Positions 1 to 64,000 of a stretch of 64,000 nucleotides of DNA are shown here, piece by piece. This DNA comes from Tuwongella immobilis (GTDB lineage: Bacteria > Planctomycetota > Planctomycetia > Gemmatales > Gemmataceae): contig NZ_LR593887.1 in NCBI RefSeq assembly GCF_901538355.1, positions 2,828,920-2,892,919 of the forward strand, given 5' to 3'. The notes under the pieces were generated by a model, which was given only the letters and a program-made list of their open reading frames with translations, ran no database searches and was not told the origin of the DNA. Position 1 is the stretch's first letter; the number at the start of each line of letters is the position of its first letter. The position numbers and the translations under genes were made by a program.

Positions 1-2513
1 CGTTGGTGCGAACCGCCGTCACCGAGTTGCGCCGTGGGCAGATCACCATCGAGGCGCTGTTTCTGCTGACACTCGCTGGGGCGCTCATCGGCTCGATGCA
101 ATCGTGGTTGACCGGCAAGGGGCCGATCTATTTTGAAGTCGTCTCCGTGCTTCTGGTGGTGTACACGCTTGGCCGAATGATTGGGGCGCGAAGTCGGGCG
201 GCGGCGATTGCCTCCACGGAAGTCTGGACCAGCGCGCTGCGAACTTGCCGCGTGCTCGACGACCAACAACGCACACGATTGGTGGATATTTCCGAGATTA
301 TTCCCGGCGATCGCATCGAAGTCCGTCCCGGCGAGGCGATTCCGGTGGATGGTACGGTCTCGATGGGCGTCGGGTTTGTATCCGAGGCGGCCGTCAGTGG
401 CGAACCGTTCGCCGTGGTGCGGCGACCCGGAGATCGAGTGCTCGCCGGGATGCATAGCCATGACGCCAGCTTTCAGATTACCGCGTCGAGTCGTGGGCAA
501 ACTCGGCAGATTGATCGACTGATCGAAGCCGTCACTGCAGCACGCGAACAACCGATTTCGCTGCAAAGTCAGGCCGATCGGTTGGGCCAAGTCTTTCTGC
601 CGCTGATTGTTGCGGTCGCCGTCAGCACGTTCGCCGTTTGGACGTATCTGCGCGGCTGGGAAACGGGCCTGTTCAATGCCATGTCGGTACTGCTGGTGGC
701 CTGTCCGTGCGCACTGGGGTTGGCCACGCCGATTATTGTTTGGTCCACGCTGACCCGGCTGGCCGAGCGCGGAATGATCGTCCGAGCCGGCGACACCATC
801 GAACGCCTGGCCAAAGTCAATCGCATTCTGTTCGATAAAACCGGCACACTGACCTCCGATCAATTTCTGATGCGCGATTTGGTCACGATCGCCACCGGCC
901 CCGAACGGGCAGCGCTATTGGGCTGGCTGTCGCTGGTGCAGGAACAGAGCAATCACCCGATTGCGAAGCCGTTTGCGAGTTTGCCCAAGCCCGATGCCGC
1001 CGAATCGCCGCGAGTGACGCAATTGACAGTGGTTCCGGGGTGTGGGGTGGAGGGACGAATCGAGTTTCCCGATGGGCGTTCGCATCGCATTCAGATCGGT
1101 CGGCCCGAATGGATTACCCAAGGTGGAACGCATCACGCCGAGACGCTGCTGGCGCAACTCCGTGCCGTATCGGGACATCGGGTCGATTGTGCGGTCGATG
1201 GCGAATTGGTGGCGGTGGCGATGCTCGACGAGCAGTTGCGGACCTCCAGTCAAGAGACACTGGCAGCCTTGCACCGGATGGGCATTCCGGTCGAGGTGCT
1301 AACCGGCGACACGACCGCTCGTGCGGAGGCGTTGCAATTACCGGCGGTGAAGGGAAATTTGCTGCCCGAAGAAAAGCGGCAAATTGTTGCCGAGCGACGG
1401 GCGGCGGGCGAAGCGGTGCTGATGATCGGCGATGGCATCAACGATAGTTCCGCGCTGGCGGCGGCGGAGGTCGGGCTGGCGTTGGCGTCGGGGACCGATT
1501 TGGCGAACTCGGCGGCAGCGGCGACGTTGTATCACGACGATCTTCGCGTCATCCCCTGGACAATCGCCCTGGCGCGGGAAGCCGTGGCGACCGTGCGGCG
1601 GAATCTGCTGCGTGCCGCCATGTACAATCTCATCGGCATCACCTTGGCCGCAACTGGCTGCCTGCACCCCATCGCCGCCGCGCTGTTGATGCTCGTTTCC
1701 AGTCTGTGGATTGTCTATTCCTCGACTCAAGTGGGTGTGCGACCGCTCGATTGTGGCTGCGAACCCGAGCCGGCCTCACCTGCAACCGATGACCGTCCAA
1801 CTGACCCGGCAACGGAGTCCAATCGACCCACCACTGCGGATTCGGTGACGAACGTCGGTGAGCGTCCCACGGTCGGGAATCCGCGGTGGATTGCCTGCGG
1901 GCATGGGCTGGCGATCGCTGCTCAAGGATTGCTCGCGGCGGCGATGTTGGATGCGTCGATGCCGCTGGCGATGGGGCTGATGCTGGCGTTTGCGGTGGTC
2001 GGCGGCGTGCTGGCGCGCGTGTGGCTGCGCTGGCCGAACATTCCGCACGCGGTAGATATGTCGATTGGCATGCTGAGTCTGGGGAATCTCGGGATGGTCG
2101 TCGGCTGGTGGGCGGATCTCGGCTGGCGGCCGATGGAGCAGGGGAGTTGTTCTTGCTGTGTCGATCTGATGCGTGAAGGGCTGTTCCATGCGCCATGGAT
2201 GTGGTTGGGCATGCTCATTTGTGGCAATCTGGCGATGATTTTCATGATGCGCCGCCCGCATACCGATGTCTGCGATCATCTCCCAGCGATGTATTCTGGC
2301 GGCAATCTGGGCATGCTGTTGGGGATGTGGGGCGGTGGCTGGTTGGCGCAACAAGTGGTGCTGGAATCGGTGCCAGTTGCTGCCGGGCTGAGTTTCTTGG
2401 GAATGTCGATTGGGATGATCGTGGGAATGTTGGTGTTGACCGAGGTGACCCGGCAACTCATCGGTGGAATCCGAGCGTTGCCGGGCATGGTGCGATGGAT
2501 GCGATTGCGGTAA
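1..2513 (+). CDS. Copper-type P1B ATPase, 5'-truncated, with extra C-terminal membrane domain
   Basis: Heavy-metal P-type ATPase that would pump Cu(I) across the inner membrane. Visible are the actuator domain, the CPC metal site (residues 234-236 counting from base 3), the phosphorylation motif DKTGT (278-282) and the hinge GDGIND (476-481). The following helices carry YN and M..SS, the pattern of Cu(I)-type P1B-1 pumps. The N-terminal metal-binding domain and first helices lie upstream of the window, so the true start is not seen. The odd part is the C-terminus: after the last ATPase helix come a CGC-containing linker (near residue 583) and about 200 residues of Met-rich membrane segments with three GNLxM repeats and a CSCC cluster. 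The pump identity is firm; the role of the extension is unknown. Confidence 0.9.
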   Translation, partial: LVRTAVTELRRGQITIEALFLLTLAGALIGSMQSWLTGKGPIYFEVVSVLLVVYTLGRMIGARSRAAAIASTEVWTSALRTCRVLDDQQRTRLVDISEIIPGDRIEVRPGEAIPVDGTVSMGVGFVSEAAVSGEPFAVVRRPGDRVLAGMHSHDASFQITASSRGQTRQIDRLIEAVTAAREQPISLQSQADRLGQVFLPLIVAVAVSTFAVWTYLRGWETGLFNAMSVLLVACPCALGLATPIIVWSTLTRLAERGMIVRAGDTIERLAKVNRILFDKTGTLTSDQFLMRDLVTIATGPERAALLGWLSLVQEQSNHPIAKPFASLPKPDAAESPRVTQLTVVPGCGVEGRIEFPDGRSHRIQIGRPEWITQGGTHHAETLLAQLRAVSGHRVDCAVDGELVAVAMLDEQLRTSSQETLAALHRMGIPVEVLTGDTTARAEALQLPAVKGNLLPEEKRQIVAERRAAGEAVLMIGDGINDSSALAAAEVGLALASGTDLANSAAAATLYHDDLRVIPWTIALAREAVATVRRNLLRAAMYNLIGITLAATGCLHPIAAALLMLVSSLWIVYSSTQVGVRPLDCGCEPEPASPATDDRPTDPATESNRPTTADSVTNVGERPTVGNPRWIACGHGLAIAAQGLLAAAMLDASMPLAMGLMLAFAVVGGVLARVWLRWPNIPHAVDMSIGMLSLGNLGMVVGWWADLGWRPMEQGSCSCCVDLMREGLFHAPWMWLGMLICGNLAMIFMMRRPHTDVCDHLPAMYSGGNLGMLLGMWGGGWLAQQVVLESVPVAAGLSFLGMSIGMIVGMLVLTEVTRQLIGGIRALPGMVRWMRLR

Positions 2514-2528
2514 TCGTTCCGCCGCGAA

Positions 2529-4421
2529 TTACGGCTGATTCGGAGTCGGGGCCGGAGTCGGAGTCGGGGCCGGAGCCGGAGCGTTGGGATTATCACCCGG
2601 TTGCGCCGGGGCGTTGCCGTCCTGCGGCTGCTCCAATCGGAACAGTCGCATTTGCTCCGTGTTCTTGCCGCGATGCACCAACACGCCGGTCTGTGGTTGG
2701 GTCAGATTCGCCAGACCGACATCGTAGGTGGTGTCGGAATCTTTGCCGACGGTCCAGGCCACCCGTTGCGAATCGGAATCCAACGAACCCACCAGCGGAA
2801 TCACGGTATTGCTGACCAGATTGACGTAGGTTCCCCGAACGATGCCCGTCTTGTTGATCGCCAGTTGGAACACATCGTTCGACGATTGCGCATCACCGGA
2901 GACAAGCGCGAACACACCCAGCGATTGCCAATCTTCGTTTTCCTTCGGTTGATACTTGGCTCCGGTGGTTGCCAGGTCTTGGGCTTGCTGGGCGTAGTCG
3001 GATTCCGTCGCAATCGGCGAGCCTTGATAGACGACGTTCCCGCCCTGATAAATCAAATCCGACCCGTAATTGTAGACAATCGGAGCGGTGGAAACGGGAA
3101 TCCCCACATAGACGGCGGTGGTGTTCCAGGTGGGATAGGCCCACACCCCGCGAGCACCCCAACCCGTGTAGTACCACGCCGAGGGATAGCGTCGATACCA
3201 GTCGGCATTGAACGTGCTGTACGACGTGAAGCTCGTCCGCACCGCTGTGCCCTGATAACGCAACGTGTCGCTGCTGACCCATTTGGTGCCGCTATACGTC
3301 GTCACACCGGTGTAGGGATTCGAGCGAATCACCGCACTGGAAGAACTGGCGATGCTGCCATACGGCCCCACCGCGACGCCCGATCGCGTGCCCGCTGCGA
3401 CCGTGCCATTCGGCCCCGTCGCAACACCAGCGCGACTGCTCCCCGCGACGGCACCATTCGGCCCTACGGCGACGCCTTCCTTGCTGCCCCCGGCAATGAC
3501 ATTGCCGTTCGGACCGACAACGACGCCGGCCCGCTCTTTACCCGCCGCGACGCCGTTGGGACCGACCGCAACTCCGGTCCGACTCCCGCCGACCGCCGTG
3601 ACATTTTCGCCCTGGTAGACTCCGGTTCGAGTGGTACCCGCCGCCATCCCGTTAGGCCCAGTCGTGACGCCCGTCCGTTCCGTCGAGGAGCCTGTTGCCC
3701 CAGTGCCGGTGTAGGTTCGGCTTCGATCCCGACTGACCGCTGCGCCCTCGGGGGAGACGTTGTATCCGGTGGTGCTGTTGCTGGTTGCCGTCCCGTTTGG
3801 CCCGCTGAAATTCTTCGAGGTGGAACGAGTGCCGTAGATGCCTTCGGAATTTCCGCTCACGCGTCCGGTTTGCCAGGAGTTGTAATCGCGGCCGTTCGCA
3901 CCATCGATGCTGGTTCCTTTGGCAGTCCCCGCATGGACGTTTCCATTTGGCCCGATCACCGCCCCACCTGCACGAGCTGCATTATACGAACCGCCGTTTG
4001 GCCCTTCGTAAGACCGATTCCCCGCGCCACCGACGGCGACACTGCCGTTTGGCCCACGATAGATTCCACCCGAAGAGGAACCGCTCACATTCGGGCGATC
4101 TGGCATCGTGCGAGGCGTACCACCGACCGGACCCATGCCGCCGCTGCCCGTGGGACGCGACGCATTGAAATTGCCGCCGCCGTTGAATTCCGGGCGAGAG
4201 ACCGGAGCCCCGCCGCCATATCCGCCACCGCCGAAGGATCGCTCGCCGCCGCCGTAACCACCGCCGCCGAAGGATCGCTCGCCGCCGTAACCACCGCCGC
4301 CGAATCCTCCACGACCGCCACCGCCACCGCCACCGAATCGACCCGCTTCTGCGGGATTCGTGAAGGAAACCAACAGAACCATGCTAAGGATGGCCATTGA
4401 CCATCGAAATGAGCGTGCCAT
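2529..4421 (-). CDS. Secreted Gly-rich protein with GPNG repeats
   Basis: A 630-residue exported protein of unknown function. The start is set by an AGGAG element about 10 bases upstream of the ATG at 4421, followed by a signal peptide ending near PAEAG. Next come a Gly-rich stretch (runs of FGGGGYGG type) and about ten imperfect repeats built on GPNG, with spacers such as RTGVAV and AGVVV. A Tyr/Trp-rich globular part and a Pro/Ala/Thr-rich tail follow. Similar planctomycete surface proteins have been annotated as mu-protocadherin-like, but I cannot assign a function. It lies 40 bases downstream of the next gene on the same strand, so the two are probably co-transcribed. It converges with the ATPase, leaving 15 bases between stops. 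Confidence 0.75.
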   Translation of the reverse strand: MARSFRWSMAILSMVLLVSFTNPAEAGRFGGGGGGGRGGFGGGGYGGERSFGGGGYGGGERSFGGGGYGGGAPVSRPEFNGGGNFNASRPTGSGGMGPVGGTPRTMPDRPNVSGSSSGGIYRGPNGSVAVGGAGNRSYEGPNGGSYNAARAGGAVIGPNGNVHAGTAKGTSIDGANGRDYNSWQTGRVSGNSEGIYGTRSTSKNFSGPNGTATSNSTTGYNVSPEGAAVSRDRSRTYTGTGATGSSTERTGVTTGPNGMAAGTTRTGVYQGENVTAVGGSRTGVAVGPNGVAAGKERAGVVVGPNGNVIAGGSKEGVAVGPNGAVAGSSRAGVATGPNGTVAAGTRSGVAVGPYGSIASSSSAVIRSNPYTGVTTYSGTKWVSSDTLRYQGTAVRTSFTSYSTFNADWYRRYPSAWYYTGWGARGVWAYPTWNTTAVYVGIPVSTAPIVYNYGSDLIYQGGNVVYQGSPIATESDYAQQAQDLATTGAKYQPKENEDWQSLGVFALVSGDAQSSNDVFQLAINKTGIVRGTYVNLVSNTVIPLVGSLDSDSQRVAWTVGKDSDTTYDVGLANLTQPQTGVLVHRGKNTEQMRLFRLEQPQDGNAPAQPGDNPNAPAPAPTPTPAPTPNQP

Positions 4422-4461
4422 GATGCCAATCTCCTGTGACGAGACCAAGGGGGGATACCGC

Positions 4462-5451
4462 TTACTTCCCGGTCACTTTCTTGACGGTGATCGGCCCGAC
4501 ATCGGGAACCGGCTGGCCGTTGATGGTGCGCTGCACAGAATGCCAGGTGAATTGATCGTCGCCCTTCTTCGTGACAAGATTATATGCACCTGTCGCGGTT
4601 CCATCGGACAACGTCGCCGAGGCGAAGATCGTCCACTTGCTGCCATCCCAGGTCCAATCCGCGTCGCCAACGCTGCCATCTTCTTCAAAGGTCCAGGCGT
4701 GAATCGTCTGCGTCGCGGGATCAATCCCGATCATCTGCATGCCCACGTTTGCGGTCGCTTTGGCATCGGTCGGCGTAATCGTGTAGGTGCAGCGAATGAA
4801 TGTCTTGGAGGGCATCCATTCGTAGGTGGTTTTCACCTTGGCGACAGGGGAATCCGCTTCCCAGGTGCCAATCAGCCATTCCAAATCGGCAAGGCGAACG
4901 ACCGGCAGCGTTTCTTGGCTCCACTCTTTCAGCAGGGCGGCTTTCCATTTGCCCTGTTCCCGAACGAACAACGTGCTGTACTTGGTGCGGATGGCCGGTT
5001 CGTTCGGGCGATTCGCGGTGAAGATTCCCTCTTCCACTGCGGTGTCAGCTCCCAGGAATCGCACGGAGGTGGTTTCGTTAACAACCGACAATTTCGGGCG
5101 TTTGGCGAAGAAGGCGGCATAGGCTTTCTCGATGGCCGCTTGACCGCGAATCGGATCGCTGCCTTCTTCGACGTACTCGCCTTCTGCAGTCCAGAATGCG
5201 GCAACCGCTTTCGCATCGCCCTTCTCAAACGCCTTGGCGAGCGCTGTGGCCGTCTCCCGAATGGCCGCATCATCCGCGGCGCGTGCCGGATTCATCGGTG
5301 CAGGAGGTGTTGCCGTCGTTGGGGCATCGGCAGCCGGTGCTTCCGTCGCTGGTGTTGGCGCAGTCGGGGATTGTGCATTGGCCCAAAATACACCCACACC
5401 CAGCAAGGCGAGGCTTCCCAAAACCCATTTCGACATCATGTGACGATTCAT
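4462..5451 (-). CDS. Exported SnoaL/NTF2-like (DUF4440-type) protein
   Basis: A 329-residue protein with an N-terminal hydrophobic signal segment ending near ANAQS and a short Pro/Ala/Thr linker. A cone-shaped NTF2-like domain of the DUF4440/SgcJ type follows (about residues 60-180; AAFW, GxAAIE, VREQGKWK). The C-terminal half begins LADLEWLIGTWEAD and continues with beta-rich sequence typical of planctomycete relatives. The substrate is not known; such domains bind small molecules or act as isomerases. It is the first gene of a probable two-gene unit with the Gly-rich protein downstream. Family assignment is from visible motifs; function is not inferred. Confidence 0.75.
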   Translation of the reverse strand: MNRHMMSKWVLGSLALLGVGVFWANAQSPTAPTPATEAPAADAPTTATPPAPMNPARAADDAAIRETATALAKAFEKGDAKAVAAFWTAEGEYVEEGSDPIRGQAAIEKAYAAFFAKRPKLSVVNETTSVRFLGADTAVEEGIFTANRPNEPAIRTKYSTLFVREQGKWKAALLKEWSQETLPVVRLADLEWLIGTWEADSPVAKVKTTYEWMPSKTFIRCTYTITPTDAKATANVGMQMIGIDPATQTIHAWTFEEDGSVGDADWTWDGSKWTIFASATLSDGTATGAYNLVTKKGDDQFTWHSVQRTINGQPVPDVGPITVKKVTGK

Positions 5452-5570
5452 CGAGGTGGCATCCGAATGGAACGGGGAACAGAGACCGAGACGATCGACC
5501 GATTGACTCGGGGTCGTATCATTCTATCGAGGTGGAATCGGGGGAGCTAGCGAAGGAATTGTGAAACGAT

Positions 5571-5655
5571 TGGCCTGGGCGGGACTCGAACCCGCACGTC
5601 CCTTTCGGAACAGGGGATTTTAAGTCCCCGGCGTCTGCCATTCCGCCACCAGGCC
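5571..5655 (-). tRNA. tRNA-Leu (anticodon UAA)
   Basis: The minus strand folds into an 85-base class II tRNA. The 7-bp acceptor stem is perfect (GGCCUGG with CCAGGCC), with discriminator A. A D-arm, an anticodon loop CUUAAAA (anticodon UAA, bases 5620-5622), a long variable arm closing on GAAA and a T-arm with UUCGAGU follow. The long variable arm and A73 are leucine identity features. The 3' CCA is not encoded. It reads codons UUA and UUG. Confidence 0.95.
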
Positions 5656-5751
5656 ATCTGCAAGCGGTTGCGTTGATTCGCATTGTGGCAGGCGATCACG
5701 ATTTCGACAAGAGGAGAGCCGATTGCCTTTCCGAATTCTACGATATTCCCC

Positions 5752-6690
5752 ATGACAATACCGATTCTCGATGTTCGACAACTTGTGCATCGCTACGGCA
5801 GCTTTCAAGCGCTGGCCGGGGTCGATCTAACCGTCCATGCCGGGGAGATGTTCGGCTTGTTGGGGCCGAACGGTGCCGGGAAGACGACGTTTCTGTCGAT
5901 CGTCTCCGGATTGCTCACTCCCACCGGCGGTGAAATTCTGCTGTTTGGTCAACGGTTCGATTCTCGCAACCGAGACCAACGCCGGTTGATCGGCCTCGGA
6001 ACGCAAGATTTGGCCATCTATGCCGATCTGACTGCGCGGGAAAATCTGCAGTTTTTCGGGAAATTGTACGGGCTTCGTGGCGCGACCTTGGCCAAGCGCG
6101 TGGATGCGCTCTTGGATGCGGTCACGCTCCGCGATCGGGCCGATGATCGGGCGGGGGACTTTTCCGGCGGAATGAAGCGGCGGTTGAATCTGGCCGTGGC
6201 TGTCGTCCATGAGCCGAAGTTATTGTTCCTGGATGAGCCGACCACCGGTGTCGATCCGCAATCTCGAAATGCCATCTTTGAGCAAGTGCAGGCACTGAAT
6301 CGAGACGGATTGACGATTGTGTACACATCCCACTACATGGAAGAAGTGGAAACGCTTTGCCCGCGCATCGCCATTCTCGATCACGGAACGCTGATTGCAT
6401 GCGATACGCTCGAACGATTGCTTCAGCGATTGCCCGCGACCATTCGGCTTCGCGTGCGGCCCGATCCGACTCCACTCTTGGGGCGACTTGCGACGCTTCA
6501 GCCCGGCGTGGTGGCCCGTATGGAAGCCGACCGCGTGATGGTAGAATGCCCCTCGGTTGGTCCGACGTTGGTGCGCATCATCGGACTGCTGAACGAGTTA
6601 GGACTGGAGCCGACCACTATCGAAACGCAGGAGCCGAATCTCGAGCGGGTGTTCCTGCATCTGACCGGACATGCATTGCGAGATGACTGA
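5752..6690 (+). CDS. ABC transporter ATP-binding protein (orphan)
   Basis: A 312-residue nucleotide-binding subunit of the CcmA/drug-export class. Walker A is GPNGAGKTT (residues 38-46); a signature DFSGGMKRR and Walker B LLFLDEPTTG follow, then a switch His in YTSHYMEE. The extra C-terminal domain is typical of the NatA/DrrA group. The ATG at 5752 matches the usual family start (IPILDV..QLVHRYG) but has no clear ribosome site; a GAGGAG lies further upstream at 5711-5716, so an earlier non-ATG start is possible. No permease gene is adjacent, so its membrane partner is elsewhere or lost. Confidence 0.88.
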   Translation: MTIPILDVRQLVHRYGSFQALAGVDLTVHAGEMFGLLGPNGAGKTTFLSIVSGLLTPTGGEILLFGQRFDSRNRDQRRLIGLGTQDLAIYADLTARENLQFFGKLYGLRGATLAKRVDALLDAVTLRDRADDRAGDFSGGMKRRLNLAVAVVHEPKLLFLDEPTTGVDPQSRNAIFEQVQALNRDGLTIVYTSHYMEEVETLCPRIAILDHGTLIACDTLERLLQRLPATIRLRVRPDPTPLLGRLATLQPGVVARMEADRVMVECPSVGPTLVRIIGLLNELGLEPTTIETQEPNLERVFLHLTGHALRDD

Positions 6691-6752
6691 CACGCAATTC
6701 GAGCTTGAGCGGCAGTCCGCATGCTCGAAGGTTCCAGCGAAAGGATTCTGCT

Positions 6753-7514
6753 GTGGCGGAACGACGTGGGGCATCGTCGCCGAAAAACGTACCCGCTGAG
6801 ATTCGAGCGCAACTCGAAGCGGGGACGCTGGAAACGGCAACGCTGGCAGAGTCGCTGGCGGTGAATCTCTTTACGCTGCTACGCAATGTGGCCGAGGATG
6901 CGCCCATCGATGATTGGGAACGCGAGTTCGGCGACCAGAAGATTGTCGGGCGAACGTCTGGAATCGGTCGCCGATTGGCCGAGCAATTTGGCGAGTCGGC
7001 CATCACGCGATTCGGGAAGCATTCGAGCGATCTGGTGCGTGGCTGGGTGCCGTTCGTGATCGCCGCCATTCCAGGATGGTCGTTGGAGCAACGGCTGATG
7101 CACCTGCAGCCGCTGGCCGATGATCCCCATTTCGGCGTGCGCGAATGGGCGTGGATGGCGATGCGTCCGCATCTCGCGGAGGATCTGCCGACGGCGATTC
7201 GGCTGCTGACATCGTGGACCGCTCATCCCTCGGCGAATGTGCGTCGGTTTGCCGTCGAAGCGACTCGACCGCGCGGTGTCTGGTGTGCCCATCTGACCGC
7301 GCTGAAAGACGATCCGGAACCGGGACGAGTGCTGCTCGATCCGCTGTATGCCGATCCAACCAAATATGTGCAAGATAGTGTGGCCAACTGGCTGAACGAT
7401 GCCGCGAAATCGGCACCGAATTGGGTTCGTGCCTTGACCGCCGATTGGCTGACGCGAAGCGATGCGCCGGCCACGGCTCGAATTGTCAAACGGGCACTGC
7501 GATCCCTGGATTGA
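6753..7514 (+). CDS. DNA alkylation repeat (AlkD-like HEAT) protein
   Basis: A 253-residue all-helical protein related to the AlkC/AlkD DNA glycosylase superfamily. HEAT-like repeats are recognisable in segments such as FGVREWAWMAMRPHL, SANVRRFAVEATRPRG and YVQDSVANWLNDAAK. The last matches the conserved DNA-binding repeat where an Asp follows the Tyr-Val pair. AlkD enzymes remove 3- and 7-alkylated purines. The GTG start at 6753 is chosen because AAAGGA lies 7 bases before it; no ATG fits. It follows the ABC ATPase after 62 bases and precedes the hydrolase by 78. Confidence 0.8.
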   Translation: MAERRGASSPKNVPAEIRAQLEAGTLETATLAESLAVNLFTLLRNVAEDAPIDDWEREFGDQKIVGRTSGIGRRLAEQFGESAITRFGKHSSDLVRGWVPFVIAAIPGWSLEQRLMHLQPLADDPHFGVREWAWMAMRPHLAEDLPTAIRLLTSWTAHPSANVRRFAVEATRPRGVWCAHLTALKDDPEPGRVLLDPLYADPTKYVQDSVANWLNDAAKSAPNWVRALTADWLTRSDAPATARIVKRALRSLD

Positions 7515-7592
7515 TTCAAGCGGCATCGGATGCGGAGTGGAATTCGCATTCCGATTCGTGGAACGGGGCAATGATTCCGAGAGAGCGAATTC

Positions 7593-8402
7593 ATGGACGA
7601 AATCGAATCCATTTGGCGAACCTTTCTCACTCCGCCGGCGACGCGGGAAATGCAACGCGAAGCCGATCTCGCACAATCGGCCCGACAAATGACCGTCGCT
7701 CACGAAGAGATGCAAATCCAAGCGTATTCGTGGGGTTCCGGGCCGCGGGTGATGCTGGTCCACGGGTGGGGCAGCCGAGCGACGCACTATTTTGCGCTGA
7801 TTCCGATGTTGGTGGAAATGGGATTCGAAGTCGTCGCGTTTGATGCGCCCGCACATGGGCGATCGACCGGCGACATCTGTTCGGCCCCGGCGATCTCGCG
7901 GGCATTGGTCGCTGTCGTGAATTCGAGCGGGCCGGTGGATGCGATCGTCGGCCACTCGTTGGGTGGGTTATCGGCATCGATGGCGATTTTTCGCGGAATG
8001 TTGGTGCGCCGTGCGGTGTTTCTCGCGCCCTGCTGCGACATTGCGCCGAGTGTGATCGATTTCGCGAGTCGATCGGGAATGTCGGCTGAGGGGCAGGCCG
8101 AATTCGTTCGCATCTTCCGAACGGAATTTGATGGTCAATTGGGGAGTATTGGCGATTTGCTGGCAGGGAAGTCGCTGCCGATGTTGCTGCTGCACGATCC
8201 GGATGATCCGGATACGCCGTTCCACTTGACGGAATCGCTGGGGAAGAGTCGGCCCGATGCGGTGCTGCAACCCCTTGCGGGGGCAGGGCATCGGGGGATT
8301 ATGCGGCACAAATCGATGCTCGCGGCGGTGGGCGATTTCCTTCGACCGTTGCGGGACGAATCAAATCCACCCCATGCGTTTGGAGAAGAAAAAGGCGGAT
8401 AA
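7593..8402 (+). CDS. Alpha/beta hydrolase
   Basis: A 269-residue cytoplasmic alpha/beta-hydrolase. The oxyanion motif HGWGS comes first, then the nucleophile elbow GHSLGG with Ser122, an acid in HDPDDPD and a His in GAGHRGIM (His233). The YSWGSGPRVMLVHG entry and the DAPAHGRS strand are typical of small esterases and related hydrolases; the substrate cannot be predicted. The start has a GAGAGCG element upstream. The last 42 bases overlap, tail to tail, the coding sequence of the TauE/SafE gene on the other strand. Confidence 0.85.
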   Translation: MDEIESIWRTFLTPPATREMQREADLAQSARQMTVAHEEMQIQAYSWGSGPRVMLVHGWGSRATHYFALIPMLVEMGFEVVAFDAPAHGRSTGDICSAPAISRALVAVVNSSGPVDAIVGHSLGGLSASMAIFRGMLVRRAVFLAPCCDIAPSVIDFASRSGMSAEGQAEFVRIFRTEFDGQLGSIGDLLAGKSLPMLLLHDPDDPDTPFHLTESLGKSRPDAVLQPLAGAGHRGIMRHKSMLAAVGDFLRPLRDESNPPHAFGEEKGG

Positions 8403-9221
8403 TCCAAAGCCGATGAAAATGACGGTACCCCGCACCAGCGAATCCGGCAACTTTCGGGCGATGCGTGCTCCAAAGTAGCCGCCGAGAATCGCTCCGGTCG
8501 CCATCGTCGGGACGTAAGCCCATTCAATGTCACCACTTCGGATGAACAACACGACCGATGTGCCGTTGATAATCGAAGCAAAGATGGTCTTGAGGGCATT
8601 CATTTGATGAATGTCCCGCAGCGGCATAAACGATAGTGCGGTGAGCATGAGAATGCCGATTCCCGCACCAAAGTAGCCGCCATAAATGGAAATCAGCAGT
8701 TGGGCCATGACCACGCCCAATTTTAGTTGCAAACTTGCTCCGGCGATTCCTGCGGACTCGGTCGGAATCGTCGGCGAATCGGGAGTCGGTGTCGCTGCTG
8801 GCGTCGGTTTTCCGGAAAGAATCCAACGCTTGAGCGGCTTTTGTAGGGCGAAGAGAATTGCCGCGACCAAGACCAACCAGGGGACCGCTGCGCCGAAAAT
8901 CGCCGCCGGCAATTCCGTAACCAACAGCGTGCCAATGGCCCCGCCAATGATGCTCGGCACGATTAGCCACAACAGCAATTGTCGGCCTTCTTGGACTTCT
9001 TTGCGGTACCCCCACGCGCTGGCCAATGAACCCGGCAACAGCGATACCGTGCTGGTGCCATTGGCCAGTTTGGAGGCGAGGTCCAAACTCCCGGTTTGCG
9101 TCGTGAGAACGCCAACGAGTGCGGGAAACGTCAGCAAGGTTCCACCACCTGCGACGGCGTTCATCATTCCGCCAAGAATGGCCGCAATCGCAAGTGGGAG
9201 ATGGGTTTGCAGAAAATCCAT
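8361..9221 (-). CDS. TauE/SafE-family membrane permease
   Basis: A 286-residue polytopic membrane protein of the sulfite exporter TauE/SafE family, with about eight hydrophobic helices. The two family half-repeats begin with GGxxNAVAGGGTLLTFPAL and GGYFGAGIGILML. These proteins move sulfite, sulfonates or other small organic anions; the substrate here is unknown. ATG 9221 begins at MDFLQTHLP; a TTG at 9239 would extend it by six residues into the preceding dehydrogenase gene. It starts 5 bases after that gene's stop, so the two are probably one transcript. Confidence 0.88.
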   Translation of the reverse strand: MDFLQTHLPLAIAAILGGMMNAVAGGGTLLTFPALVGVLTTQTGSLDLASKLANGTSTVSLLPGSLASAWGYRKEVQEGRQLLLWLIVPSIIGGAIGTLLVTELPAAIFGAAVPWLVLVAAILFALQKPLKRWILSGKPTPAATPTPDSPTIPTESAGIAGASLQLKLGVVMAQLLISIYGGYFGAGIGILMLTALSFMPLRDIHQMNALKTIFASIINGTSVVLFIRSGDIEWAYVPTMATGAILGGYFGARIARKLPDSLVRGTVIFIGFGLSAFFFSKRMGWI

Positions 9222-9226
9222 GTGCG

Positions 9227-10258
9227 TTATGCCTGCCAATCGACAATGACACCCAGATAGTTGTCTTTGTCTTTGAGAAGTCCTTCATATGCGGACTGAA
9301 TCGCGGCGGGCTGAATGACATGTGTCACCAATCCATCCAGATTCAGACGACCGCTCGCCAGTACACCCAGCAGCCACTTCTGGGCTTTGTTGATGTCCCA
9401 GGCACCGTTCAGCCGCGTATGGGCCGGCTCGAACAGCATGTTGCCATGGGCTCCACTCACTTCGATGTAGCGGCGATGCAAATCGTCGTAAAAATTCACT
9501 TCTCGGGCACGACCGCGAGGCGAGCCGACAACAATCACCTGGCCGGCATCGCAGGCCAGTCGCATGGCGGTCGGGATGGCGTCGGGGATTCCGGTGGCAT
9601 CGACGATGATTTCCGCGCCGCGGGTGCCGAGCAATTCGGTGAGCTTGGCCAGTGGATCGCTGACGCTGGGGTCGATGGTATGGTGAGCGCCACCGGCAGT
9701 CACAGCTTGGCGACGCATCGGCACGCTATCGATGCCAATCACCGGATACGCTCCCGCTGCCACCAGACAGCGCGTGGCGAATTGGCCGATGATGCCCAAT
9801 CCCAGCACGGCGGCGGTTCGTCCGAGCGTCAGCCCCGCGCGGATCGATGCTCCCAGGCCATATCGGGCGATGCAGGCGAGCGCGGCTTTCTTGCCGTCTA
9901 AGCCTTCGGGCAATTTCCACAAGCGTCCGCGTTCGTGACCCATGGTCAGCAATTCTGCGGAGGCGTGATTGCCGGGATAACTCACCCGATCACCTGGTTG
10001 CCAACCCGTGATGTCTTTGCCGACCGCGACGATCCGACCGGCGGCGGAATATCCCGAGCGGAACGGAAACTTCCAATCCGGTAAATTCGGATCATGAAGC
10101 CATTGATGCGTACCGGTGTAGACCGCCAGTTCGGTGCCAGCGCTGATTGCGGTCGCTTCGGCTTCGACCAGAATCTGATTCGGTGCCGGGTCCGGCAACG
10201 TGACTTCGCGGATCTCGACTTCATACGGATTGACGACCGTGGCTTGACGAGCTTTCAT
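9227..10258 (-). CDS. MDR-family (zinc-type) alcohol dehydrogenase
   Basis: A 343-residue medium-chain dehydrogenase/reductase. It has a GroES-like N-terminal half and a Rossmann half with VLGLGIIGQFATRCL and an acidic residue ending the second strand (VIGIDS). The usual catalytic zinc motif with Cys is replaced by AISAGTEL, as in the BchC-like and related branch, so a classical zinc-alcohol chemistry is doubtful. A YPGNHASAELLTM segment and HGNM late in the chain are also typical of that branch. The ATG at 10258 starts MKARQATVV; the longer upstream open frame has no family similarity. It is transcribed with the TauE/SafE gene. Confidence 0.85.
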   Translation of the reverse strand: MKARQATVVNPYEVEIREVTLPDPAPNQILVEAEATAISAGTELAVYTGTHQWLHDPNLPDWKFPFRSGYSAAGRIVAVGKDITGWQPGDRVSYPGNHASAELLTMGHERGRLWKLPEGLDGKKAALACIARYGLGASIRAGLTLGRTAAVLGLGIIGQFATRCLVAAGAYPVIGIDSVPMRRQAVTAGGAHHTIDPSVSDPLAKLTELLGTRGAEIIVDATGIPDAIPTAMRLACDAGQVIVVGSPRGRAREVNFYDDLHRRYIEVSGAHGNMLFEPAHTRLNGAWDINKAQKWLLGVLASGRLNLDGLVTHVIQPAAIQSAYEGLLKDKDNYLGVIVDWQA

Positions 10259-10622
10259 ACGAATCTCAGGGCATGAGTGTTGGCGGCGAACAGCGTTACG
10301 TTCGAGTATAGCCGTCGGCCTGAAAGTTGGCAGATTGGCGGGAAAAATTCCTGACCGATCTGTCGGGATTCGCCGGGTTCTGCCGGGAACGCCGCGATTC
10401 GACCCTTGCTTGTGATTGGGCCAGGAAATTCTGCTGCGATCAAAAATAAGTTCGGCTTGACCGGTTGCAGCGGCAATGGGATGATTTCGCCGAATCTTCC
10501 ATCTTGCCGCGCACGGACGCAATCGGCATGACGATGGCTGACTCGCCTGTGGATGGGCGTGTCGCCGAATGCCCCGTCCGACCGTGCCGCGACTTGTGGC
10601 GAATCTCGGGAGGTCGGCGAGC
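10259..10622. other. Divergent intergenic region
   Basis: This 364-base gap separates the minus-strand dehydrogenase from the plus-strand FadJ-like gene and must hold both promoters. Open frames run across it in several phases but carry no recognisable domain or ribosome site. I see no convincing operator or hairpin. Confidence 0.4.
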
Positions 10623-12833
10623 ATGCTTTGGGAATCACACTCGATTGGCATCGAAACATGCGACCGTGTCGCCACCCTGTGGATGTCCGCTGACCCGAAT
10701 GGGACCACCGGATGGAATGATTCCCTTGCCCAAGATTGGGAAGCGGCCCTCGCCGAACTCGAAGCCCGACCGCATCTGGATGTGGTGATCCTTCGCACGC
10801 GCAACGGCGGACCGTGGGTTGCCACTGCGGATCCAGAATCACTGTTGGCACTTTCTACCGAACCCTTGATGCAGCAATGGGTTGCGCGTGGGCAAGCCAT
10901 TTGCGATCGTCTCGCCCGACTGCCGATGCGCACGTTGGCACTGCTCGAAGGCGGTTGCACGGGGCTGGGGCTAGAACTGGCGTTGGCGTGCGATTATCGC
11001 TTGGGCGTGACCGGGCCGGATGCCGGATTCGGATTCCCCGGCGTCTCCAGCCTGCAACTGCCGGTGTGGGGCGGATTGCCGCGATTGGCCCATTTCGTAG
11101 GGCTGAATCGAGCCTTGCAATTGGCCCAATCCGGCGAACGGATTTCCCCCCGCGATGCCGAGAAAATCGGCCTGATTCATGAAGTTGTCGCCGCGCGACG
11201 CGCCGCAATCCACCTGCGAACGGTATCCGACAGCCTGCAAGATCGCAAAGGGCGACTCCGACTCCAGTGGCGGACCTGGCAGAAATCGTGGGAAGATCGC
11301 ATGAGCTGGATGCGTCGCAAATCCTGCCAGAGCGCTCTCCGCTCGGGGCAGTCGACCCTGGCCAGCAGCGCGGCGATGCGGGCAGCGATTTGCGAGATTC
11401 TGCTGCGCTCCGCAGAAAGCCCCGTGGATGGACAAATTGCCGAACGCAATGCCTTTGCCAAATTGTTGCCGATGGCGGAATCGCAATCCGGGTTGCAATT
11501 GGCAGTCGCTGCGGAACAACCGCTCAAACCAGTGGCGGAACTCGTGAATCCGCTTCCGAATCTGCCCATGCAAGTCGGCGTGGTCGGCGGTGGCGAGCAT
11601 GGCTGCGAGATTGCCCTATGGCTGGCGTTTCAGGGCCGCGAAGTCATTCTGCATGAACTGACCGCCGAGGCGATCCAGGCGGCTGATCGTCGATTGCAAC
11701 GATCGTTGGAGCGACGAGTGCAATCCGGGTGGATGACCCCCTTGGAACTGACGCAAATTCGTCAGCGGATTCAGACGACGATTACCTGGAACGGCTTCGA
11801 TTCGCTCACATGGGTGATTGAAGCGGTGGATGAAGATACCGGCGTCAAGATGACGGTACTGCAAGAATTGGAAGAACGCTGCAAGCCGCGCACGATCCTG
11901 GCCTCCACGACTTCGACACTGAAATTGGAACCGATGCAATCCGAAATGCGCCGACCGGGGCGATTCATCGGGATTCACTGGCCGCGCTCGCCGCTGCAAG
12001 CGCCGGTGGCGGAATTGGTTGCGGCACCGCTCACGGATCGCGGGACGTTTGCGACGGTGCATCATTGGTTGCGCGGTCTGGGACAGCTTCCGGTGGCGGT
12101 GAGTGATTTGCCGGGGCGGATTGTGCAACGGCTGATGCTCGCCGGTTGGTCCGAAGCAGTGATTCTGGTCAGCGAAGGGCTGCCGATTGCGAAAGTCGAT
12201 GCCTTGCTGCGGGATTACGGCGTGACGATGGGGCCGTTGTCGCAATTGGATGAATTCGGGTTGGAACGCATCGCGCAGTTGGCCGAACAGATGCAACATG
12301 CTCGGGGCGATCGATTTGCGGCGGCGTTGGCGATGCGACCCCTGCGCGAATTGGGAATGCTCGGTCGCAGTAGCGGCGCAGGGTTCTTCGAGTACGAGAA
12401 CGGCACCCAGGGATTCTCCAACGATCTGGCGCAAATGGCCTTATGGCGCGATAACGAAGAAGATACGATTTCCGGCTACGTGTTCGATCCGGTGCAAGTG
12501 CTGCAAGATGCTCAGAAGCGGTTGCTGGCGCGGGTGGTCAACGAGGCCGCGCAATGCCTCAGCGAAGAACTGATTGCCTCGCCATTGACGTTGGATCTGG
12601 TCGTGGTGCGTGCGACGGGATGGGCCGCGCCACAAGGCGGACCGTTGCGGTTGGTCGATCAGCTGGGCGTCGGCGGATTCGTCGATCAACTGCACGACTT
12701 GGCCAAACGGTACGGCAGCCGATTCGAGCCTGCCTTGGAATTACAACGGCGAGCCGAAGCGAATGAATCGTTCTACGGGACGGAATCCACGGTGCCGACG
12801 GTGCCGACGATTCCGCTGCGACAAGCCGGTTGA
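10623..12833 (+). CDS. FadJ/FadB-like enoyl-CoA hydratase / 3-hydroxyacyl-CoA dehydrogenase fusion, hydratase site altered
   Basis: A 736-residue two-domain protein laid out like the fatty-acid oxidation alpha subunit. The crotonase-fold half holds GGCTGLGLELALACDYRLG. The position of the usual catalytic Glu (GLPEV in FadB) reads FPGV, with Gly140. The dehydrogenase half begins with a GGGEHG nucleotide-binding loop (about residues 316-330) and retains His and Glu in GIHWPRSP and APVAELV, followed by two C-terminal helical domains. The start is ATG 10623, preceded by GGGAGG; an earlier in-frame ATG lacks one. Inferred: the dehydrogenase half may work, while the hydratase half is probably inactive or altered. 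Confidence 0.82.
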   Translation: MLWESHSIGIETCDRVATLWMSADPNGTTGWNDSLAQDWEAALAELEARPHLDVVILRTRNGGPWVATADPESLLALSTEPLMQQWVARGQAICDRLARLPMRTLALLEGGCTGLGLELALACDYRLGVTGPDAGFGFPGVSSLQLPVWGGLPRLAHFVGLNRALQLAQSGERISPRDAEKIGLIHEVVAARRAAIHLRTVSDSLQDRKGRLRLQWRTWQKSWEDRMSWMRRKSCQSALRSGQSTLASSAAMRAAICEILLRSAESPVDGQIAERNAFAKLLPMAESQSGLQLAVAAEQPLKPVAELVNPLPNLPMQVGVVGGGEHGCEIALWLAFQGREVILHELTAEAIQAADRRLQRSLERRVQSGWMTPLELTQIRQRIQTTITWNGFDSLTWVIEAVDEDTGVKMTVLQELEERCKPRTILASTTSTLKLEPMQSEMRRPGRFIGIHWPRSPLQAPVAELVAAPLTDRGTFATVHHWLRGLGQLPVAVSDLPGRIVQRLMLAGWSEAVILVSEGLPIAKVDALLRDYGVTMGPLSQLDEFGLERIAQLAEQMQHARGDRFAAALAMRPLRELGMLGRSSGAGFFEYENGTQGFSNDLAQMALWRDNEEDTISGYVFDPVQVLQDAQKRLLARVVNEAAQCLSEELIASPLTLDLVVVRATGWAAPQGGPLRLVDQLGVGGFVDQLHDLAKRYGSRFEPALELQRRAEANESFYGTESTVPTVPTIPLRQAG

Positions 12834-12928
12834 GAGAAATCCGACCGTGGTTGGACTTCCGGCAACGGGGAGCATAAGACAGGAGAACTTGGTTCCTGTA
12901 TCTGATGCCCCCAGCCGGAGTCCCTTCG

Positions 12929-13390
12929 ATGAGTTTCGAAGCCAAATTCCTTAGCCTCAATCTCACGCTTCCGCCTGCGCCCAAAGCCATGGGCGTCTAC
13001 AAACCCTGTCTGATTCACGGCAATGATCTGTACATTTCCGGGCATGGTCCGCTCAAGCCGGATCGCACGCTCATCACCGGTCGCGTGGGGGCGGATTTGA
13101 CCCTGGAGCAAGGGTACGAAGCGGCCCGTCAAGTCGGGTTGGCGATTCTGGCGACCGTGCGTGCGAATTTGGGCACGTTGGACAAAGTGAAGCGGCTCGT
13201 CAAGACGCTGGGCATGGTAAACGCGACGCCGGATTTCGCCGAGCATCCCAAGGTCATCAACGGTTATTCCGAACTGATGCGCGAGATTTTCGGCGACGAT
13301 GCCGGCGTGGGCACCCGCAGCGCGGTGGGCATGGGATCGCTGCCGGGCAACATTGCCGTCGAGATCGAATGTATGTTTGAACTGGTCTGA
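12929..13390 (+). CDS. RidA/YjgF-family protein
   Basis: A 153-residue RidA-superfamily protein; canonical members hydrolyse reactive enamine/imine intermediates. Family features are LYISGHGPL, a Gly-rich GRVGADLTLEQGYEAAR segment, DKVKRLVKTLGMVN and the terminal TRSAVGMGSLPGNIAVEIEC. The Arg in TRSAVG corresponds to the carboxylate-binding Arg of the active site. This length matches the larger YjgF-like subgroup rather than the 125-residue canonical RidA. The start at ATG 12929 has CCGGAG 8 bases upstream. Confidence 0.88.
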   Translation: MSFEAKFLSLNLTLPPAPKAMGVYKPCLIHGNDLYISGHGPLKPDRTLITGRVGADLTLEQGYEAARQVGLAILATVRANLGTLDKVKRLVKTLGMVNATPDFAEHPKVINGYSELMREIFGDDAGVGTRSAVGMGSLPGNIAVEIECMFELV

Positions 13391-13409
13391 TGGGGCCGAG
13401 CTTGGGAAA

Positions 13410-13451
13410 ATCGGCGCAAGCGGGTGGGATTCTGCTTGCTTGCGTGCCGAT
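13410..13451. terminator. Hairpin after the RidA gene
   Basis: An imperfect inverted repeat, ATCGGCGCAAGC with GCTTGCGTGCCGAT (one bulged base), lies about 20 bases after the RidA stop. It could be a transcription terminator, but no T-run follows. Confidence 0.4.
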
Positions 13452-13546
13452 CAGCCACTAGAACCGGAGTCATTCCTGCATTGCGAGGCGTCGTCTCACG
13501 ATGCAATTTCGGTTGACGGTTCCTGTGAATGCTGAGAGGTTTCCGA

Positions 13547-14482
13547 ATGAGCGCACGACTCTCCATCGGCTCCTGGGCGTATATTTTCAATCAGGAAAGC
13601 CCGACGAACGACTTCCATGTGTTGTTGCACAAGTTGCACGACCTGGGCTACGAAGGCGTGGAACTGGGCGCGTTCGGCGTGCATCCAACTCCGGTTTCGC
13701 ACCCCACCAAGGCGTCTCGTGAAAAACTTCGCAAGGAAGTGGCCGATCACGGGATGGGCTTCTCGGGGATCGCGGTCGATCTGTGGAGCTTCAAAAAGCC
13801 TGGACCGTCGATTTTGGATGAAAATCCGGTTCCGTACATGTCGGCGTTCCTGGGCTTCGCTCAATTTGCCTCCGATCTGGGCATCAACATCATCCGCGTG
13901 GATAGCGTCGAATCGCCCGATTTCTTCTCGACCGAAGAAGGCAAGAAGATCGGCTACGAACAAGGCATCGATCGCATCATCAACGTCTGGGACAAGTGCA
14001 GCAAGATTTCCGCCGATTACGGCATGAAGCTGACCTGGGAATTTGAACCGGGCTTCCTGTTCAACAAGCCCTCGGAAGTGCTGCGAATTGTCGAAGGCGT
14101 CAAAGCCAAGGGCAATCCGAATTTCGGCGTGCTGTACGACACCTGCCATGCCCACATGGTGGCCGCCATTGGCGCGAATCAGCCCGGCGAAAAGGAACTG
14201 CTCGCTGGCGGGGCGTATGAATTCCTCGACAAGCTCAAGGGGAAGATTACCCACGTCCACCTCATCGATAGCGATGGCAGCCTGAACGAGCACAACACGA
14301 GCACGCACAACCCGTTCGGGACCGGCCACCTCGATTTCCATAAGCTGATCCCGGCGCTGAAAGATTGCGGCGTCGATCACAATTGGTGGACGATCGACCT
14401 GTGCTTCTGGCCGGACGCCTGGAACGTCACCGCGCAAAGCAAGACGTTCTTGGATGAATACCGGGCCAAGTACGCCTCGTAA
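13547..14482 (+). CDS. Sugar phosphate isomerase/epimerase (xylose isomerase-like TIM barrel)
   Basis: A 311-residue AP-endonuclease-2/xylose-isomerase-type TIM barrel. Metal-ligand positions typical of the family are visible: Glu in KLTWEFEPG, Asp and His in YDTCHAHM, His in THVHLID, and the late NWWTIDL strand. Such proteins isomerise or epimerise keto sugars or inositol derivatives. The next genes but one include a Gfo/Idh/MocA oxidoreductase, a frequent partner in polyol catabolism. ATG 13547 is chosen because GAGAGG precedes it and MSARLSIGSWAY is the usual N-terminus. Confidence 0.88.
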   Translation: MSARLSIGSWAYIFNQESPTNDFHVLLHKLHDLGYEGVELGAFGVHPTPVSHPTKASREKLRKEVADHGMGFSGIAVDLWSFKKPGPSILDENPVPYMSAFLGFAQFASDLGINIIRVDSVESPDFFSTEEGKKIGYEQGIDRIINVWDKCSKISADYGMKLTWEFEPGFLFNKPSEVLRIVEGVKAKGNPNFGVLYDTCHAHMVAAIGANQPGEKELLAGGAYEFLDKLKGKITHVHLIDSDGSLNEHNTSTHNPFGTGHLDFHKLIPALKDCGVDHNWWTIDLCFWPDAWNVTAQSKTFLDEYRAKYAS

Positions 14483-14516
14483 TCCGGGATCGTGGCCCAG
14501 AGTGGGAGAAGTTGCC

Positions 14517-15455
14517 ATGAATCGTCGTGGATTTCTGCTGGAATCGGCCGCCGTGGTGTCACTTGCCAGCACTGCGCCGATGCGACTCTGGGCCGCCGAT
14601 GAACCGAAATCGTCGGCTACCACCGACACCGCCTTGGCCGAGAAGCTCAAGCCGCTGATTGCCGCCCATCAGGGGACGGTCGCCATCGGCGTGCAGCATC
14701 TCGGCACCGGGGCTACCGTGTGGCACAACGCCGACGAAGTCATGCCCACCGCCAGCCTGATTAAGCTGCCAATCATGGTGGAAGTGTACCACCAGGTTGC
14801 TGAGAAGAAATTATCGCTCGATGATCGGATTCAACTCACCAAAGAGGATATGGTGCCCGGTAGCGGCATCCTGACGGCGAATTTCAGCGAAGGGACGCAA
14901 TTTCCGCTCCGCGATGCCGTCACGCTGATGATCGTCTTTTCCGATAACACGGCGACGAATCTGGTGCTGGACAAAATTGGCATCCCCAGCACGAATTTCC
15001 GCATGGCGAAATATGGCATGCCGAATACGCGGGTGAATGCCAAGGTCTTTCGCGGCAGCAAAACCTCCATCGATCCCGAACGAACCAAGCAATACGGCCT
15101 GGGATCGACGACGGCCCGCGAAATGATCACGCTGTTGCATTTGCTGCATCAAAAGAAGTTGGTCTCTGCGGCGGCATGCGATGCGATGTTGGCCACCCTG
15201 CGGCGATGTGATGATGATGAGAAATTCCCGCGATTCTTGCCAGCCTCGGTGAAAGTTGCCCACAAAACGGGTTCGGTAAGTGATGCTCGCACCGATGCGG
15301 GCATCTTGGAATTTCCGCAAGGACCGGTGGCCATTTGTGTGCTGACGGCCAAAAATCGCGATCAATCGTGGAAAGCCGACAACGCGGGGAATCGCCTTTG
15401 TGCGGATGTCGCCAAGGTGGTTTACCAGCATTATTCCGCCGACGGCTCGAAGTGA
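14517..15455 (+). CDS. Class A beta-lactamase-like serine hydrolase, exported
   Basis: A 312-residue protein with a signal peptide (RRGFLLESAAVV..LWAADE, possibly twin-arginine). The penicillin-binding fold motifs are present: SxxK as SLIK (Ser80, Lys83), SDN at 142-144 and KTG at 250-252. The omega-loop Glu166 of class A enzymes is not obvious in the stretch before STTAREMITLL, so efficient deacylation of beta-lactams is uncertain. It could instead be a peptidase-like member. The start at 14517 follows GGGAGAAG. The gap to the isomerase upstream is 34 bases and to the oxidoreductase downstream 57, so the three may be co-transcribed. Confidence 0.85.
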   Translation: MNRRGFLLESAAVVSLASTAPMRLWAADEPKSSATTDTALAEKLKPLIAAHQGTVAIGVQHLGTGATVWHNADEVMPTASLIKLPIMVEVYHQVAEKKLSLDDRIQLTKEDMVPGSGILTANFSEGTQFPLRDAVTLMIVFSDNTATNLVLDKIGIPSTNFRMAKYGMPNTRVNAKVFRGSKTSIDPERTKQYGLGSTTAREMITLLHLLHQKKLVSAAACDAMLATLRRCDDDEKFPRFLPASVKVAHKTGSVSDARTDAGILEFPQGPVAICVLTAKNRDQSWKADNAGNRLCADVAKVVYQHYSADGSK

Positions 15456-15512
15456 CCCGTTCCCGGCGATTTGGACTCGAATGTGACCCTCTCCCGACTG
15501 AAAGGTTGATGT

Positions 15513-16664
15513 ATGGCCAAGCCATTGAATATCGCCCTAATTGGCACCGGCTTCATGGGCCGAACGCACTCGAACGCCTATCGCAAAGTGCGGAACTTCT
15601 TCAATGTGCCGTATGATCCGGTGCTCAAGGTCGTTTGCGCACGCGATGCGGCCAAGACGAAGGCATTTGCCGATACCTGGGGATACGAATCGACGGAATC
15701 CGACTGGCGGAAAGTGATCGAGCGCAAAGACGTCGATGTGATCGACATCTGCACGCCGAACAATCTGCATGCCGAAATCGCCATTGCCGCCGCTGAAGCC
15801 GGCAAGATGATCCTCTGCGAAAAGCCGCTGTCGATGGACGGGCCGCAAGGTCTGAAGATGGTCGAAGCGGTCGAAAAAGCCGGCGTGCCCAATATGGTGT
15901 GGTACAACTATCGCCGGGTGCCTGCCGTCACGCTCGCCAAGAAACTCATCGCCGAAGGCAAACTCGGCCGCATCTTCCATTATCGGGCCAAGTTCCTGCA
16001 AGACTGGACGATTAACCCCGAACTCCCGCAGGGTGGCAACGGCCTGTGGCGACTCGACGCCTCGGTCTCCGGCTCTGGCGTGACCGGCGATTTGTTGGCG
16101 CACTGCATCGATACCGCGATTTGGCTCAACGGCGACATGGACGAAGTTTGCGCCATGACCGAGACGTTCGTGAAAGAACGCAAGCACACCGAAACCGGCC
16201 AAGTGCAAAAGGTGTCGATCGACGATGCCTCCGCATTCCTGGCACGATTCGACAACGGTTCGCTGGCCACCTTCGAATCGACCCGTTATGCCCGTGGTCA
16301 CAAGGCGCTCTACACCTTCGAGATCAACGGCGAACATGCGTCGATCTTCTGGGATTTGCACGATCTTCATCGGCTGCAATACTTCGATTATCGAGACGCG
16401 AGCGAAACCCGCGGCTGGAAGTCGATCCACATTACCGATGGCGATCATCCCTACATGAGTCACTGGTGGGTGCCGGGCTTGCAAATCGGCTACGAACATA
16501 CGTTCGTGCATCAAGTGGCGGACTTCTTGGAAGCGGTCGGCAAGGGCGAGAAGGCGCAGCCGGACTTCCGCGAAGCCTATCGCACGCAGTTGATTTTGGA
16601 TGCGGTGCTCAAATCGGCGGCCGATCATAACTGGCAAAAAGTCGAGCATGTGAAGCCCGCGTAA
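15513..16664 (+). CDS. Gfo/Idh/MocA-family oxidoreductase
   Basis: A 383-residue NAD(P)-dependent sugar or polyol dehydrogenase. The N-terminal Rossmann motif is [23 protein letters not shown] and CEKPLSMDG follow, the latter carrying the conserved Glu-Lys-Pro. The C-terminal alpha/beta domain has [17 protein letters not shown], with the family Asp/His in place of a catalytic pair. No signal peptide is seen, so it is cytoplasmic, unlike many exported planctomycete paralogues. The substrate is unknown; the nearby isomerase/epimerase suggests a shared sugar-modification route. Confidence 0.9.
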
Positions 16665-16690
16665 GCGGAGTTTGCCAAGTCGAACTAGAC

Positions 16691-16747
16691 AGCCATCCGG
16701 GAAGCGCACTACACTGGTGCCGCTCTCTCGGGTGGCTGCTTCGATTC
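16691..16747. terminator. Hairpin before the glycosyltransferases
   Basis: AGCCATCCGGGA pairs with TCTCGGGTGGCT over 12 base pairs including two G-U wobbles, 27 bases after the oxidoreductase stop. It is probably a terminator separating that gene from the glycosyltransferase pair. No T-run follows. Confidence 0.5.
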
Positions 16748-16792
16748 TCGGCACGGCGGCCGAGACCCCTGTACCAGCAAGGATGCCGCATC

Positions 16793-17980
16793 ATGCGTGT
16801 TGCTCATTTGACCGCATCGACCTTCTTCGGCGGGCCAGAGCGTCAAATGCTCGGTTTGGCTCGCTCACTGCCTCCATCGGTGGAGACGGTCTTTTTCTCA
16901 TTCGCCGAGAACGGTTGGAGTCAGGCGTTTCTCGTGGAAGTCCGGCAAGCGGGCTTTCGGGGAATCATGCTCGAAGCGGATACCCCGCGATGGGGGGCCG
17001 CCATTCGAGAACTCACGGCCCGCATCCAAGCCGAAAAGATCGAAGTCCTGCTCTGTCATGGATATAAGGCGAATCTGCTCGGTCGCGTGGCAGCGCGTCG
17101 GGCGGGAATTCCGGTCGTGGCCGTCTCCCGTGGTTGGACCGGCGAGAATGCGCGGGTCAAACTGTATGAATTTGCCGATCGTCAGCATTTGCGATTGATG
17201 GATCATGTGGTGGCGGTGTCACTTGGCCAGGCTCGCAAAGTGCGAAAAGCGGGTGTGCCGAAGAATCGGATTTCGATTATTCGCAATTCTGCGCGATTCT
17301 CGGACTTGCAAACCGTCGATCCGCAAGCCCGCGAACGCCTGGCGCAATCGTTCCCCGGCCCCGTGCGACCGACGCGATTCCTGGTCAGCGCCGGGCGACT
17401 TTCCCCCGAAAAAGGCTACGGCGTCCTTCTGGAAGCGGCCCCGGAATTGTGCCGCCGATTCCCGAATATCGGATTTGTTCATTTTGGCGATGGCCCGCTG
17501 CGCGACGGCATGCAACAGCGCATTCGCACGCTGGGGCTGAGCGATCGATTCGTTCTCGCTGGGCTGGTGAAGAGTTTGGATTGGGTCTGGTCTGCGGCGG
17601 AAATGATGGTGCTGCCGTCGTTTACGGAAGGTCTGCCGAATGTGGCGCTGGAAGCGTCGGCAGGCGGGGCGGCGATTGTCGCCACGGCCGTGGGCGGAAC
17701 TCCCGAAGTGGTCGCGCACGGCGAATCCGGATTGCTGGTGCCACCGGGCGAACCCGATGCCTTGATCGATGCCATTGCCACGCTGTTGAGCGATGAATCG
17801 ATGCGTCGCCAATTCGGGGCCGCCGGTCGCGATCGCGTTCAACGCCTGTTCTCATTCCAATCGCAAGCCGATAGTTATGTGCAATTGTTCCAGTCGCTGG
17901 TTCGCAAATCGGCGCGGGCGGCATCGACCCAGTCATCCAGCGTCCGTTTTTCAAACGAACAGGGAGGCGTCGCATGCTAA
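16793..17980 (+). CDS. Glycosyltransferase family 4-type (GT-B)
   Basis: A 395-residue GT-B glycosyltransferase. The N-terminal acceptor half starts MRVAHLTASTFFGGPERQM. The donor half has FLVSAGRLSPEKGYGVLLEAA, HFGDGPLRD and the E-x7-E region FTEGLPNVALEAS followed by GGTPEVV, as in family 4. It probably adds a sugar to a polysaccharide or lipid carrier. Its last 7 bases overlap the start of the next glycosyltransferase (ATGCTAA), which implies translational coupling. Confidence 0.9.
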   Translation: MRVAHLTASTFFGGPERQMLGLARSLPPSVETVFFSFAENGWSQAFLVEVRQAGFRGIMLEADTPRWGAAIRELTARIQAEKIEVLLCHGYKANLLGRVAARRAGIPVVAVSRGWTGENARVKLYEFADRQHLRLMDHVVAVSLGQARKVRKAGVPKNRISIIRNSARFSDLQTVDPQARERLAQSFPGPVRPTRFLVSAGRLSPEKGYGVLLEAAPELCRRFPNIGFVHFGDGPLRDGMQQRIRTLGLSDRFVLAGLVKSLDWVWSAAEMMVLPSFTEGLPNVALEASAGGAAIVATAVGGTPEVVAHGESGLLVPPGEPDALIDAIATLLSDESMRRQFGAAGRDRVQRLFSFQSQADSYVQLFQSLVRKSARAASTQSSSVRFSNEQGGVAC

Positions 17981-19197
17981 CTCCCTGGATGCGGTTGCGA
18001 GTCGGACAAGTCGAAACACTCGAATCCGTGGGTGAACCGATCCGCGTGGCGTTTGTGATCGATGCCCTGAGCGCGGCGGGAACCGAATCTCAACTGTTGG
18101 CACTGATTCGGTCGATCGATCGTGCGAAGGTTGTGCCGCATTTGGTGCTGCTCAACGGCGACGATCCGGCATCGCAGGCCTTGGAGCCGCGAGACTGCCC
18201 AGTGATGCGATTGGGAATCCGCAAACTGTTGGCACCAAGCACGTTGCGGAAAGCCATTGCCTTCCGCCGATGGTTGCGGGAGCAGCGAATCGACATCGTG
18301 CAGGCCTATTTTTACGACAGCGTGCATTTCGCAGTGCCGATTGCGCGATGGGCCGGGGTGCCACGGGTGATTCGGGTGCAGAATAATTCCGGATATTCGC
18401 TGACCGGCATGCGCAAGCGAATGACCCAATCACTGAGTCGATTCATCGACTGGACACTCACCAACTCCGACACTGGCAAAGCCGACTTGATCGCCCGGCA
18501 GATCGCCCGCCCCGAGACGATCCAAGTGATGGAAAACGGCGTGGATCTGGTGCGGTTTCGAGGGATTGCCCCGATCGATCCGAGCGAGCCGATTCGCCGC
18601 ATTGGCATGGTGGGCAATCTGCGACCCGTGAAAAATATCGATGGCCTGATTCGCTCGATGGTGCCGGTGGTGCGGCAACTGCCGGATGTGATGCTCGAAA
18701 TTGCCGGGGAAGGACCGGATCGGCCAGCGCTCGAATCGCTGATTGCTGACTTGGGACTGACAGCGAATGTGCGGTTGCTGGGTTCGATTTCGGATATTCC
18801 TGGGTTTCTCGCTCGGCAGCAGATCGCAGTGCTGGCCTCGCATTCGGAGGGGATGTCGAACGCGGTGTTGGAATATCTCGCGGCGGGGCGTGCGGTGGTG
18901 GCCACGAAAGTGGGCGCGAATGCCCGGCTAATTCCGTCCGATGATTTCGGCGTGTTGGTGCCGGCTGGCGATGGCGATGCGCTCTCGGCGGCGCTGCTTC
19001 GGGTATGCCAAAACTCCACCCTCGCGGCACGACTGGGGGCCAATGCCCGGCAGCGTGTCGAACGAGAATGGAGTCGTGAGTCGATGTGCCGACGATTCGA
19101 GCAATTCTACGCGCAGATCTTGGGGCGCGGGTTCGCTCCCCGAATCATCACGGGCGACGATAGCCGGGATCACTCGGCACTCCGCCATTGCGAGTAG
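17974..19197 (+). CDS. Glycosyltransferase family 4-type (GT-B), second of pair
   Basis: A 407-residue GT-B enzyme homologous to its upstream neighbour. It starts inside that gene's stop region. Motifs are AFVIDALSAAGTESQLLAL, RVQNNSGYSLTG, MVGNLRPVKNIDGLIRSM, IAGEGPDRPALESLI and SHSEGMSNAVLEYLAAGRAVVA, the last with the nucleotide-sugar-binding Glu. The pair probably acts in sequence on one glycan. The 3' end overlaps by 50 bases, tail to tail, the small membrane protein gene on the minus strand. Confidence 0.9.
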   Translation: MLTPWMRLRVGQVETLESVGEPIRVAFVIDALSAAGTESQLLALIRSIDRAKVVPHLVLLNGDDPASQALEPRDCPVMRLGIRKLLAPSTLRKAIAFRRWLREQRIDIVQAYFYDSVHFAVPIARWAGVPRVIRVQNNSGYSLTGMRKRMTQSLSRFIDWTLTNSDTGKADLIARQIARPETIQVMENGVDLVRFRGIAPIDPSEPIRRIGMVGNLRPVKNIDGLIRSMVPVVRQLPDVMLEIAGEGPDRPALESLIADLGLTANVRLLGSISDIPGFLARQQIAVLASHSEGMSNAVLEYLAAGRAVVATKVGANARLIPSDDFGVLVPAGDGDALSAALLRVCQNSTLAARLGANARQRVEREWSRESMCRRFEQFYAQILGRGFAPRIITGDDSRDHSALRHCE

Positions 19198-19594
19198 CAC
19201 CCGTTGGGACCGGCTCCGATGCACTGGTCGGGGCCGCGTTTTCTCGACGATTGCGAAAATTCGCAAACGGCGTTGGCAACGACACGGGTGGCGTCGGCTT
19301 GTTATTCGCGTTTGTTGGTGCGGGCGTTGGTTCGACCGGGGCCGGAGCAGTGGTTCCGTCCGCATTGGCGGCGTCGCGTTCGGCTTTGCCCTTGCGGATA
19401 TCTTGGATGATCTCGCCACCCCGCTCAATCGCGTTGTGCGCATCTTGCTTGATTTTCGACGTATCCACCTTCACGCCCAAATGCACTTCGCCATCGGTCG
19501 AAGGTTGGCGGGTGACTTTGTACCAGCCCAAATAGCTGCCCAATCCGCCGAAAACTACCACCACCAATCCCACCAACGCAAGTAGATTTCGCAT
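19148..19594 (-). CDS. Small membrane-anchored hypothetical protein
   Basis: A 148-residue protein with one N-terminal transmembrane helix (LLALVGLVVVVFGGLGSYLGWY) and an outside part with a charged helix (SKIKQDAHNAIERGGEIIQDI). A Pro/Ala/Thr-rich tail with NNKPTPPVSLPTP follows. I recognise no family. The start at 19594 is well supported by AGGAGG placed 10 bases upstream; the longer upstream open frame is unlikely to be used. It overlaps the glycosyltransferase 3' end. Confidence 0.7.
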   Translation of the reverse strand: MRNLLALVGLVVVVFGGLGSYLGWYKVTRQPSTDGEVHLGVKVDTSKIKQDAHNAIERGGEIIQDIRKGKAERDAANADGTTAPAPVEPTPAPTNANNKPTPPVSLPTPFANFRNRRENAAPTSASEPVPTGATRNGGVPSDPGYRRP

Positions 19595-19834
19595 GGCTTG
19601 CGTCCCTCCTGGAAGCCGAATCTCGTCCTGGACACAGATCCTGCGAATACCCAGTCCGGTTCCGGCTGTCGAGGTCAGTATTCGGATGGACCGACCGGAA
19701 GTCAAATCCGCGCGGAACTCGCATCCGCCAATTGCGATTTGATCTCAGCGAAATTCTGTTGCATCGCGATATCTCAAGAGCTAGACTTATCCCAGATCGC
19801 TTCCTCATCAAATTCTCACAAATTGGACCTCCTC

Positions 19835-21739
19835 ATGAAGACCGCACTCTCCACTCGGCGGCGCACTTCGGCATCGCTTCTGCTGCAATGCTTTGAAGAT
19901 CGAATTGTTCCGGCATCGCCAGTTCTGCCCGTGATTCCCGATGATTCGGTCATCATCACCCCAATCGGCGGCGGCATTCCCAAAATTACGATCATTGACC
20001 CCACCACCGGCGAAGACCTCGCCGAAATCGAAGCATACGAAGATTCGTTTCGCGGTGGGGTCGAAGTGGCGCGCGGCGAGTTGACTGGCGATGGTGTGCT
20101 CGATCTCGTCGTGGCTCCTGGGACAGGCGGCGGTCCCCGATTGCAGATCATCGACGGCGTGACGGGCAAGGTCATCTCGAACTTTTTTGTCTACGAACCC
20201 ACGTTCACCGGCGGCATTTACGTCGCGCTGGGCGACACCAACGGCGACGGGCTGGACGACATCATCACGGGGACTGGCAACGGCGGCGGGCCACGGGTGC
20301 GAGTGCTGGATGGGGCATCGCTGGGGCAAACCGTCCTCGACGATTTCTTCGCCTATGAGGATTCGTTCCGCGGTGGCGTGATCGTGGCGGCGGGGGATAT
20401 TGACGGCGACGGGTTGGATGATGTCATCACCGGCACCGGCGTTGGTGGTGGGCCGCGAGTCGTGGTGTTCTCGGCCGATGATCAGAAGGTGCTGCAAAAT
20501 TTCTTCGCGTATGAAGATTCGTTCCGGGGCGGGGTGTTGGTCTCGGCTGGCGATCTGGACGGGGACGGCGATGATGATCTGATCACCGGAACGGGGCCGG
20601 GCGGCGGGCCGGTGGTGCGCTCGTTCCGGGGCGATGATCTTTCCGAACTGTCGACGTTGCTGGCGGACGATTCCTTCCAGCGGGGCGGAGTCAGTGTCCG
20701 ATGCGATGACATCGACGGCGATGGACGCGATGATATCCTGGCGCAAATTCGCCGTGGGAATGAGTTGTTTGTGCGGGTATTTGATGGCGTCTCCTCGCAA
20801 TTTCTGCGGAGCTTCTCGCGGCTTGTCGATGACAACCCCAGTGCCGATGATTCGCCATTGATCGGATTTGTCCCCGGTGCGGTGTCGGAAATCGAAGGGA
20901 ACTTGCTCGCCGTTGATCCGGTTGCTGGCACGGTCGATATCCAATTGCCGAACGGGCAAATTCTGGTGGTGCAAGCGTCGGCAGGGACCAAGATTGAACG
21001 CAACGATGTGCATACTACTCTGAATTCGTTCGTCGTCGGCGAAAAAGTCGAAGCGGTCATCGGACCGGATGGCATCGCTTGGGAAATTGAAGCCTATGCC
21101 GGGGTGAGTGTACCGCCCTCGGGTGGTGGCAATTCTGGCGGCAACGATGACGATGGTGAGGTCGTCGGCAAAGTCGAAGGTGCGATCACAGCCATCGATG
21201 TGGCGGCTGGGCGAGTCGTGATTCGTCGCATCGATGGATCGGAAGTCACGGTCCAGACTGGACCTGCGACAGAAATCGAACGGAACGATGAATCGGTGTT
21301 GCTCTCGGTGTTCCAAGTGGGGGAACGCGGCGAAGCCTTAATCGGCACCGATGGAATCGCCATCAAACTCGAAGCGGAATCGATTCCTGGTGGCGGTGGA
21401 AGCACGGGTGGCGGCACGGGCGGCGGCGGCACGGGTGGCGGCGGCACGGGTGGCGGCGGCACGGGTGGCGGCGGGTCGCCAGGTGGAACGGTCGACGGCA
21501 ACCCGCCGGGAGCCAATGCCGAGATTGAAGGCACCCTCGCAGCCATTGATTTGGTCGGGAATCGCGTGACGATTCTGACGGCAGGTGGAGCCCGCTTTTT
21601 GATCCAAGTGTTGACGGGTACCAAGGTCGAACGAAACGATTTGTCCACGACGTTGGCCAGCTTCCGAGTTGGGGACATGGCTCAAGCCAAGACCGATGGC
21701 AGCGGCTTTGTCTTCAAGTTGGAATCCGAAGGCGCATGA
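19835..21739 (+). CDS. FG-GAP/VCBS-repeat surface protein with DUF5666-like repeats
   Basis: A 634-residue extracellular protein. Instead of a classical signal peptide it begins with a basic stretch and LQCFEDRIVPAS, a planctomycete LExR-type N-terminal motif. Five or more FG-GAP-like repeats follow, with Ca-binding cores such as GDIDGDGLDD, the phrase ITGTGxGGGPxV and FFAYEDSFRGGV. Three repeats of a roughly 60-residue beta domain (EIEGTLAAID..VTIL..GTKVERND) resemble DUF5666; a GGGTG linker at about residues 515-550 separates the last. Calcium-stabilised surface adhesion is plausible, but ligand and function are unknown. The ATG at 19835 marks the start of family-like sequence. Confidence 0.82.
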   Translation: MKTALSTRRRTSASLLLQCFEDRIVPASPVLPVIPDDSVIITPIGGGIPKITIIDPTTGEDLAEIEAYEDSFRGGVEVARGELTGDGVLDLVVAPGTGGGPRLQIIDGVTGKVISNFFVYEPTFTGGIYVALGDTNGDGLDDIITGTGNGGGPRVRVLDGASLGQTVLDDFFAYEDSFRGGVIVAAGDIDGDGLDDVITGTGVGGGPRVVVFSADDQKVLQNFFAYEDSFRGGVLVSAGDLDGDGDDDLITGTGPGGGPVVRSFRGDDLSELSTLLADDSFQRGGVSVRCDDIDGDGRDDILAQIRRGNELFVRVFDGVSSQFLRSFSRLVDDNPSADDSPLIGFVPGAVSEIEGNLLAVDPVAGTVDIQLPNGQILVVQASAGTKIERNDVHTTLNSFVVGEKVEAVIGPDGIAWEIEAYAGVSVPPSGGGNSGGNDDDGEVVGKVEGAITAIDVAAGRVVIRRIDGSEVTVQTGPATEIERNDESVLLSVFQVGERGEALIGTDGIAIKLEAESIPGGGGSTGGGTGGGGTGGGGTGGGGTGGGGSPGGTVDGNPPGANAEIEGTLAAIDLVGNRVTILTAGGARFLIQVLTGTKVERNDLSTTLASFRVGDMAQAKTDGSGFVFKLESEGA

Positions 21740-21765
21740 TTGCCCCGTAATCGGTTGAACATCGC

Positions 21766-21810
21766 ATCCCCGAGACTTCGATTCCGGAAGCTCTCGGGGA
21801 TTGCGTTTTT
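21766..21810 (+). terminator. Rho-independent terminator after the FG-GAP gene
   Basis: ATCCCCGAGA and TCTCGGGGAT form a perfect 10-bp stem with a further inner CTTC/GAAG pairing, followed by TTTTT at 21806-21810. It sits 26 bases past the stop and should end the FG-GAP transcript. Confidence 0.85.
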
Positions 21811-21899
21811 CCCATTGGAATCGCTTGATGCACGCTCCCGCGAATGGGAAAATAACGGCAATTCCCATTTCTCGTTCCGATCTGTTTCGAGGCGAACCA

Positions 21900-23861
21900 A
21901 TGCGATTGATCTCCGTTTTGGGTGCCCTGTGCGGGTGGCTGCTGGCCGATTCGGGGTCGCTGCTGCGAGCGGATTTTCCGCCGGTCCGCGCGCAGGTGGA
22001 CGCGAAATACCAGAACCACTGGCCCGCAGATTGGGAACGCGATTTTCAGCAACGCGGACGTGCGATATTGGAAGCGCAATGTGCTGCCAACAAAGCCGAA
22101 GGGATGGGCGGACGCACGTATTTCGAAAATGAAAAACGGGCCTACGGAATGCTGATGGCCCACGCGGTGGCGGGGAATCGTGCAGTCGCGATTCGTGAGC
22201 TGCAAAAGGAAGATGCCCAGGCCAAAGATTGGCATGCGATCACCGAAGGGATCGACTACTACGCGTGCTTTACTCTCAAGCACCAGATCCGCAAATTCTT
22301 CTTGTTTCGGGATCAATTTTCGCCGGATTATCGGGCACGGATGGAGCGTGGGGCCAAGCGATGGACCGAACAAGATCCGCTGCGTCGCCCGCATCCGGCG
22401 TTCCAGAAAGGTGGCCCGGGTTGGGGGCCCGATGCGAAAAACTCGTGGGTCGATGTCCGCTCGACGGAAAATCTGTGGCTGATGCGGGTGACTTCGGTCT
22501 ATTTGCTGGCTGAATTTTCGAAAAATGAATCGACGCGGTTGAAATACAAGGCAGATCTGCTGCGCTATGCGGCGAGTTTGTACCGTGTCGGCATGGGGGA
22601 ATGGGATTCGGAGAACTACCACGGGCATTCGCTGTCGCCGTTGTTGAATTTGTACGATTTTGCTCAAGATCCGGAAGTCAAATCCGCTGCAAAGGCTTGT
22701 CTGGATTATGTTTGCGCGATTGGGGCGGTGAAATACTATCGCGGTGCGTTCAATGGCCCGACCAACCGCGATTACAACCATGCGCAACCGTTTGGCGGCA
22801 GCGCGGCGGCCATGCTTTGGCTCTATTTCAACGATACGCCGGTGATCAATACGCATTACGAATCGGATGAAGTGCATGTGTTTACCAGTGCGTATCGGCC
22901 GCCGGTCGCGGTCATGGAACTGGCGCGAAAGCGATTCGAGAAACCGGTCACGATCTGGGCGGCGAAACCGGGCTACTCAGCGACCACCAGTTTCGACTGG
23001 AAATCGCCACCCGAATTTCTCGAGACGCAGTTTATCGGGCGAACCTTTCAACTCGGCTCGTTGGCAAGCGGGACCAGCACGGGGACATCGGCAATCAACG
23101 GCTTCAAGTTGACGATGACGGATTCCAAACTCGGTGGAATCGCCGTGCAAGCAGTGCCGGGGCCGGACCCGCGATTTGTCGGGTCGGCGAAGTACACAGC
23201 GGGGAAGGTGTCGGGCCGTAATCGCGTCGCGCAGGCGGGGCCGCTGGCCATTTGGCTCGTTGCAAATGGGGCATCCGAGTGGCGATGGGTGTTCCCCGAT
23301 TCGATCCGCGTGCAAGTTCGGGATGGCATCACCTTTCTGGCTGGTGAGAAAACTTGGGTGGCGCTGACGCCGATTCATACCAGTTTGCTGGTGGTCAACC
23401 CGCAAGAAATGGCGATGCTCAGCGATCCGAAGGAAAAGGACAAGCAATGGGCCGGGCATCACGTGCTGTCCGCCAAAGGCAAGGGCGGGCCGTTCTGTGG
23501 TGTCGCGGTCGAAGTCGGAGAATCTCCAGATTTCGTGGATTTCGCCGCATTCCAGAAAGCAGTCTTGGAACGATCCAAACTGAAATGGGATCGACTGGAG
23601 GCTGGCGAAGTGACCTGGTCATCTGCCAAGGGAACGACGATCACATTTCGTGAATCGGAATCGATCGCCGACATGCGTCTCGCAATTGATGGCAAGCCAC
23701 ACGATTGGCGGGAACATGCGGCGTGGCTGTATCGGAGCGACCGTTCCGATTCGGCACCGATTTCGCAGCCGTGGCGGGGGGGAACGCTGCGGATTGTCGC
23801 CAATGGCAAACGCTTTGAATGTTCGGTATTCGAATCGGGGCAGGCAACCTGGCATGAATAA
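21900..23861 (+). CDS. Secreted protein of unknown function (possible six-hairpin fold)
   Basis: A 653-residue protein with a signal peptide (LISVLGALCGWLLADSGSLLRA). The N-terminal half is helix-rich with paired-helix phrases (TEGIDYYACFTLKHQIRKF, ENLWLMRVTSVYLLAEF, GEWDSENYHGHSLSPLLNLY) that look like an alpha/alpha toroid. The C-terminal half is beta-rich. This order recalls heparinase-type lyases, but I cannot find decisive catalytic residues, so the assignment is only a possibility. The start at 21900 follows GAGGCG; the upstream in-frame ATG lies within the preceding terminator region and is unlikely. Confidence 0.65.
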   Translation: MRLISVLGALCGWLLADSGSLLRADFPPVRAQVDAKYQNHWPADWERDFQQRGRAILEAQCAANKAEGMGGRTYFENEKRAYGMLMAHAVAGNRAVAIRELQKEDAQAKDWHAITEGIDYYACFTLKHQIRKFFLFRDQFSPDYRARMERGAKRWTEQDPLRRPHPAFQKGGPGWGPDAKNSWVDVRSTENLWLMRVTSVYLLAEFSKNESTRLKYKADLLRYAASLYRVGMGEWDSENYHGHSLSPLLNLYDFAQDPEVKSAAKACLDYVCAIGAVKYYRGAFNGPTNRDYNHAQPFGGSAAAMLWLYFNDTPVINTHYESDEVHVFTSAYRPPVAVMELARKRFEKPVTIWAAKPGYSATTSFDWKSPPEFLETQFIGRTFQLGSLASGTSTGTSAINGFKLTMTDSKLGGIAVQAVPGPDPRFVGSAKYTAGKVSGRNRVAQAGPLAIWLVANGASEWRWVFPDSIRVQVRDGITFLAGEKTWVALTPIHTSLLVVNPQEMAMLSDPKEKDKQWAGHHVLSAKGKGGPFCGVAVEVGESPDFVDFAAFQKAVLERSKLKWDRLEAGEVTWSSAKGTTITFRESESIADMRLAIDGKPHDWREHAAWLYRSDRSDSAPISQPWRGGTLRIVANGKRFECSVFESGQATWHE

Positions 23862-24099
23862 TCGCTGAGATGGGAGCGAGAATCCGCAAACCGCAAGACC
23901 GATTCGATCCCACGGGAGAAATGAGTTGCCGTCAAGGGAACGGATCGGTCATAATACTTGAGATTGATCGAAACCCGCCGTATGTTTCTGCCTCGATCTT
24001 GGGCATTCCGTTGAGGTGGCATCCCACTCGATGGCGCATGCCGAGGATCGGGCAAACCGACGCTCTCCGTCCAAACCGCCAGCCCGCCGGGAGACTGCA

Positions 24100-26634
24100 A
24101 TGGATCGTGGATGGTTGATCTTGGGGGCACTCCTGGGGCTTGTGCCCAGTGCGCCCGCTGCTGAGCCGCCGTTGGACTTCAATCGGGATATCCGGCCCAT
24201 TTTGTCGGAAAACTGCTTCTATTGTCATGGGCAAGACGCCAACAAACGCGAAGCCGATTTGCGGCTGGATGTGCGTGCCGATGCGATCGATGGCGGGGCG
24301 ATTGTCCCGAATGATCCGGCCAAATCGGTGATGATCCAACGCATTCACTCCGAAAAAGCATTCGAGTTGATGCCGCCGCCGAAATCGAATCGTCGGTTGA
24401 GCGTGGAACAGAAGAAACTCCTGGAACGCTGGATTCGGGAAGGGGCGTCGTATTCGCCGCATTGGGCATTCGTCGGCCCCGTGCGACCGCCATTGCCCGA
24501 AGTCAAGCGCCCGGATTGGGTCAAGAATCCAATCGATCGGTTTGTCCTGGCCAAACTCGAAGCGCAAGGGCTGGCCCCATCCCCGGTGGCGGATCGGGTG
24601 ACGCTGATTCGGCGGTTGTCCAGCGATCTCACCGGCCTACCGCCCACTCCCGAAGCAGTCGATGCGTTCGTGGCTGATACCGATCCCAAAGCGGTCGAAA
24701 AGTTGATCGATCGACTGCTGGCGAGTCCGCATTACGGGGAGCGGATGGCACTTCCGTGGTTGGATGCGGCCCGCTACGCCGACAGCAACGGCTTCCAACA
24801 GGATGGCGACACCTGGCAGTGGATTTGGCGGGATTGGGTGGTGAAGTCGCTGAATCAGGATTTGCCGTTCGATCAATTCACGGTGTGGCAATTGGCGGGC
24901 GACCTGCTGCCGAATGCGACGATCGATCAGAAGATCGCCAGCGGATTCAATCGCAACCACATGCTCAACGGCGAAGGCGGCGCGATTCCCGAAGAACAGC
25001 GGTTTGTCAACCTGTTCGATCGCATGGACACAACCGCCACGACGTGGCTGGGGCTGACCATGGCCTGCGCCCAATGTCACGATCACAAGTATGATCCGAT
25101 TACTCAAAAAGACTATTATCGGATGATGGATGCGTTCAATCGGGTGCCGGAATCCGGGACGCCGCAATTCTTCTCGTCGCGGATTCGAGTCGGGGCACCG
25201 TTTGTCGAAGTGCCGACCGAGGAAAACAAAGCGAAAATTGCGAAATTCGAAGCGGAAATCGCCGCTGCAGAGAAGGAAGCCAACGGCATTGCCGAGGTCG
25301 CATACGAGGGGTGGAAACTCGGTTTCCTGGCGGAGTGGAAGCCGGAGTTGTCCAAGGGATTGCCGGATGCGGTGGCGGCGGTGCTGAAGAAAGCCGAAAC
25401 GGATCGATCGCAGCCGGAAAAGGATACGCTCGAATCGGGACTTCGCAAGCATTTCCAAGAGAAGGTGCGAGGATCGCTCGCGGGGAAATATCCAGTGCTG
25501 GCGCGAGCGGAGGCGCTTCGCAAGGAACTGAATGCGTATCGTGCAGACAATCTGCCGCGTGTGATGGTGATGAGCGATGAGCGGCCCCGCGAAACGCACA
25601 TTCTCGATCGCGGTGAGTATTTGGCGAAAAAGGAAAAAGTCACGTTTGCGACGCCGGCATTTCTGCCGCCAATGCCCAAAGATGCCCCGCAGAATCGGCT
25701 TGGGTTCGCCCAATGGCTGGTCTCGAAGGAGCATCCGTTGACCGCGCGGGTGCAAGTGAATCGCATGTGGCAACATTTCTTCGGGGTGGGATTGGTCAAA
25801 ACCTCGGAAGATTTCGGCGTGCAAAGCGAATATCCGATCTATGGTGAATTATTAGATTGGCTCGCGGTCGAATTTCGGGACAATGGCTGGAGCATGAAGG
25901 CGATGCATCGCCTGATTGTCTCGTCGGCGACATACCAGCAATCCAGCCGACTGAGCGCGGAATTGCGACATCTCGACCGCGAAAATCGGCTTCTGGCGCG
26001 GGGCAGTCGCTTCCGCATGCCGGCAACGGTGCTGCGCGATTGGGCGCTGGCGAGTTCCGGTCTGCTGAATCCGGTCGTGGGTGGCAAGCCGGTCTATCCG
26101 TATCAGCCGGACGGCGTCTGGGAATCGCTCGCCATCACCAAGGAACGCGATTTCACCTACCCGGCTTCGAGCGGTAAAGACTTATACCGTCGGAGTATAT
26201 ACACCTTCTGGCGGCGGACGGTCGGCCCGGCGAATATCTTCGACGCGTCGAATCGGCAAACCTGCCGCGTGCGAACCGAGATTACCAGCACGCCACTGCA
26301 CGCACTGACGACGCTGAACGATCCGACCTGGGTTGAGGCGGCGCGGGTGCTGGCCGAGCGCAGTTGGAACGAAGCGCCGGACCTGAATCAACGATTGACG
26401 CGGGCGTTTCGCCTCGTGCTCAGTCGGGCACCCTCGCCGAGCGATCAGCAGTTGTTGCGACGTGCCTACGATCGTCAATTGGCGATTTATGCGAAATCGG
26501 CGGATGATGCCAAGAAATTGCTCGCAGTGGGAGCGGCCCCCCGAAATTCGGCGATTCCCGAAGCGGAACATGCGGCCCTGACGGCGGTCTGTCTCGGCAT
26601 TTTGAATTTGGATGAGGCGTTGACCCGAGAATAA
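24100..26634 (+). CDS. Planctomycete cytochrome c / DUF1549 / DUF1553 protein
   Basis: An 844-residue exported protein with the standard planctomycete architecture. It has a signal peptide ending near APAAEP and a cytochrome-c-like domain with CFYCHG and the distal MPPP motif. DUF1549 follows (WVKNPIDRFVLAKLE..LTGLPPTPEAVDAFV), with a second CAQCHDHKYDPI site, and then a C-terminal DUF1553 domain (NRLGFAQWLVSKEHPLTARV..NRMWQHFFG). These proteins almost always pair with a DUF1501 gene, as here. Their biochemical role is unknown, though surface redox or polysaccharide-related functions have been suggested. ATG 24100 is supported by CGGGAG. Confidence 0.93.
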   Translation: MDRGWLILGALLGLVPSAPAAEPPLDFNRDIRPILSENCFYCHGQDANKREADLRLDVRADAIDGGAIVPNDPAKSVMIQRIHSEKAFELMPPPKSNRRLSVEQKKLLERWIREGASYSPHWAFVGPVRPPLPEVKRPDWVKNPIDRFVLAKLEAQGLAPSPVADRVTLIRRLSSDLTGLPPTPEAVDAFVADTDPKAVEKLIDRLLASPHYGERMALPWLDAARYADSNGFQQDGDTWQWIWRDWVVKSLNQDLPFDQFTVWQLAGDLLPNATIDQKIASGFNRNHMLNGEGGAIPEEQRFVNLFDRMDTTATTWLGLTMACAQCHDHKYDPITQKDYYRMMDAFNRVPESGTPQFFSSRIRVGAPFVEVPTEENKAKIAKFEAEIAAAEKEANGIAEVAYEGWKLGFLAEWKPELSKGLPDAVAAVLKKAETDRSQPEKDTLESGLRKHFQEKVRGSLAGKYPVLARAEALRKELNAYRADNLPRVMVMSDERPRETHILDRGEYLAKKEKVTFATPAFLPPMPKDAPQNRLGFAQWLVSKEHPLTARVQVNRMWQHFFGVGLVKTSEDFGVQSEYPIYGELLDWLAVEFRDNGWSMKAMHRLIVSSATYQQSSRLSAELRHLDRENRLLARGSRFRMPATVLRDWALASSGLLNPVVGGKPVYPYQPDGVWESLAITKERDFTYPASSGKDLYRRSIYTFWRRTVGPANIFDASNRQTCRVRTEITSTPLHALTTLNDPTWVEAARVLAERSWNEAPDLNQRLTRAFRLVLSRAPSPSDQQLLRRAYDRQLAIYAKSADDAKKLLAVGAAPRNSAIPEAEHAALTAVCLGILNLDEALTRE

Positions 26635-26707
26635 TTCCATCGGCAATTCACGATGCCATTCCTATCGCACCAGCGGTTGAAGATTGGCGTTGTTTGGAGT
26701 CGGAATC

Positions 26708-28174
26708 ATGCACGATTTGATTGAATCGAATCTGTCCCGGGTCACGCGGCGACAATTTTTTGGCAAATCCGCGTCGGGAGTCGGGCTTGCGGCGCTGGCC
26801 TCGTTGTTGCAGCGCGATGGTGCCCTGGCCGCCGATGCGCCCGCGACCCGTGGCGCACCCGCGCTGCCAGGATTGCCGCACTTCGCGCCGAAGGCCAAGC
26901 GTGTGGTGGTGTTATGGCAAGGGGGCGGGCCGTCCCATGTCGATTTGTTCGACGATAAGCCGATGATGCGACAACGGGCCGGGCAGGATATTCCCGATTC
27001 CGTTCGCGGGTCCACCCGCCTCTCGACGATGTCCAGCGGCTATGGCAAATGGCCGTGCCTGCCCGCCATCAAGCCGCACAAAGCATATGGCAAATCGGGC
27101 ATCGTCATGAGCGAAATGCTGCCGAATGTCGGCAAAATCGCCGACGAAATTTGCTTGGTTCGCAGCATGAATACCGAAGCGGTCAACCACGCGCCGGGTG
27201 TGACCTTCTTCATGACCGGTGCCCAAGTGCCGGGCCGACCCAGCATGGGGGCGTGGCTCTCCTACGGGCTGGGCAGCATGACCGACAACCTGCCGGCCTT
27301 CGTGGTCATGACCTCCAGCGATCGCGGCAAGACCTGCGGACAATTGTTCTTCGATTATTACTGGGGCAGCGGATTTCTGCCGAGCCGATTCCAAGGCGTG
27401 CGCTTCCGCAATACCGGTGATTTGGTGCCGTATCTGACGAATCCGCAAGGGGTTTCGTCCGAATCGCGTCGAGCGTTGTTGGATGAAATGGCCGCGATGA
27501 ATGCCGCGCATATGGCGGATTATGGCGACCCGGAAATCGAAACGCGGATTTCGCAGTACGAAATGGCCTTTCGCATGCAGTCGAGTGTGCCCGATCTGGT
27601 CGATTTCACCAAAGAGACCAAATCGACGCTCGATCGCTATGGCCCGGATGCGCTCGTGAAGGGGACTTTCGCCAATAATTGCCTGATCGCACGGCGATTG
27701 TTAGAGCGTGGCGTCAGCTTCGTGCAACTGATGCACGCTGGGTGGGATCAGCATGGTAACTTGCACACGCAACTTGCGGAGCAGTGCAAGGATACGGAAG
27801 GACCATCGGCCGCGCTGGTGCAGGATTTGAAGGATCGCGGCATGCTCGATTCGACGCTGGTGATCTGGGGCGGGGAGTTTGGTCGCACTCCGTTCGGGCA
27901 GGGCGATCCGAAGAATCCCAAGGGCCGCGATCACTTCGGGCGGGCATTCAGTTGGTGGATGGCCGGCGGCGGCGTGAAGCCCGGCACCGTCTACGGCGCC
28001 ACCGACGAATTCGGCTGGAATATCACCCAAGATCCCGTGCACGTTCACGACATGCAAGCGACGATTCTGCATCTGTGCGGCATCGATCACACGCGGTTGA
28101 CCTATCGCTACCAGGGACGGCAATATCGTCTCACCGATGTGCATGGCAATGTCGTGAAGGGGATTTTGGCGTAA
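26708..28174 (+). CDS. DUF1501 protein (Tat-exported), first copy
   Basis: A 488-residue DUF1501 protein, alkaline-phosphatase/sulfatase-like in fold. It has a twin-arginine signal (RRQFFGKSA) and the family phrases VVLWQGGGPSHVDLFD, LERGVSFVQLMHAGWDQH and [16 protein letters not shown]. Late Asp/His positions in GRDHFGRAFSWWMAGGG and DMQATILHLCGIDHTRL are probable metal ligands. It follows the DUF1549/1553 gene by 73 bases on the same strand, the usual two-gene unit. The start at 26708 has GGAG upstream. Confidence 0.92.
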   Translation: MHDLIESNLSRVTRRQFFGKSASGVGLAALASLLQRDGALAADAPATRGAPALPGLPHFAPKAKRVVVLWQGGGPSHVDLFDDKPMMRQRAGQDIPDSVRGSTRLSTMSSGYGKWPCLPAIKPHKAYGKSGIVMSEMLPNVGKIADEICLVRSMNTEAVNHAPGVTFFMTGAQVPGRPSMGAWLSYGLGSMTDNLPAFVVMTSSDRGKTCGQLFFDYYWGSGFLPSRFQGVRFRNTGDLVPYLTNPQGVSSESRRALLDEMAAMNAAHMADYGDPEIETRISQYEMAFRMQSSVPDLVDFTKETKSTLDRYGPDALVKGTFANNCLIARRLLERGVSFVQLMHAGWDQHGNLHTQLAEQCKDTEGPSAALVQDLKDRGMLDSTLVIWGGEFGRTPFGQGDPKNPKGRDHFGRAFSWWMAGGGVKPGTVYGATDEFGWNITQDPVHVHDMQATILHLCGIDHTRLTYRYQGRQYRLTDVHGNVVKGILA

Positions 28175-28185
28175 CGGAGCAGGGT

Positions 28186-28219
28186 GAGCATCCGAATGCG
28201 ATCCTGGATTCGGATGCTC
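28186..28219. terminator. Bidirectional hairpin between convergent genes
   Basis: GAGCATCCGAAT and ATTCGGATGCTC pair perfectly over 12 bases with a 10-base loop, 11 bases past the DUF1501 stop. It lies between two converging transcripts and could terminate both. There is no T-run. Confidence 0.6.
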
Positions 28220-28365
28220 GTGATTGCGAGAGACGGTCAGCGACTCAATCGCCGACGGTTTCGGATGCAACCATCGACGATTCGAGATCCCGCATCACCC
28301 TTTCGGCAGGGAAATTCCGACTCGGGTTCCATGGACATCGCGGACTCTCCCAGCGGTGTTCGCGG

Positions 28366-29838
28366 TTAGTCTTGCTGCAAGGCTTGTTCGCGGAAATGCT
28401 GATGCGCGTCTTCGATGGCGCGGTTGATTTGCGTCATTTCATCCGGGGTTGCTTCGCGGTGCAGATAGAGATCGGTCTTGAATCGATCGGCGACCAGACG
28501 CACATCAATTCGTTTGAGCAATTGTTCCGGGAGTCGGGCCCGCACATATTCGGCGAAGGCTTCGCAGGCGGCCCGGCTGAGTTTGTCCGCATTCCAATCG
28601 CGGCCCAACTCGATTGCTTCCAGGTGACTCTTGGCGGTCAGTGCGTCGGGATGCGCGGGGTCCATCGACGCAAGTGCCGATTCCAGAAGCGGTTTCGCTT
28701 CGTCGTTGCGTCGAGCATGTTGCAGGAAGATCCCAAGTGCGATCTTGGCCCGCGCCGCCGTCAGGGCATCTTCACCGCGATTGCCCGCTTCGACGGCTTC
28801 TTGGAGCAACCGTTCGGCGGCATCGGAATCGCCCCACTCCCGATGGAATAATCCATAATTGCGACACACTTGGGAGAGAATCGCGGGATCATTCCACGAT
28901 CGAGCCAATTCGTGTGTCGTCTGATAGGTCGCTTCCGCATCGTCGAGCATTCCGGCATCGCTAAAGGCGAGGGCCAATCCCAACAACGTATGGAGCGCAA
29001 CCGGGCGATCATCCAGGGCTTGCGCCACTTCCAGGGCATCGCCGATGGCCGCAATTCGGGCCGCGTGATCGTTGGCATCTCGGGCCAGATTCGCCAAGTA
29101 ACTCAGTGTCGGGTGCAGAATCGGATGCGTGGCACCGAGCCGTGCCGAGAGCAGTTCCCGAAGCTGTTGCATCACCGTCCGCAACTGCACCGGATCGGCC
29201 ACACCATAGCGAGCAAACACGGCTTCTGCGAGTTCGACGAGGAGTTCATCCGGCAGCGATTCCAGCCCTTGGAACGATGCCGCACCGGGCGAATTCGCCT
29301 GCACAATTTCCGCATGCAACGCCAACCCGCTGACGACGCGGGGATGACCATTCTTCCAATAGATGTGCGTGGCTTGCTGGATGGTTTCGAGCGCTTCCAC
29401 GAATCGGCCCAATCGCAGATAGACATCCGCGAGCGGTTCCAGTCCGAAGGCGAGGCCGGGGTGTTCGTGACCGTAGAAGCGATTGCGAAGATCGGCCCCA
29501 GTTTTGAGGACCGTGGCCGCTTCATCGAGTCGATTGGCGGTGATGAGGGCTTGGCCCCAATTGAGAAAGACGGTCAACCGATCGCGGCGAGCTTCATGAT
29601 CGTCTGGCAGCGGGAGTTGGCAGACGGCGGCGAAGGCTTCGACGGCGTGGTCGGCCTGTTGCAATTGCAAGAGGATCAGGCCGAGTTCGTGTCGAAGCTC
29701 GGCCGATCGCGGATCGGTTGAACCGAATTCGCTCTCGGCCGCGCGGACTGCGTCGAGCATGATTCGTTCGGCGAGGAGCGTTTCGCCCCGTTGAATGGCG
29801 TCCAGCGCCTGTTGCATCGTGGGCGAAAATCCAGCCAT
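28366..29838 (-). CDS. Tetratricopeptide-repeat protein
   Basis: A 490-residue cytoplasmic protein made of helical repeats with the TPR pattern, for example LNWGQALITANRLDEAATVL, LGRFVEALETIQQA, LALAFSDAGMLDDAEATY and ALGIFLQHARRNDEAKPLL. The family resembles kinesin-light-chain-like TPR proteins, and the C-terminal 60 residues are not repetitive. Two in-frame ATGs lie 6 bases apart. The inner one (29838) is preferred because GGGAG sits 7 bases before it but only 1 base before the outer. It begins 36 bases after the dehydratase stop and is probably co-transcribed. A partner is unknown. Confidence 0.8.
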   Translation of the reverse strand: MAGFSPTMQQALDAIQRGETLLAERIMLDAVRAAESEFGSTDPRSAELRHELGLILLQLQQADHAVEAFAAVCQLPLPDDHEARRDRLTVFLNWGQALITANRLDEAATVLKTGADLRNRFYGHEHPGLAFGLEPLADVYLRLGRFVEALETIQQATHIYWKNGHPRVVSGLALHAEIVQANSPGAASFQGLESLPDELLVELAEAVFARYGVADPVQLRTVMQQLRELLSARLGATHPILHPTLSYLANLARDANDHAARIAAIGDALEVAQALDDRPVALHTLLGLALAFSDAGMLDDAEATYQTTHELARSWNDPAILSQVCRNYGLFHREWGDSDAAERLLQEAVEAGNRGEDALTAARAKIALGIFLQHARRNDEAKPLLESALASMDPAHPDALTAKSHLEAIELGRDWNADKLSRAACEAFAEYVRARLPEQLLKRIDVRLVADRFKTDLYLHREATPDEMTQINRAIEDAHQHFREQALQQD

Positions 29839-29874
29839 TCGCATGCTCCCAACCGAGTCGAACCGAATCGTTGC

Positions 29875-31182
29875 TTACGCCACATGGTCCCGCGGGTCGG
29901 CGATGGTGCCGCTGAGGGCACTGGCGGCGACCGTCATCGGGCTGGCGAGGAAGACTTGCGCTTCCTTATGGCCCATGCGTCCGGGGAAGTTCCGATTGGT
30001 CGTGCTGATGCAGCTAATCGGGGTATTCAGCCGACCAAACGTGTCGGATGGTCCACCCAGGCAGGCCGCGCACGACGGTTCGCCCATCTTCGCGCCGGCG
30101 GCCAGGAAGATTTCTTCCAGGGATTGGCTGCCGATCTTTTCGGATTTCAGGCTGGCGGCGATTTCCGTGGTGGCGGGAACGACGAAGGTGTCAATCTTGA
30201 CTTCCTTGCCGCGAAGAATGGCTGCCGCCGCGCGGAAGTCGGTCAATTTGCCGCCGGTGCAGCTACCGATGTACGCCCGATCCAACGGCGTGCCTTTGAT
30301 TTGCGACACGAACGCCTTGTTATCCGGGGAGTGCGGCTTGGCGATGACTGGTTCCAGCTTCGAGACATCGTAGACCTTCTCGAAGATGAATTTGGCATCC
30401 GAATCGGACTTGAAGACGGTGTACGGCTTCTGGCCAGCATTGCGGGCGTTGACGAAATCGATCGTGACTTGATCCGGCGCGATGACGCCGTTTTTGCCGC
30501 CAGCTTCGATGACCATGTTGCACAAGGTCATGCGTTCTTCGATGTTGAGCGCGTAAACCGCATCGCCATCGAATTCCATGGCACGGTAGGTCGCCCCATC
30601 CACGCCAATGTCACCGATGACGGCGAGAATCAGGTCTTTGGCCATCAGATACGGGGGCATTTCGCCGTGGAAGACGAATCGCATGGTCGGCGGCGTCTTG
30701 AGCCACAATTTGCCGGTGCCCATGACGAATCCCGCGTCGGTGTTGCCGATGCCGGTGGCGAATTCGCCAAATGCGCCGGCGGTGCAGGTGTGGCTATCGG
30801 TGCCAAACAGCACTTCGCCGGGGCGCGTGTGCCCTTCTTCAGGCAGCGCAATGTGGCAGACACCCTTGTAGCGGGAGGTGCCGACATCATAAAAATACGG
30901 CAGATTTTGTTCGGCCGCGAATTGTCGCAGCACATCGACATTCCGATTGGCCATTGCATCTTTGGTGAAGATGTAATGGTCGGGGATGATGACGACTTTT
31001 TCCCGATCGAACACTTTGGCGTCTTTGCCAAAATGCTGCTTGAAAATGCCAATTGTGCCGGGGCCGCAGACGTCGTGGGTCATCAACACATCGGCGTTCA
31101 CCCAAATATTGTCGCCCGGCGCGACAACGTCACGACCCGCCGCACGGGCCAAGATCTTTTCCGTCAACGTCATTGCAGGCAT
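29875..31182 (-). CDS. 3-isopropylmalate dehydratase large subunit / aconitase family (LeuC-like)
   Basis: A 435-residue [4Fe-4S] hydro-lyase large subunit of the LeuC/homoaconitase type. The cluster cysteines are visible at Cys308 (GSCTGG) and Cys371/Cys374 (CAAC). Substrate-site phrases HDVCGPGTIG, FGTDSHTCTAGAFG and STTNRNFPGRMG are intact. It would isomerise 2- to 3-isopropylmalate in leucine synthesis or act on a related acid. The necessary small subunit (LeuD) is not in this window, so it must be elsewhere. The start at 31182 has GGAG 9 bases upstream; an alternative ATG lies 9 bases later. Confidence 0.88.
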   Translation of the reverse strand: MPAMTLTEKILARAAGRDVVAPGDNIWVNADVLMTHDVCGPGTIGIFKQHFGKDAKVFDREKVVIIPDHYIFTKDAMANRNVDVLRQFAAEQNLPYFYDVGTSRYKGVCHIALPEEGHTRPGEVLFGTDSHTCTAGAFGEFATGIGNTDAGFVMGTGKLWLKTPPTMRFVFHGEMPPYLMAKDLILAVIGDIGVDGATYRAMEFDGDAVYALNIEERMTLCNMVIEAGGKNGVIAPDQVTIDFVNARNAGQKPYTVFKSDSDAKFIFEKVYDVSKLEPVIAKPHSPDNKAFVSQIKGTPLDRAYIGSCTGGKLTDFRAAAAILRGKEVKIDTFVVPATTEIAASLKSEKIGSQSLEEIFLAAGAKMGEPSCAACLGGPSDTFGRLNTPISCISTTNRNFPGRMGHKEAQVFLASPMTVAASALSGTIADPRDHVA

Positions 31183-31390
31183 TGCATGCAGCTCCACTTG
31201 GCAAGACCGAGAATAGTTCCATTGTACACGCTCGAGCGACATCTGGCGAGTTGTTGCCCGGCGAGAATCTGCGACTTCCGGGAAATCGCGGTTCCCGAAG
31301 CGGATTTCTTCGTTCCGTTTGGCGGAATAATCGGGCCGTCTTCGGGATGATTTGGTTGCATCGGCCACTCTCCGAAGGTACACTCAAATC

Positions 31391-32839
31391 ATGACGCACA
31401 AACCGAGTTTGCACATTCCGATGGCCCGTTCACGACGGGACTTTCTGGTTTCTGCCGGAGGCGGTCTGGGGGCGATTGCCCTCGATTGGCTCTTGGCTCG
31501 TGACAGTCGCGCGTCCTCTCCCGATTCGCCGCCTTCGACCAATCCGTTGGCCGCTCGCAAGCCGCATTTCCCGGCCAAAGCCAAGCGGGTGATCTTCCTG
31601 TTTATGGTGGGCGGACCTTCGCATATCGATTTATTCGATCCGAAGGACGAACTCCGCAAGCGGGCCGGTCAACAACTGCCCGAGAGCGTCGGCCGACCGA
31701 CCTCGCAATTCACCAAGGGCGATTCTCCGCTGTTGCCCTCGACTCGCAAATTCCAGAAACATGGCAAGTCCGGAATGGTCGTTTCGGATCTGATGCCGCA
31801 TCTGGCCAAGCGGGTGGACGACATTTGCTTTCTGAAATCGTGCGTCTGCAAAAGCACGATCCACGCCCCGGCGATGTACGAATGGCATTCCGGTCGCACG
31901 ATGATGGGCTTCCCAAGTCTCGGCTCCTGGGTGACTTACGGCTTGGGCAGCGTCAGCGACAATCTGCCCGCGTATTGTGTCATGCCGCAGCCGGAAGGGG
32001 TGCCCGAAGGGGGCGCGCCCTGCTGGTCGGCGGGCATTCTCCCGGCGGTGTATCAAGGGACGCTGCTGCGGCGCGGCGCGAGTCCGGTGCTGAATTTGAA
32101 GCCACCCGAGACGGTCGGCGCAATTCAACAGCAGAAGACGTATGACTTGGTCAAACGGCTGTCCGAAATGGATCGTCAACCCGGCGAGTCGGAGTTGTTG
32201 GCCCGAATTGCCAGCTACGAGTTGGCCTTTCGGATGCAGCAACACGCACCCGAAGCGGTCGATCTCAGCCGCGAAACGCAGGCGACCAAGGCGATGTACG
32301 GACTCGATCGACCGCAAACGGCCGATTTCGGTACACGCTGTTTACTGGCGCGTCGGCTGATCGAACGCGGCGTGCGATTTGTGCAAGTCTACTCCGGTGG
32401 CGGGCCGCTGATTACGCAATGGGATGCACACGACGATTTGAACAGCAACCATGAGAAAATGTGCGGGCATGTCGATCAACCGATCGCCGCCCTGTTGACG
32501 GACCTGAAGTCTCGCGGTCTACTGGACGATACGCTGGTCATCTGGGGTGGAGAATTCGGTCGCACGCCGTTTTCGCAAGGCGGTCGTGGCCGCGATCACA
32601 ACCCCTTTGGCTTTACCATGTGGATGGCGGGTGGCGGGGTCAACGGCGGAACCTCCGTCGGCACGACCGACGAATTCGGACTGTACGCCGAGGAACGGCC
32701 CATTACCGTCAACGATTTCCATGCCACCATTTTGCATCTGCTGGGCCTGGATCACGAACGATTGACCCATCGTCACAACGGACGCGATGAGCGTCTGACC
32801 GATGTGGCCGGGGAAGTGGTCGAAGAGGTATTCGCATGA
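31391..32839 (+). CDS. DUF1501 protein (Tat-exported), second copy
   Basis: A 482-residue DUF1501 family member with a twin-arginine signal ([14 protein letters not shown]). Core motifs are [35 protein letters not shown] and [17 protein letters not shown]. It is only distantly like the copies at 26.7 and 34.6 kb. It opens a chain of six genes linked by ATGA or similar overlaps, and here no DUF1549 partner is adjacent. ATG 31391 has AAGG about 12 bases upstream; ATG 31421, directly before the Arg pair, is the alternative. Confidence 0.9.
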
Positions 32840-33759
32840 ATCGAACGCGGCGCGATTTCTTGCAGGTGGCGGGGCTGGGACTGCTGGCCGGGTCCACTCC
32901 CATGTCGCTTCACGCGGCGGAGACTCCCGGAATTCGCCGGTTGAATGATGTGGTCTACCGCACCATCCGCACCGATCCTAAGCCGCTCGAACTCGCCGTG
33001 GATGTCGCCATTCCGACTACCGGAAAGGGGCCGTTCCCCACGCTCGTCTGCATTCACGGCGGGGCGTGGCGAACCGGCAGCCGAAAGGATCTTTCCCAGC
33101 GCGTGCCGTTGTTCTCCAATCGCAGCTTCACGGAAATCCTTGCAGAGAAGGGCTTTGTGGCGGTTAGCGTCGGATATCGGCTGTCCGATGTCGCTGCGTT
33201 CCCCGCTCAAATCGAAGATTGTAAGACCGTGGTGCGATTCCTGCGGGCCAATGCGGCGAAGTTCTCCGTCGATCCCGAGAAAATCGGTGCGGTCGGATTT
33301 TCCGCGGGGGGGCACCTGGCTTGCCTGTTGGGGACAACCACTCCCGAACAAGGCTTCGACGGCAGCGAATATGGTCAACAATCGAGCCACATTCAGGCCG
33401 TGGTGAGTTTCTTTGGCCCCACCGATTTGACGCTGTACGCGGGCACTTTGCTGGAAAAGACAATCTTCGGCCCGCTGTTGGGTGGCACCGTCAAGGAGCG
33501 CCGCGAGGCATTTCTGAAGGCATCGCCGATCAGCTATGTGAACAAATCGACCGCCCCGACGTTGCTCATACACGGAACGGCCGATACCCTGGTACCCATC
33601 GTGCATTCGCGGCGATTTCATGCCAGGTTGCAGGAACTGCGAGTGCCGACGGAATTGCTGGTGATGCAAGGGGAAAGCCACGGCTGGCTCGACCCGCAAA
33701 AGATCCAGCAAACATTGGATGCCACGACGCGGTTCTTCTCGGAGCAACTCAAGCCATGA
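32836..33759 (+). CDS. Exported alpha/beta hydrolase (BD-FAE/esterase-like)
   Basis: A 307-residue hydrolase with a twin-arginine signal ([18 protein letters not shown]). It carries HGGAWRTG (oxyanion hole), [10 protein letters not shown] (nucleophile Ser), [10 protein letters not shown] (Asp) and GESHGWLD (His). This is the layout of carbohydrate-acetyl and feruloyl esterases and of kynurenine-formamidase-like enzymes. A role on plant or algal polysaccharide esters is possible but inferred. Its ATG overlaps the DUF1501 stop as ATGA, so the two are translationally coupled. Confidence 0.88.
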
Positions 33760-33932
33760 TCGATTCGCCCCCCGTGGCGCAACCTCAATCTCCGCAACGG
33801 GTTCGGACGCCGTGGACTCGTTGGCTGCTCACCGCCGTGCTGATGGGCTACTTTTTGGTCGCACACGGCTGCCACGCGGGCGATCACGATACCGAATTGT
33901 TCACCCAATTTTGGATTCACCTATGCCGCTAA
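33756..33932 (+). CDS. Small membrane protein (58 residues)
   Basis: A short gene fitted between the esterase and the zinc-ribbon protein. It overlaps the esterase stop as ATGA and the next gene by 10 bases. It encodes a Pro-rich N-terminus, one hydrophobic helix (WLLTAVLMGYFLVAHGC) and an acidic tail DHDTELF. No homologue is recognised. Tight overlap on both sides supports its being translated. Confidence 0.6.
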   Translation: MIDSPPVAQPQSPQRVRTPWTRWLLTAVLMGYFLVAHGCHAGDHDTELFTQFWIHLCR

Positions 33933-34630
33933 GTTGCCCCGTCTGCGGTCGGGAGCAACCGATTCCCGCCACAGAACCGATGCGAATCGACTGTGCCGGG
34001 TGTCAAACGCCGTTGCTGCTCACCAGCACCGAAGCCAGCATCGATCTGGGCGCACTCCCCATCGCCAAGCCCAGCGAACCGCCGATGAGCGTGCCTTCCG
34101 CAACGATCCCCGTTGACCCGCCGGTGAATTCCGACACTGTGCCGATCACCGTGCGCAGCGGGCAGGTGATTCGTCGCACGGTCGAACGGCCCGGCCTGCT
34201 GATCGTTCTCGGGATGCTGCTGCTGATCTGGGCATCGATGCAGCCGCGAATGGATGCTGCCCGTGTGGTGCGATTGAAGGCAGAACTTTCGATGTTGGAA
34301 GTGGCAGAGAATCTGCCTGCGCGTCCGGGCGATGCCAAATCGGTGATCGTCAAGGAACCACCCACCACGGCCGAACTCGAAGCCCAAGTGAAATCGCAAC
34401 AGAATGCCCAACGCGAGATTCGCCTCGCCGAATTGCAAGCGCAGCGCAACCAACTCTCCCAGCAGTGGTTCCGGCTGTTCGCGCTGGCATTGCTGAGCAT
34501 CGGCGGGATTCGCGCGATGCGGAGCGAAAATCTGCCGGGAATGCGCTGGCTGGGGGTAATCATTCTGGTGCTTGTTCTTCTCTCCCTGAGTTCGCACGAA
34601 GTCAGTATCCGCATCGGAGGTTCGCCATGA
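33923..34630 (+). CDS. Zinc-ribbon membrane protein, unknown function
   Basis: A 235-residue protein starting MPLSCPVCG, with a second CAGC 17 residues on, a CxxC-CxxC zinc ribbon. A Ser/Pro linker, one hydrophobic helix (LLIVLGMLLLIWASM), a coiled-coil-like stretch (TTAELEAQVKSQQNAQREI) and two further helices near the end follow. No family name can be given. It overlaps both neighbours (10 bases upstream, ATGA downstream). Topology predicts the ribbon in the cytoplasm and a short helical hairpin outside or in the membrane. Confidence 0.7.
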   Translation: MPLSCPVCGREQPIPATEPMRIDCAGCQTPLLLTSTEASIDLGALPIAKPSEPPMSVPSATIPVDPPVNSDTVPITVRSGQVIRRTVERPGLLIVLGMLLLIWASMQPRMDAARVVRLKAELSMLEVAENLPARPGDAKSVIVKEPPTTAELEAQVKSQQNAQREIRLAELQAQRNQLSQQWFRLFALALLSIGGIRAMRSENLPGMRWLGVIILVLVLLSLSSHEVSIRIGGSP

Positions 34631-36075
34631 GTCTCACGCGACGACAATTTTTGCACCAAGCCGGTGGCGGTCTGGGTGGGTTGGCGCTGACGACGATGCT
34701 GGCGACGGCCGATCAGAAGCTCCGGCCCGATGGTGGGTTGCATCACAAGCCGCGTGCCAAACGCATCGTGCAACTCTTCATGGCCGGTGGGGCCAGTCAC
34801 CTGGATCTGTTCGACTACAAGCCGGAGTTGGTGAAACGTCACGGCCAAAATGCCGACTTCGGTGAGAAGGTCGAAGCCTTTCAAAATGGCTTGGGACCGT
34901 GGCTGAAGCCGGTGTGGAAGTTCCAACCGCATGGCCAATCGGGGCGGATGTTGAGCGAAGTTGTCAGTCCGCTCGGAGCCGTGGCCGATGAATTGGCGTT
35001 TGTCCACAATCTAGTCGGCAAGACCGGCGTTCATTCGCAAGGGACGTTGCTGCAAACCACCGGCTTCAACCGTCCCGGATTCCCCGGAATGGGATCGTGG
35101 GTCAGCTACGGACTGGGCAGTTTGAATGACAATCTGCCGACGTTTGTGGTGTTGCCCGATCATCGCGGGTTGGCGTCGAACGGCACGAAGAATTGGGACG
35201 CGGCGTTTCTTTCGGGTCAGCATGCGGGAACGATGATTTTTCCCGGCAAACCGTTGCCGATTGATGACCTGTTTCCCGATCCCAAATTGGCGACCATTTC
35301 CCCGCAATCGGAAGCTGCCGCGCAATCGCTCCTGGCCCAATTCAATCGCCAGCATGCCGATTCCCGGGCCGGCGATGAACGGCTCGATGCCCGGATTCGC
35401 AGCTACGAATTGGCCGCCCGCATGCAGTTGGCCGCACCCGAAGCGCTCGACCTTTCCAAGGAACCGGCCCATGTGCTGAAGCTGTACGGGCTGGATCACG
35501 GCAAGTCGAGTTTCGATCGGGAAATCAACGCACTGGAAGAAACCGATATCTTTGCGCGAAAGTGTCTGGTGGCCCGTCGGATGTTGGAACGCGGCGTGCG
35601 ATTTATCCAAATCTGGTCGGGGAATGATAACGGCTTCCCCCGTCGCAACTGGGATTCGCACGAAGACATTCAACGCGATCACGGCCCGCTGGCGTTTGGC
35701 ATGGCCAAAGGCGCGGCCGCACTCATCGCCGATCTCAAACGCCTGGGTTTGCTCGAAGATACGATCGTCTTCTGGACCACCGAGTTTGGCCGCATGCCGT
35801 CGTCGCAATCCGGGAAGGGGCGCGACCATAACCCGTATGTCTTCACCAACTGGTTCGCTGGGGGTGGAATTCGGCCTGGAGCCACGGTCGGGCATTCAGA
35901 CGAGTTTGGCTACAAGCCCGCCGACCGCAAGCATCCCACTGAAGTCTATGACATTCATGCAACCTTGTTGCATTTGCTCGGAATCGATCACACGCGGTTG
36001 ACGGTACGACATAACGGCATCGATCGCCGCTTGACCGATGTGCATGGCCACTTGCTGCCGGGGTTGATGGCGTGA
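34627..36075 (+). CDS. DUF1501 protein (Tat-exported), third copy
   Basis: A 482-residue DUF1501 member with RRQFLHQAGGGLGGLAL as a twin-arginine signal. Motifs are IVQLFMAGGASHLDLFDYK, IQIWSGNDNGFPRRNWDSHE, IVFWTTEFGRMPSSQSGKG and GRDHNPYVFTNWFAGGG. It keeps the same putative metal positions as its paralogues. The start overlaps the preceding stop (ATGA). The stop overlaps the next start as GTGA. Confidence 0.92.
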   Translation: MSLTRRQFLHQAGGGLGGLALTTMLATADQKLRPDGGLHHKPRAKRIVQLFMAGGASHLDLFDYKPELVKRHGQNADFGEKVEAFQNGLGPWLKPVWKFQPHGQSGRMLSEVVSPLGAVADELAFVHNLVGKTGVHSQGTLLQTTGFNRPGFPGMGSWVSYGLGSLNDNLPTFVVLPDHRGLASNGTKNWDAAFLSGQHAGTMIFPGKPLPIDDLFPDPKLATISPQSEAAAQSLLAQFNRQHADSRAGDERLDARIRSYELAARMQLAAPEALDLSKEPAHVLKLYGLDHGKSSFDREINALEETDIFARKCLVARRMLERGVRFIQIWSGNDNGFPRRNWDSHEDIQRDHGPLAFGMAKGAAALIADLKRLGLLEDTIVFWTTEFGRMPSSQSGKGRDHNPYVFTNWFAGGGIRPGATVGHSDEFGYKPADRKHPTEVYDIHATLLHLLGIDHTRLTVRHNGIDRRLTDVHGHLLPGLMA

Positions 36076-37217
36076 ATCCGGATTGGCGAACGGTGATTGA
36101 GCGATTGCACGCCCGTCAGCGGCCTGGTGTGTTGGCCGTGACCGGCGGCGGGGCGTCGCTTTTGTCGGCGCTGCTGACGGTGCCGGGGGCATCGCGCACG
36201 GTGTTGGAAGCGGTCATTCCCTATGCCGAATCGGCGTTGGTCGATTGGCTGGGGTTCCGGCCCGACTCGTTCTGCGTGGCAGAAACCGCACGCGCCATGG
36301 CCGATCGCGCGTGGGAACATGCCCGACGATTAGCCCCCGATACCGAGGTGTTCGGGCTGGGATGCACCGCCAGCCTCGCCACCGACCGACCGAAGAAGGG
36401 CGAGCATCGCGCCTATGTCGCACTGCGGACGATGACCATCCGACAAACGCTGACAATCCGCTTCGAGAAGGGGCTTCGCGACCGAATCGGCGAAGAAGAC
36501 CTGCTCGTGACGGCGATGCTGCGATTGTTGGACACGCGACCGGATAGCGTTCCACCACTGCCGCTGCTTCTATCTGCGGGTGATTCGATCGACGAGACGA
36601 TTTCGGCGCTGGATGATCCACTCGCCCAGTTGTTGGATGGACGCATTGCCCGAATGATGCAAACCGTGGATGGACAATGGCTTGCGATGCCGGATCCACC
36701 GCGGGCGTTTCTGTCGGGGTCGTTTCATCCGCTCCACGATGGGCATCGGCAGTTGGTCGAAGTCGCCGAACAGAAATTGGGCCTGCCGGTGGGGTACGAG
36801 TTGAGCATTCGCAATGCGGATAAGCCGTCGTTAGATCGACACGTGGTCGAACGTCGGCTGCGGCAGTTCGTCTGGCATCGTCCGATTTGGCTGTCTCGCG
36901 AGCCGTATTTTGTGGATAAATCGGCGATTTATCCCGGTGCGGTGATGATCGTCGGCGTGGATACCGCCGCGCGGCTGCTCGATCCAAAATACACGCAAGG
37001 TGATCTCCAGCAACGAGATGCGGCGTTGCAACGAGTGGCGGACCACCAGTGCCGGTTTCTGGTGGCGGGTCGCGTGGCGGCGGACGGCCGCTTCCAGACA
37101 CTCGATTCGCTGGCCATCCCCGACGAATTCCGATCGCTGTTTCTCGGCCTTTCGGAATCGGAGTTTCGATTGGATCGATCCTCGACGGAAATTCGCAATC
37201 GCGGCGGCACGAACTGA
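36072..37217 (+). CDS. CinA/PncC-like domain fused to a cytidylyltransferase-like domain
   Basis: A 381-residue fusion. Residues 1-170 resemble the CinA C-terminal/PncC amidase fold (VTGGGASLLSALLTVPGASRT and GLGCTASLATDRPKKGEHRAYVA). PncC deamidates nicotinamide mononucleotide. Residues 212-381 carry a nucleotidyltransferase motif FLSGSFHPLHDGH (His219, His222, His225), as in NadD/NadM-type adenylyltransferases. Deamidation and adenylylation of NMN are consecutive steps of NAD recycling, so a bifunctional salvage enzyme is a reasonable inference, not shown. The start is a GTG overlapping the DUF1501 stop. The ISSxSSK-type nucleotide site of NadD is not clear near the end. Confidence 0.72.
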   Translation: MNPDWRTVIERLHARQRPGVLAVTGGGASLLSALLTVPGASRTVLEAVIPYAESALVDWLGFRPDSFCVAETARAMADRAWEHARRLAPDTEVFGLGCTASLATDRPKKGEHRAYVALRTMTIRQTLTIRFEKGLRDRIGEEDLLVTAMLRLLDTRPDSVPPLPLLLSAGDSIDETISALDDPLAQLLDGRIARMMQTVDGQWLAMPDPPRAFLSGSFHPLHDGHRQLVEVAEQKLGLPVGYELSIRNADKPSLDRHVVERRLRQFVWHRPIWLSREPYFVDKSAIYPGAVMIVGVDTAARLLDPKYTQGDLQQRDAALQRVADHQCRFLVAGRVAADGRFQTLDSLAIPDEFRSLFLGLSESEFRLDRSSTEIRNRGGTN

Positions 37218-37301
37218 CGGGGATTCCGTAGCTTGCGGCAGAAACCCGATCTACAATTCGGTATCTGCCGTTGCGATCCGAACCCCTAGCGGAAAGTGCC
37301 G

Positions 37302-40300
37302 ATGACCGATCCGCGCGCCGTCCCCCCGAATCCGCCGCCCTCGGGGGAGCAACCCACGATTCGCAATCTGTTTGCGGAGTCGCCCGCGAGCCGGAAACCG
37401 CCGCAAGTCGTTGGCAATTACCGACTCATGGAACGGATCGGCGAAGGGGGCATGGGCCAAGTCTTTCGCGGGGAGCATGTCAAACTCGGTCGCATCGTCG
37501 CCATCAAACTCATCCACCCCGAATTATTGCAAACGCCGCGATTGGTCAAACGCTTCGTGCGCGAGGTCCGCGCGGCGGCTCGTGTCGATCATCCGTTGAT
37601 TGTGCGGGCATACGATGCCGAATCGGATGGCAATATCCATTATCTGGTCATGGAATGGATCGATGGCCAGGATTTGAAGTCAATCGTTGCGCGTCGTGGG
37701 CCGCTGCCGGTGCCAGAAGTCCTTCGCATTGCGTTGGAAGTCGCGTTGGCGTTGGACCATCTGCATCAATTGGGCATGGTGCATCGGGATCTCAAGCCAT
37801 CGAATCTGATTCAGGTGCGAACGACGGGACAGGTGAAATTGCTCGATTTGGGCCTGGCGCGATTGACCGAACACGATGGTCCGGTGGATACTTCGCAGAC
37901 GCAAACCATGACCCGCCAAGGGGATATTCTCGGCACGCCGGATTTCATGGCCCCGGAACAGGCGATGAATGCCAAGGATGTCGATATTCGGGCCGATTTG
38001 TATAGCCTCGGGTGCACGCTGTACTATCTGCTGACGGCGTCGGTTCCGTTTCCGGGTGGCAACACCATCGAAAAGTTGCTGCGACAATGGCACGAGCCGC
38101 CCCCCGATTTGCGACGATTTCGGCCCGATGTCCCGGAGCCCGTTGCCGCGTTGGTGTCGCAATTGATGGCGAAATCGTTGGAGCATCGCTTTGCGACGCC
38201 GCGTGTGGTGGTGGATGCGTTGCGGTCGCTTGCGAGTCGTCCTGTGCCGCTGGCGATGCCGGTCGAGGATGCCACCATTCCGCAGGTAGAACCGGTGGAA
38301 GCCGTTTGGCAGCAACAGTTTAGCGACTGGGTCGAATCCGACTCCACCTTGGAGGAGGCGACCCGCGCCACGAAACAAGCCACCCGACCGAAACGCCGAT
38401 CCATCGCGTGGTTGGCGGCATCTGGAATGGCTGCCGCCGCGTTGGCGGTGCTGGTGATGCTGTTCCTGAATCCCGCGCCGACCCCGAATCCGACCGATGA
38501 ATCGGCGAACTCATCGGCGAACGCGAAGGAATCGGCGGATGCGTTGGAGCGCGATCGCTGGTATGCCGTCATCGATCGCCAACATGGGACGCCGGAGGCG
38601 ATTGCCGCAGCCGAAAATCTTCGCAAGCTCGTTTCGCCGTTGACGTTACTGCCGCGAAATGGGGCGAATGGCCCGCACATTCGCATCGGCGAAGCCAATC
38701 GCCGACATGGCGGCTGGATTCGGGGCATCGCGGCCAGCGCCGATGGCGAACGAATCGTCACCGGTGGATGGGATCGCATCGTCCGCATCTGGAATCGCCA
38801 GCCGTGGAAACTCCGCGAGACCCGCTCCGGCCACGATACCCCGATCTGGAACGTCGCGATTTCGCCGAACGGACGCTGGGTCGCTGGCATCTCCGGCTTT
38901 GACACCCTCTTTGATGGCGATGTCGGCATGGAGCGTAGCCTGCGATTATGGGATCTTGTCGAAGGCGGCGAGCGTGAAGTCTTCGACAACATGCGCTACG
39001 GGTGGAGTGTCTCCGCCGCGTTCACCCCCGATTCCAAGCGGCTATTGGTCGGTCAATACGATTCCGCGATGTTGTGGGATCTCGAGAAGTCCGAACCCGT
39101 TCGCCACTTCCGCACCGATGGCATGAATTGGTGCATGGCAACGGCTGTTTCGCCGGATGGAAAGTTTGCCTTCACCGGCGGCGGATTTCGGGATCACATT
39201 CGAGTCTGGGAGTTGGATACCGGGAAACTGGTGCGAGCATTCTCGAAATCCCACGGGCCGCCACGCTGTCTGGCGATTGCCGACGATGGCCGCAGATTGG
39301 CCGAATGCAGCGATGGCACGGTGCGAGTTTGGGATTGGACGACGGGGACCATGCTTCGAGAATTCCGCATTCCGAATCTCGAAATGAATGGGGTAACCTG
39401 GTGCGATGCCGGGCAATGCCTGGCGATCGTGCGTGCTGATGGGCGGGTCGTCTGGACCGCAGCGGATACCGGCGAAGTGCTGCGCGAAACACAGATCGAC
39501 GGCGTGGAACTCACCGGCGTCACGCGATTGGGGAATCACGGTCAGATTGCGGTGAGCGCCAGCGATGGCGGCGTGCGACGATTTCAATCCGAAACCGGAA
39601 CGGAACTGGAGCCACTCCCGGCACAATCGATCGCCCGTCAGTTGAATTGGCTTGATGGCGACAGGCAACTGCTGCTGATCCGCGAACTGGGCGTCACGGA
39701 GTTCCGGCCTCTGCTGCCGACGCGAGCAGTGCCTGCTGCGCTGCCAAGCGATTGGCGAACTGTCGCCGCGCTCGACGATGGCAGCGAATGGCTGGGGCGA
39801 ACCAACGCGACTTGGCAGCTTCGCAATCCGTTTACTGGAACGGTCCAAGCGACGGTCGAATGGCGCGAAGCAGGGCAGGCTCGCCTGGCGACGTTGGTCC
39901 CCAATCCCGCCAGTGCGAATCAACGCTCCAATGGTGTCGTGGCGTATTGGCCGAATCCGCGTGAGCTTCGCTATCAGCCATGGAAAGGGCCGATGCAGAT
40001 TTGGCCGATGCCGCAACAGGAGCACGCGCGAGCGTTGGCGGTGAGCGCAAATGGGCAGATGCTCGCCTACGGGACTGATCGTGGGCAGGTCGAGTTGATT
40101 GCACTCGCCGAGCCCAAGCCGCGATTTCGGGTGAAAATCGACCGCGAACCGATTCGCAAGCTGGCGTTCACGCCGGATGGGCAGACCGTGGTGGTCCTCA
40201 GCGGCAACTCGCAAGTTTACACGCTGTACGTCACCACCGAAGCGGTGAAGCCGATTCCGAATTTGGAGGGGAGCTTCGACGCGGTCGCGATTTCGGCAGA

Positions 40301-40481
40301 TGGAACGCGACTGGCGGTGGGTTCGCTCGTCGGCGAAGTGCGGATTCATGGGTTGCTGTCGCCGGGCCGATCGCGGCGCTGGAGTTTCCCATCCGCAGTG
40401 CGGAGTCTGAGATTCTCTCGCGATGGGGCGATGATTGCGGTGGGGCTGGCCAACGGCTGTGTCGAAATCGAACGCGATTAA
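37302..40481 (+). CDS. Ser/Thr protein kinase with transmembrane helix and WD40 repeats
   Basis: A 1059-residue receptor-like kinase. The catalytic domain has a Gly loop GEGGMG (from residue 47), the ATP Lys in AIK (Lys69), HRDLKPSN (161-168, Asp163), DLG in place of DFG (182-184) and APEQ. A single membrane helix lies at about 366-390. The rest is a beta-propeller region with WD40-like phrases such as IVTGGWDRIVRIWNR, LRLWDLVEGGE and VRVWDWTTGTM. This cytoplasmic kinase plus periplasmic or extracytoplasmic propeller is common in planctomycetes; the signal is unknown. The ATG at 37302 is chosen over a GTG 6 bases earlier because of GGAAAG. Confidence 0.92.
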   Translation: MTDPRAVPPNPPPSGEQPTIRNLFAESPASRKPPQVVGNYRLMERIGEGGMGQVFRGEHVKLGRIVAIKLIHPELLQTPRLVKRFVREVRAAARVDHPLIVRAYDAESDGNIHYLVMEWIDGQDLKSIVARRGPLPVPEVLRIALEVALALDHLHQLGMVHRDLKPSNLIQVRTTGQVKLLDLGLARLTEHDGPVDTSQTQTMTRQGDILGTPDFMAPEQAMNAKDVDIRADLYSLGCTLYYLLTASVPFPGGNTIEKLLRQWHEPPPDLRRFRPDVPEPVAALVSQLMAKSLEHRFATPRVVVDALRSLASRPVPLAMPVEDATIPQVEPVEAVWQQQFSDWVESDSTLEEATRATKQATRPKRRSIAWLAASGMAAAALAVLVMLFLNPAPTPNPTDESANSSANAKESADALERDRWYAVIDRQHGTPEAIAAAENLRKLVSPLTLLPRNGANGPHIRIGEANRRHGGWIRGIAASADGERIVTGGWDRIVRIWNRQPWKLRETRSGHDTPIWNVAISPNGRWVAGISGFDTLFDGDVGMERSLRLWDLVEGGEREVFDNMRYGWSVSAAFTPDSKRLLVGQYDSAMLWDLEKSEPVRHFRTDGMNWCMATAVSPDGKFAFTGGGFRDHIRVWELDTGKLVRAFSKSHGPPRCLAIADDGRRLAECSDGTVRVWDWTTGTMLREFRIPNLEMNGVTWCDAGQCLAIVRADGRVVWTAADTGEVLRETQIDGVELTGVTRLGNHGQIAVSASDGGVRRFQSETGTELEPLPAQSIARQLNWLDGDRQLLLIRELGVTEFRPLLPTRAVPAALPSDWRTVAALDDGSEWLGRTNATWQLRNPFTGTVQATVEWREAGQARLATLVPNPASANQRSNGVVAYWPNPRELRYQPWKGPMQIWPMPQQEHARALAVSANGQMLAYGTDRGQVELIALAEPKPRFRVKIDREPIRKLAFTPDGQTVVVLSGNSQVYTLYVTTEAVKPIPNLEGSFDAVAISADGTRLAVGSLVGEVRIHGLLSPGRSRRWSFPSAVRSLRFSRDGAMIAVGLANGCVEIERD

Positions 40482-42001
40482 CGATTCGCACGCATTGAAT
40501 CGTTCAAGGTCTGCACTCGATGCGCTGCGGACGCCGATGCCGATGGATTCTCCGAGAGGCCCAGACGAAATCGAAGATATTCCTCGACGAGAATCGCTCC
40601 AAAGGCGTGCCGATCGATCAAGACCGGCGGCTGGTTCGGCTGATTCGATTCCAGCAGAATCAAGTTGGTATCGCGGACGATGCGCTGGATTTGGTCGTAG
40701 CGAATTGCCTGCGTTTGAGTCTCGATGCCGCGGGGGTCGAGCCAGCAATCGCCGATGGAGACACGGTCGCCGGCTTCGATCCGCTCGTCAATGATCCGGA
40801 GTCGGAATGGCAGAATCCGTGCCAGAATCTCATAATTCATCGCGATCCAGGCGGGATGTTTGAATTTCAACGGAATCACTTCTTGACCGGCGACCAGGAT
40901 CATCTGCATGGATGCCGATGTGGTATCGCTGAATTCTCGCACGTCCAAATGGTCGATGCGATCCCAACGAAGGGCGGTTTTTCCGACGCAAATGCCGTGC
41001 TCATAAAGATGGATCGCTTGGGTTCGCACGGGCAGCACGATCGCGCTGAGAATCACGCATAATCCCGCCAGCGCCACCCATAATCCGGCAGGCGGAATCC
41101 CGGCGATCAGCAGCACAACCCAGATCGCACCGATTGGGCCGAAGAACACCTGCAAGAAGCGAATCCAGCGGGGATGCTGCACGCCGCAGATCCATGCTCC
41201 CAACTCCGGATGCGGGGGGGGAGTCGTTTCATCGCTTGTGACTTCCTCCATCGACTGGCTGCGAGGTTCGGCTTGTGGGCGATTCGCAAAGTGCCGATGC
41301 AGGTCCGGCAGCAGAATCAGATTCGACTGCGTGAGCGGAATCATCATCGTTTCCGATGGGCGATTCTGGATGCTAATCAGACTCACCAATTGGCTGAATT
41401 CGATTCGCCGAATCTCGCCCCACGGAATGATCGCCCGGCGGCCCCAACGGATTCCGTCTCGACTCACCGTCAGTCGGCCCCAGTGGTGGAGTTCGCCCGA
41501 TTCCAACTCGTCGATGATGCGTTCTGCGACCGATTCCTTCAATTCCAACAGTCGAGGCAATGCCGCTTCGATGATCGAAGAAACGGTCCATTCTTCGAGT
41601 GGGATGCGCCGTCGATCGGCCGTCTCCATCTGACATTTCAGCAAGAACGGTCGAATGGTCGTGAGATCGGTCACGCGGAAGGTGGTGACCTCCGGGTCGG
41701 TGATGGTCACCCACGGGAGCAGACCGTTCTTCCAGGCGAAACCATTCTCGAAGATGCGCAATTGCGAACGGCCAAAGCCGATGGCATAGATCCAAAAGCA
41801 AAGGCTCAGGCCGGAGAAAAAGAGAAAGAATGTCGTGGAGGATGGCTCGGGCAGGCCGCTCGAATGGTAGGTGGCAAAGCCGCCCATGATGAGGCCACAG
41901 ATGCGAGCGGCCCAGAAGCGACGAGTGGCAACAATCGGGGTTTGCAGTTCCGCACCGAGTTCAGGCGTGGGAGATTCCGGCGAGCTTGCAAACCGTGTCA
42001 T
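40478..42001 (-). CDS. Membrane protein of unknown function (DUF6585-like)
   Basis: A 507-residue protein built from two similar halves. Each has two hydrophobic helices followed by a PH-like beta region: IYAIGFGRSQLRIFENGFAW in the first, QAIHLYEHGICVGKTALRW in the second. It resembles the planctomycete DUF6585 group, but this is from memory of the pattern and uncertain. It ends inside the kinase gene (4-base tail-to-tail overlap). No partner or substrate can be suggested. Confidence 0.7.
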   Translation of the reverse strand: MTRFASSPESPTPELGAELQTPIVATRRFWAARICGLIMGGFATYHSSGLPEPSSTTFFLFFSGLSLCFWIYAIGFGRSQLRIFENGFAWKNGLLPWVTITDPEVTTFRVTDLTTIRPFLLKCQMETADRRRIPLEEWTVSSIIEAALPRLLELKESVAERIIDELESGELHHWGRLTVSRDGIRWGRRAIIPWGEIRRIEFSQLVSLISIQNRPSETMMIPLTQSNLILLPDLHRHFANRPQAEPRSQSMEEVTSDETTPPPHPELGAWICGVQHPRWIRFLQVFFGPIGAIWVVLLIAGIPPAGLWVALAGLCVILSAIVLPVRTQAIHLYEHGICVGKTALRWDRIDHLDVREFSDTTSASMQMILVAGQEVIPLKFKHPAWIAMNYEILARILPFRLRIIDERIEAGDRVSIGDCWLDPRGIETQTQAIRYDQIQRIVRDTNLILLESNQPNQPPVLIDRHAFGAILVEEYLRFRLGLSENPSASASAAHRVQTLNDSMRANR

Positions 42002-42166
42002 GTGGGAACTCGATTTGGTGCGGGGGTGGCAGGAATCTTTCGCGTGGCACAGGTGATTGAATTACACCATAATGCCCATGGTTTCTCAAGGGATGTCGCC
42101 GCATCCCGCAATTTCACGCGAGGTTCGAATCGATCCCGCGATTGACCGCAACAAGGAATCCTGACC

Positions 42167-42874
42167 ATGGCTGACTCCGCTTTGGATGCGCTGCTGCAAT
42201 CCAGCATGACCGATGGGAAATTCACCGCTGGCGAAAAGAATCAGTTGCTGCAATGGTTAGACGATCATGGGGCGACGCTTGCGGATCTGAACGGGGTCCG
42301 CAGTCGGGCGTTTGAGCTAGCGGAATCGGCCGTCGATTCGCTGGGCGCGGCGGCGGTGTTTGCGTGGCTCAAGGAAGTGGTCAAAGCCTTGGCCCAACGT
42401 CAATCGCGGCTGGAGAAACCGGGCATCTCCGCCGACCAGATTGAATCCGCGCTGTTCGTTGCGCCGGATCAGGATTGCCCGGGGGCGATTCTGCGGGCGA
42501 TGCGCGATTGCCGACAATCGTTGGATATTGCCGTCTTCACTATCACCGATGACCGACTCAGCGACGGAATCCTCGACGCCAAACGGCGCGGGGTGGCGGT
42601 GCGAATCCTGACCGACAACGAAAAAATGCACGATCCCGGCTCGGATATCGCCCGATTCGAACAGGCGGGAATCCCCGTGCGCATCGATTCCACCGCGTTC
42701 CATATGCACCACAAATTTGCCATCTTCGATGACTGCCGAATTCTCACCGGCAGTTACAACTGGACTCGTGGTGCAGCCCAAAACAACGAAGAGCATTTCA
42801 TTATCACCAATGATCCGACGCTCGTGACCGGGTTGCGTCGGACCTTTGACGATCTGTGGGCGAAACTCGCGTAG
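42167..42874 (+). CDS. Phospholipase D-like protein with one HKD motif
   Basis: A 235-residue protein of the PLD superfamily. An N-terminal helical part (about 80 residues) precedes a single catalytic half with SLDIAVFTITDDRLSDGIL and the HKD motif HHKFAIFDD, then GSYNWTRGAAQNNEEH. Single-HKD members (Nuc, mitochondrial PLD6) act as homodimers on phosphodiesters of nucleic acid or cardiolipin. No signal peptide is present, so it acts in the cytoplasm. The start follows AAGGAA. It converges with the second CphA gene (19 bases between stops). Confidence 0.88.
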   Translation: MADSALDALLQSSMTDGKFTAGEKNQLLQWLDDHGATLADLNGVRSRAFELAESAVDSLGAAAVFAWLKEVVKALAQRQSRLEKPGISADQIESALFVAPDQDCPGAILRAMRDCRQSLDIAVFTITDDRLSDGILDAKRRGVAVRILTDNEKMHDPGSDIARFEQAGIPVRIDSTAFHMHHKFAIFDDCRILTGSYNWTRGAAQNNEEHFIITNDPTLVTGLRRTFDDLWAKLA

Positions 42875-42893
42875 GAAGCTACCGAATCGCCGG

Positions 42894-45341
42894 TTACCGG
42901 GGAGGCGTCGTCTGCAAGCGCTGGGCGATTTCTCCCAAGGTACGCTCCAGCGAATCGATTACCACCAGCCACAGTTCGTCGGATTTTCGCAGGCGGTGCG
43001 CCAGATCAATCGCTTCCGCAAGGCTGGGCAGGGTATAGGTTTCGGTCAGGCGGCCCGGCTCGGGATTGGGCATCGTTCCACCTGCCAGAATCAGCCGATC
43101 GAACGCACCCGACACGCTGGCGGGGATTCCCGGTTTCCCGGTTGCATCGCGCCAATCGGCCAGCATTAGCAGCGAACGCGAATGGTGCGGCAGCGCCTCG
43201 ATGCCAGCGATCACCAGGGGCAACACGGCGCTTTCGCAGACGATTGTGGCAGTGCCAGCGGCGGAAAGCACCCGAATCGGCACATTCGGCGCATCCAAGT
43301 TGGGCAGCGTCGCCAGGAGGCTTTCGTGCGGAATTCGCAAGACATCCGCCGTCGCCATTGCCGCCAGTCGAGTGGTTCCCGGTCCGAAGGGATAGGCGCT
43401 TGCTTGAATGAATCGCGTTCGATTCTCGCCGGTGAAGCGTGCGACACTGCCATCTTGCACGCCGTAGCCGATTCCGCCAGTCGAAACGTGGCTGCGAAGC
43501 GGTGCGGAGAGCGGCTGATCGCTGACCAAGATTCGCTTGATGGTTGAGGTGGGGATCTGATCCAGCAGTTGCCGAAGGTGGTTATCTTCGGCAGGCAGAA
43601 TCACCGCACCGGTATCTTGAACCGCCCGCACCAGCACGGCACTGCACGCCAGGTCCGGTGGCGGAATTTCGGAATCGGCAAAGACAACGACATCGGCGGC
43701 ATCCAGCCCGAGTCCGTGTTCCTCGATTCGTGCGGGATCGACTTCGATGACCGCAGCGGTCACTGCGGGGTTGCCGAGAATCGCGCGGGTGGCGGCCAGC
43801 GACATTCCGGCCAAGTGGGGAATCGGTTCGCCGTCCACTTGCACGCCCTGCGATCCGGCGTGGCCGACTCGGTGCCCGGCCATCCGAAGCATTTCCCGAA
43901 TGGTGGCGGCTGTTCGTCCCCGCCCGGCACCGCCGCCAACCAGGACAATCGGCACCCGGCCATTCTCGCCCGGTCGATACAGCAGATCGACAATCGCCTC
44001 ACCCACCGGCTGTGGGGATCCACCCGACGGCTCCAGGTGCATCCGCAGTCCTGGCCCGGCATTCACTTCGACGATTCCGCCACGCTGACTTTCCAACGAT
44101 TGGGTAATGTCTCGACAGACGACATCGACGCCGGCGATATCCAACCCAACCGCCTGACTCGCTTCCACGGCGCGGCGGGCAGTCAGCGGATGCACCATTT
44201 CGGTGACATCTGTTGCGGTGCCGCCGGTGGAGAGATTGGCATTGCGGCGGATGAGGATGCGCTGCCCGGCTGCGGGGACACTTTCGGGGTTCATCCCCTG
44301 TTCGGCAAGCACTTGCAGCGCGATTCCATCCAGCTTGATGATGCTCAACACGGTGCCATGCCCATCGCTGCGGCGCGGGTCGCGGTTCACACGTTCGATC
44401 AGTTGCGTGATGGTCGATTGCCCATCACCGATGACGTGAGCCGGTTCGCGTCGGGCGGCGGCGACCAACTTGCCACCTACCACTAAGAGGCGGTAGTCGT
44501 CGCCTTCGAGATATTGTTCGACGAGAATCGAACTGCCTTCTTCGATCGCAAGGGCATAGGCCCGTTCCACTTGCGATTGGGTGTGGAGATTCGTCGCCAC
44601 GCCACGACCGTGATTGCCATACTGCGGTTTGACCACCACCGGCAGGCCGATTTCCTGCGCTGCGCGCCAGGCATCCGCAGCATCGCTAACAGGCCGACCC
44701 AAAGGAACCGGCACTCCCAACGCAATCAATAGTTCGCGGGTGAGTTCTTTATCTTGTGCGATGGTTTCGGCGATGGCGCTGGTGAATCCCGTTTCGGCGG
44801 TACAGACCCGGCGCTGATGCACCCCGTGGCCGAAAAAGACCAGACTGCCGGTGCCGATTCGACGGAACGGAATGCCACGTCGCGTGGCGGCCCGCACAAT
44901 CGCAGACGTGCTTGGCCCCAAGCGAATGTCGTAGGCCAAGGCTTTGAGTTCCGCGAGTCGTTCCTCGAACGGGAACAACCGACCTGCGCAGACGGCATCG
45001 AGCCAATCGCAGGCCATGGTTAGCGCTGCGCGGGCGATCCGTTCTTCTTCCAATGCGACGATGATGGGTGCGGAGTGCGAGGCGAAATCGGGCGGCGTTT
45101 CGCCAAACGACACGGGCGAGCCGCTGATGCGTTGCAATTCCAACGCCACATCGACGATCAAGCGGGGAAGTGTCTGCGGGGATGCTGGCAGCAGTTGGGG
45201 CAACGTCGGGGAGATGACCGTCTGCTCGATGGATGCAACTTGCGAGGCTTCCGAATCGGTCCAGTGGAGAGTCGCCACCAAGACCGGGCCGCGGCTCCAA
45301 CGGTTCACACCATGCAGCATCCGAATCTGCGAGCATTCCAT
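42894..45341 (-). CDS. CphA paralogue: intact ATP-grasp half, degenerate Mur-ligase half
   Basis: An 815-residue cyanophycin synthetase paralogue. The ATP-grasp (Asp-adding) half keeps Lys238, GNHGRG (242-247), AHVIGDG..STI, NANLSTGG and the metal/ATP motif VEVNAGPG (424-431). The Mur-ligase half, which adds Arg in CphA, has lost its P-loop: GTNGKTTT becomes GGGAGRGRTAA (469-479). The ETARGGILR motif is changed to EVDPARIEE, and no DHLG is found. The N-terminal domain is short but retains LHGVNRWS and VALELQRISGSPVSFG. ATG 45341 has AAGGAA upstream. Predicted to depend on the neighbouring paralogue for Arg addition; CphA2-type enzymes also have a dead Mur half and polymerise dipeptides, an alternative. 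Confidence 0.88.
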   Translation of the reverse strand: MECSQIRMLHGVNRWSRGPVLVATLHWTDSEASQVASIEQTVISPTLPQLLPASPQTLPRLIVDVALELQRISGSPVSFGETPPDFASHSAPIIVALEEERIARAALTMACDWLDAVCAGRLFPFEERLAELKALAYDIRLGPSTSAIVRAATRRGIPFRRIGTGSLVFFGHGVHQRRVCTAETGFTSAIAETIAQDKELTRELLIALGVPVPLGRPVSDAADAWRAAQEIGLPVVVKPQYGNHGRGVATNLHTQSQVERAYALAIEEGSSILVEQYLEGDDYRLLVVGGKLVAAARREPAHVIGDGQSTITQLIERVNRDPRRSDGHGTVLSIIKLDGIALQVLAEQGMNPESVPAAGQRILIRRNANLSTGGTATDVTEMVHPLTARRAVEASQAVGLDIAGVDVVCRDITQSLESQRGGIVEVNAGPGLRMHLEPSGGSPQPVGEAIVDLLYRPGENGRVPIVLVGGGAGRGRTAATIREMLRMAGHRVGHAGSQGVQVDGEPIPHLAGMSLAATRAILGNPAVTAAVIEVDPARIEEHGLGLDAADVVVFADSEIPPPDLACSAVLVRAVQDTGAVILPAEDNHLRQLLDQIPTSTIKRILVSDQPLSAPLRSHVSTGGIGYGVQDGSVARFTGENRTRFIQASAYPFGPGTTRLAAMATADVLRIPHESLLATLPNLDAPNVPIRVLSAAGTATIVCESAVLPLVIAGIEALPHHSRSLLMLADWRDATGKPGIPASVSGAFDRLILAGGTMPNPEPGRLTETYTLPSLAEAIDLAHRLRKSDELWLVVIDSLERTLGEIAQRLQTTPPR

Positions 45342-45431
45342 GCCGAGTTCCTTCCGAGACTTCCACCCAACGCAGTGATCCCTCGGATAAGATGCGAAAA
45401 GTGACCGCGATTGCCAGTGCAGTTCCAAAAA

Positions 45432-45486
45432 CTCACCACCCATTCCACCGGTGAATCGGAAGATTCCGTCCGGTGAAATGGGTGAG
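45432..45486 (-). terminator. Terminator/attenuator between the two cphA genes
   Basis: On the minus strand, CTCACCCATTTCACCGG pairs imperfectly with CCGGTGGAATGGGTGGTGAG and is followed at once by TTTTTGG. This is an intrinsic-terminator shape placed in the 165-base gap between the two cyanophycin genes. It would reduce read-through to the downstream paralogue. Confidence 0.7.
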
Positions 45487-45506
45487 TTCGGTTGACTGGG
45501 CTTCGG

Positions 45507-47987
45507 TCAGCTTGCCGAGGTGATTGCCGCCACCAATTCCACCATGCTAATGGTGGGCGAGGCGGCCAAACTCACGGACTTGCTCGACAGAAATTGCCGC
45601 ATGAACGCGACGGATTCGTCGATCACGTCGGCTTGCAGCAGCAGCACATCGCCCGGCTGCACATGTCGCAGGGCGTGCTGCATGGCGGCAACGCCTCCGG
45701 TGATGCCGTCGACGATCGGTTGCCGGTTCGATTGGGCAATCCCTTCGCGGAATCGCTCGATGATTTCACCGGGGCGACGGCCACGCAGGTAGTTGTCTTC
45801 GTACAGCACCACGCGATCGAAGTAATCGGCAATCATTCGACCTTGAATCCGCATATCCTCATCGCGACGGTCGCCGGCGGCGGAATAGACAATGTGCCGC
45901 TGACCGGAGCAGGGGAACTGCGATAAGGCATCGATCAATCGTTCCAATGCCGAAATGTTGTGGCCGTAATCGAGAATGACCGTTGCGCCATCGACATTCA
46001 GCACGTTGAACCGACCCGGCGATGCAAAGTCTTCGTTGCCAAAGGTTTCCAACCCGTGGCAGATCGCCTCCATCGGCAGATTCAGGCACCACGCTCCGGC
46101 AGCGGCGGCCAAGACATTCTCGACTTGGAAGCCAATCTTGCCAGCCAACGTCAGCGGGACGCGGGCGAGGTGAATCAGAGCGATTTCGTGGCTGCCTTCC
46201 GCCAGATGGATCATGCCATCGCGGACGAAGGCGGCCCGTCCCCCCTTGGCGCGATGCTCGACGATGACGGGATTCTCACCGTCGATTGCGAAGAACAGCA
46301 CCCGACCGGGGCACTTCTCGGCCATGGCGACGGTGAGCGGATCGACGGCATTCAGAATGCCAAATCCGGTCTCGCGGTGAACCACGTCGATGATGCAGCG
46401 TTTCACTTTGGCCAATTCTTCGACCGTGTGAATGTCGTTGATGCCCAAGTGGTCGCCGCTGCCGATGTTGGTGACAATCGCGACATCGCAGCGATCGAAG
46501 CCCAACCCCGCGCGAAGGATGCCTCCGCGAGCCGTCTCCAAGACCGCCGCCGTCATTTGCGGGTGGTGGAGAATCTTGCGTGCGCTGCTGGGCCCGGAGC
46601 AATCGCCGGATTCCAGCCGCTTTTGGTTGATGTATACGCCTTCGGTGTTGGTCATGCCGACCGTCGGGAATCTGGCTTGCGTGACCAGATGCGCGAGCAA
46701 TCGCGTGGTGGTCGTCTTGCCGTTGACACCCGTGACGGCGGCCAACGGAATGCGGCCTGTTTCGCCATTCGGAATGATTCGGTCGAGCACTGCTTCGACG
46801 ACTGGCTGAGCTGTGCCGTGTGTCGGTTGCAGGTGCTTCGCTAAGCCCGGCACCGGATGCACCCCAACGATCAAGCCGTGCTGACTGGTTAGCGACTGGC
46901 TGAGATCGGCGGCAACGACATCCACACCGGCAACGTCCAGCCCCAGCGTTTGAGCCGCGAGCACAATCCGGCTCGCAAATTCGGGCGAAAGTTGGTCAAT
47001 TGCTTCGGCATCGATCGGCAGTGGGCAGCTCGGGGACGGCGCGACCACGCGGACGCTCACCACCCGATCGCCAGCTACCAAACATCGCCACGTTGAGCCA
47101 ACTTGCTGATGCTCGACCAGCACTTCTCGACTGACGGCTTGGGCTTTTGCGAATGCATCGGCAACCTGTTGCGGTGTCGTGAGTTGCGCAAAGGTCGCTT
47201 GCCGGGAATAGCCGAATCGGGAGCGGACAACCACCGGGTATCCCGTGGCATCTGCCGCGCGAATGGCCGCTTCCGAGGTGGTGACCACTTCCGTGGCGGG
47301 GACCGGAATCCCCACGCCGGCCAACGCCAGCAGGCTGCTTTCGCGGTCGCGGGCGAGTTCGGCGGCGACAGTCGCCGTGCGTGACGACAGCGTGCGATAC
47401 ACCCGTTGCTGGTTGACGCCCCACCCGAAACGCATCAATCCGTCTTGATTCAGCAGTTCCACCGGAATCTGCCGTGCTTTGGCGGCTTTGAGCATCGCTC
47501 GCACGGTGGTGGTGGGCAACACGCGCTGGGCTAGTTCGGTCAGCGCATCGATTTCGTCTTGGATATTGAATGGCGTATTCCGCACCGCGGCATGGCAGAC
47601 GCGCAAGGCCGCATGCAGACTCGCTTTGCCGAGTTCTTCGTTCTCGAACGCGATGACAACTTTGTAGACACCTTCTTCGTAGGTCTCCCGAGTGCGGCCG
47701 AAGCCGACCGGGGAACCCGCCAGGGTCTGCAGTTCCAACGCGATATGTTCGAGAATGTGCCCTTGATACGTGCCACGACGGAGACGGACAAAGAATCCGC
47801 CGCGCTCGCCGACCGAGCAGCGATGCTCAATCATCGACGGCATCCACGCCATCAGGCGTTCGTTAAAACCGTCCAGGATGTCCGAAGGCGAATCCTTCAG
47901 ATCTTCCAGATCCAGCCATGCTTCGATGACCGGATAATTCGCCCAAATATTCGGTCCCCGCAAAGTCATCATCTTGCGAAAGTGCAT
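45507..47987 (-). CDS. CphA paralogue: intact Mur-ligase half, degenerate ATP-grasp half
   Basis: An 826-residue cyanophycin synthetase paralogue. The N-terminal domain is canonical (TLRGPNIWANY, LDLEDL, HIALELQTLAG, GFGRTRET). The ATP-grasp half is broken: the KPLDGNHGRG loop is RSRFGYSRQA (255-264). About 80 residues that normally carry AHVTGDG and NLSTGG are missing near 311-325, and VEVNAAPG reads VGVHPVPG (374-381). The Mur-ligase half is complete: TGVNGKTTTT (419-428), ETARGG (484-489), DHLG (512-515), a DYGHN motif and GDRRDED. It should add Arg but not Asp. It is the first gene of the pair and diverges from the ABC gene. Confidence 0.9.
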   Translation of the reverse strand: MHFRKMMTLRGPNIWANYPVIEAWLDLEDLKDSPSDILDGFNERLMAWMPSMIEHRCSVGERGGFFVRLRRGTYQGHILEHIALELQTLAGSPVGFGRTRETYEEGVYKVVIAFENEELGKASLHAALRVCHAAVRNTPFNIQDEIDALTELAQRVLPTTTVRAMLKAAKARQIPVELLNQDGLMRFGWGVNQQRVYRTLSSRTATVAAELARDRESSLLALAGVGIPVPATEVVTTSEAAIRAADATGYPVVVRSRFGYSRQATFAQLTTPQQVADAFAKAQAVSREVLVEHQQVGSTWRCLVAGDRVVSVRVVAPSPSCPLPIDAEAIDQLSPEFASRIVLAAQTLGLDVAGVDVVAADLSQSLTSQHGLIVGVHPVPGLAKHLQPTHGTAQPVVEAVLDRIIPNGETGRIPLAAVTGVNGKTTTTRLLAHLVTQARFPTVGMTNTEGVYINQKRLESGDCSGPSSARKILHHPQMTAAVLETARGGILRAGLGFDRCDVAIVTNIGSGDHLGINDIHTVEELAKVKRCIIDVVHRETGFGILNAVDPLTVAMAEKCPGRVLFFAIDGENPVIVEHRAKGGRAAFVRDGMIHLAEGSHEIALIHLARVPLTLAGKIGFQVENVLAAAAGAWCLNLPMEAICHGLETFGNEDFASPGRFNVLNVDGATVILDYGHNISALERLIDALSQFPCSGQRHIVYSAAGDRRDEDMRIQGRMIADYFDRVVLYEDNYLRGRRPGEIIERFREGIAQSNRQPIVDGITGGVAAMQHALRHVQPGDVLLLQADVIDESVAFMRQFLSSKSVSLAASPTISMVELVAAITSAS

Positions 47988-48556
47988 AGATTGTCCACGT
48001 TTCCGGGAGAGAGGCCGATACGAGATCCTGTTCTCACCACAATGACCCGCATCATTCGGGAGATCGAAGGGCGTATCGGGAGATCGTGCAATGGATAACC
48101 AATCGGCGCGACGTTCATCAGATTCATCTCAGATGACGGCTCGGGCCAAACGAACGGTGCCACGATCCATTCGATGTCGAGATCCAGACAGAAATCGACA
48201 ATACCCTTGCGCTGAAGATAGGAAGCGGTCAAGAGTAAGCCATGAAATTTTCATGGAGAATGGATGGGGGTTAAATCGCCCGCCGGTTCGACCTGTTCGC
48301 ACCGACCTTCCGCGGTCAGTCACGTTGGCAGTCAGGTATCCCGGTATGGGCAGGTGCCGACACATTGGGTAAACCCGGAACCCGGTTCCAGGTTCCGTGT
48401 GGCGAGGCCGGCAGCTGCTTCGCACGCATCCAATACGGTAGAGAGCATTTTGCGGTTGTCAACTCCTCAGAAACAACTAACCTGCATAAATCGGCTCAAT
48501 GGGGCCGTGTCAGCGGTTATTGCCCTTTCCTCCGATTGTTGGAATGAGGATCGCGC
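47988..48556. other. Divergent regulatory region of the cyanophycin module
   Basis: This 569-base region lies between the minus-strand cphA pair and the plus-strand ABC/DUF1854 pair and must hold promoters for both. Several short frames cross it, none with recognisable content. It contains the palindrome noted at 48240-48256 and a nested inverted repeat of GGAACC/GGTTCC near 48376-48400. Confidence 0.5.
48240..48256. promoter_or_regulatory. Palindrome, possible operator
   Basis: CCATGAAATTTTCATGG is an 8+1+8 perfect palindrome in the middle of the divergent cyanophycin region. Its symmetry and place suit a dimeric repressor or activator site. No regulator gene is adjacent, and a chance occurrence cannot be excluded. 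Confidence 0.35.
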
Positions 48557-50860
48557 TTGAGCGTGTCAGCCAACCTTCCAATCGAGTCAATCCCAATTGC
48601 AAGCCGCGCGGCAGTCGAATCCCTGTTGATCGACGGTGAATCGATCCTCGGGGTCTTTCTGCCCGATCTCAATGCGGGGCTTCAGTTTGAAGCCAGCTTT
48701 GTGGTGCTCACCGATCGGCGTCTGCTCGCTCCGTTGGAGAACGGTGCGACCAACCCCGATTCCTCCGATTCCGATCTGCGAAACTGGAGGGTTTGGGATG
48801 TTCAGGAGGGTTATTCCTTAAAAGCCAGTGATTCCGGCGGGATCGGAATTCTCGAATTTTTTTCGCCTCAGCGCCGACTCGCCACTTGGCGATACACCGC
48901 CGCCAAGGCGATCGAAGCGCAACGATTCGCACAACGCTACGACGGAATTTTGAAGACTCGCCGCGGCGAACTAGTCCTGCAAGGAACGGTCTGCCCGTCG
49001 TGCGGCGCAGCGATCACCTCCGATGATGGCATCTGTCAGGCCTGCAAACCCAAAGACGATGCTCCGAAGTTTGGTGCCTTGTGGCGGCTGTCTCGATTCG
49101 CGCGAACCCGCAGCCGACAAATCCTGATCGGATTCGGACTCACGCTGGCATCCACCACCGCCGCCATGGTGCCGCCATATCTGACCATGCCATTGCTGGA
49201 TAACGTGTTGATCCCGCACCAAGCCGGGCAGCCCGCCGATTTCGGACTCGTGAAGTGGTACCTGGGCGGACTGGTGCTCGCGGCGATGGTGGCGTGGGTG
49301 TTGGATTGGGCGCGGGTCTATGTGCTGGCCAACACCAGCGAACTCATCGCGGCGGATGTCCGCAACGCCACGTATCGCCATTTGCAATCGCTGTCGTTGG
49401 AATTCTTTGGCGGCAAACGCACGGGCGATCTCATCTCCCGCGTATCGAGCGATTCGGATCGACTGTGCAATTTCTTGTCGATCAATGTGGTCGATTTTTG
49501 TGCCGATTGTTTGATGATTCTCTTGACCGCAACCATTCTGTTGCGAATCGATGCGGCGTTGGCGATGGCGACGCTGCTTCCGTTTCCGATCATTCTGTTG
49601 CTTGTGTATTGGATTCGCGGACGATTGTTGCGGAACTTCCGGCATGCCGGTGTGGCCTGGTCGGGGATGACCAGCATTCTTGCCGACACAATTCCCGGCA
49701 TTCGCGTCGTCAAAGCCTTCGCGCAAGAATCTCGCGAAGTCGAACGATTCGAAGAAGGCAACGAACGAGTGGTTCGTGCCAATGATCGTGTCAATATTCT
49801 CTGGTCGTTCTTCACGCCGACCGTTGCACTCATGACCACCCTGGGATTGGTAGTCGTTTGGGCCTCTGCTTCGTATCGCGTGTCGCAAAATCAGATCACC
49901 GTTGGAGTGCTGACGCTCTTTTTGGCGTACATCACTCGCTTCTACGGGCGGATCGAAGGGATGATTCGCATGGTCAATGCCTCGCAGCGAGCGGCGGCGA
50001 GTGCCCAGCGCATCTTCGAGATTCTCGATCGAATCCCCTCCGTTCCTGAGCCGACCAAGCCGATTGAGCCGGGGCGGCTCAACGGGGGCATCACGCTCGA
50101 CAATGTCCGATTCCAGTACGGCACCCGAGAAGTGATTCACGGTGTGTCGCTAGAGATTCAGCCTGGCGAAATGATTGGCCTGGTGGGACCGTCTGGCGCG
50201 GGCAAATCGACGCTCGTGAATCTGATTTGTCGCTTCTACGATGTCGCGGCGGGGGCGATCAAAGTCGATGGGGTGGATATCCGCTCGTTCTCGGTGCAGG
50301 CGTATCGGGCGAATATCGGCATTGTGCTGCAAGAGCCGTTTCTATTCTACGGAACGATCGCCGAAAATATCGCCTACGGGAAGCCCGATGCGACCCGCGA
50401 GCAAATCGTGGCGGCGGCCCGAGCTGCGCGGGCACACGACTTTATTCTGAAACTCAATGGCGGGTACGATTCCTTGGTCGGTGAGCGCGGGCAATCGCTT
50501 TCCGGTGGGGAACGGCAACGCATCTCCATTGCCCGAGCACTGCTGATGAACCCGGCGATTCTGATTCTCGATGAAGCGACTTCGTCGGTGGATAACGAAA
50601 CCGAACGGGAGATTCAGGCCGCGTTGGATAGTCTCATTCAAGGGCGAACGACCATTGCCATCGCGCATCGATTAACCACCTTGCGTCGTGCCAATCGGCT
50701 GATTGTCTTGGAGCGTGGGCGAATTGTCGAAATGGGGAATCACGAGCAGTTGATTGATCTTCCCAACGGGGTCTATGCCCGCTTGCATCAGACGCAAGAC
50801 GAAGCCGGTGCCAACGCGGAACCGAGCGCTGCCAAGGGGGGAGCGGACAGCCATGGCTGA
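48557..50860 (+). CDS. ABC transporter (permease-ATPase fusion) of the cyanophycin-associated type
   Basis: A 767-residue half-transporter with an unusual N-terminus: about 135 residues that look like a PH-like beta domain (SFVVLTDRRLLAPLENG), then a zinc ribbon Cys146/149...Cys160/163. Six membrane helices and an ATPase domain follow, with Walker A GPSGAGKST (544-552), QEPFLFYGTIAENIAYG, LSGGERQR and ILDEATSSVD. The start is TTG 48557 with GAGGA 7 bases before. It overlaps the DUF1854 gene by 8 bases. ABC genes of this type with a DUF1854 partner are known neighbours of cyanophycin synthetases; the cargo is unknown. Confidence 0.88.
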   Translation: MSVSANLPIESIPIASRAAVESLLIDGESILGVFLPDLNAGLQFEASFVVLTDRRLLAPLENGATNPDSSDSDLRNWRVWDVQEGYSLKASDSGGIGILEFFSPQRRLATWRYTAAKAIEAQRFAQRYDGILKTRRGELVLQGTVCPSCGAAITSDDGICQACKPKDDAPKFGALWRLSRFARTRSRQILIGFGLTLASTTAAMVPPYLTMPLLDNVLIPHQAGQPADFGLVKWYLGGLVLAAMVAWVLDWARVYVLANTSELIAADVRNATYRHLQSLSLEFFGGKRTGDLISRVSSDSDRLCNFLSINVVDFCADCLMILLTATILLRIDAALAMATLLPFPIILLLVYWIRGRLLRNFRHAGVAWSGMTSILADTIPGIRVVKAFAQESREVERFEEGNERVVRANDRVNILWSFFTPTVALMTTLGLVVVWASASYRVSQNQITVGVLTLFLAYITRFYGRIEGMIRMVNASQRAAASAQRIFEILDRIPSVPEPTKPIEPGRLNGGITLDNVRFQYGTREVIHGVSLEIQPGEMIGLVGPSGAGKSTLVNLICRFYDVAAGAIKVDGVDIRSFSVQAYRANIGIVLQEPFLFYGTIAENIAYGKPDATREQIVAAARAARAHDFILKLNGGYDSLVGERGQSLSGGERQRISIARALLMNPAILILDEATSSVDNETEREIQAALDSLIQGRTTIAIAHRLTTLRRANRLIVLERGRIVEMGNHEQLIDLPNGVYARLHQTQDEAGANAEPSAAKGGADSHG

Positions 50861-51317
50861 GATGCGAATGCTGACCGACGAGCGCGGGAAACTCATCCTC
50901 ATTCTGCCCGATGGAACCGAGCATCGCGGGGTTCATGTGATCCGGGCGTTCCCGATCACCGCTCCGCGCGAGGGAATCGCGATTGTCAGCAATGATGGCC
51001 GCGAAGTCGCATGGATTGCCAATCTCGATCAGGTCGATGCCGCGTTTCGAGAAAGCCTCGAAGCGGTTTTTCGTGGCCGTGAATTCATGCCGATCATTTC
51101 GAAGATCGAGCGAATCAACGGCACGACCGAGCCAACGACCTGGGAAGTGATCACCGATCGCGGCTGGACGAAATTTACACTCAACAATGAAGACGATGTG
51201 CATGCCTTCGATGGAAATGGGGCGATGATTTTGGATGCCCACGGGATTCGCTATCGGATTTTGGACATCCGGCAACTCGACGGGAAATCCCGTCGGTTGC
51301 TGGAACGCTATCTGTGA
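50853..51317 (+). CDS. DUF1854 protein, cyanophycin-associated
   Basis: A 154-residue DUF1854 protein. Family features are the beta-rich start (LILPDGTEHRGVHVIRAFPIT), VSNDGREVAWI, ISKIERINGTTEPTTWEV and the end RYRILDIRQLDGKSRRLLERYL. DUF1854 genes recur beside an ABC transporter and cyanophycin synthetases, although their action is unknown. The ATG lies within the last codons of the ABC gene, so translation is coupled. It converges with the outer-membrane protein gene, with 3 bases between stops. Confidence 0.88.
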   Translation: MAEMRMLTDERGKLILILPDGTEHRGVHVIRAFPITAPREGIAIVSNDGREVAWIANLDQVDAAFRESLEAVFRGREFMPIISKIERINGTTEPTTWEVITDRGWTKFTLNNEDDVHAFDGNGAMILDAHGIRYRILDIRQLDGKSRRLLERYL

Positions 51318-51320
51318 TGA

Positions 51321-52856
51321 TTAGTAGCGGAAGATGAAGTCGAACGTCAGTCGGAAGTCTTGCAGATCCTTCGGGTCGATCAGCGGAAACTCTGCAGCCG
51401 CACCAATCTGGAAGCGATCGCGGTTGTTTTCGGGACCGAATTTGAATCGCGCACCTGGGGCAATCGTCAGATAGTTCGTACCTTCGGAGGCCGAACCGAC
51501 ATTCGCCAGATCCCCACCTTCGAATCCGAAGAACGGTCGGGCGGCACCACTGGTCGTGTACCGTGTCCAGTTCAATTCCACCAACGGGAAGAAGCGATTG
51601 TAGTTGCCCACGTCCAAATCCAGGTGCAACGAGTTGTACAGGTAATCGCTTCGCATATCGTCGGTTGAGAAGCTGTACCCGAAGGTATCATGCAGATTGA
51701 ACGTCCCGAACTTCGTTTCCCACAGCTTTTGCGTCACGCTCACCCATGGGGTAATCGAGCTGCTGCCCGTATCTTGATACGTCGTCGCTCCGCCCGTCGG
51801 AATTTGGAACTGCACCCCGGCGGCGGCGACGGTCCCCGTGCCGTAGCCATCGTTGATGAAGGTAAACTTCGGCCCGAACCACACTTCGGCGAATCCCGAT
51901 TCATCACCCAGCAGCGATCCATCTCCGGGTGAGAAGTTGATGCCACCCAACTTGTTCAACACAAACGAGATGCGATCCGTGACCGCAAATCGCGCCTGAA
52001 CGCCGAAGTAATTGATGGCACCGCCCCGGTACAGATAATTCGAACTCGGAATCGCCTGATAGAGGTAGATCGGTCGGATTTCGGTGATCGATCGCGGATC
52101 TTCCGCCAGGAACGGATTGGTCACGGGCGACGCCACATTGGGTAACACCCCGATATTGCTTTGAAACTTCTTGCGACCCGCCGCCGGCTCACACGCGGGT
52201 TCTTCGATCGTGCCAAACATATCCGCGAAGAAGCTCCGGGAACCTTTCGACGGTTTGGTCCCATTGTTGGAACCCTTTCCAGTCGCTTCTTCCATGAACG
52301 ATGCTTCCGGATTTCCGGGATCGGCGTTGGAGCCATCCAGATGATCGGAGAATGCTGCATCCAGTTGGTCTGCCGATTCATTCGAGACTTGCTTGACCGC
52401 GCCGACATCCGCCCGTTTCGCCGGTTTGCTGGCGGTCGCCGATTTCTTCGCATCATTCGGGTAGATGAAATCACCTTCCCAGAATGGTTTTCGTTTGGGC
52501 GTTGGTGCGACGTTGGCCCGGTCATCGTCCAGCGGTTCATTCGACGATACGCGAGGCTCGCCATTCCGCGACGAGATTTCGTCGGGCAACATCAGCATCA
52601 CCGGCGAACTGCTGCCGGGATCTTCCGATTGCGCTCGGACGATGCGTTCCGGGCTAGCCGGGCGCGGCGGCAGCAGCGTCACCCGCTTCGGGGCCAGCAG
52701 CGTGATCCGCGACGGAGTCGAAGTCGTTGGGCTGATTGGATTTGGGGAAGGTGCCGGCCCATCGTCGAGGATCGGCGATCCCAACTGCACCTGAGCCTGC
52801 AATGAGGTCATTGCCGAGAGCACCAGTGCAATGGCCAATGATAGCGCGATCCGCAT
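51321..52856 (-). CDS. Probable outer-membrane beta-barrel protein
   Basis: A 511-residue exported protein. The signal peptide (ALSLAIALVLSAMTSLQAQ) and an AAGGAGG ribosome site fix the start at 52856. The first 220 residues are low-complexity, Ser/Pro-rich and charged. The rest alternates polar and hydrophobic residues in beta strands (YLYRGGAINYFGVQARFAVTDRI, LHLDLDVGNYNRFFPLVELNW) and ends with aromatic FIFRY, the usual signal for barrel insertion. No specific family is recognised. Confidence 0.72.
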   Translation of the reverse strand: MRIALSLAIALVLSAMTSLQAQVQLGSPILDDGPAPSPNPISPTTSTPSRITLLAPKRVTLLPPRPASPERIVRAQSEDPGSSSPVMLMLPDEISSRNGEPRVSSNEPLDDDRANVAPTPKRKPFWEGDFIYPNDAKKSATASKPAKRADVGAVKQVSNESADQLDAAFSDHLDGSNADPGNPEASFMEEATGKGSNNGTKPSKGSRSFFADMFGTIEEPACEPAAGRKKFQSNIGVLPNVASPVTNPFLAEDPRSITEIRPIYLYQAIPSSNYLYRGGAINYFGVQARFAVTDRISFVLNKLGGINFSPGDGSLLGDESGFAEVWFGPKFTFINDGYGTGTVAAAGVQFQIPTGGATTYQDTGSSSITPWVSVTQKLWETKFGTFNLHDTFGYSFSTDDMRSDYLYNSLHLDLDVGNYNRFFPLVELNWTRYTTSGAARPFFGFEGGDLANVGSASEGTNYLTIAPGARFKFGPENNRDRFQIGAAAEFPLIDPKDLQDFRLTFDFIFRY

Positions 52857-53086
52857 GGGGGCCTCCTTAACCCGAGTGAACTCATCGCCCGGAATCAATT
52901 CCGTGGTCGGCGACGAATTCGGGAATCTGCATCCGGCAGAGTCCCTACCTTTGCCATCGGTCAGACGAAGTCGAGAAATCCACTGTCTACCTCGAATTCT
53001 CACGGAAGAGTGGCGGCCCGATTCCATATAACCATCCTGACTCGCTCTGGCCCGACTCGCAATCGGCTAATTTGGGAGAATTCAAC

Positions 53087-53950
53087 ATGCAGCGGACACG
53101 TTGGCGGTGGATCCTGACGGGAGCCATCGGCATGGTATTATTGGCGTTGGGCGTGGCACCGGCGTGGTGGGTTGGCGGTCATGAATCGATTGTGGAAGCC
53201 GCCGCGATGCAACTACCCGAAGAGATGCCCGCGTTCTTTCGCAATGGCGGCAAAGCGCTGGCCCATTTCGCGGGCGATCCCGATCGTTGGAAGAACCGCA
53301 AGGCCGAGTTCCTCAAGCCGATCGAAGAACCGAATCACTATCTCGATTTGGAAGATCTCGAAGGCAAAGACCTGCCCAAAAATCGATTCAAGGGCATGGA
53401 TTTGATGAAGGAGTTGAAGAAAGATCCCGCCAAAGTGGGGATGTTACCGTATTCCATTCTGGAAGGGATGGATCGCTTGACCTCGGCATTCGCAGATTAT
53501 CGCCGTTCGCCGGAGAATCCTGCAATTCCCATGAAGTGTCTGGTGTATGCGGGTTGGATGGCACATTACACCACCGATACGACCATGCCGTTGCATACCA
53601 CCATCCATTTTGATGGCAAACGTCAACCCGATGGCACGATTCTGCAAAAGGGAATCCACGCCAAGATTGACGGATTCCCCGAGAAATTCGGGATCACACC
53701 CGAAGAAATCACCCGCGGGTTGAAAGCCAAGAACGTGGATGATCCCTGGAATTATGTTCGCGAGACGATTCTGGCATCGCACGCCAAGATTCCGCAAAGT
53801 TATGACTTTGATGTGGCCAAGGCGTTTGATAATCCGACCCCGGAAAGTCGGAAATTCATTCTGGAACGCTGCCAAGCCGGGGCACAATTCACCATGGATA
53901 TTTGGTACACCGCCTGGATGCGAAGTGCCGATTGGCCCAAGCCGTGGTGA
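53087..53950 (+). CDS. S1/P1 nuclease-like zinc protein, exported
   Basis: A 287-residue protein with a signal segment. The mature start resembles the family W-x-x-G-H (WWVGGHESIVEAAAM). The zinc-cluster motif HYTTDTTMPLH gives His160, Asp164 and His170. S1/P1 nucleases and zinc phospholipases C share this trinuclear zinc site; the many Lys/Pro insertions and short length make nuclease activity uncertain. ATG 53087 has GGGAGAA upstream. It converges with the receiver-domain gene. Confidence 0.78.
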   Translation: MQRTRWRWILTGAIGMVLLALGVAPAWWVGGHESIVEAAAMQLPEEMPAFFRNGGKALAHFAGDPDRWKNRKAEFLKPIEEPNHYLDLEDLEGKDLPKNRFKGMDLMKELKKDPAKVGMLPYSILEGMDRLTSAFADYRRSPENPAIPMKCLVYAGWMAHYTTDTTMPLHTTIHFDGKRQPDGTILQKGIHAKIDGFPEKFGITPEEITRGLKAKNVDDPWNYVRETILASHAKIPQSYDFDVAKAFDNPTPESRKFILERCQAGAQFTMDIWYTAWMRSADWPKPW

Positions 53951-53976
53951 GTTGGACCCCCTGGTAATTCCTGGGG

Positions 53977-54402
53977 TTACGACGATTTCGGAGAGGCGGA
54001 ATCGGCTGGGGCGGACGACTCGGAGAGTCCCAGCCATTCTGGCATCGCCACCGGCAATTGCTCCACGAATTGGCTGCGTGGCATGACGCGATCGCATCCC
54101 GCTTGTCGGGCCGCTTTCAGAACATCGACCGCGACATGACTCCCGTAACCGATGATGGTGACGGGAGTTGCGAATCGCGTGCGGAATTCTCGTACCAGTT
54201 CGGCGATGTCCAACCCGGCCAGATGCAGATCGACAATCACCGTTGCGGGTGCCGATTCCGCGCCATCGACTTGGGCCAATTGCAACGCAGCGGGCAACGA
54301 GCGGGCCAAGCGCATCCGCCCGCCAAAATGCTGAGCGGTGCCGGTGATGCGACTGGAAAAAATCAGATCGTCGCACAAGAGAATGCCGATTCCCGTTGCC
54401 AT
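53977..54402 (-). CDS. Stand-alone receiver-like domain, partly degenerate
   Basis: A 141-residue response-regulator-like protein with only a receiver domain. The acidic pair (ILLCDD) and the phospho-acceptor Asp in VIVDLHLAG are present. The conserved Thr/Ser strand reads TIIGYGS, and the Lys of the KP loop is replaced in RVMPRSQF, so normal phospho-switching is doubtful. The C-terminus has a Ser/Ala/Pro tail. GGAGG precedes the ATG at 54402. It lies 18 bases after the PII stop and is probably the last gene of the fhcA-glnB unit. Confidence 0.75.
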   Translation of the reverse strand: MATGIGILLCDDLIFSSRITGTAQHFGGRMRLARSLPAALQLAQVDGAESAPATVIVDLHLAGLDIAELVREFRTRFATPVTIIGYGSHVAVDVLKAARQAGCDRVMPRSQFVEQLPVAMPEWLGLSESSAPADSASPKSS

Positions 54403-54420
54403 GAGGCCGCCTCCGAAAAC

Positions 54421-54768
54421 TTAGATGGCTTCTGGCCCGCGCTCGCCGGTGCGGATGCGAATAGCGTCTTCCAACGGCAGGATGAAAATCTTGCCATCGC
54501 CGATGCGCCCTTCCGGACCCGTGCGACCCGCTTCCATGATTGCGTTGACGGTGCGTTCCACAAAGTCTTCGTTGACCGCGATTTGCAACTGCACCTTCCG
54601 CAGTAAGTTCACGGTCAATTCATGGCCGCGATAGACTTCCGACTGCCCTTTTTGTCGGCCAAAGCCGTGGACATCCACAATCGTCAGGCGAAATACCTCA
54701 ACCTTGTTGAGGGCTTCTTTGACCGCTTCGAGCTTCGAGGGTTGGATGATCGCAAGAATCAGCTTCAT
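54421..54768 (-). CDS. glnB: PII signalling protein, T-loop Tyr51 replaced
   Basis: A 115-residue PII protein that senses ATP/ADP and 2-oxoglutarate. Family sequence is clear: FGRQKGQSEVYRG (T-loop entry), IGDGKIFILPLEDAIRIRTGE. Aligned with E. coli GlnB without gaps, the T-loop reads HELTV where GlnB has AEYMV, so uridylylated Tyr51 is Leu51 (Tyr46 remains). A 3-residue insertion precedes IGDGKIF. The ATG overlaps the fhcA stop as ATGA. Regulation by ligand binding rather than uridylylation is inferred; the target is unknown. Confidence 0.92.
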   Translation of the reverse strand: MKLILAIIQPSKLEAVKEALNKVEVFRLTIVDVHGFGRQKGQSEVYRGHELTVNLLRKVQLQIAVNEDFVERTVNAIMEAGRTGPEGRIGDGKIFILPLEDAIRIRTGERGPEAI

Positions 54769-56489
54769 GGCGTGTCCGGTGCTGCGGGGGTTCCATCGAT
54801 AGCTAATGTAGCTGCCGGGGCGGGGCGGGGCAATCCACCCTCGCAAGGAACCGTCACCCGGCCTTGCGGCAAATAGTGATCATCCACCGAATAGTTCGCA
54901 AATTGGATCGTGTAGGCCGACTCCAACCAATCGCGAATGGCCGGGATCGCCTCGGGATCGTAACTCGGTTCGGTGACCAGAGTTTGGCCGAAAATCTCCT
55001 GCCGCAGCTCGCCATGTTCCACCACAATCTCGCCGCCCTTGAGCAGCAGAACCGGCATCTCGAACATGAGCGTCAGATTGTCGTTTGGTTGGTAGATGGT
55101 GACATCGGCATCGGCCCCGATTCCGAGATGACCCTTATGCGGCAATCCCAACATGCGGGCGGGCGATGCGCGGGTGATGATGGCGATTTCATACAGCGAG
55201 TATTCGCGGTCCAATTCGGCGAGTTGGCAGCGTTCGCGAAGTTTCTTCGGCAGCCGTGCAATGACTTCGCGCCGATAATCGCGGCGCATCAACAGGTGCA
55301 TGATTTCGGGATAGGCCAAGAATGCCGCGCCGTTGGGATGGTCCGTGGATAAGGCAATCTGCCAGGGATTCTTGACGAGCAGATACCATTCCAGGCCAAT
55401 GGCCCATTGCAACGCGTGGACGAAACTTTTGTCCCGATAGGTGATCGGCACGATCCCGCAGCCGGCTTCCAATTCCGTATCGCCATTAAACCATTTGCGG
55501 CCCAGCACTTGATGCAAATAATACCCCAGCGGACCATCGCCGGTCATGGAGGTGGTTTCGCCGAACATCACCTGCCCGACATCGACGGTCATCTCCGGGT
55601 GCGCGTTGACATAATCGGCCAGTTGGGTGACTCCCGAACAGAAAGTCGCTTGATCGTTGGGGTCACCGCCATAGCTGTGGAATTGGATGTGGGTGAGATG
55701 CGCTCGGCGGCCGTCGATGGTCCGCATGGTGTCCAGCGTGGTGGCGACGTTGCCGGGCAGCCCCAAACGATTGCAGTGCAAGTGCATCGGATGCGGGAGT
55801 TTCAAATCATTCGCCACTTGAGCAATCGCAGAAATGATAGCCCGTGGAGTGAGATCGAATCCGCTCACCGGCGTATCCAAGCCGGTATCATGCGCGGTGT
55901 GCCCGGCCTTCCAATTCTCGACGCCGCCCGGATTCACCACCTTGAGGGCGTACCCACGTGTCGCATTGAGCAGCCACCCGGCAAAATCCTGCAGCCGCTG
56001 CGATTCTCCCTTGGCGATCTGTTGCATCGCATAGTGATTGTTGCCGATGAGGACAAAGAAACCTTTGTCGATCATAGGAGTGTCATGGAATTCCTCGTGG
56101 GTGTGACGTGCCCCCAACGGCGGAATGGCCGCATCGAAGACGGTGGTGTATCCCATGCCGGCATAGAGATATCCGGTGGTGAAGGTGCTGGGGGTGCTGC
56201 CGAGAGTCCCCGAGCGACGAATGGCCGACCGCTCCGAGAATCCGCCGCTGCGACGATCTTCGGGACGTAACTTACGGGCGATATTGACTTTCGGACCGGC
56301 GATGTGCGCGTGCATATCGATCCCGCCGGCCATGACGATTCGGCCTGTCGCGTCAATGACCCGACTCGCCACGCCATCATCGGGCTTGGGGATGATTTTT
56401 CCGTTTTCGATCCAAATATCCATCACTTGGCCATCGACCTGGTGAATTGGATCGAACACCGTCCCGTTGCGAATGCACAATCGCCCCAT
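54765..56489 (-). CDS. fhcA: Formylmethanofuran dehydrogenase/formyltransferase-hydrolase subunit A
   Basis: A 574-residue amidohydrolase-fold subunit of the formyltransferase/hydrolase complex (FhcA, FmdA/FwdA family). The metal site HxH is His60/His62 in GIDMHAHIAGPK. Further motifs are HTHEEFHDTP, HLHCNRLGLPGN and STDHPNGAAF. In bacteria it hydrolyses formyl-methanofuran-type intermediates to formate in the H4MPT-linked C1 pathway, which planctomycetes are known to carry. No other C1 gene (fhcB, fhcC, fhcD, mch) is in the window. The start at 56489 is supported by AAAGGAG. It overlaps glnB. Confidence 0.9.
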   Translation of the reverse strand: MGRLCIRNGTVFDPIHQVDGQVMDIWIENGKIIPKPDDGVASRVIDATGRIVMAGGIDMHAHIAGPKVNIARKLRPEDRRSGGFSERSAIRRSGTLGSTPSTFTTGYLYAGMGYTTVFDAAIPPLGARHTHEEFHDTPMIDKGFFVLIGNNHYAMQQIAKGESQRLQDFAGWLLNATRGYALKVVNPGGVENWKAGHTAHDTGLDTPVSGFDLTPRAIISAIAQVANDLKLPHPMHLHCNRLGLPGNVATTLDTMRTIDGRRAHLTHIQFHSYGGDPNDQATFCSGVTQLADYVNAHPEMTVDVGQVMFGETTSMTGDGPLGYYLHQVLGRKWFNGDTELEAGCGIVPITYRDKSFVHALQWAIGLEWYLLVKNPWQIALSTDHPNGAAFLAYPEIMHLLMRRDYRREVIARLPKKLRERCQLAELDREYSLYEIAIITRASPARMLGLPHKGHLGIGADADVTIYQPNDNLTLMFEMPVLLLKGGEIVVEHGELRQEIFGQTLVTEPSYDPEAIPAIRDWLESAYTIQFANYSVDDHYLPQGRVTVPCEGGLPRPAPAATLAIDGTPAAPDTP

Positions 56490-56691
56490 CGCTACTCCTT
56501 TGAATGCAGTTCCGGTGATTGTAACATTCGGCTCGCAATGCTGGCCAAAAGAAATCGCTTCGCGCAAATTCCTGGGAACTCTTCTCCCAATTCGTCGATC
56601 CCAATTTGAAACGGATTCGACAGTTGCACCGATTCGCGGTATGATTCTGGGGTTGAATCGAACGATTGCATGAAAAAACGAGGTGATTGCG

Positions 56692-58563
56692 ATGCGGATC
56701 GCGGCACGAGTTCGCGGGCGGTGGTTGCTGATGGCGGTGATGGGGCTGGGGGGACTGCTCTCCGTGCAGGCGGCGGACTCGGACTCCGCGCCTCAGTCGG
56801 CTGCGACGAAGTCGAAATCCGATGATCCGGCTTCTGAGGACAAACCTGCAGACGCTGGCAAAGTGGAACCCGCGACTCCGAAGTCGGTCGCTCCCTTGAC
56901 ATTGAAGCAATTGTTCGAGACTGGGAAGTATAGTGATACGAAGCAATACAAATCGCTTCGCGCGGCGATGGAACGTCGCTTTGTCGAGGCACATCAGATC
57001 GATATGGATCTGGCGTTTGGCGACGACAAGGATGCGATTTCCAAGTGGTTCGATGCCCATCCCGACATTCGCGGCGATCTTTACACCGCGATCGAGGAAC
57101 CGCACGATCGCGTCACAGGTGTTCTCGAATTGTTCCTGGCGCTGTGGAAAAATGATCCAAAACTGGTCGAAAAGCATCATCAGTTGGCCATCGCCACGGC
57201 CGTGACCTGGGATAATCCGCAGAATGTCTACGATTATACGGGCCATGCCGTGCGAACGGGCAGCACCATGCCCGGCGAAACGGAACTGGTCGATGCGGTT
57301 GGCAATTTTCGCTATCTGATCGAGAACGAAAAAGCGATCGCTCCGCACTGGAAGCATCTGCCCTGGGAGTTTCTCGTCTTCGTCGTGGATCACAAAACGC
57401 CGATTGCCGAACGAAGTTGGGCACGAACGTATGCCTCACGCACGAATCCGCTTCCGACACGATGGTATGGGGATGTGCCGTATGATTACACGCTGCTGAA
57501 TGCGGAGATTGCTAAAGATTCCAAGACGGCGAAACTGTTGGGACAAGATTACACGCTGGCGAACATTAAATCGTATGGCGGGGTCTGTGCCCATCAGGCG
57601 GATTTCACCGCGCGTGTTGGCAAGAGTATGGGCGTGCCGGGCTACTATTGCTCGGGCAAAACCGATACCGGGGTGGGGCATGCGTGGTGGATGTACGTGC
57701 ATTTGACCTCGGCATCGGCGGATCGCATTCAATTTCGGCTGGAATCGATCGGTCGGTATCGGGAGATGCAGTTTTACACCGGCGATGTTCGCAATCCGCA
57801 GACCGGGCAGAAGGTGCTCGACCGCGATTTGGAACGGATGCTGACCGTGTTGGGCAACAACAAAACGGCATGTCGGCACACCCGGCTGCTGATGCGGGCG
57901 TATGAGCCAATGGCCAAGGAATTGAACTGGAAGACCAGCGATCGGGTGAAGTTTTTGGATCAGGTGCTTCGCATCAATCCGCATTGTGATGAGGCGTGGA
58001 GCGAGTTTGCCGGGCTGGTGGTGGGCAATCAGCTTACCGAGGCCAACAAACTGGTGGTCCGCGATCATATCAACACCCTGCTCACCAAATATGTGGCGTA
58101 TCCCGATTTCGTCGGGCGATCGCTGAAGGATCTGGCGGATGTGTTCCCCGCCAAGGAAGCGGTGACCGTCTACACCAAAGCGGCGACGCAATTCGCCAAA
58201 GCGGCCCGTCCGGATCTACTCTGCGAAGTCCAGTTGCGCGTGACCGACCTGCTGGTCGAACAGAAGAAGCACGATCTCGCCTTCAAGGGGTTGGTGACGG
58301 CGGTGTATCGGTTCCCGACCGAAGGCCGCTATTTGCCGCGAATGACGCAGAAACTGCAAGAAATTGCCCCACAATCCAAGTCCGGAGTCGATCAACTGGC
58401 GAAACTCTACCTCGATTTGGTGCCCAAACTGGTAGCTCATTATCGAAATGATCCGCTGGTGAAGGTGGATGACAATCTGGTGCAGGAAGCCTTGGATTTC
58501 TTCCAGGCCAATCAGTTGACCAAACAGGCCGAGCAATTCCGTCAACGGGTGGGTAAACCGTAA
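56692..58563 (+). CDS. Exported transglutaminase-like protein
   Basis: A 623-residue protein with a signal segment (LLMAVMGLGGLLSVQAAD) and a Lys/Pro/Ala linker. The transglutaminase-like core has Cys299 in YGGVCAHQADF and His330 in GVGHAWW, the expected Cys-His pair. The C-terminal 200 residues are helical, perhaps repeat-like (FLDQVLRINPHCDEAWSEFAGL). Such proteins act as proteases or cross-linkers in the cell envelope; the substrate is unknown. The start has GAGGTG 7 bases upstream. The upstream fhcA gene diverges. Confidence 0.82.
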   Translation: MRIAARVRGRWLLMAVMGLGGLLSVQAADSDSAPQSAATKSKSDDPASEDKPADAGKVEPATPKSVAPLTLKQLFETGKYSDTKQYKSLRAAMERRFVEAHQIDMDLAFGDDKDAISKWFDAHPDIRGDLYTAIEEPHDRVTGVLELFLALWKNDPKLVEKHHQLAIATAVTWDNPQNVYDYTGHAVRTGSTMPGETELVDAVGNFRYLIENEKAIAPHWKHLPWEFLVFVVDHKTPIAERSWARTYASRTNPLPTRWYGDVPYDYTLLNAEIAKDSKTAKLLGQDYTLANIKSYGGVCAHQADFTARVGKSMGVPGYYCSGKTDTGVGHAWWMYVHLTSASADRIQFRLESIGRYREMQFYTGDVRNPQTGQKVLDRDLERMLTVLGNNKTACRHTRLLMRAYEPMAKELNWKTSDRVKFLDQVLRINPHCDEAWSEFAGLVVGNQLTEANKLVVRDHINTLLTKYVAYPDFVGRSLKDLADVFPAKEAVTVYTKAATQFAKAARPDLLCEVQLRVTDLLVEQKKHDLAFKGLVTAVYRFPTEGRYLPRMTQKLQEIAPQSKSGVDQLAKLYLDLVPKLVAHYRNDPLVKVDDNLVQEALDFFQANQLTKQAEQFRQRVGKP

Positions 58564-58586
58564 ATCACGACAATCGCGTGGACATT

Positions 58587-58623
58587 CCTGGAGAATCACA
58601 CCATTTTCGGATGATTCTCCAGG
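58587..58623 (+). terminator. Hairpin after the transglutaminase-like gene
   Basis: CCTGGAGAATCA and TGATTCTCCAGG pair perfectly over 12 bases, 23 bases after the stop. No T-run follows, but placement suits a transcription terminator. Confidence 0.6.
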
Positions 58624-58920
58624 CTGAGAATCCCAACCAATTGCGTTGGAATCGATTCATCCATTCTGCATCATCTCGACATTTAAGATTCATATCTGCG
58701 GAATTCTCATGTGAATTCGGAACAGAAATTGCATGATATCGTGGCATCGCTTCGGTCATCGAAGTGAAAAGTGTTCCGATTCCAATTTTTCATAAGTGGT
58801 GATTCAATCAAAGGTTATGGCGAAACTGGATCGATCCTCAGTCTCCCTTTGGCATGCCGATTGCTTTGGATTCTCTCATGGGAACTGTCCCAATATTCGC
58901 TGGTGATCGTGAGAATCTAC
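58624..58920. other. AT-richer leader of the HAD phosphatase gene
   Basis: Nearly 300 bases, clearly richer in A and T than the surrounding genes, lie between the terminator and the HAD gene start. The stretch probably contains that gene's promoter. Open frames run through it, but I see no domain or well-placed ribosome site. Confidence 0.4.
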
Positions 58921-59775
58921 ATGGTTTATGGTTTTTTGATTGATATGGACGGTGTGATTTATCGCGGGTCGGAATTAATTCCCGGCTCGGATCGATTTAT
59001 TCATGAACTTCGCACTCGGAATATCCCATTCCGATTTTTAACCAATAACAGTCAACGCACCCGTCGTGATGTGGCCGCCAAATTATCGCGCATGGGCATC
59101 GAGGTGGAAGAAGAACACATCTTCACCTGTGCGATGGCCACGGCTCGCTTTCTGGCCCAACAGAAACCCAATGGCACCGCTTTTGTCATTGGGGAAGGTG
59201 GGTTGCTCACCGCGCTGCATGAAAATGGCTATGCGGTCGTCGATCATGACCCGGATTACGTCGTCGTTGGCGAAGGGCGGACGTTCAATCTGGAATTGGT
59301 CGAAGCCGCGGTGCGGATGATTATGCGTGGAGCGAAACTGATCGCCACGAATCTCGATCCGAACTGCCCGACTCAATCGGGACTGCGACCCGGATGCGGT
59401 GCGATGGTCGCCATGCTGGAGACGGCAACAGGCACCAAAGCATTCAGCGTCGGCAAGCCCAGTCCCGTGATGATGCGGGCCGCTCGCAAGGAATTGGGGC
59501 TAACCACCGATGAAACCGTGATGATCGGCGACACGATGGAAACCGACATTCTCGGCGGTGTGCAATTGGGATTCCATACCGTGTTGGTCCTTAGTGGCGG
59601 CACCAGCAAAGAAGATCTGGACGGGTACACCTACCGACCAAAGATTGTGGTGGAATCCCTCGCCGAACTGGCGGAAATGATGGAACGCACCGATTGGCGT
59701 CCATTTTGGCAGCCCGGCGTGACTCCGAAACGCGACCTCCGCCCAACCCGCCCGCCCGCCGTGCTCCCGAGCTAA
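58921..59775 (+). CDS. HAD-superfamily phosphatase, NagD-type
   Basis: A 284-residue HAD IIA phosphatase. Motif I is DMDGVIYRG (Asp8, Asp10), motif II TNNSQ, motif III Lys in GKPSP and motif IV GDTMETDILGG (Asp204). The cap domain lies between. NagD/PGP-like enzymes dephosphorylate nucleoside monophosphates, glycerol phosphate or phosphoglycolate; which applies is unknown. ATG 58921 matches the family start; the longer frame upstream has no similarity. The last 25 residues are Pro/Arg-rich and lie beyond the usual domain. Confidence 0.9.
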   Translation: MVYGFLIDMDGVIYRGSELIPGSDRFIHELRTRNIPFRFLTNNSQRTRRDVAAKLSRMGIEVEEEHIFTCAMATARFLAQQKPNGTAFVIGEGGLLTALHENGYAVVDHDPDYVVVGEGRTFNLELVEAAVRMIMRGAKLIATNLDPNCPTQSGLRPGCGAMVAMLETATGTKAFSVGKPSPVMMRAARKELGLTTDETVMIGDTMETDILGGVQLGFHTVLVLSGGTSKEDLDGYTYRPKIVVESLAELAEMMERTDWRPFWQPGVTPKRDLRPTRPPAVLPS

Positions 59776-60015
59776 CCCCACCGCTGTCGCCGTCCCCGCT
59801 CTCGCCACCCCGACATCGCTTGCCCCGACTCCGCGAAACGCACCATCGCCTCTCTCCAAACGGGCGGATCGGTTGGACCATCTGATTTTAGACGTTCTCA
59901 CAGATGTTCATGCGCATTGATCCTTCCGAAAGTTGATGATGCAATTTTCGAAACGATTGGTACAGTTGTGCACCCCGATGGGATGGGGAAGCGAATCGTT
60001 TCAGGAGCGGTCAGC

Positions 60016-60459
60016 ATGGCACGCGTTTGTACGTATCTCAATTTTGCTCGGGAAACCGAGGCGGCATTCGAACATTATCGCACAATCTTCGGCGGGGATT
60101 TTCTCGGGAAAGTCCATCGCTTTCGAGATGTGCCGACCATGCCAGGGCAACCCGCGATCGAAGAAGCGGACGCGAATCTCATCATGCACATCGAACTGGA
60201 ACTGCTCGGCGGGCATGTGCTGATGGGGACCGATGCTCCCGAATGCATGGGCTTTACCATCACGCAGGGAAACAACGTGCATATTCACCTCGAGCCGGAT
60301 AGCCGGGCCGAGGGGGATCGGTTGTTTGCGGCGCTGTCCGACGGCGGCACCCCGGAAATGCCGATGCAGGAAGTCTTTTGGGGCGCGTACTTTGGCTCGC
60401 TCACCGATCGATTTGGCATCAAGTGGATGATTAACGTGCCGGGAACGGCGACGATGTGA
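60016..60459 (+). CDS. VOC-superfamily protein (PhnB/glyoxalase-like)
   Basis: A 147-residue protein of the PhnB-type VOC group: YLNFARETEAAFEHYRTIFGG, HIELELLGGHVLMGTDAPE, NNVHIHLEPDSRAEGDRLF and the end WGAYFGSLTDRFGIKWMIN. The metal-binding residues of glyoxalases are not clearly kept, as usual for PhnB-like members, so catalysis is not assured. The start at 60016 has AGGAG 8 bases upstream. Confidence 0.88.
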   Translation: MARVCTYLNFARETEAAFEHYRTIFGGDFLGKVHRFRDVPTMPGQPAIEEADANLIMHIELELLGGHVLMGTDAPECMGFTITQGNNVHIHLEPDSRAEGDRLFAALSDGGTPEMPMQEVFWGAYFGSLTDRFGIKWMINVPGTATM

Positions 60460-60524
60460 CGGTTTATCGTCGGAGTTGCCCGGAAATCGAGGTCGATCGT
60501 CACGAACTGCCCCGACCGTGATTT

Positions 60525-60585
60525 GCCAATCGGCCACGACACACCGACGGGAGGAGAAGCCCCGCGATGGTCGTGGCCGATTGGC
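60525..60585. terminator. Long perfect inverted repeat between convergent genes
   Basis: GCCAATCGGCCACGAC and GTCGTGGCCGATTGGC form a perfect 16-bp stem with a 29-base loop. It lies between the VOC gene (+) and the cellulase gene (-), whose stops are 166 bases apart. A bidirectional terminator is the simplest reading. It has no T-run on the plus side. Confidence 0.65.
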
Positions 60586-60625
60586 GATTCGGGACAATCG
60601 AAATCTGTGGCCACCCGAACGCGAT

Positions 60626-63271
<2,646 letters not shown>

Positions 63272-63497
63272 AGCATAACTCCACACTGCGCCCCGAGCGA
63301 TGCCGGGGGTGGCAGCATTCCAGATGGGACATCCAGAAATGACGGGGCGATTGCGAGTCGATGCGAATGAATCGAGCCGATGGATCGAATTGGGGGGCGT
63401 CTCGATTCCACGATGTCACATCGTCGCTATCAGTCTATTGCACACGATTGTGCGGAATCTAACACCAAATCTGAGAATTTTTTTGGGGACGGAATTC

Positions 63498-64000
63498 ATG
63501 AGTGCGTCGGATGGTTCGGAATCGACGAATACCACGCTCCTCCGACGATTGCGCGATGCCCCGCAAGATCCTGAAGCCTGGGCCGCGTTTGTCGATCGCT
63601 ATGGCCGAATGATGGTTCGCTGGTGCCGGCATTGGGGACTGCAACAGGCCGATGCCGAGGATGTCACGCAATCGGTGATGGTCGAACTGCTACGGCAAAT
63701 GCGGCAATTCGTCTACGATCGTTCGGGAAGTTTCCGTTCCTGGTTGCGGACGGTCACGTATCGCGCTTGGACTCGCTTTCTGGAATCACGCAATCAACGG
63801 GCGACTCGGGAGCAGCAGGTGCCCGATCCGTTGGATTCGCCCGCAGCGTATCCGGATTTTCTGGAGCATTTCATTCGGGAGAACGACCGGGAATTGTTGG
63901 AAATCGCTATGGAACGGGTGCGCCTTCGTGTCCAGCCACAAACCTGGGAGGCGTTTCGCTTGACAGCCTTGGAGAATCTCGCTGGCGCAGAAGTCGCGGC
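63498..64000 (+). CDS. ECF-type RNA polymerase sigma factor, 3'-truncated
   Basis: The first 167 residues of a sigma-70-family factor cut by the window end. Region 2 is clear: DPEAWAAFVDRYGRMMVRW, then QQADAEDVTQSVMVELLRQM and FRSWLRTVTYRAWTRF. The start of region 4 appears at LRVQPQTWEAFRLTALENL. This is the planctomycete ECF pattern that often acts with a kinase or anti-sigma partner downstream, outside the window. GGGGACGG precedes the ATG. Confidence 0.88.
   Translation, partial: MSASDGSESTNTTLLRRLRDAPQDPEAWAAFVDRYGRMMVRWCRHWGLQQADAEDVTQSVMVELLRQMRQFVYDRSGSFRSWLRTVTYRAWTRFLESRNQRATREQQVPDPLDSPAAYPDFLEHFIRENDRELLEIAMERVRLRVQPQTWEAFRLTALENLAGAEVA

Follow-up and report, generated by a model that had tools for sequence, protein, structure and literature searches.

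Two adjacent CphA paralogues of Tuwongella immobilis that probably share out the active sites of one cyanophycin synthetase

Why should a genome carry two adjacent genes that both resemble cyanophycin synthetase, neither of which encodes a full set of active sites? The one-gene enzyme, CphA1, has an N site (a primer-making protease), a G site (ATP-grasp, adds Asp) and an M site (Mur ligase, adds Arg). In the window (the whole 64,000-nucleotide stretch of T. immobilis DNA that was analysed) a sequence-only reading had placed two cyanophycin synthetase paralogues side by side, and both ORFs are present on the minus strand: component A (P0002, 826 aa) at 45507..47987 and component B (P0001, 815 aa) at 42894..45341. 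The start of B at 45341 is favoured over that of a longer ORF because of homology and an upstream AAGGAA. Promoter and terminator scans gave no signal above shuffles. A structure database search matched both proteins to solved CphA1 structures. Both also match the NCBIfam models TIGR02068/NF010623, under the curated cut-offs (for TIGR02068, 790.1 bits for A and 558.2 for B, where 850 is required). Of the two proteins, only A has Pfam matches to Mur_ligase_M and Mur_ligase_C, and the RimK/ATP-grasp match is clear in B (44.3 bits) and marginal in A (22.4 bits, cut-off 21).

Component A is CphA1-like with intact N and M sites and a dead, shortened G site (all features given here and below are on the minus strand unless stated). 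The metalloprotease motif Cx19HxxEH, as defined in a passage of PMC9262961, lies at 47745..47825 (HRCS, residues 55-58; HILEH, residues 77-81); by alignment its E80 corresponds to E82 of SuCphA1. The Mur P-loop GVNGKTTTT (46704..46730), the ETARGG and GDHLG motifs (46443..46538) and the C-terminal DYGHN, GDRRD and EDNYLRGR (45777..45971) are all intact. The ATP-grasp lysine and glycine loop have degenerated to VVVRS..GYSRQA (47196..47234; canonical VVIKP..GNHGRG), the metal site to VGVHPVPG (46845..46868; canonical VEVNAAPG), and the LSTGG segment is absent. A residue audit in SuCphA1 numbering found 4/4 N, 1/9 G, 7/7 M and 4/4 lid residues (2/9 for G in another alignment). Median identities of the N, G and M domains to 55 canonical planctomycete CphAs are 59, 36 and 55%; the same measure gives 63, 65 and 57% between canonical pairs. 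The structure model of A aligns with TeCphA1 (7wae) over 783 residues (Z 41.9, rmsd 5.5), with the N, G and M folds in CphA1 order.

In component B it is the G site that is intact. The ATP-grasp motif VVVKP..GNHGRG (44601..44639), the aspartate-binding loop ANLSTGG (44220..44240; role from PMC9427784) and VEVNAGPG with RMHLEPS (44025..44072) are all present. The Asp-binding residues R323, N394, S396 and R458 are retained, as is the essential R309 (roles from PMC9427784). The Mur P-loop is dead, reading VGGGAGRGRT (43911..43940), and the N-site helix is lost, with RLIVD where HILEH is expected (45150..45164). The audit gave N 0/4, G 9/9, M 2/7 (3/7 in another alignment) and lid 0/4, and the median domain identities are 25, 64 and 27%. 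The structure model matches 7wae with Z 23.9 over 750 residues (rmsd 15.0), the former Mur part being of low confidence. Most of what the sequence-only reading had described in the two proteins is borne out: the Mur motifs of A, its ruined glycine loop (GYSRQA) and EVNA-type metal site (now GVHP), and the full set of ATP-grasp motifs in B (GNHGRG, ANLSTGG, EVNAGPG, RMH). It rightly saw that part of the G domain of A was missing but put the loss at about 80 residues, where we find about 67-70 (256 aligned of 323-326). It also understated the damage to B, in which not only the P-loop (GGAGRGRT) but the whole Mur site is gone.

Taken together, each site is intact in at least one gene and neither gene is complete. 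No chain carries intact G and M sites together (G 1-2/9 in A; M 2-3/7 in B), and the motif Cx19HxxEH is kept by A and lost from B. The pair had been read as exact mutual complements; this holds for G against M, but the third site was overlooked and the split is N+M/G. We consider it probable that A and B are two components of one cyanophycin synthetase, its three active sites shared out between paralogues. B would add Asp to the chain C-terminus through its intact ATP-grasp site, A would attach Arg to that newly added Asp through its intact Mur site, and the N-domain protease of A would cut chains to give primers. The chain end would visit A and B alternately and, since it must visit each in turn, neither protein alone should make cyanophycin. 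A literature search outside subscription papers and preprints found no published biochemistry on the A/B pair.

The same split recurs in related planctomycetes, where the sequence-only reading had suggested looking for it, so it is not a matter of chance. Among 102 genomes of the family, many of the relatives being draft assemblies, A is found in 16, B in 16 and both in 15; 15 of the 17 with either gene have both. One gene without the other, which had been named as evidence against the proposal, is seen only in G038 (A without detected B, in a 93% complete draft) and G035 (B without A, the B frame beginning 232 bases from a contig end). In G000, G028, G030, G034 and G094 the two genes sit side by side and point the same way; in the draft genomes G036, G037, G039, G040 and G080 they are on separate contigs. 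The G site of A is dead in 16/16 family genomes (partly masked in G094), and in four (G037-G040) the whole G domain is deleted. B lacks the Mur P-loop in eight family genomes, and in g36 most of its Mur part is missing. In 8 genomes the Mur part of B was called impaired by its lid motif, an unsure marker, as the single CphA genes L293, L321 and L323 likewise deviate at one lid arginine; in G028 and G034 the Mur core of B is intact and the lid motif altered.

Selection was measured in relatives, this genus being represented by one genome only. In g16, dN/dS of the G domain of B is 0.046-0.077 as against 0.137-0.175 for N and 0.139-0.197 for M, and the M domain of A gives 0.024-0.086. The inactive G domain of A in g36 (0.038-0.102) is as constrained as N and M, and is therefore not simply decaying. 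Selection is relaxed on most, but not all, lost domains. Trees were built by a quick method with SH-aLRT as the sole support measure. They place component A in three groups with many weak forks, and a single origin of A is still compatible with them; in the G-domain tree, B is placed in a set of 17 rows together with the remaining B genes of the family, and half of those genomes keep the Mur core. Comparison across the class suggests a likely order. Reciprocal loss of N and G, with M kept in both genes, would have come first (as in G294, which belongs to another family); the Mur C-terminus of B would then have decayed (eight family genomes), and its Mur site finally have been lost in full (this genome, six g36 genomes and G094).

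In the class outside the family we examined 91 of the 101 genomes with matches, leaving out G209, G246, G254, G258, G301, G330, G347, G363, G377 and G390. All 41 genomes with one scored gene are complete; G123 and G262 each hold one further weak, unscored CphA-like copy, so that 39/41 are single-copy at that threshold. The 50 genomes with more than one scored gene, which may hold more copies than were scored, comprise 14 with a complete copy, 31 complete only as a union and five incomplete, each of these five having a contig-edge gene. Three partitions were seen: N+M/G, N/G+M and N+G/M. When genes were re-paired at random, with contig-edge genes, genes in which no site is intact and genomes possessing an intact copy set aside, 36/37 real pairs were complete against a mean of 14.1, in a test that ignores shared ancestry. 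The sole incomplete pair is from G086, where the A genes are fragments at contig edges. We rejected the extension of a site-loss rule to bacteria in general: beyond the class, 7/43 single-CphA named loci (L266, L279, L286, L321, L330, L333 and L340) lack N and have no partner in the fetched flanks, L286 starting at a contig end. Three more of the 43 fail the M rule, L293 and L323 because of a single lid arginine and L328 through a shortened frame, and L310, on a short contig, has N only. The scan of named genomes gave 27 among the best 80 loci listed, which is not a frequency.

Jointly, A and B share the domain order, fold and three-site residues of CphA1 (SuCphA1, TeCphA1, AbCphA1 and TmCphA1). 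CphA1, however, has G and M, and usually N, on one chain, whereas neither protein of the present pair combines G with M. The tandem cphA pairs of Betaproteobacteria (Nitrosomonas europaea, L295; Delftia acidovorans, L303; Massilia, L280) are also adjacent genes with complementary site loss, and most of these loci have ABC and DUF1854 genes close by, as here. In those pairs only N is split off (N/G+M) and the second gene has both ligase sites, unlike here; the first gene has R323 and R458 of its G site replaced in 27/27. Tandem pairs of planctomycete family f4 and the separate-locus pairs of G144 and G156, of the same class, likewise show complementary loss but as N/G+M. An obligate G/M split on adjacent genes, as here, is seen in G131 (family f6, L163), although there N goes with G and M stands alone, whereas here N goes with M.

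A laboratory parallel is provided by the SuCphA1 heterodimers described in a part of PMC9262961, in which the sites are on separate protomers, although these are engineered point mutants of one chain. The legend to Fig. 4c there reports that with primer the G-M+N+/G+M-N- heterodimer is as active as the all-in-one form, and the partition named in the Fig. 4 legend is that of A and B. The section text gives another combination, N-G+M+/N+G-M-, and the precedent is ambiguous because text and legend differ. Additionally, a passage of PMC8560796, citing Adames 2013, states that overexpression of the Ralstonia eutropha H16 cphA homologues, whether in the native host or in Escherichia coli, yielded no cyanophycin. 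This counts against divided labour, the homologue sequences lying outside the present comparison.

The sequence-only reading took the pair for a hetero-oligomeric synthetase; the two proteins may indeed bind each other stably, or they may come together only briefly. Judging from the sequences, a canonical A-B interface cannot be universal among relatives, because A has lost its whole G domain in four of them, B the Mur P-loop in eight, and the two genes fall on separate contigs in the five drafts named above. It is possible, if not what we expect, that they are two separate enzymes acting in turn, B adding Asp and leaving before A adds Arg, which would keep the division of labour but not the hetero-oligomeric assembly. 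The G domain missing from A in G037-G040 is the home of the Gcore-Gcore dimer contact (PMC9427784), and the separated contigs and the loss of most of Mur from B in g36 point the same way, as does a statement in PMC9262961 that primer making by the N domain works in trans. Against this, the two genes adjoin in the same orientation in five genomes, and the same source reports that proximity of the sites helps when no primer is supplied.

A different pathway for B is suggested by its resemblance to CphA2, represented by 7ta5, 8fxi and 8fxh, the last of which we take to be CphA2. Like B, CphA2 has one G-type ligase site and no N-site motif, and by its residues (active-looking G site kept, Mur site dead) B fits that description and matches 8fxh and 7ta5. 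CphA2, also described in PMC9262961, is presented in PMC10206079 as a single-active-site repolymerase; B might accordingly rejoin beta-Asp-Arg dipeptides, with A an unrelated Arg ligase or relic and no common pathway. We consider this highly unlikely. B scores 383.5 bits to CphA1 (7lgm) and only 224 to 8fxh and 211.8 to 7ta5, keeps the four CphA1 Asp-binding residues, groups in the G-domain tree with B genes from genomes of which half have a Mur core, and is accompanied by A in 15/16 genomes. Membership of CphA2 was not adopted, B being nearer CphA1 in sequence and in those residues. It is unlikely, though a little less so, that the pair makes a related polymer in which the side chain holds a different amino acid or the chain itself is modified. 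A SET domain is found at the C-terminus of some A relatives, and the side-chain amino acid of CphA products can vary according to a passage in PMC8560796; this A, however, has no SET domain in Pfam, and its lid EDNYLRGR is of the type of canonical planctomycete CphAs. That the pair is a decaying duplicate which no longer makes cyanophycin is scarcely credible. Both proteins fall under the NCBIfam cut-offs, and a search of 102 genomes of the order left 85 without a match to A at E 1e-40. Yet the frames are open, the retained sites unbroken and the losses complementary rather than scattered, and in relatives both components, and their kept domains, are under purifying selection. We therefore set aside decay of one copy as a pseudogene.

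Associated genes are also retained. Divergent to the pair, on the plus strand, lie a cyanophycin metabolism-associated ABC transporter (NF052233; 48557..50860; 1092.5 bits, cut-off 880) and a cyanophycin metabolism-associated DUF1854 protein (NF052234; 50754..51317; 175.1 bits, cut-off 150). Similar ABC genes (E<1e-60) occur at 89/220 CphA loci and DUF1854 genes at 68/220, many loci having short flanks. A cyanophycinase search was uninformative on specificity, with a match in 80/102 genomes whether CphA was present or absent. Divided labour between A and B, as first proposed for this locus, remains the reading we prefer: it draws strong support from residue complementarity, the conserved locus, co-occurrence, the other partitions and relaxed selection on most lost domains.

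More broadly, cyanophycin synthetase has probably been split repeatedly into obligate two-protein enzymes, in at least three partitions (N+M/G, N/G+M and N+G/M). In the pair described here the two ligases would be on different proteins and the polymer end handed over for each residue; the long-known second cphA of Betaproteobacteria would be that part of a split enzyme which produces primers, making primer production a candidate reason for the second cphA genes of many bacteria. Attempts to produce cyanophycin from a single gene of a G/M-split pair may be expected to fail. In the single-chain enzyme, a part of PMC9262961 notes, primer cutting and polymerisation are not separable through expression level; separate genes would permit the two to be set independently. 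The engineered complementation experiment becomes a prediction about wild enzymes, and a three-site polymer enzyme taken apart in several ways would be a natural test of which sites need to be on one chain.

Component A, the upstream gene of the pair (45507-47987, minus strand, 826 aa ORF), and component B, the downstream gene (42894-45341, minus strand, 815 aa ORF), lie in the same orientation with a gap of 165 bases between them. Both proteins are related in sequence to cyanophycin synthetase 1, and the top PDB match of each is a CphA1 chain (E 7.6e-165 for A and 2.3e-113 for B). In Pfam, A matches the CphA N-terminal domain, Mur_ligase_M and Mur_ligase_C, with a marginal ATP-grasp match only; B has a clear ATP-grasp match and no Mur domain. 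The AlphaFold2 models (mean pLDDT 79.9 for A and 72.4 for B) align with TeCphA1 (7wae) over 783 residues (Z 41.9) for A and over 750 residues (Z 23.9, rmsd 15.0) for B, in which the former Mur part has lower confidence. Adjoining A and divergent from it are an ABC transporter gene (48557-50860) and a DUF1854 gene (50754-51317), each above the cut-off of an NCBIfam 'cyanophycin metabolism-associated' model, so that the assignment as a cyanophycin locus does not depend on the two synthetases alone. The window's own genome is one contig, and beyond these two genes a CphA profile matches nothing in it above 46 bits. There is one cyanophycinase-family gene elsewhere in this genome, a 578-aa frame that scores exactly the family cut-off; in the relative G028 a cyanophycinase-family match (locus L078, 16776-17339) lies a few kb from the A/B pair on the same contig. 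Directly downstream of B and convergent with it is a gene for a PLD-like domain protein (PF13091; 42167-42874, plus strand), and the window also holds a protein kinase fused to WD40-type repeats (37296-40481, plus strand).

The sequence-only reading counted two sites in CphA, ATP-grasp (G, adding Asp) and Mur ligase (M, adding Arg). Both stand, but the count was incomplete: the available text of PMC9262961 describes a third site, reported in 2022, namely the N domain, a zinc protease (N, motif Cx19HxxEH) whose cleavage of cyanophycin yields primers. Residues with published roles or in conserved motifs (available parts of PMC9262961 and PMC9427784; SuCphA1 numbering) were scored for N (C59, H79, E82, H83), G (K261, H/Q267, R309, R323, N394, S396, E450, N452, R458) and M (K499, T500, E558, D585, H586, R731, H748). 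The proposed reciprocal loss of the ATP-grasp and Mur sites is borne out: A scores N 4/4, G 1/9 and M 7/7 and B scores N 0/4, G 9/9 and M 2/7, where the dead-site scores move by one with the choice of alignment. We also scored a lid motif (E800, D801, R805, R807), chosen because both arginines stay in complete planctomycete genes and presumably holding Arg, by analogy with MurE; it is 4/4 in A and 0/4 in B, and one of the two arginines differs in three single CphA genes from other phyla. Identity per domain, a comparison free of residue choice, agrees with these scores. Median identity to 55 canonical planctomycete genes is 59, 36 and 55% for N, G and M of A and 25, 64 and 27% for B, as against 63, 65 and 57% among the canonical genes themselves. 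By this measure, the domains that each protein retains stay close to canonical identity and its other domains have diverged far from it.

The order was searched (102 genomes, E 1e-40) with B, which matched 16 genomes, and with A, which matched 17, the queries cross-matching the components. After gene extraction and site scoring, A is found in 16 genomes and B in 16. The expectation that related genomes would not keep one gene without the other largely held: both occur in 15, with only A in G038 and only B in G035, where the B frame starts near a contig end. Within the family, the N motif of A is intact in 16/16 genomes and its G site is dead in 16/16 (in G094 a masked run obscures part of it); in four (G037-G040) A is without the G domain, leaving an N-M protein of ~640-660 aa. 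B has no N motif in all 15 scorable genes, the G080 gene being without a readable start. The B gene has lost the Mur P-loop in eight genomes (G000, which is the window's own, G080, G082-G086 and G094); of these, the sequence in G094 includes a masked run and that in G080 is truncated by the end of its contig. B in the other eight has an intact Mur core and a lid motif decayed to 0-2/4; the lid is 3-4/4 in every family A gene that reaches that far. The same reciprocal loss is thus present in related planctomycetes, the A/B division being family-wide on these site scores, and the window, together with genus g36 and G094, represents its most advanced state. B groups in the G-domain tree with the remaining B genes of the family, in a set of 17 rows (SH-aLRT 87) to which two complete genes of family f6, its nearest sisters (91), and the N+G gene of G131 also belong. 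Those B genes that retain a Mur core form a single group (85) in the Mur tree, where the A genes are spread over three groups among canonical genes; tree support is modest and we make no claim of a single origin of A.

A search of the class with the A alignment matched 118/397 genomes, 101 of them outside the family, and 91 of these 101 were fetched and scored. Where there is one scored gene it has all three sites (41/41), and a whole-genome check (E 1e-30) showed 39 of the 41 to be single-copy, with one weak further copy, outside the scoring, in each of G123 and G262. The other 50 genomes have at least two scored genes each. A complete gene accompanied by extra copies occurs in 14 of them (in G260 two genes are complete). 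In 31, every single gene is incomplete and the genes together make up a complete set; the set is incomplete in five, each with a gene at a contig edge. Across the 91 scored genomes a site is missing only where a gene runs off its contig. The partition differs between lineages. Family f4 has N in one gene and G+M in the other (N/G+M); G144 and G156 do too, with the two genes at separate loci and a partner gene that keeps little except N. G131 has N+G/M, G221 has N+M/G by the strict rule, G294 has N+M/G+M, which looks like an early step, and G191 and G233 keep N twice. Random re-pairing of the 37 usable pairs gave on average 14.1 complete sets and at most 24/37 in 20,000 draws, against 36 observed; this ignores common ancestry, and the stronger argument is therefore that such splits recur in several families and partition the sites differently.

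A scan of named genomes in other phyla gave at least 80 loci. Adjacent N/G+M pairs make up 27/80 among the matches listed, mostly Betaproteobacteria by record titles, and include Nitrosomonas europaea (L295), Delftia acidovorans (L303), Massilia and Duganella; one is from the planctomycete Schlesneria. Of the two genes, the first retains the N motif; its G-site residues R323 and R458 are replaced in 27/27, and its Mur part is dead except at the Schlesneria locus. The second retains G and M. The altered G site may be dead or may work on another substrate. In activated-sludge taxa 'two copies of cphA' adjoin an ABC transporter, and the section of PMC10687191 reporting this proposes no functional split. 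Among the open-access titles and abstract starts listed, we found none on a naturally split CphA; subscription journals and preprints mostly do not fall within this scope. Evidence against a universal rule of site loss is that N is absent with no partner in view in 7/43 single-gene loci among the matches listed, and TmCphA1, which is primer-dependent, is likewise without N (available text of PMC9262961).

Several further CphA-like forms were seen. Component A at L079, L080, L096 and L072 (G030, G034, G085, G094) carries a C-terminal SET-domain fusion (PF00856), as does CphA in G282 (L166) and G159 (L209); the window's A is without it. A frame of ~440-860 aa with Mur motifs and no N or G site, in some cases cut by the locus end, adjoins a complete CphA at many of L134-L150 (the phylum's other classes) and at L282, L309, L324, L334, L336 and L338. 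Extra copies of ~575-835 aa with N and M dead and the Asp-binding residues changed, a CphA2-like layout, occur at L254-L260 (G289, G239, G388, G370, G364, G277, G350), L074, L075, L088 and L091.

Pairwise Nei-Gojobori dN/dS was computed by domain in relatives, the window's genus being represented by one genome; pairs without a finite dS were left out and the ratio is rough where dS exceeds 1. In genus g16, B gives 0.046-0.077 for G, 0.137-0.175 for N and 0.139-0.197 for M, and A gives 0.016-0.071 for N and 0.024-0.086 for M. In g36, B gives 0.032-0.100 for G, 0.121-0.247 for N and 0.133-0.359 for M, and the f4 gene with lost N gives 0.148-0.180 for N, 0.008-0.017 for G and 0.011-0.031 for M. 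All values are well below 1, so none of the measured genes resembles a pseudogene; the lost domains of B and the f4 gene evolve faster than those kept. Two cases depart from this: in g36 A the dead G domain (0.038-0.102) does not clearly exceed N and M, and in the partner of that f4 gene the altered G and Mur domains give 0.012-0.051. These domains may have kept structural roles.

In the mechanism we propose, B would probably activate the C-terminal carboxylate of the chain and add Asp, the Mur site of A would probably put Arg onto the Asp that B added, and the N domain of A would probably clip chains, seeding new ones. The adjacency of the genes argues for a stable A-B complex. Since A of g16 is without G, B of g36 is without Mur and there are genes on different contigs, we would argue that the known homotetramer contacts are not possible in all relatives. 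According to the legend of Fig. 4 of PMC9262961, a SuCphA1 heterodimer of G-M+N+ and G+M-N- protomers has primer-dependent activity similar to that of a form in which one protomer bears every site; the body of that section of the paper gives a different heterodimer combination. If the legend is right, the natural A/B pair divides its sites as a working engineered heterodimer does.
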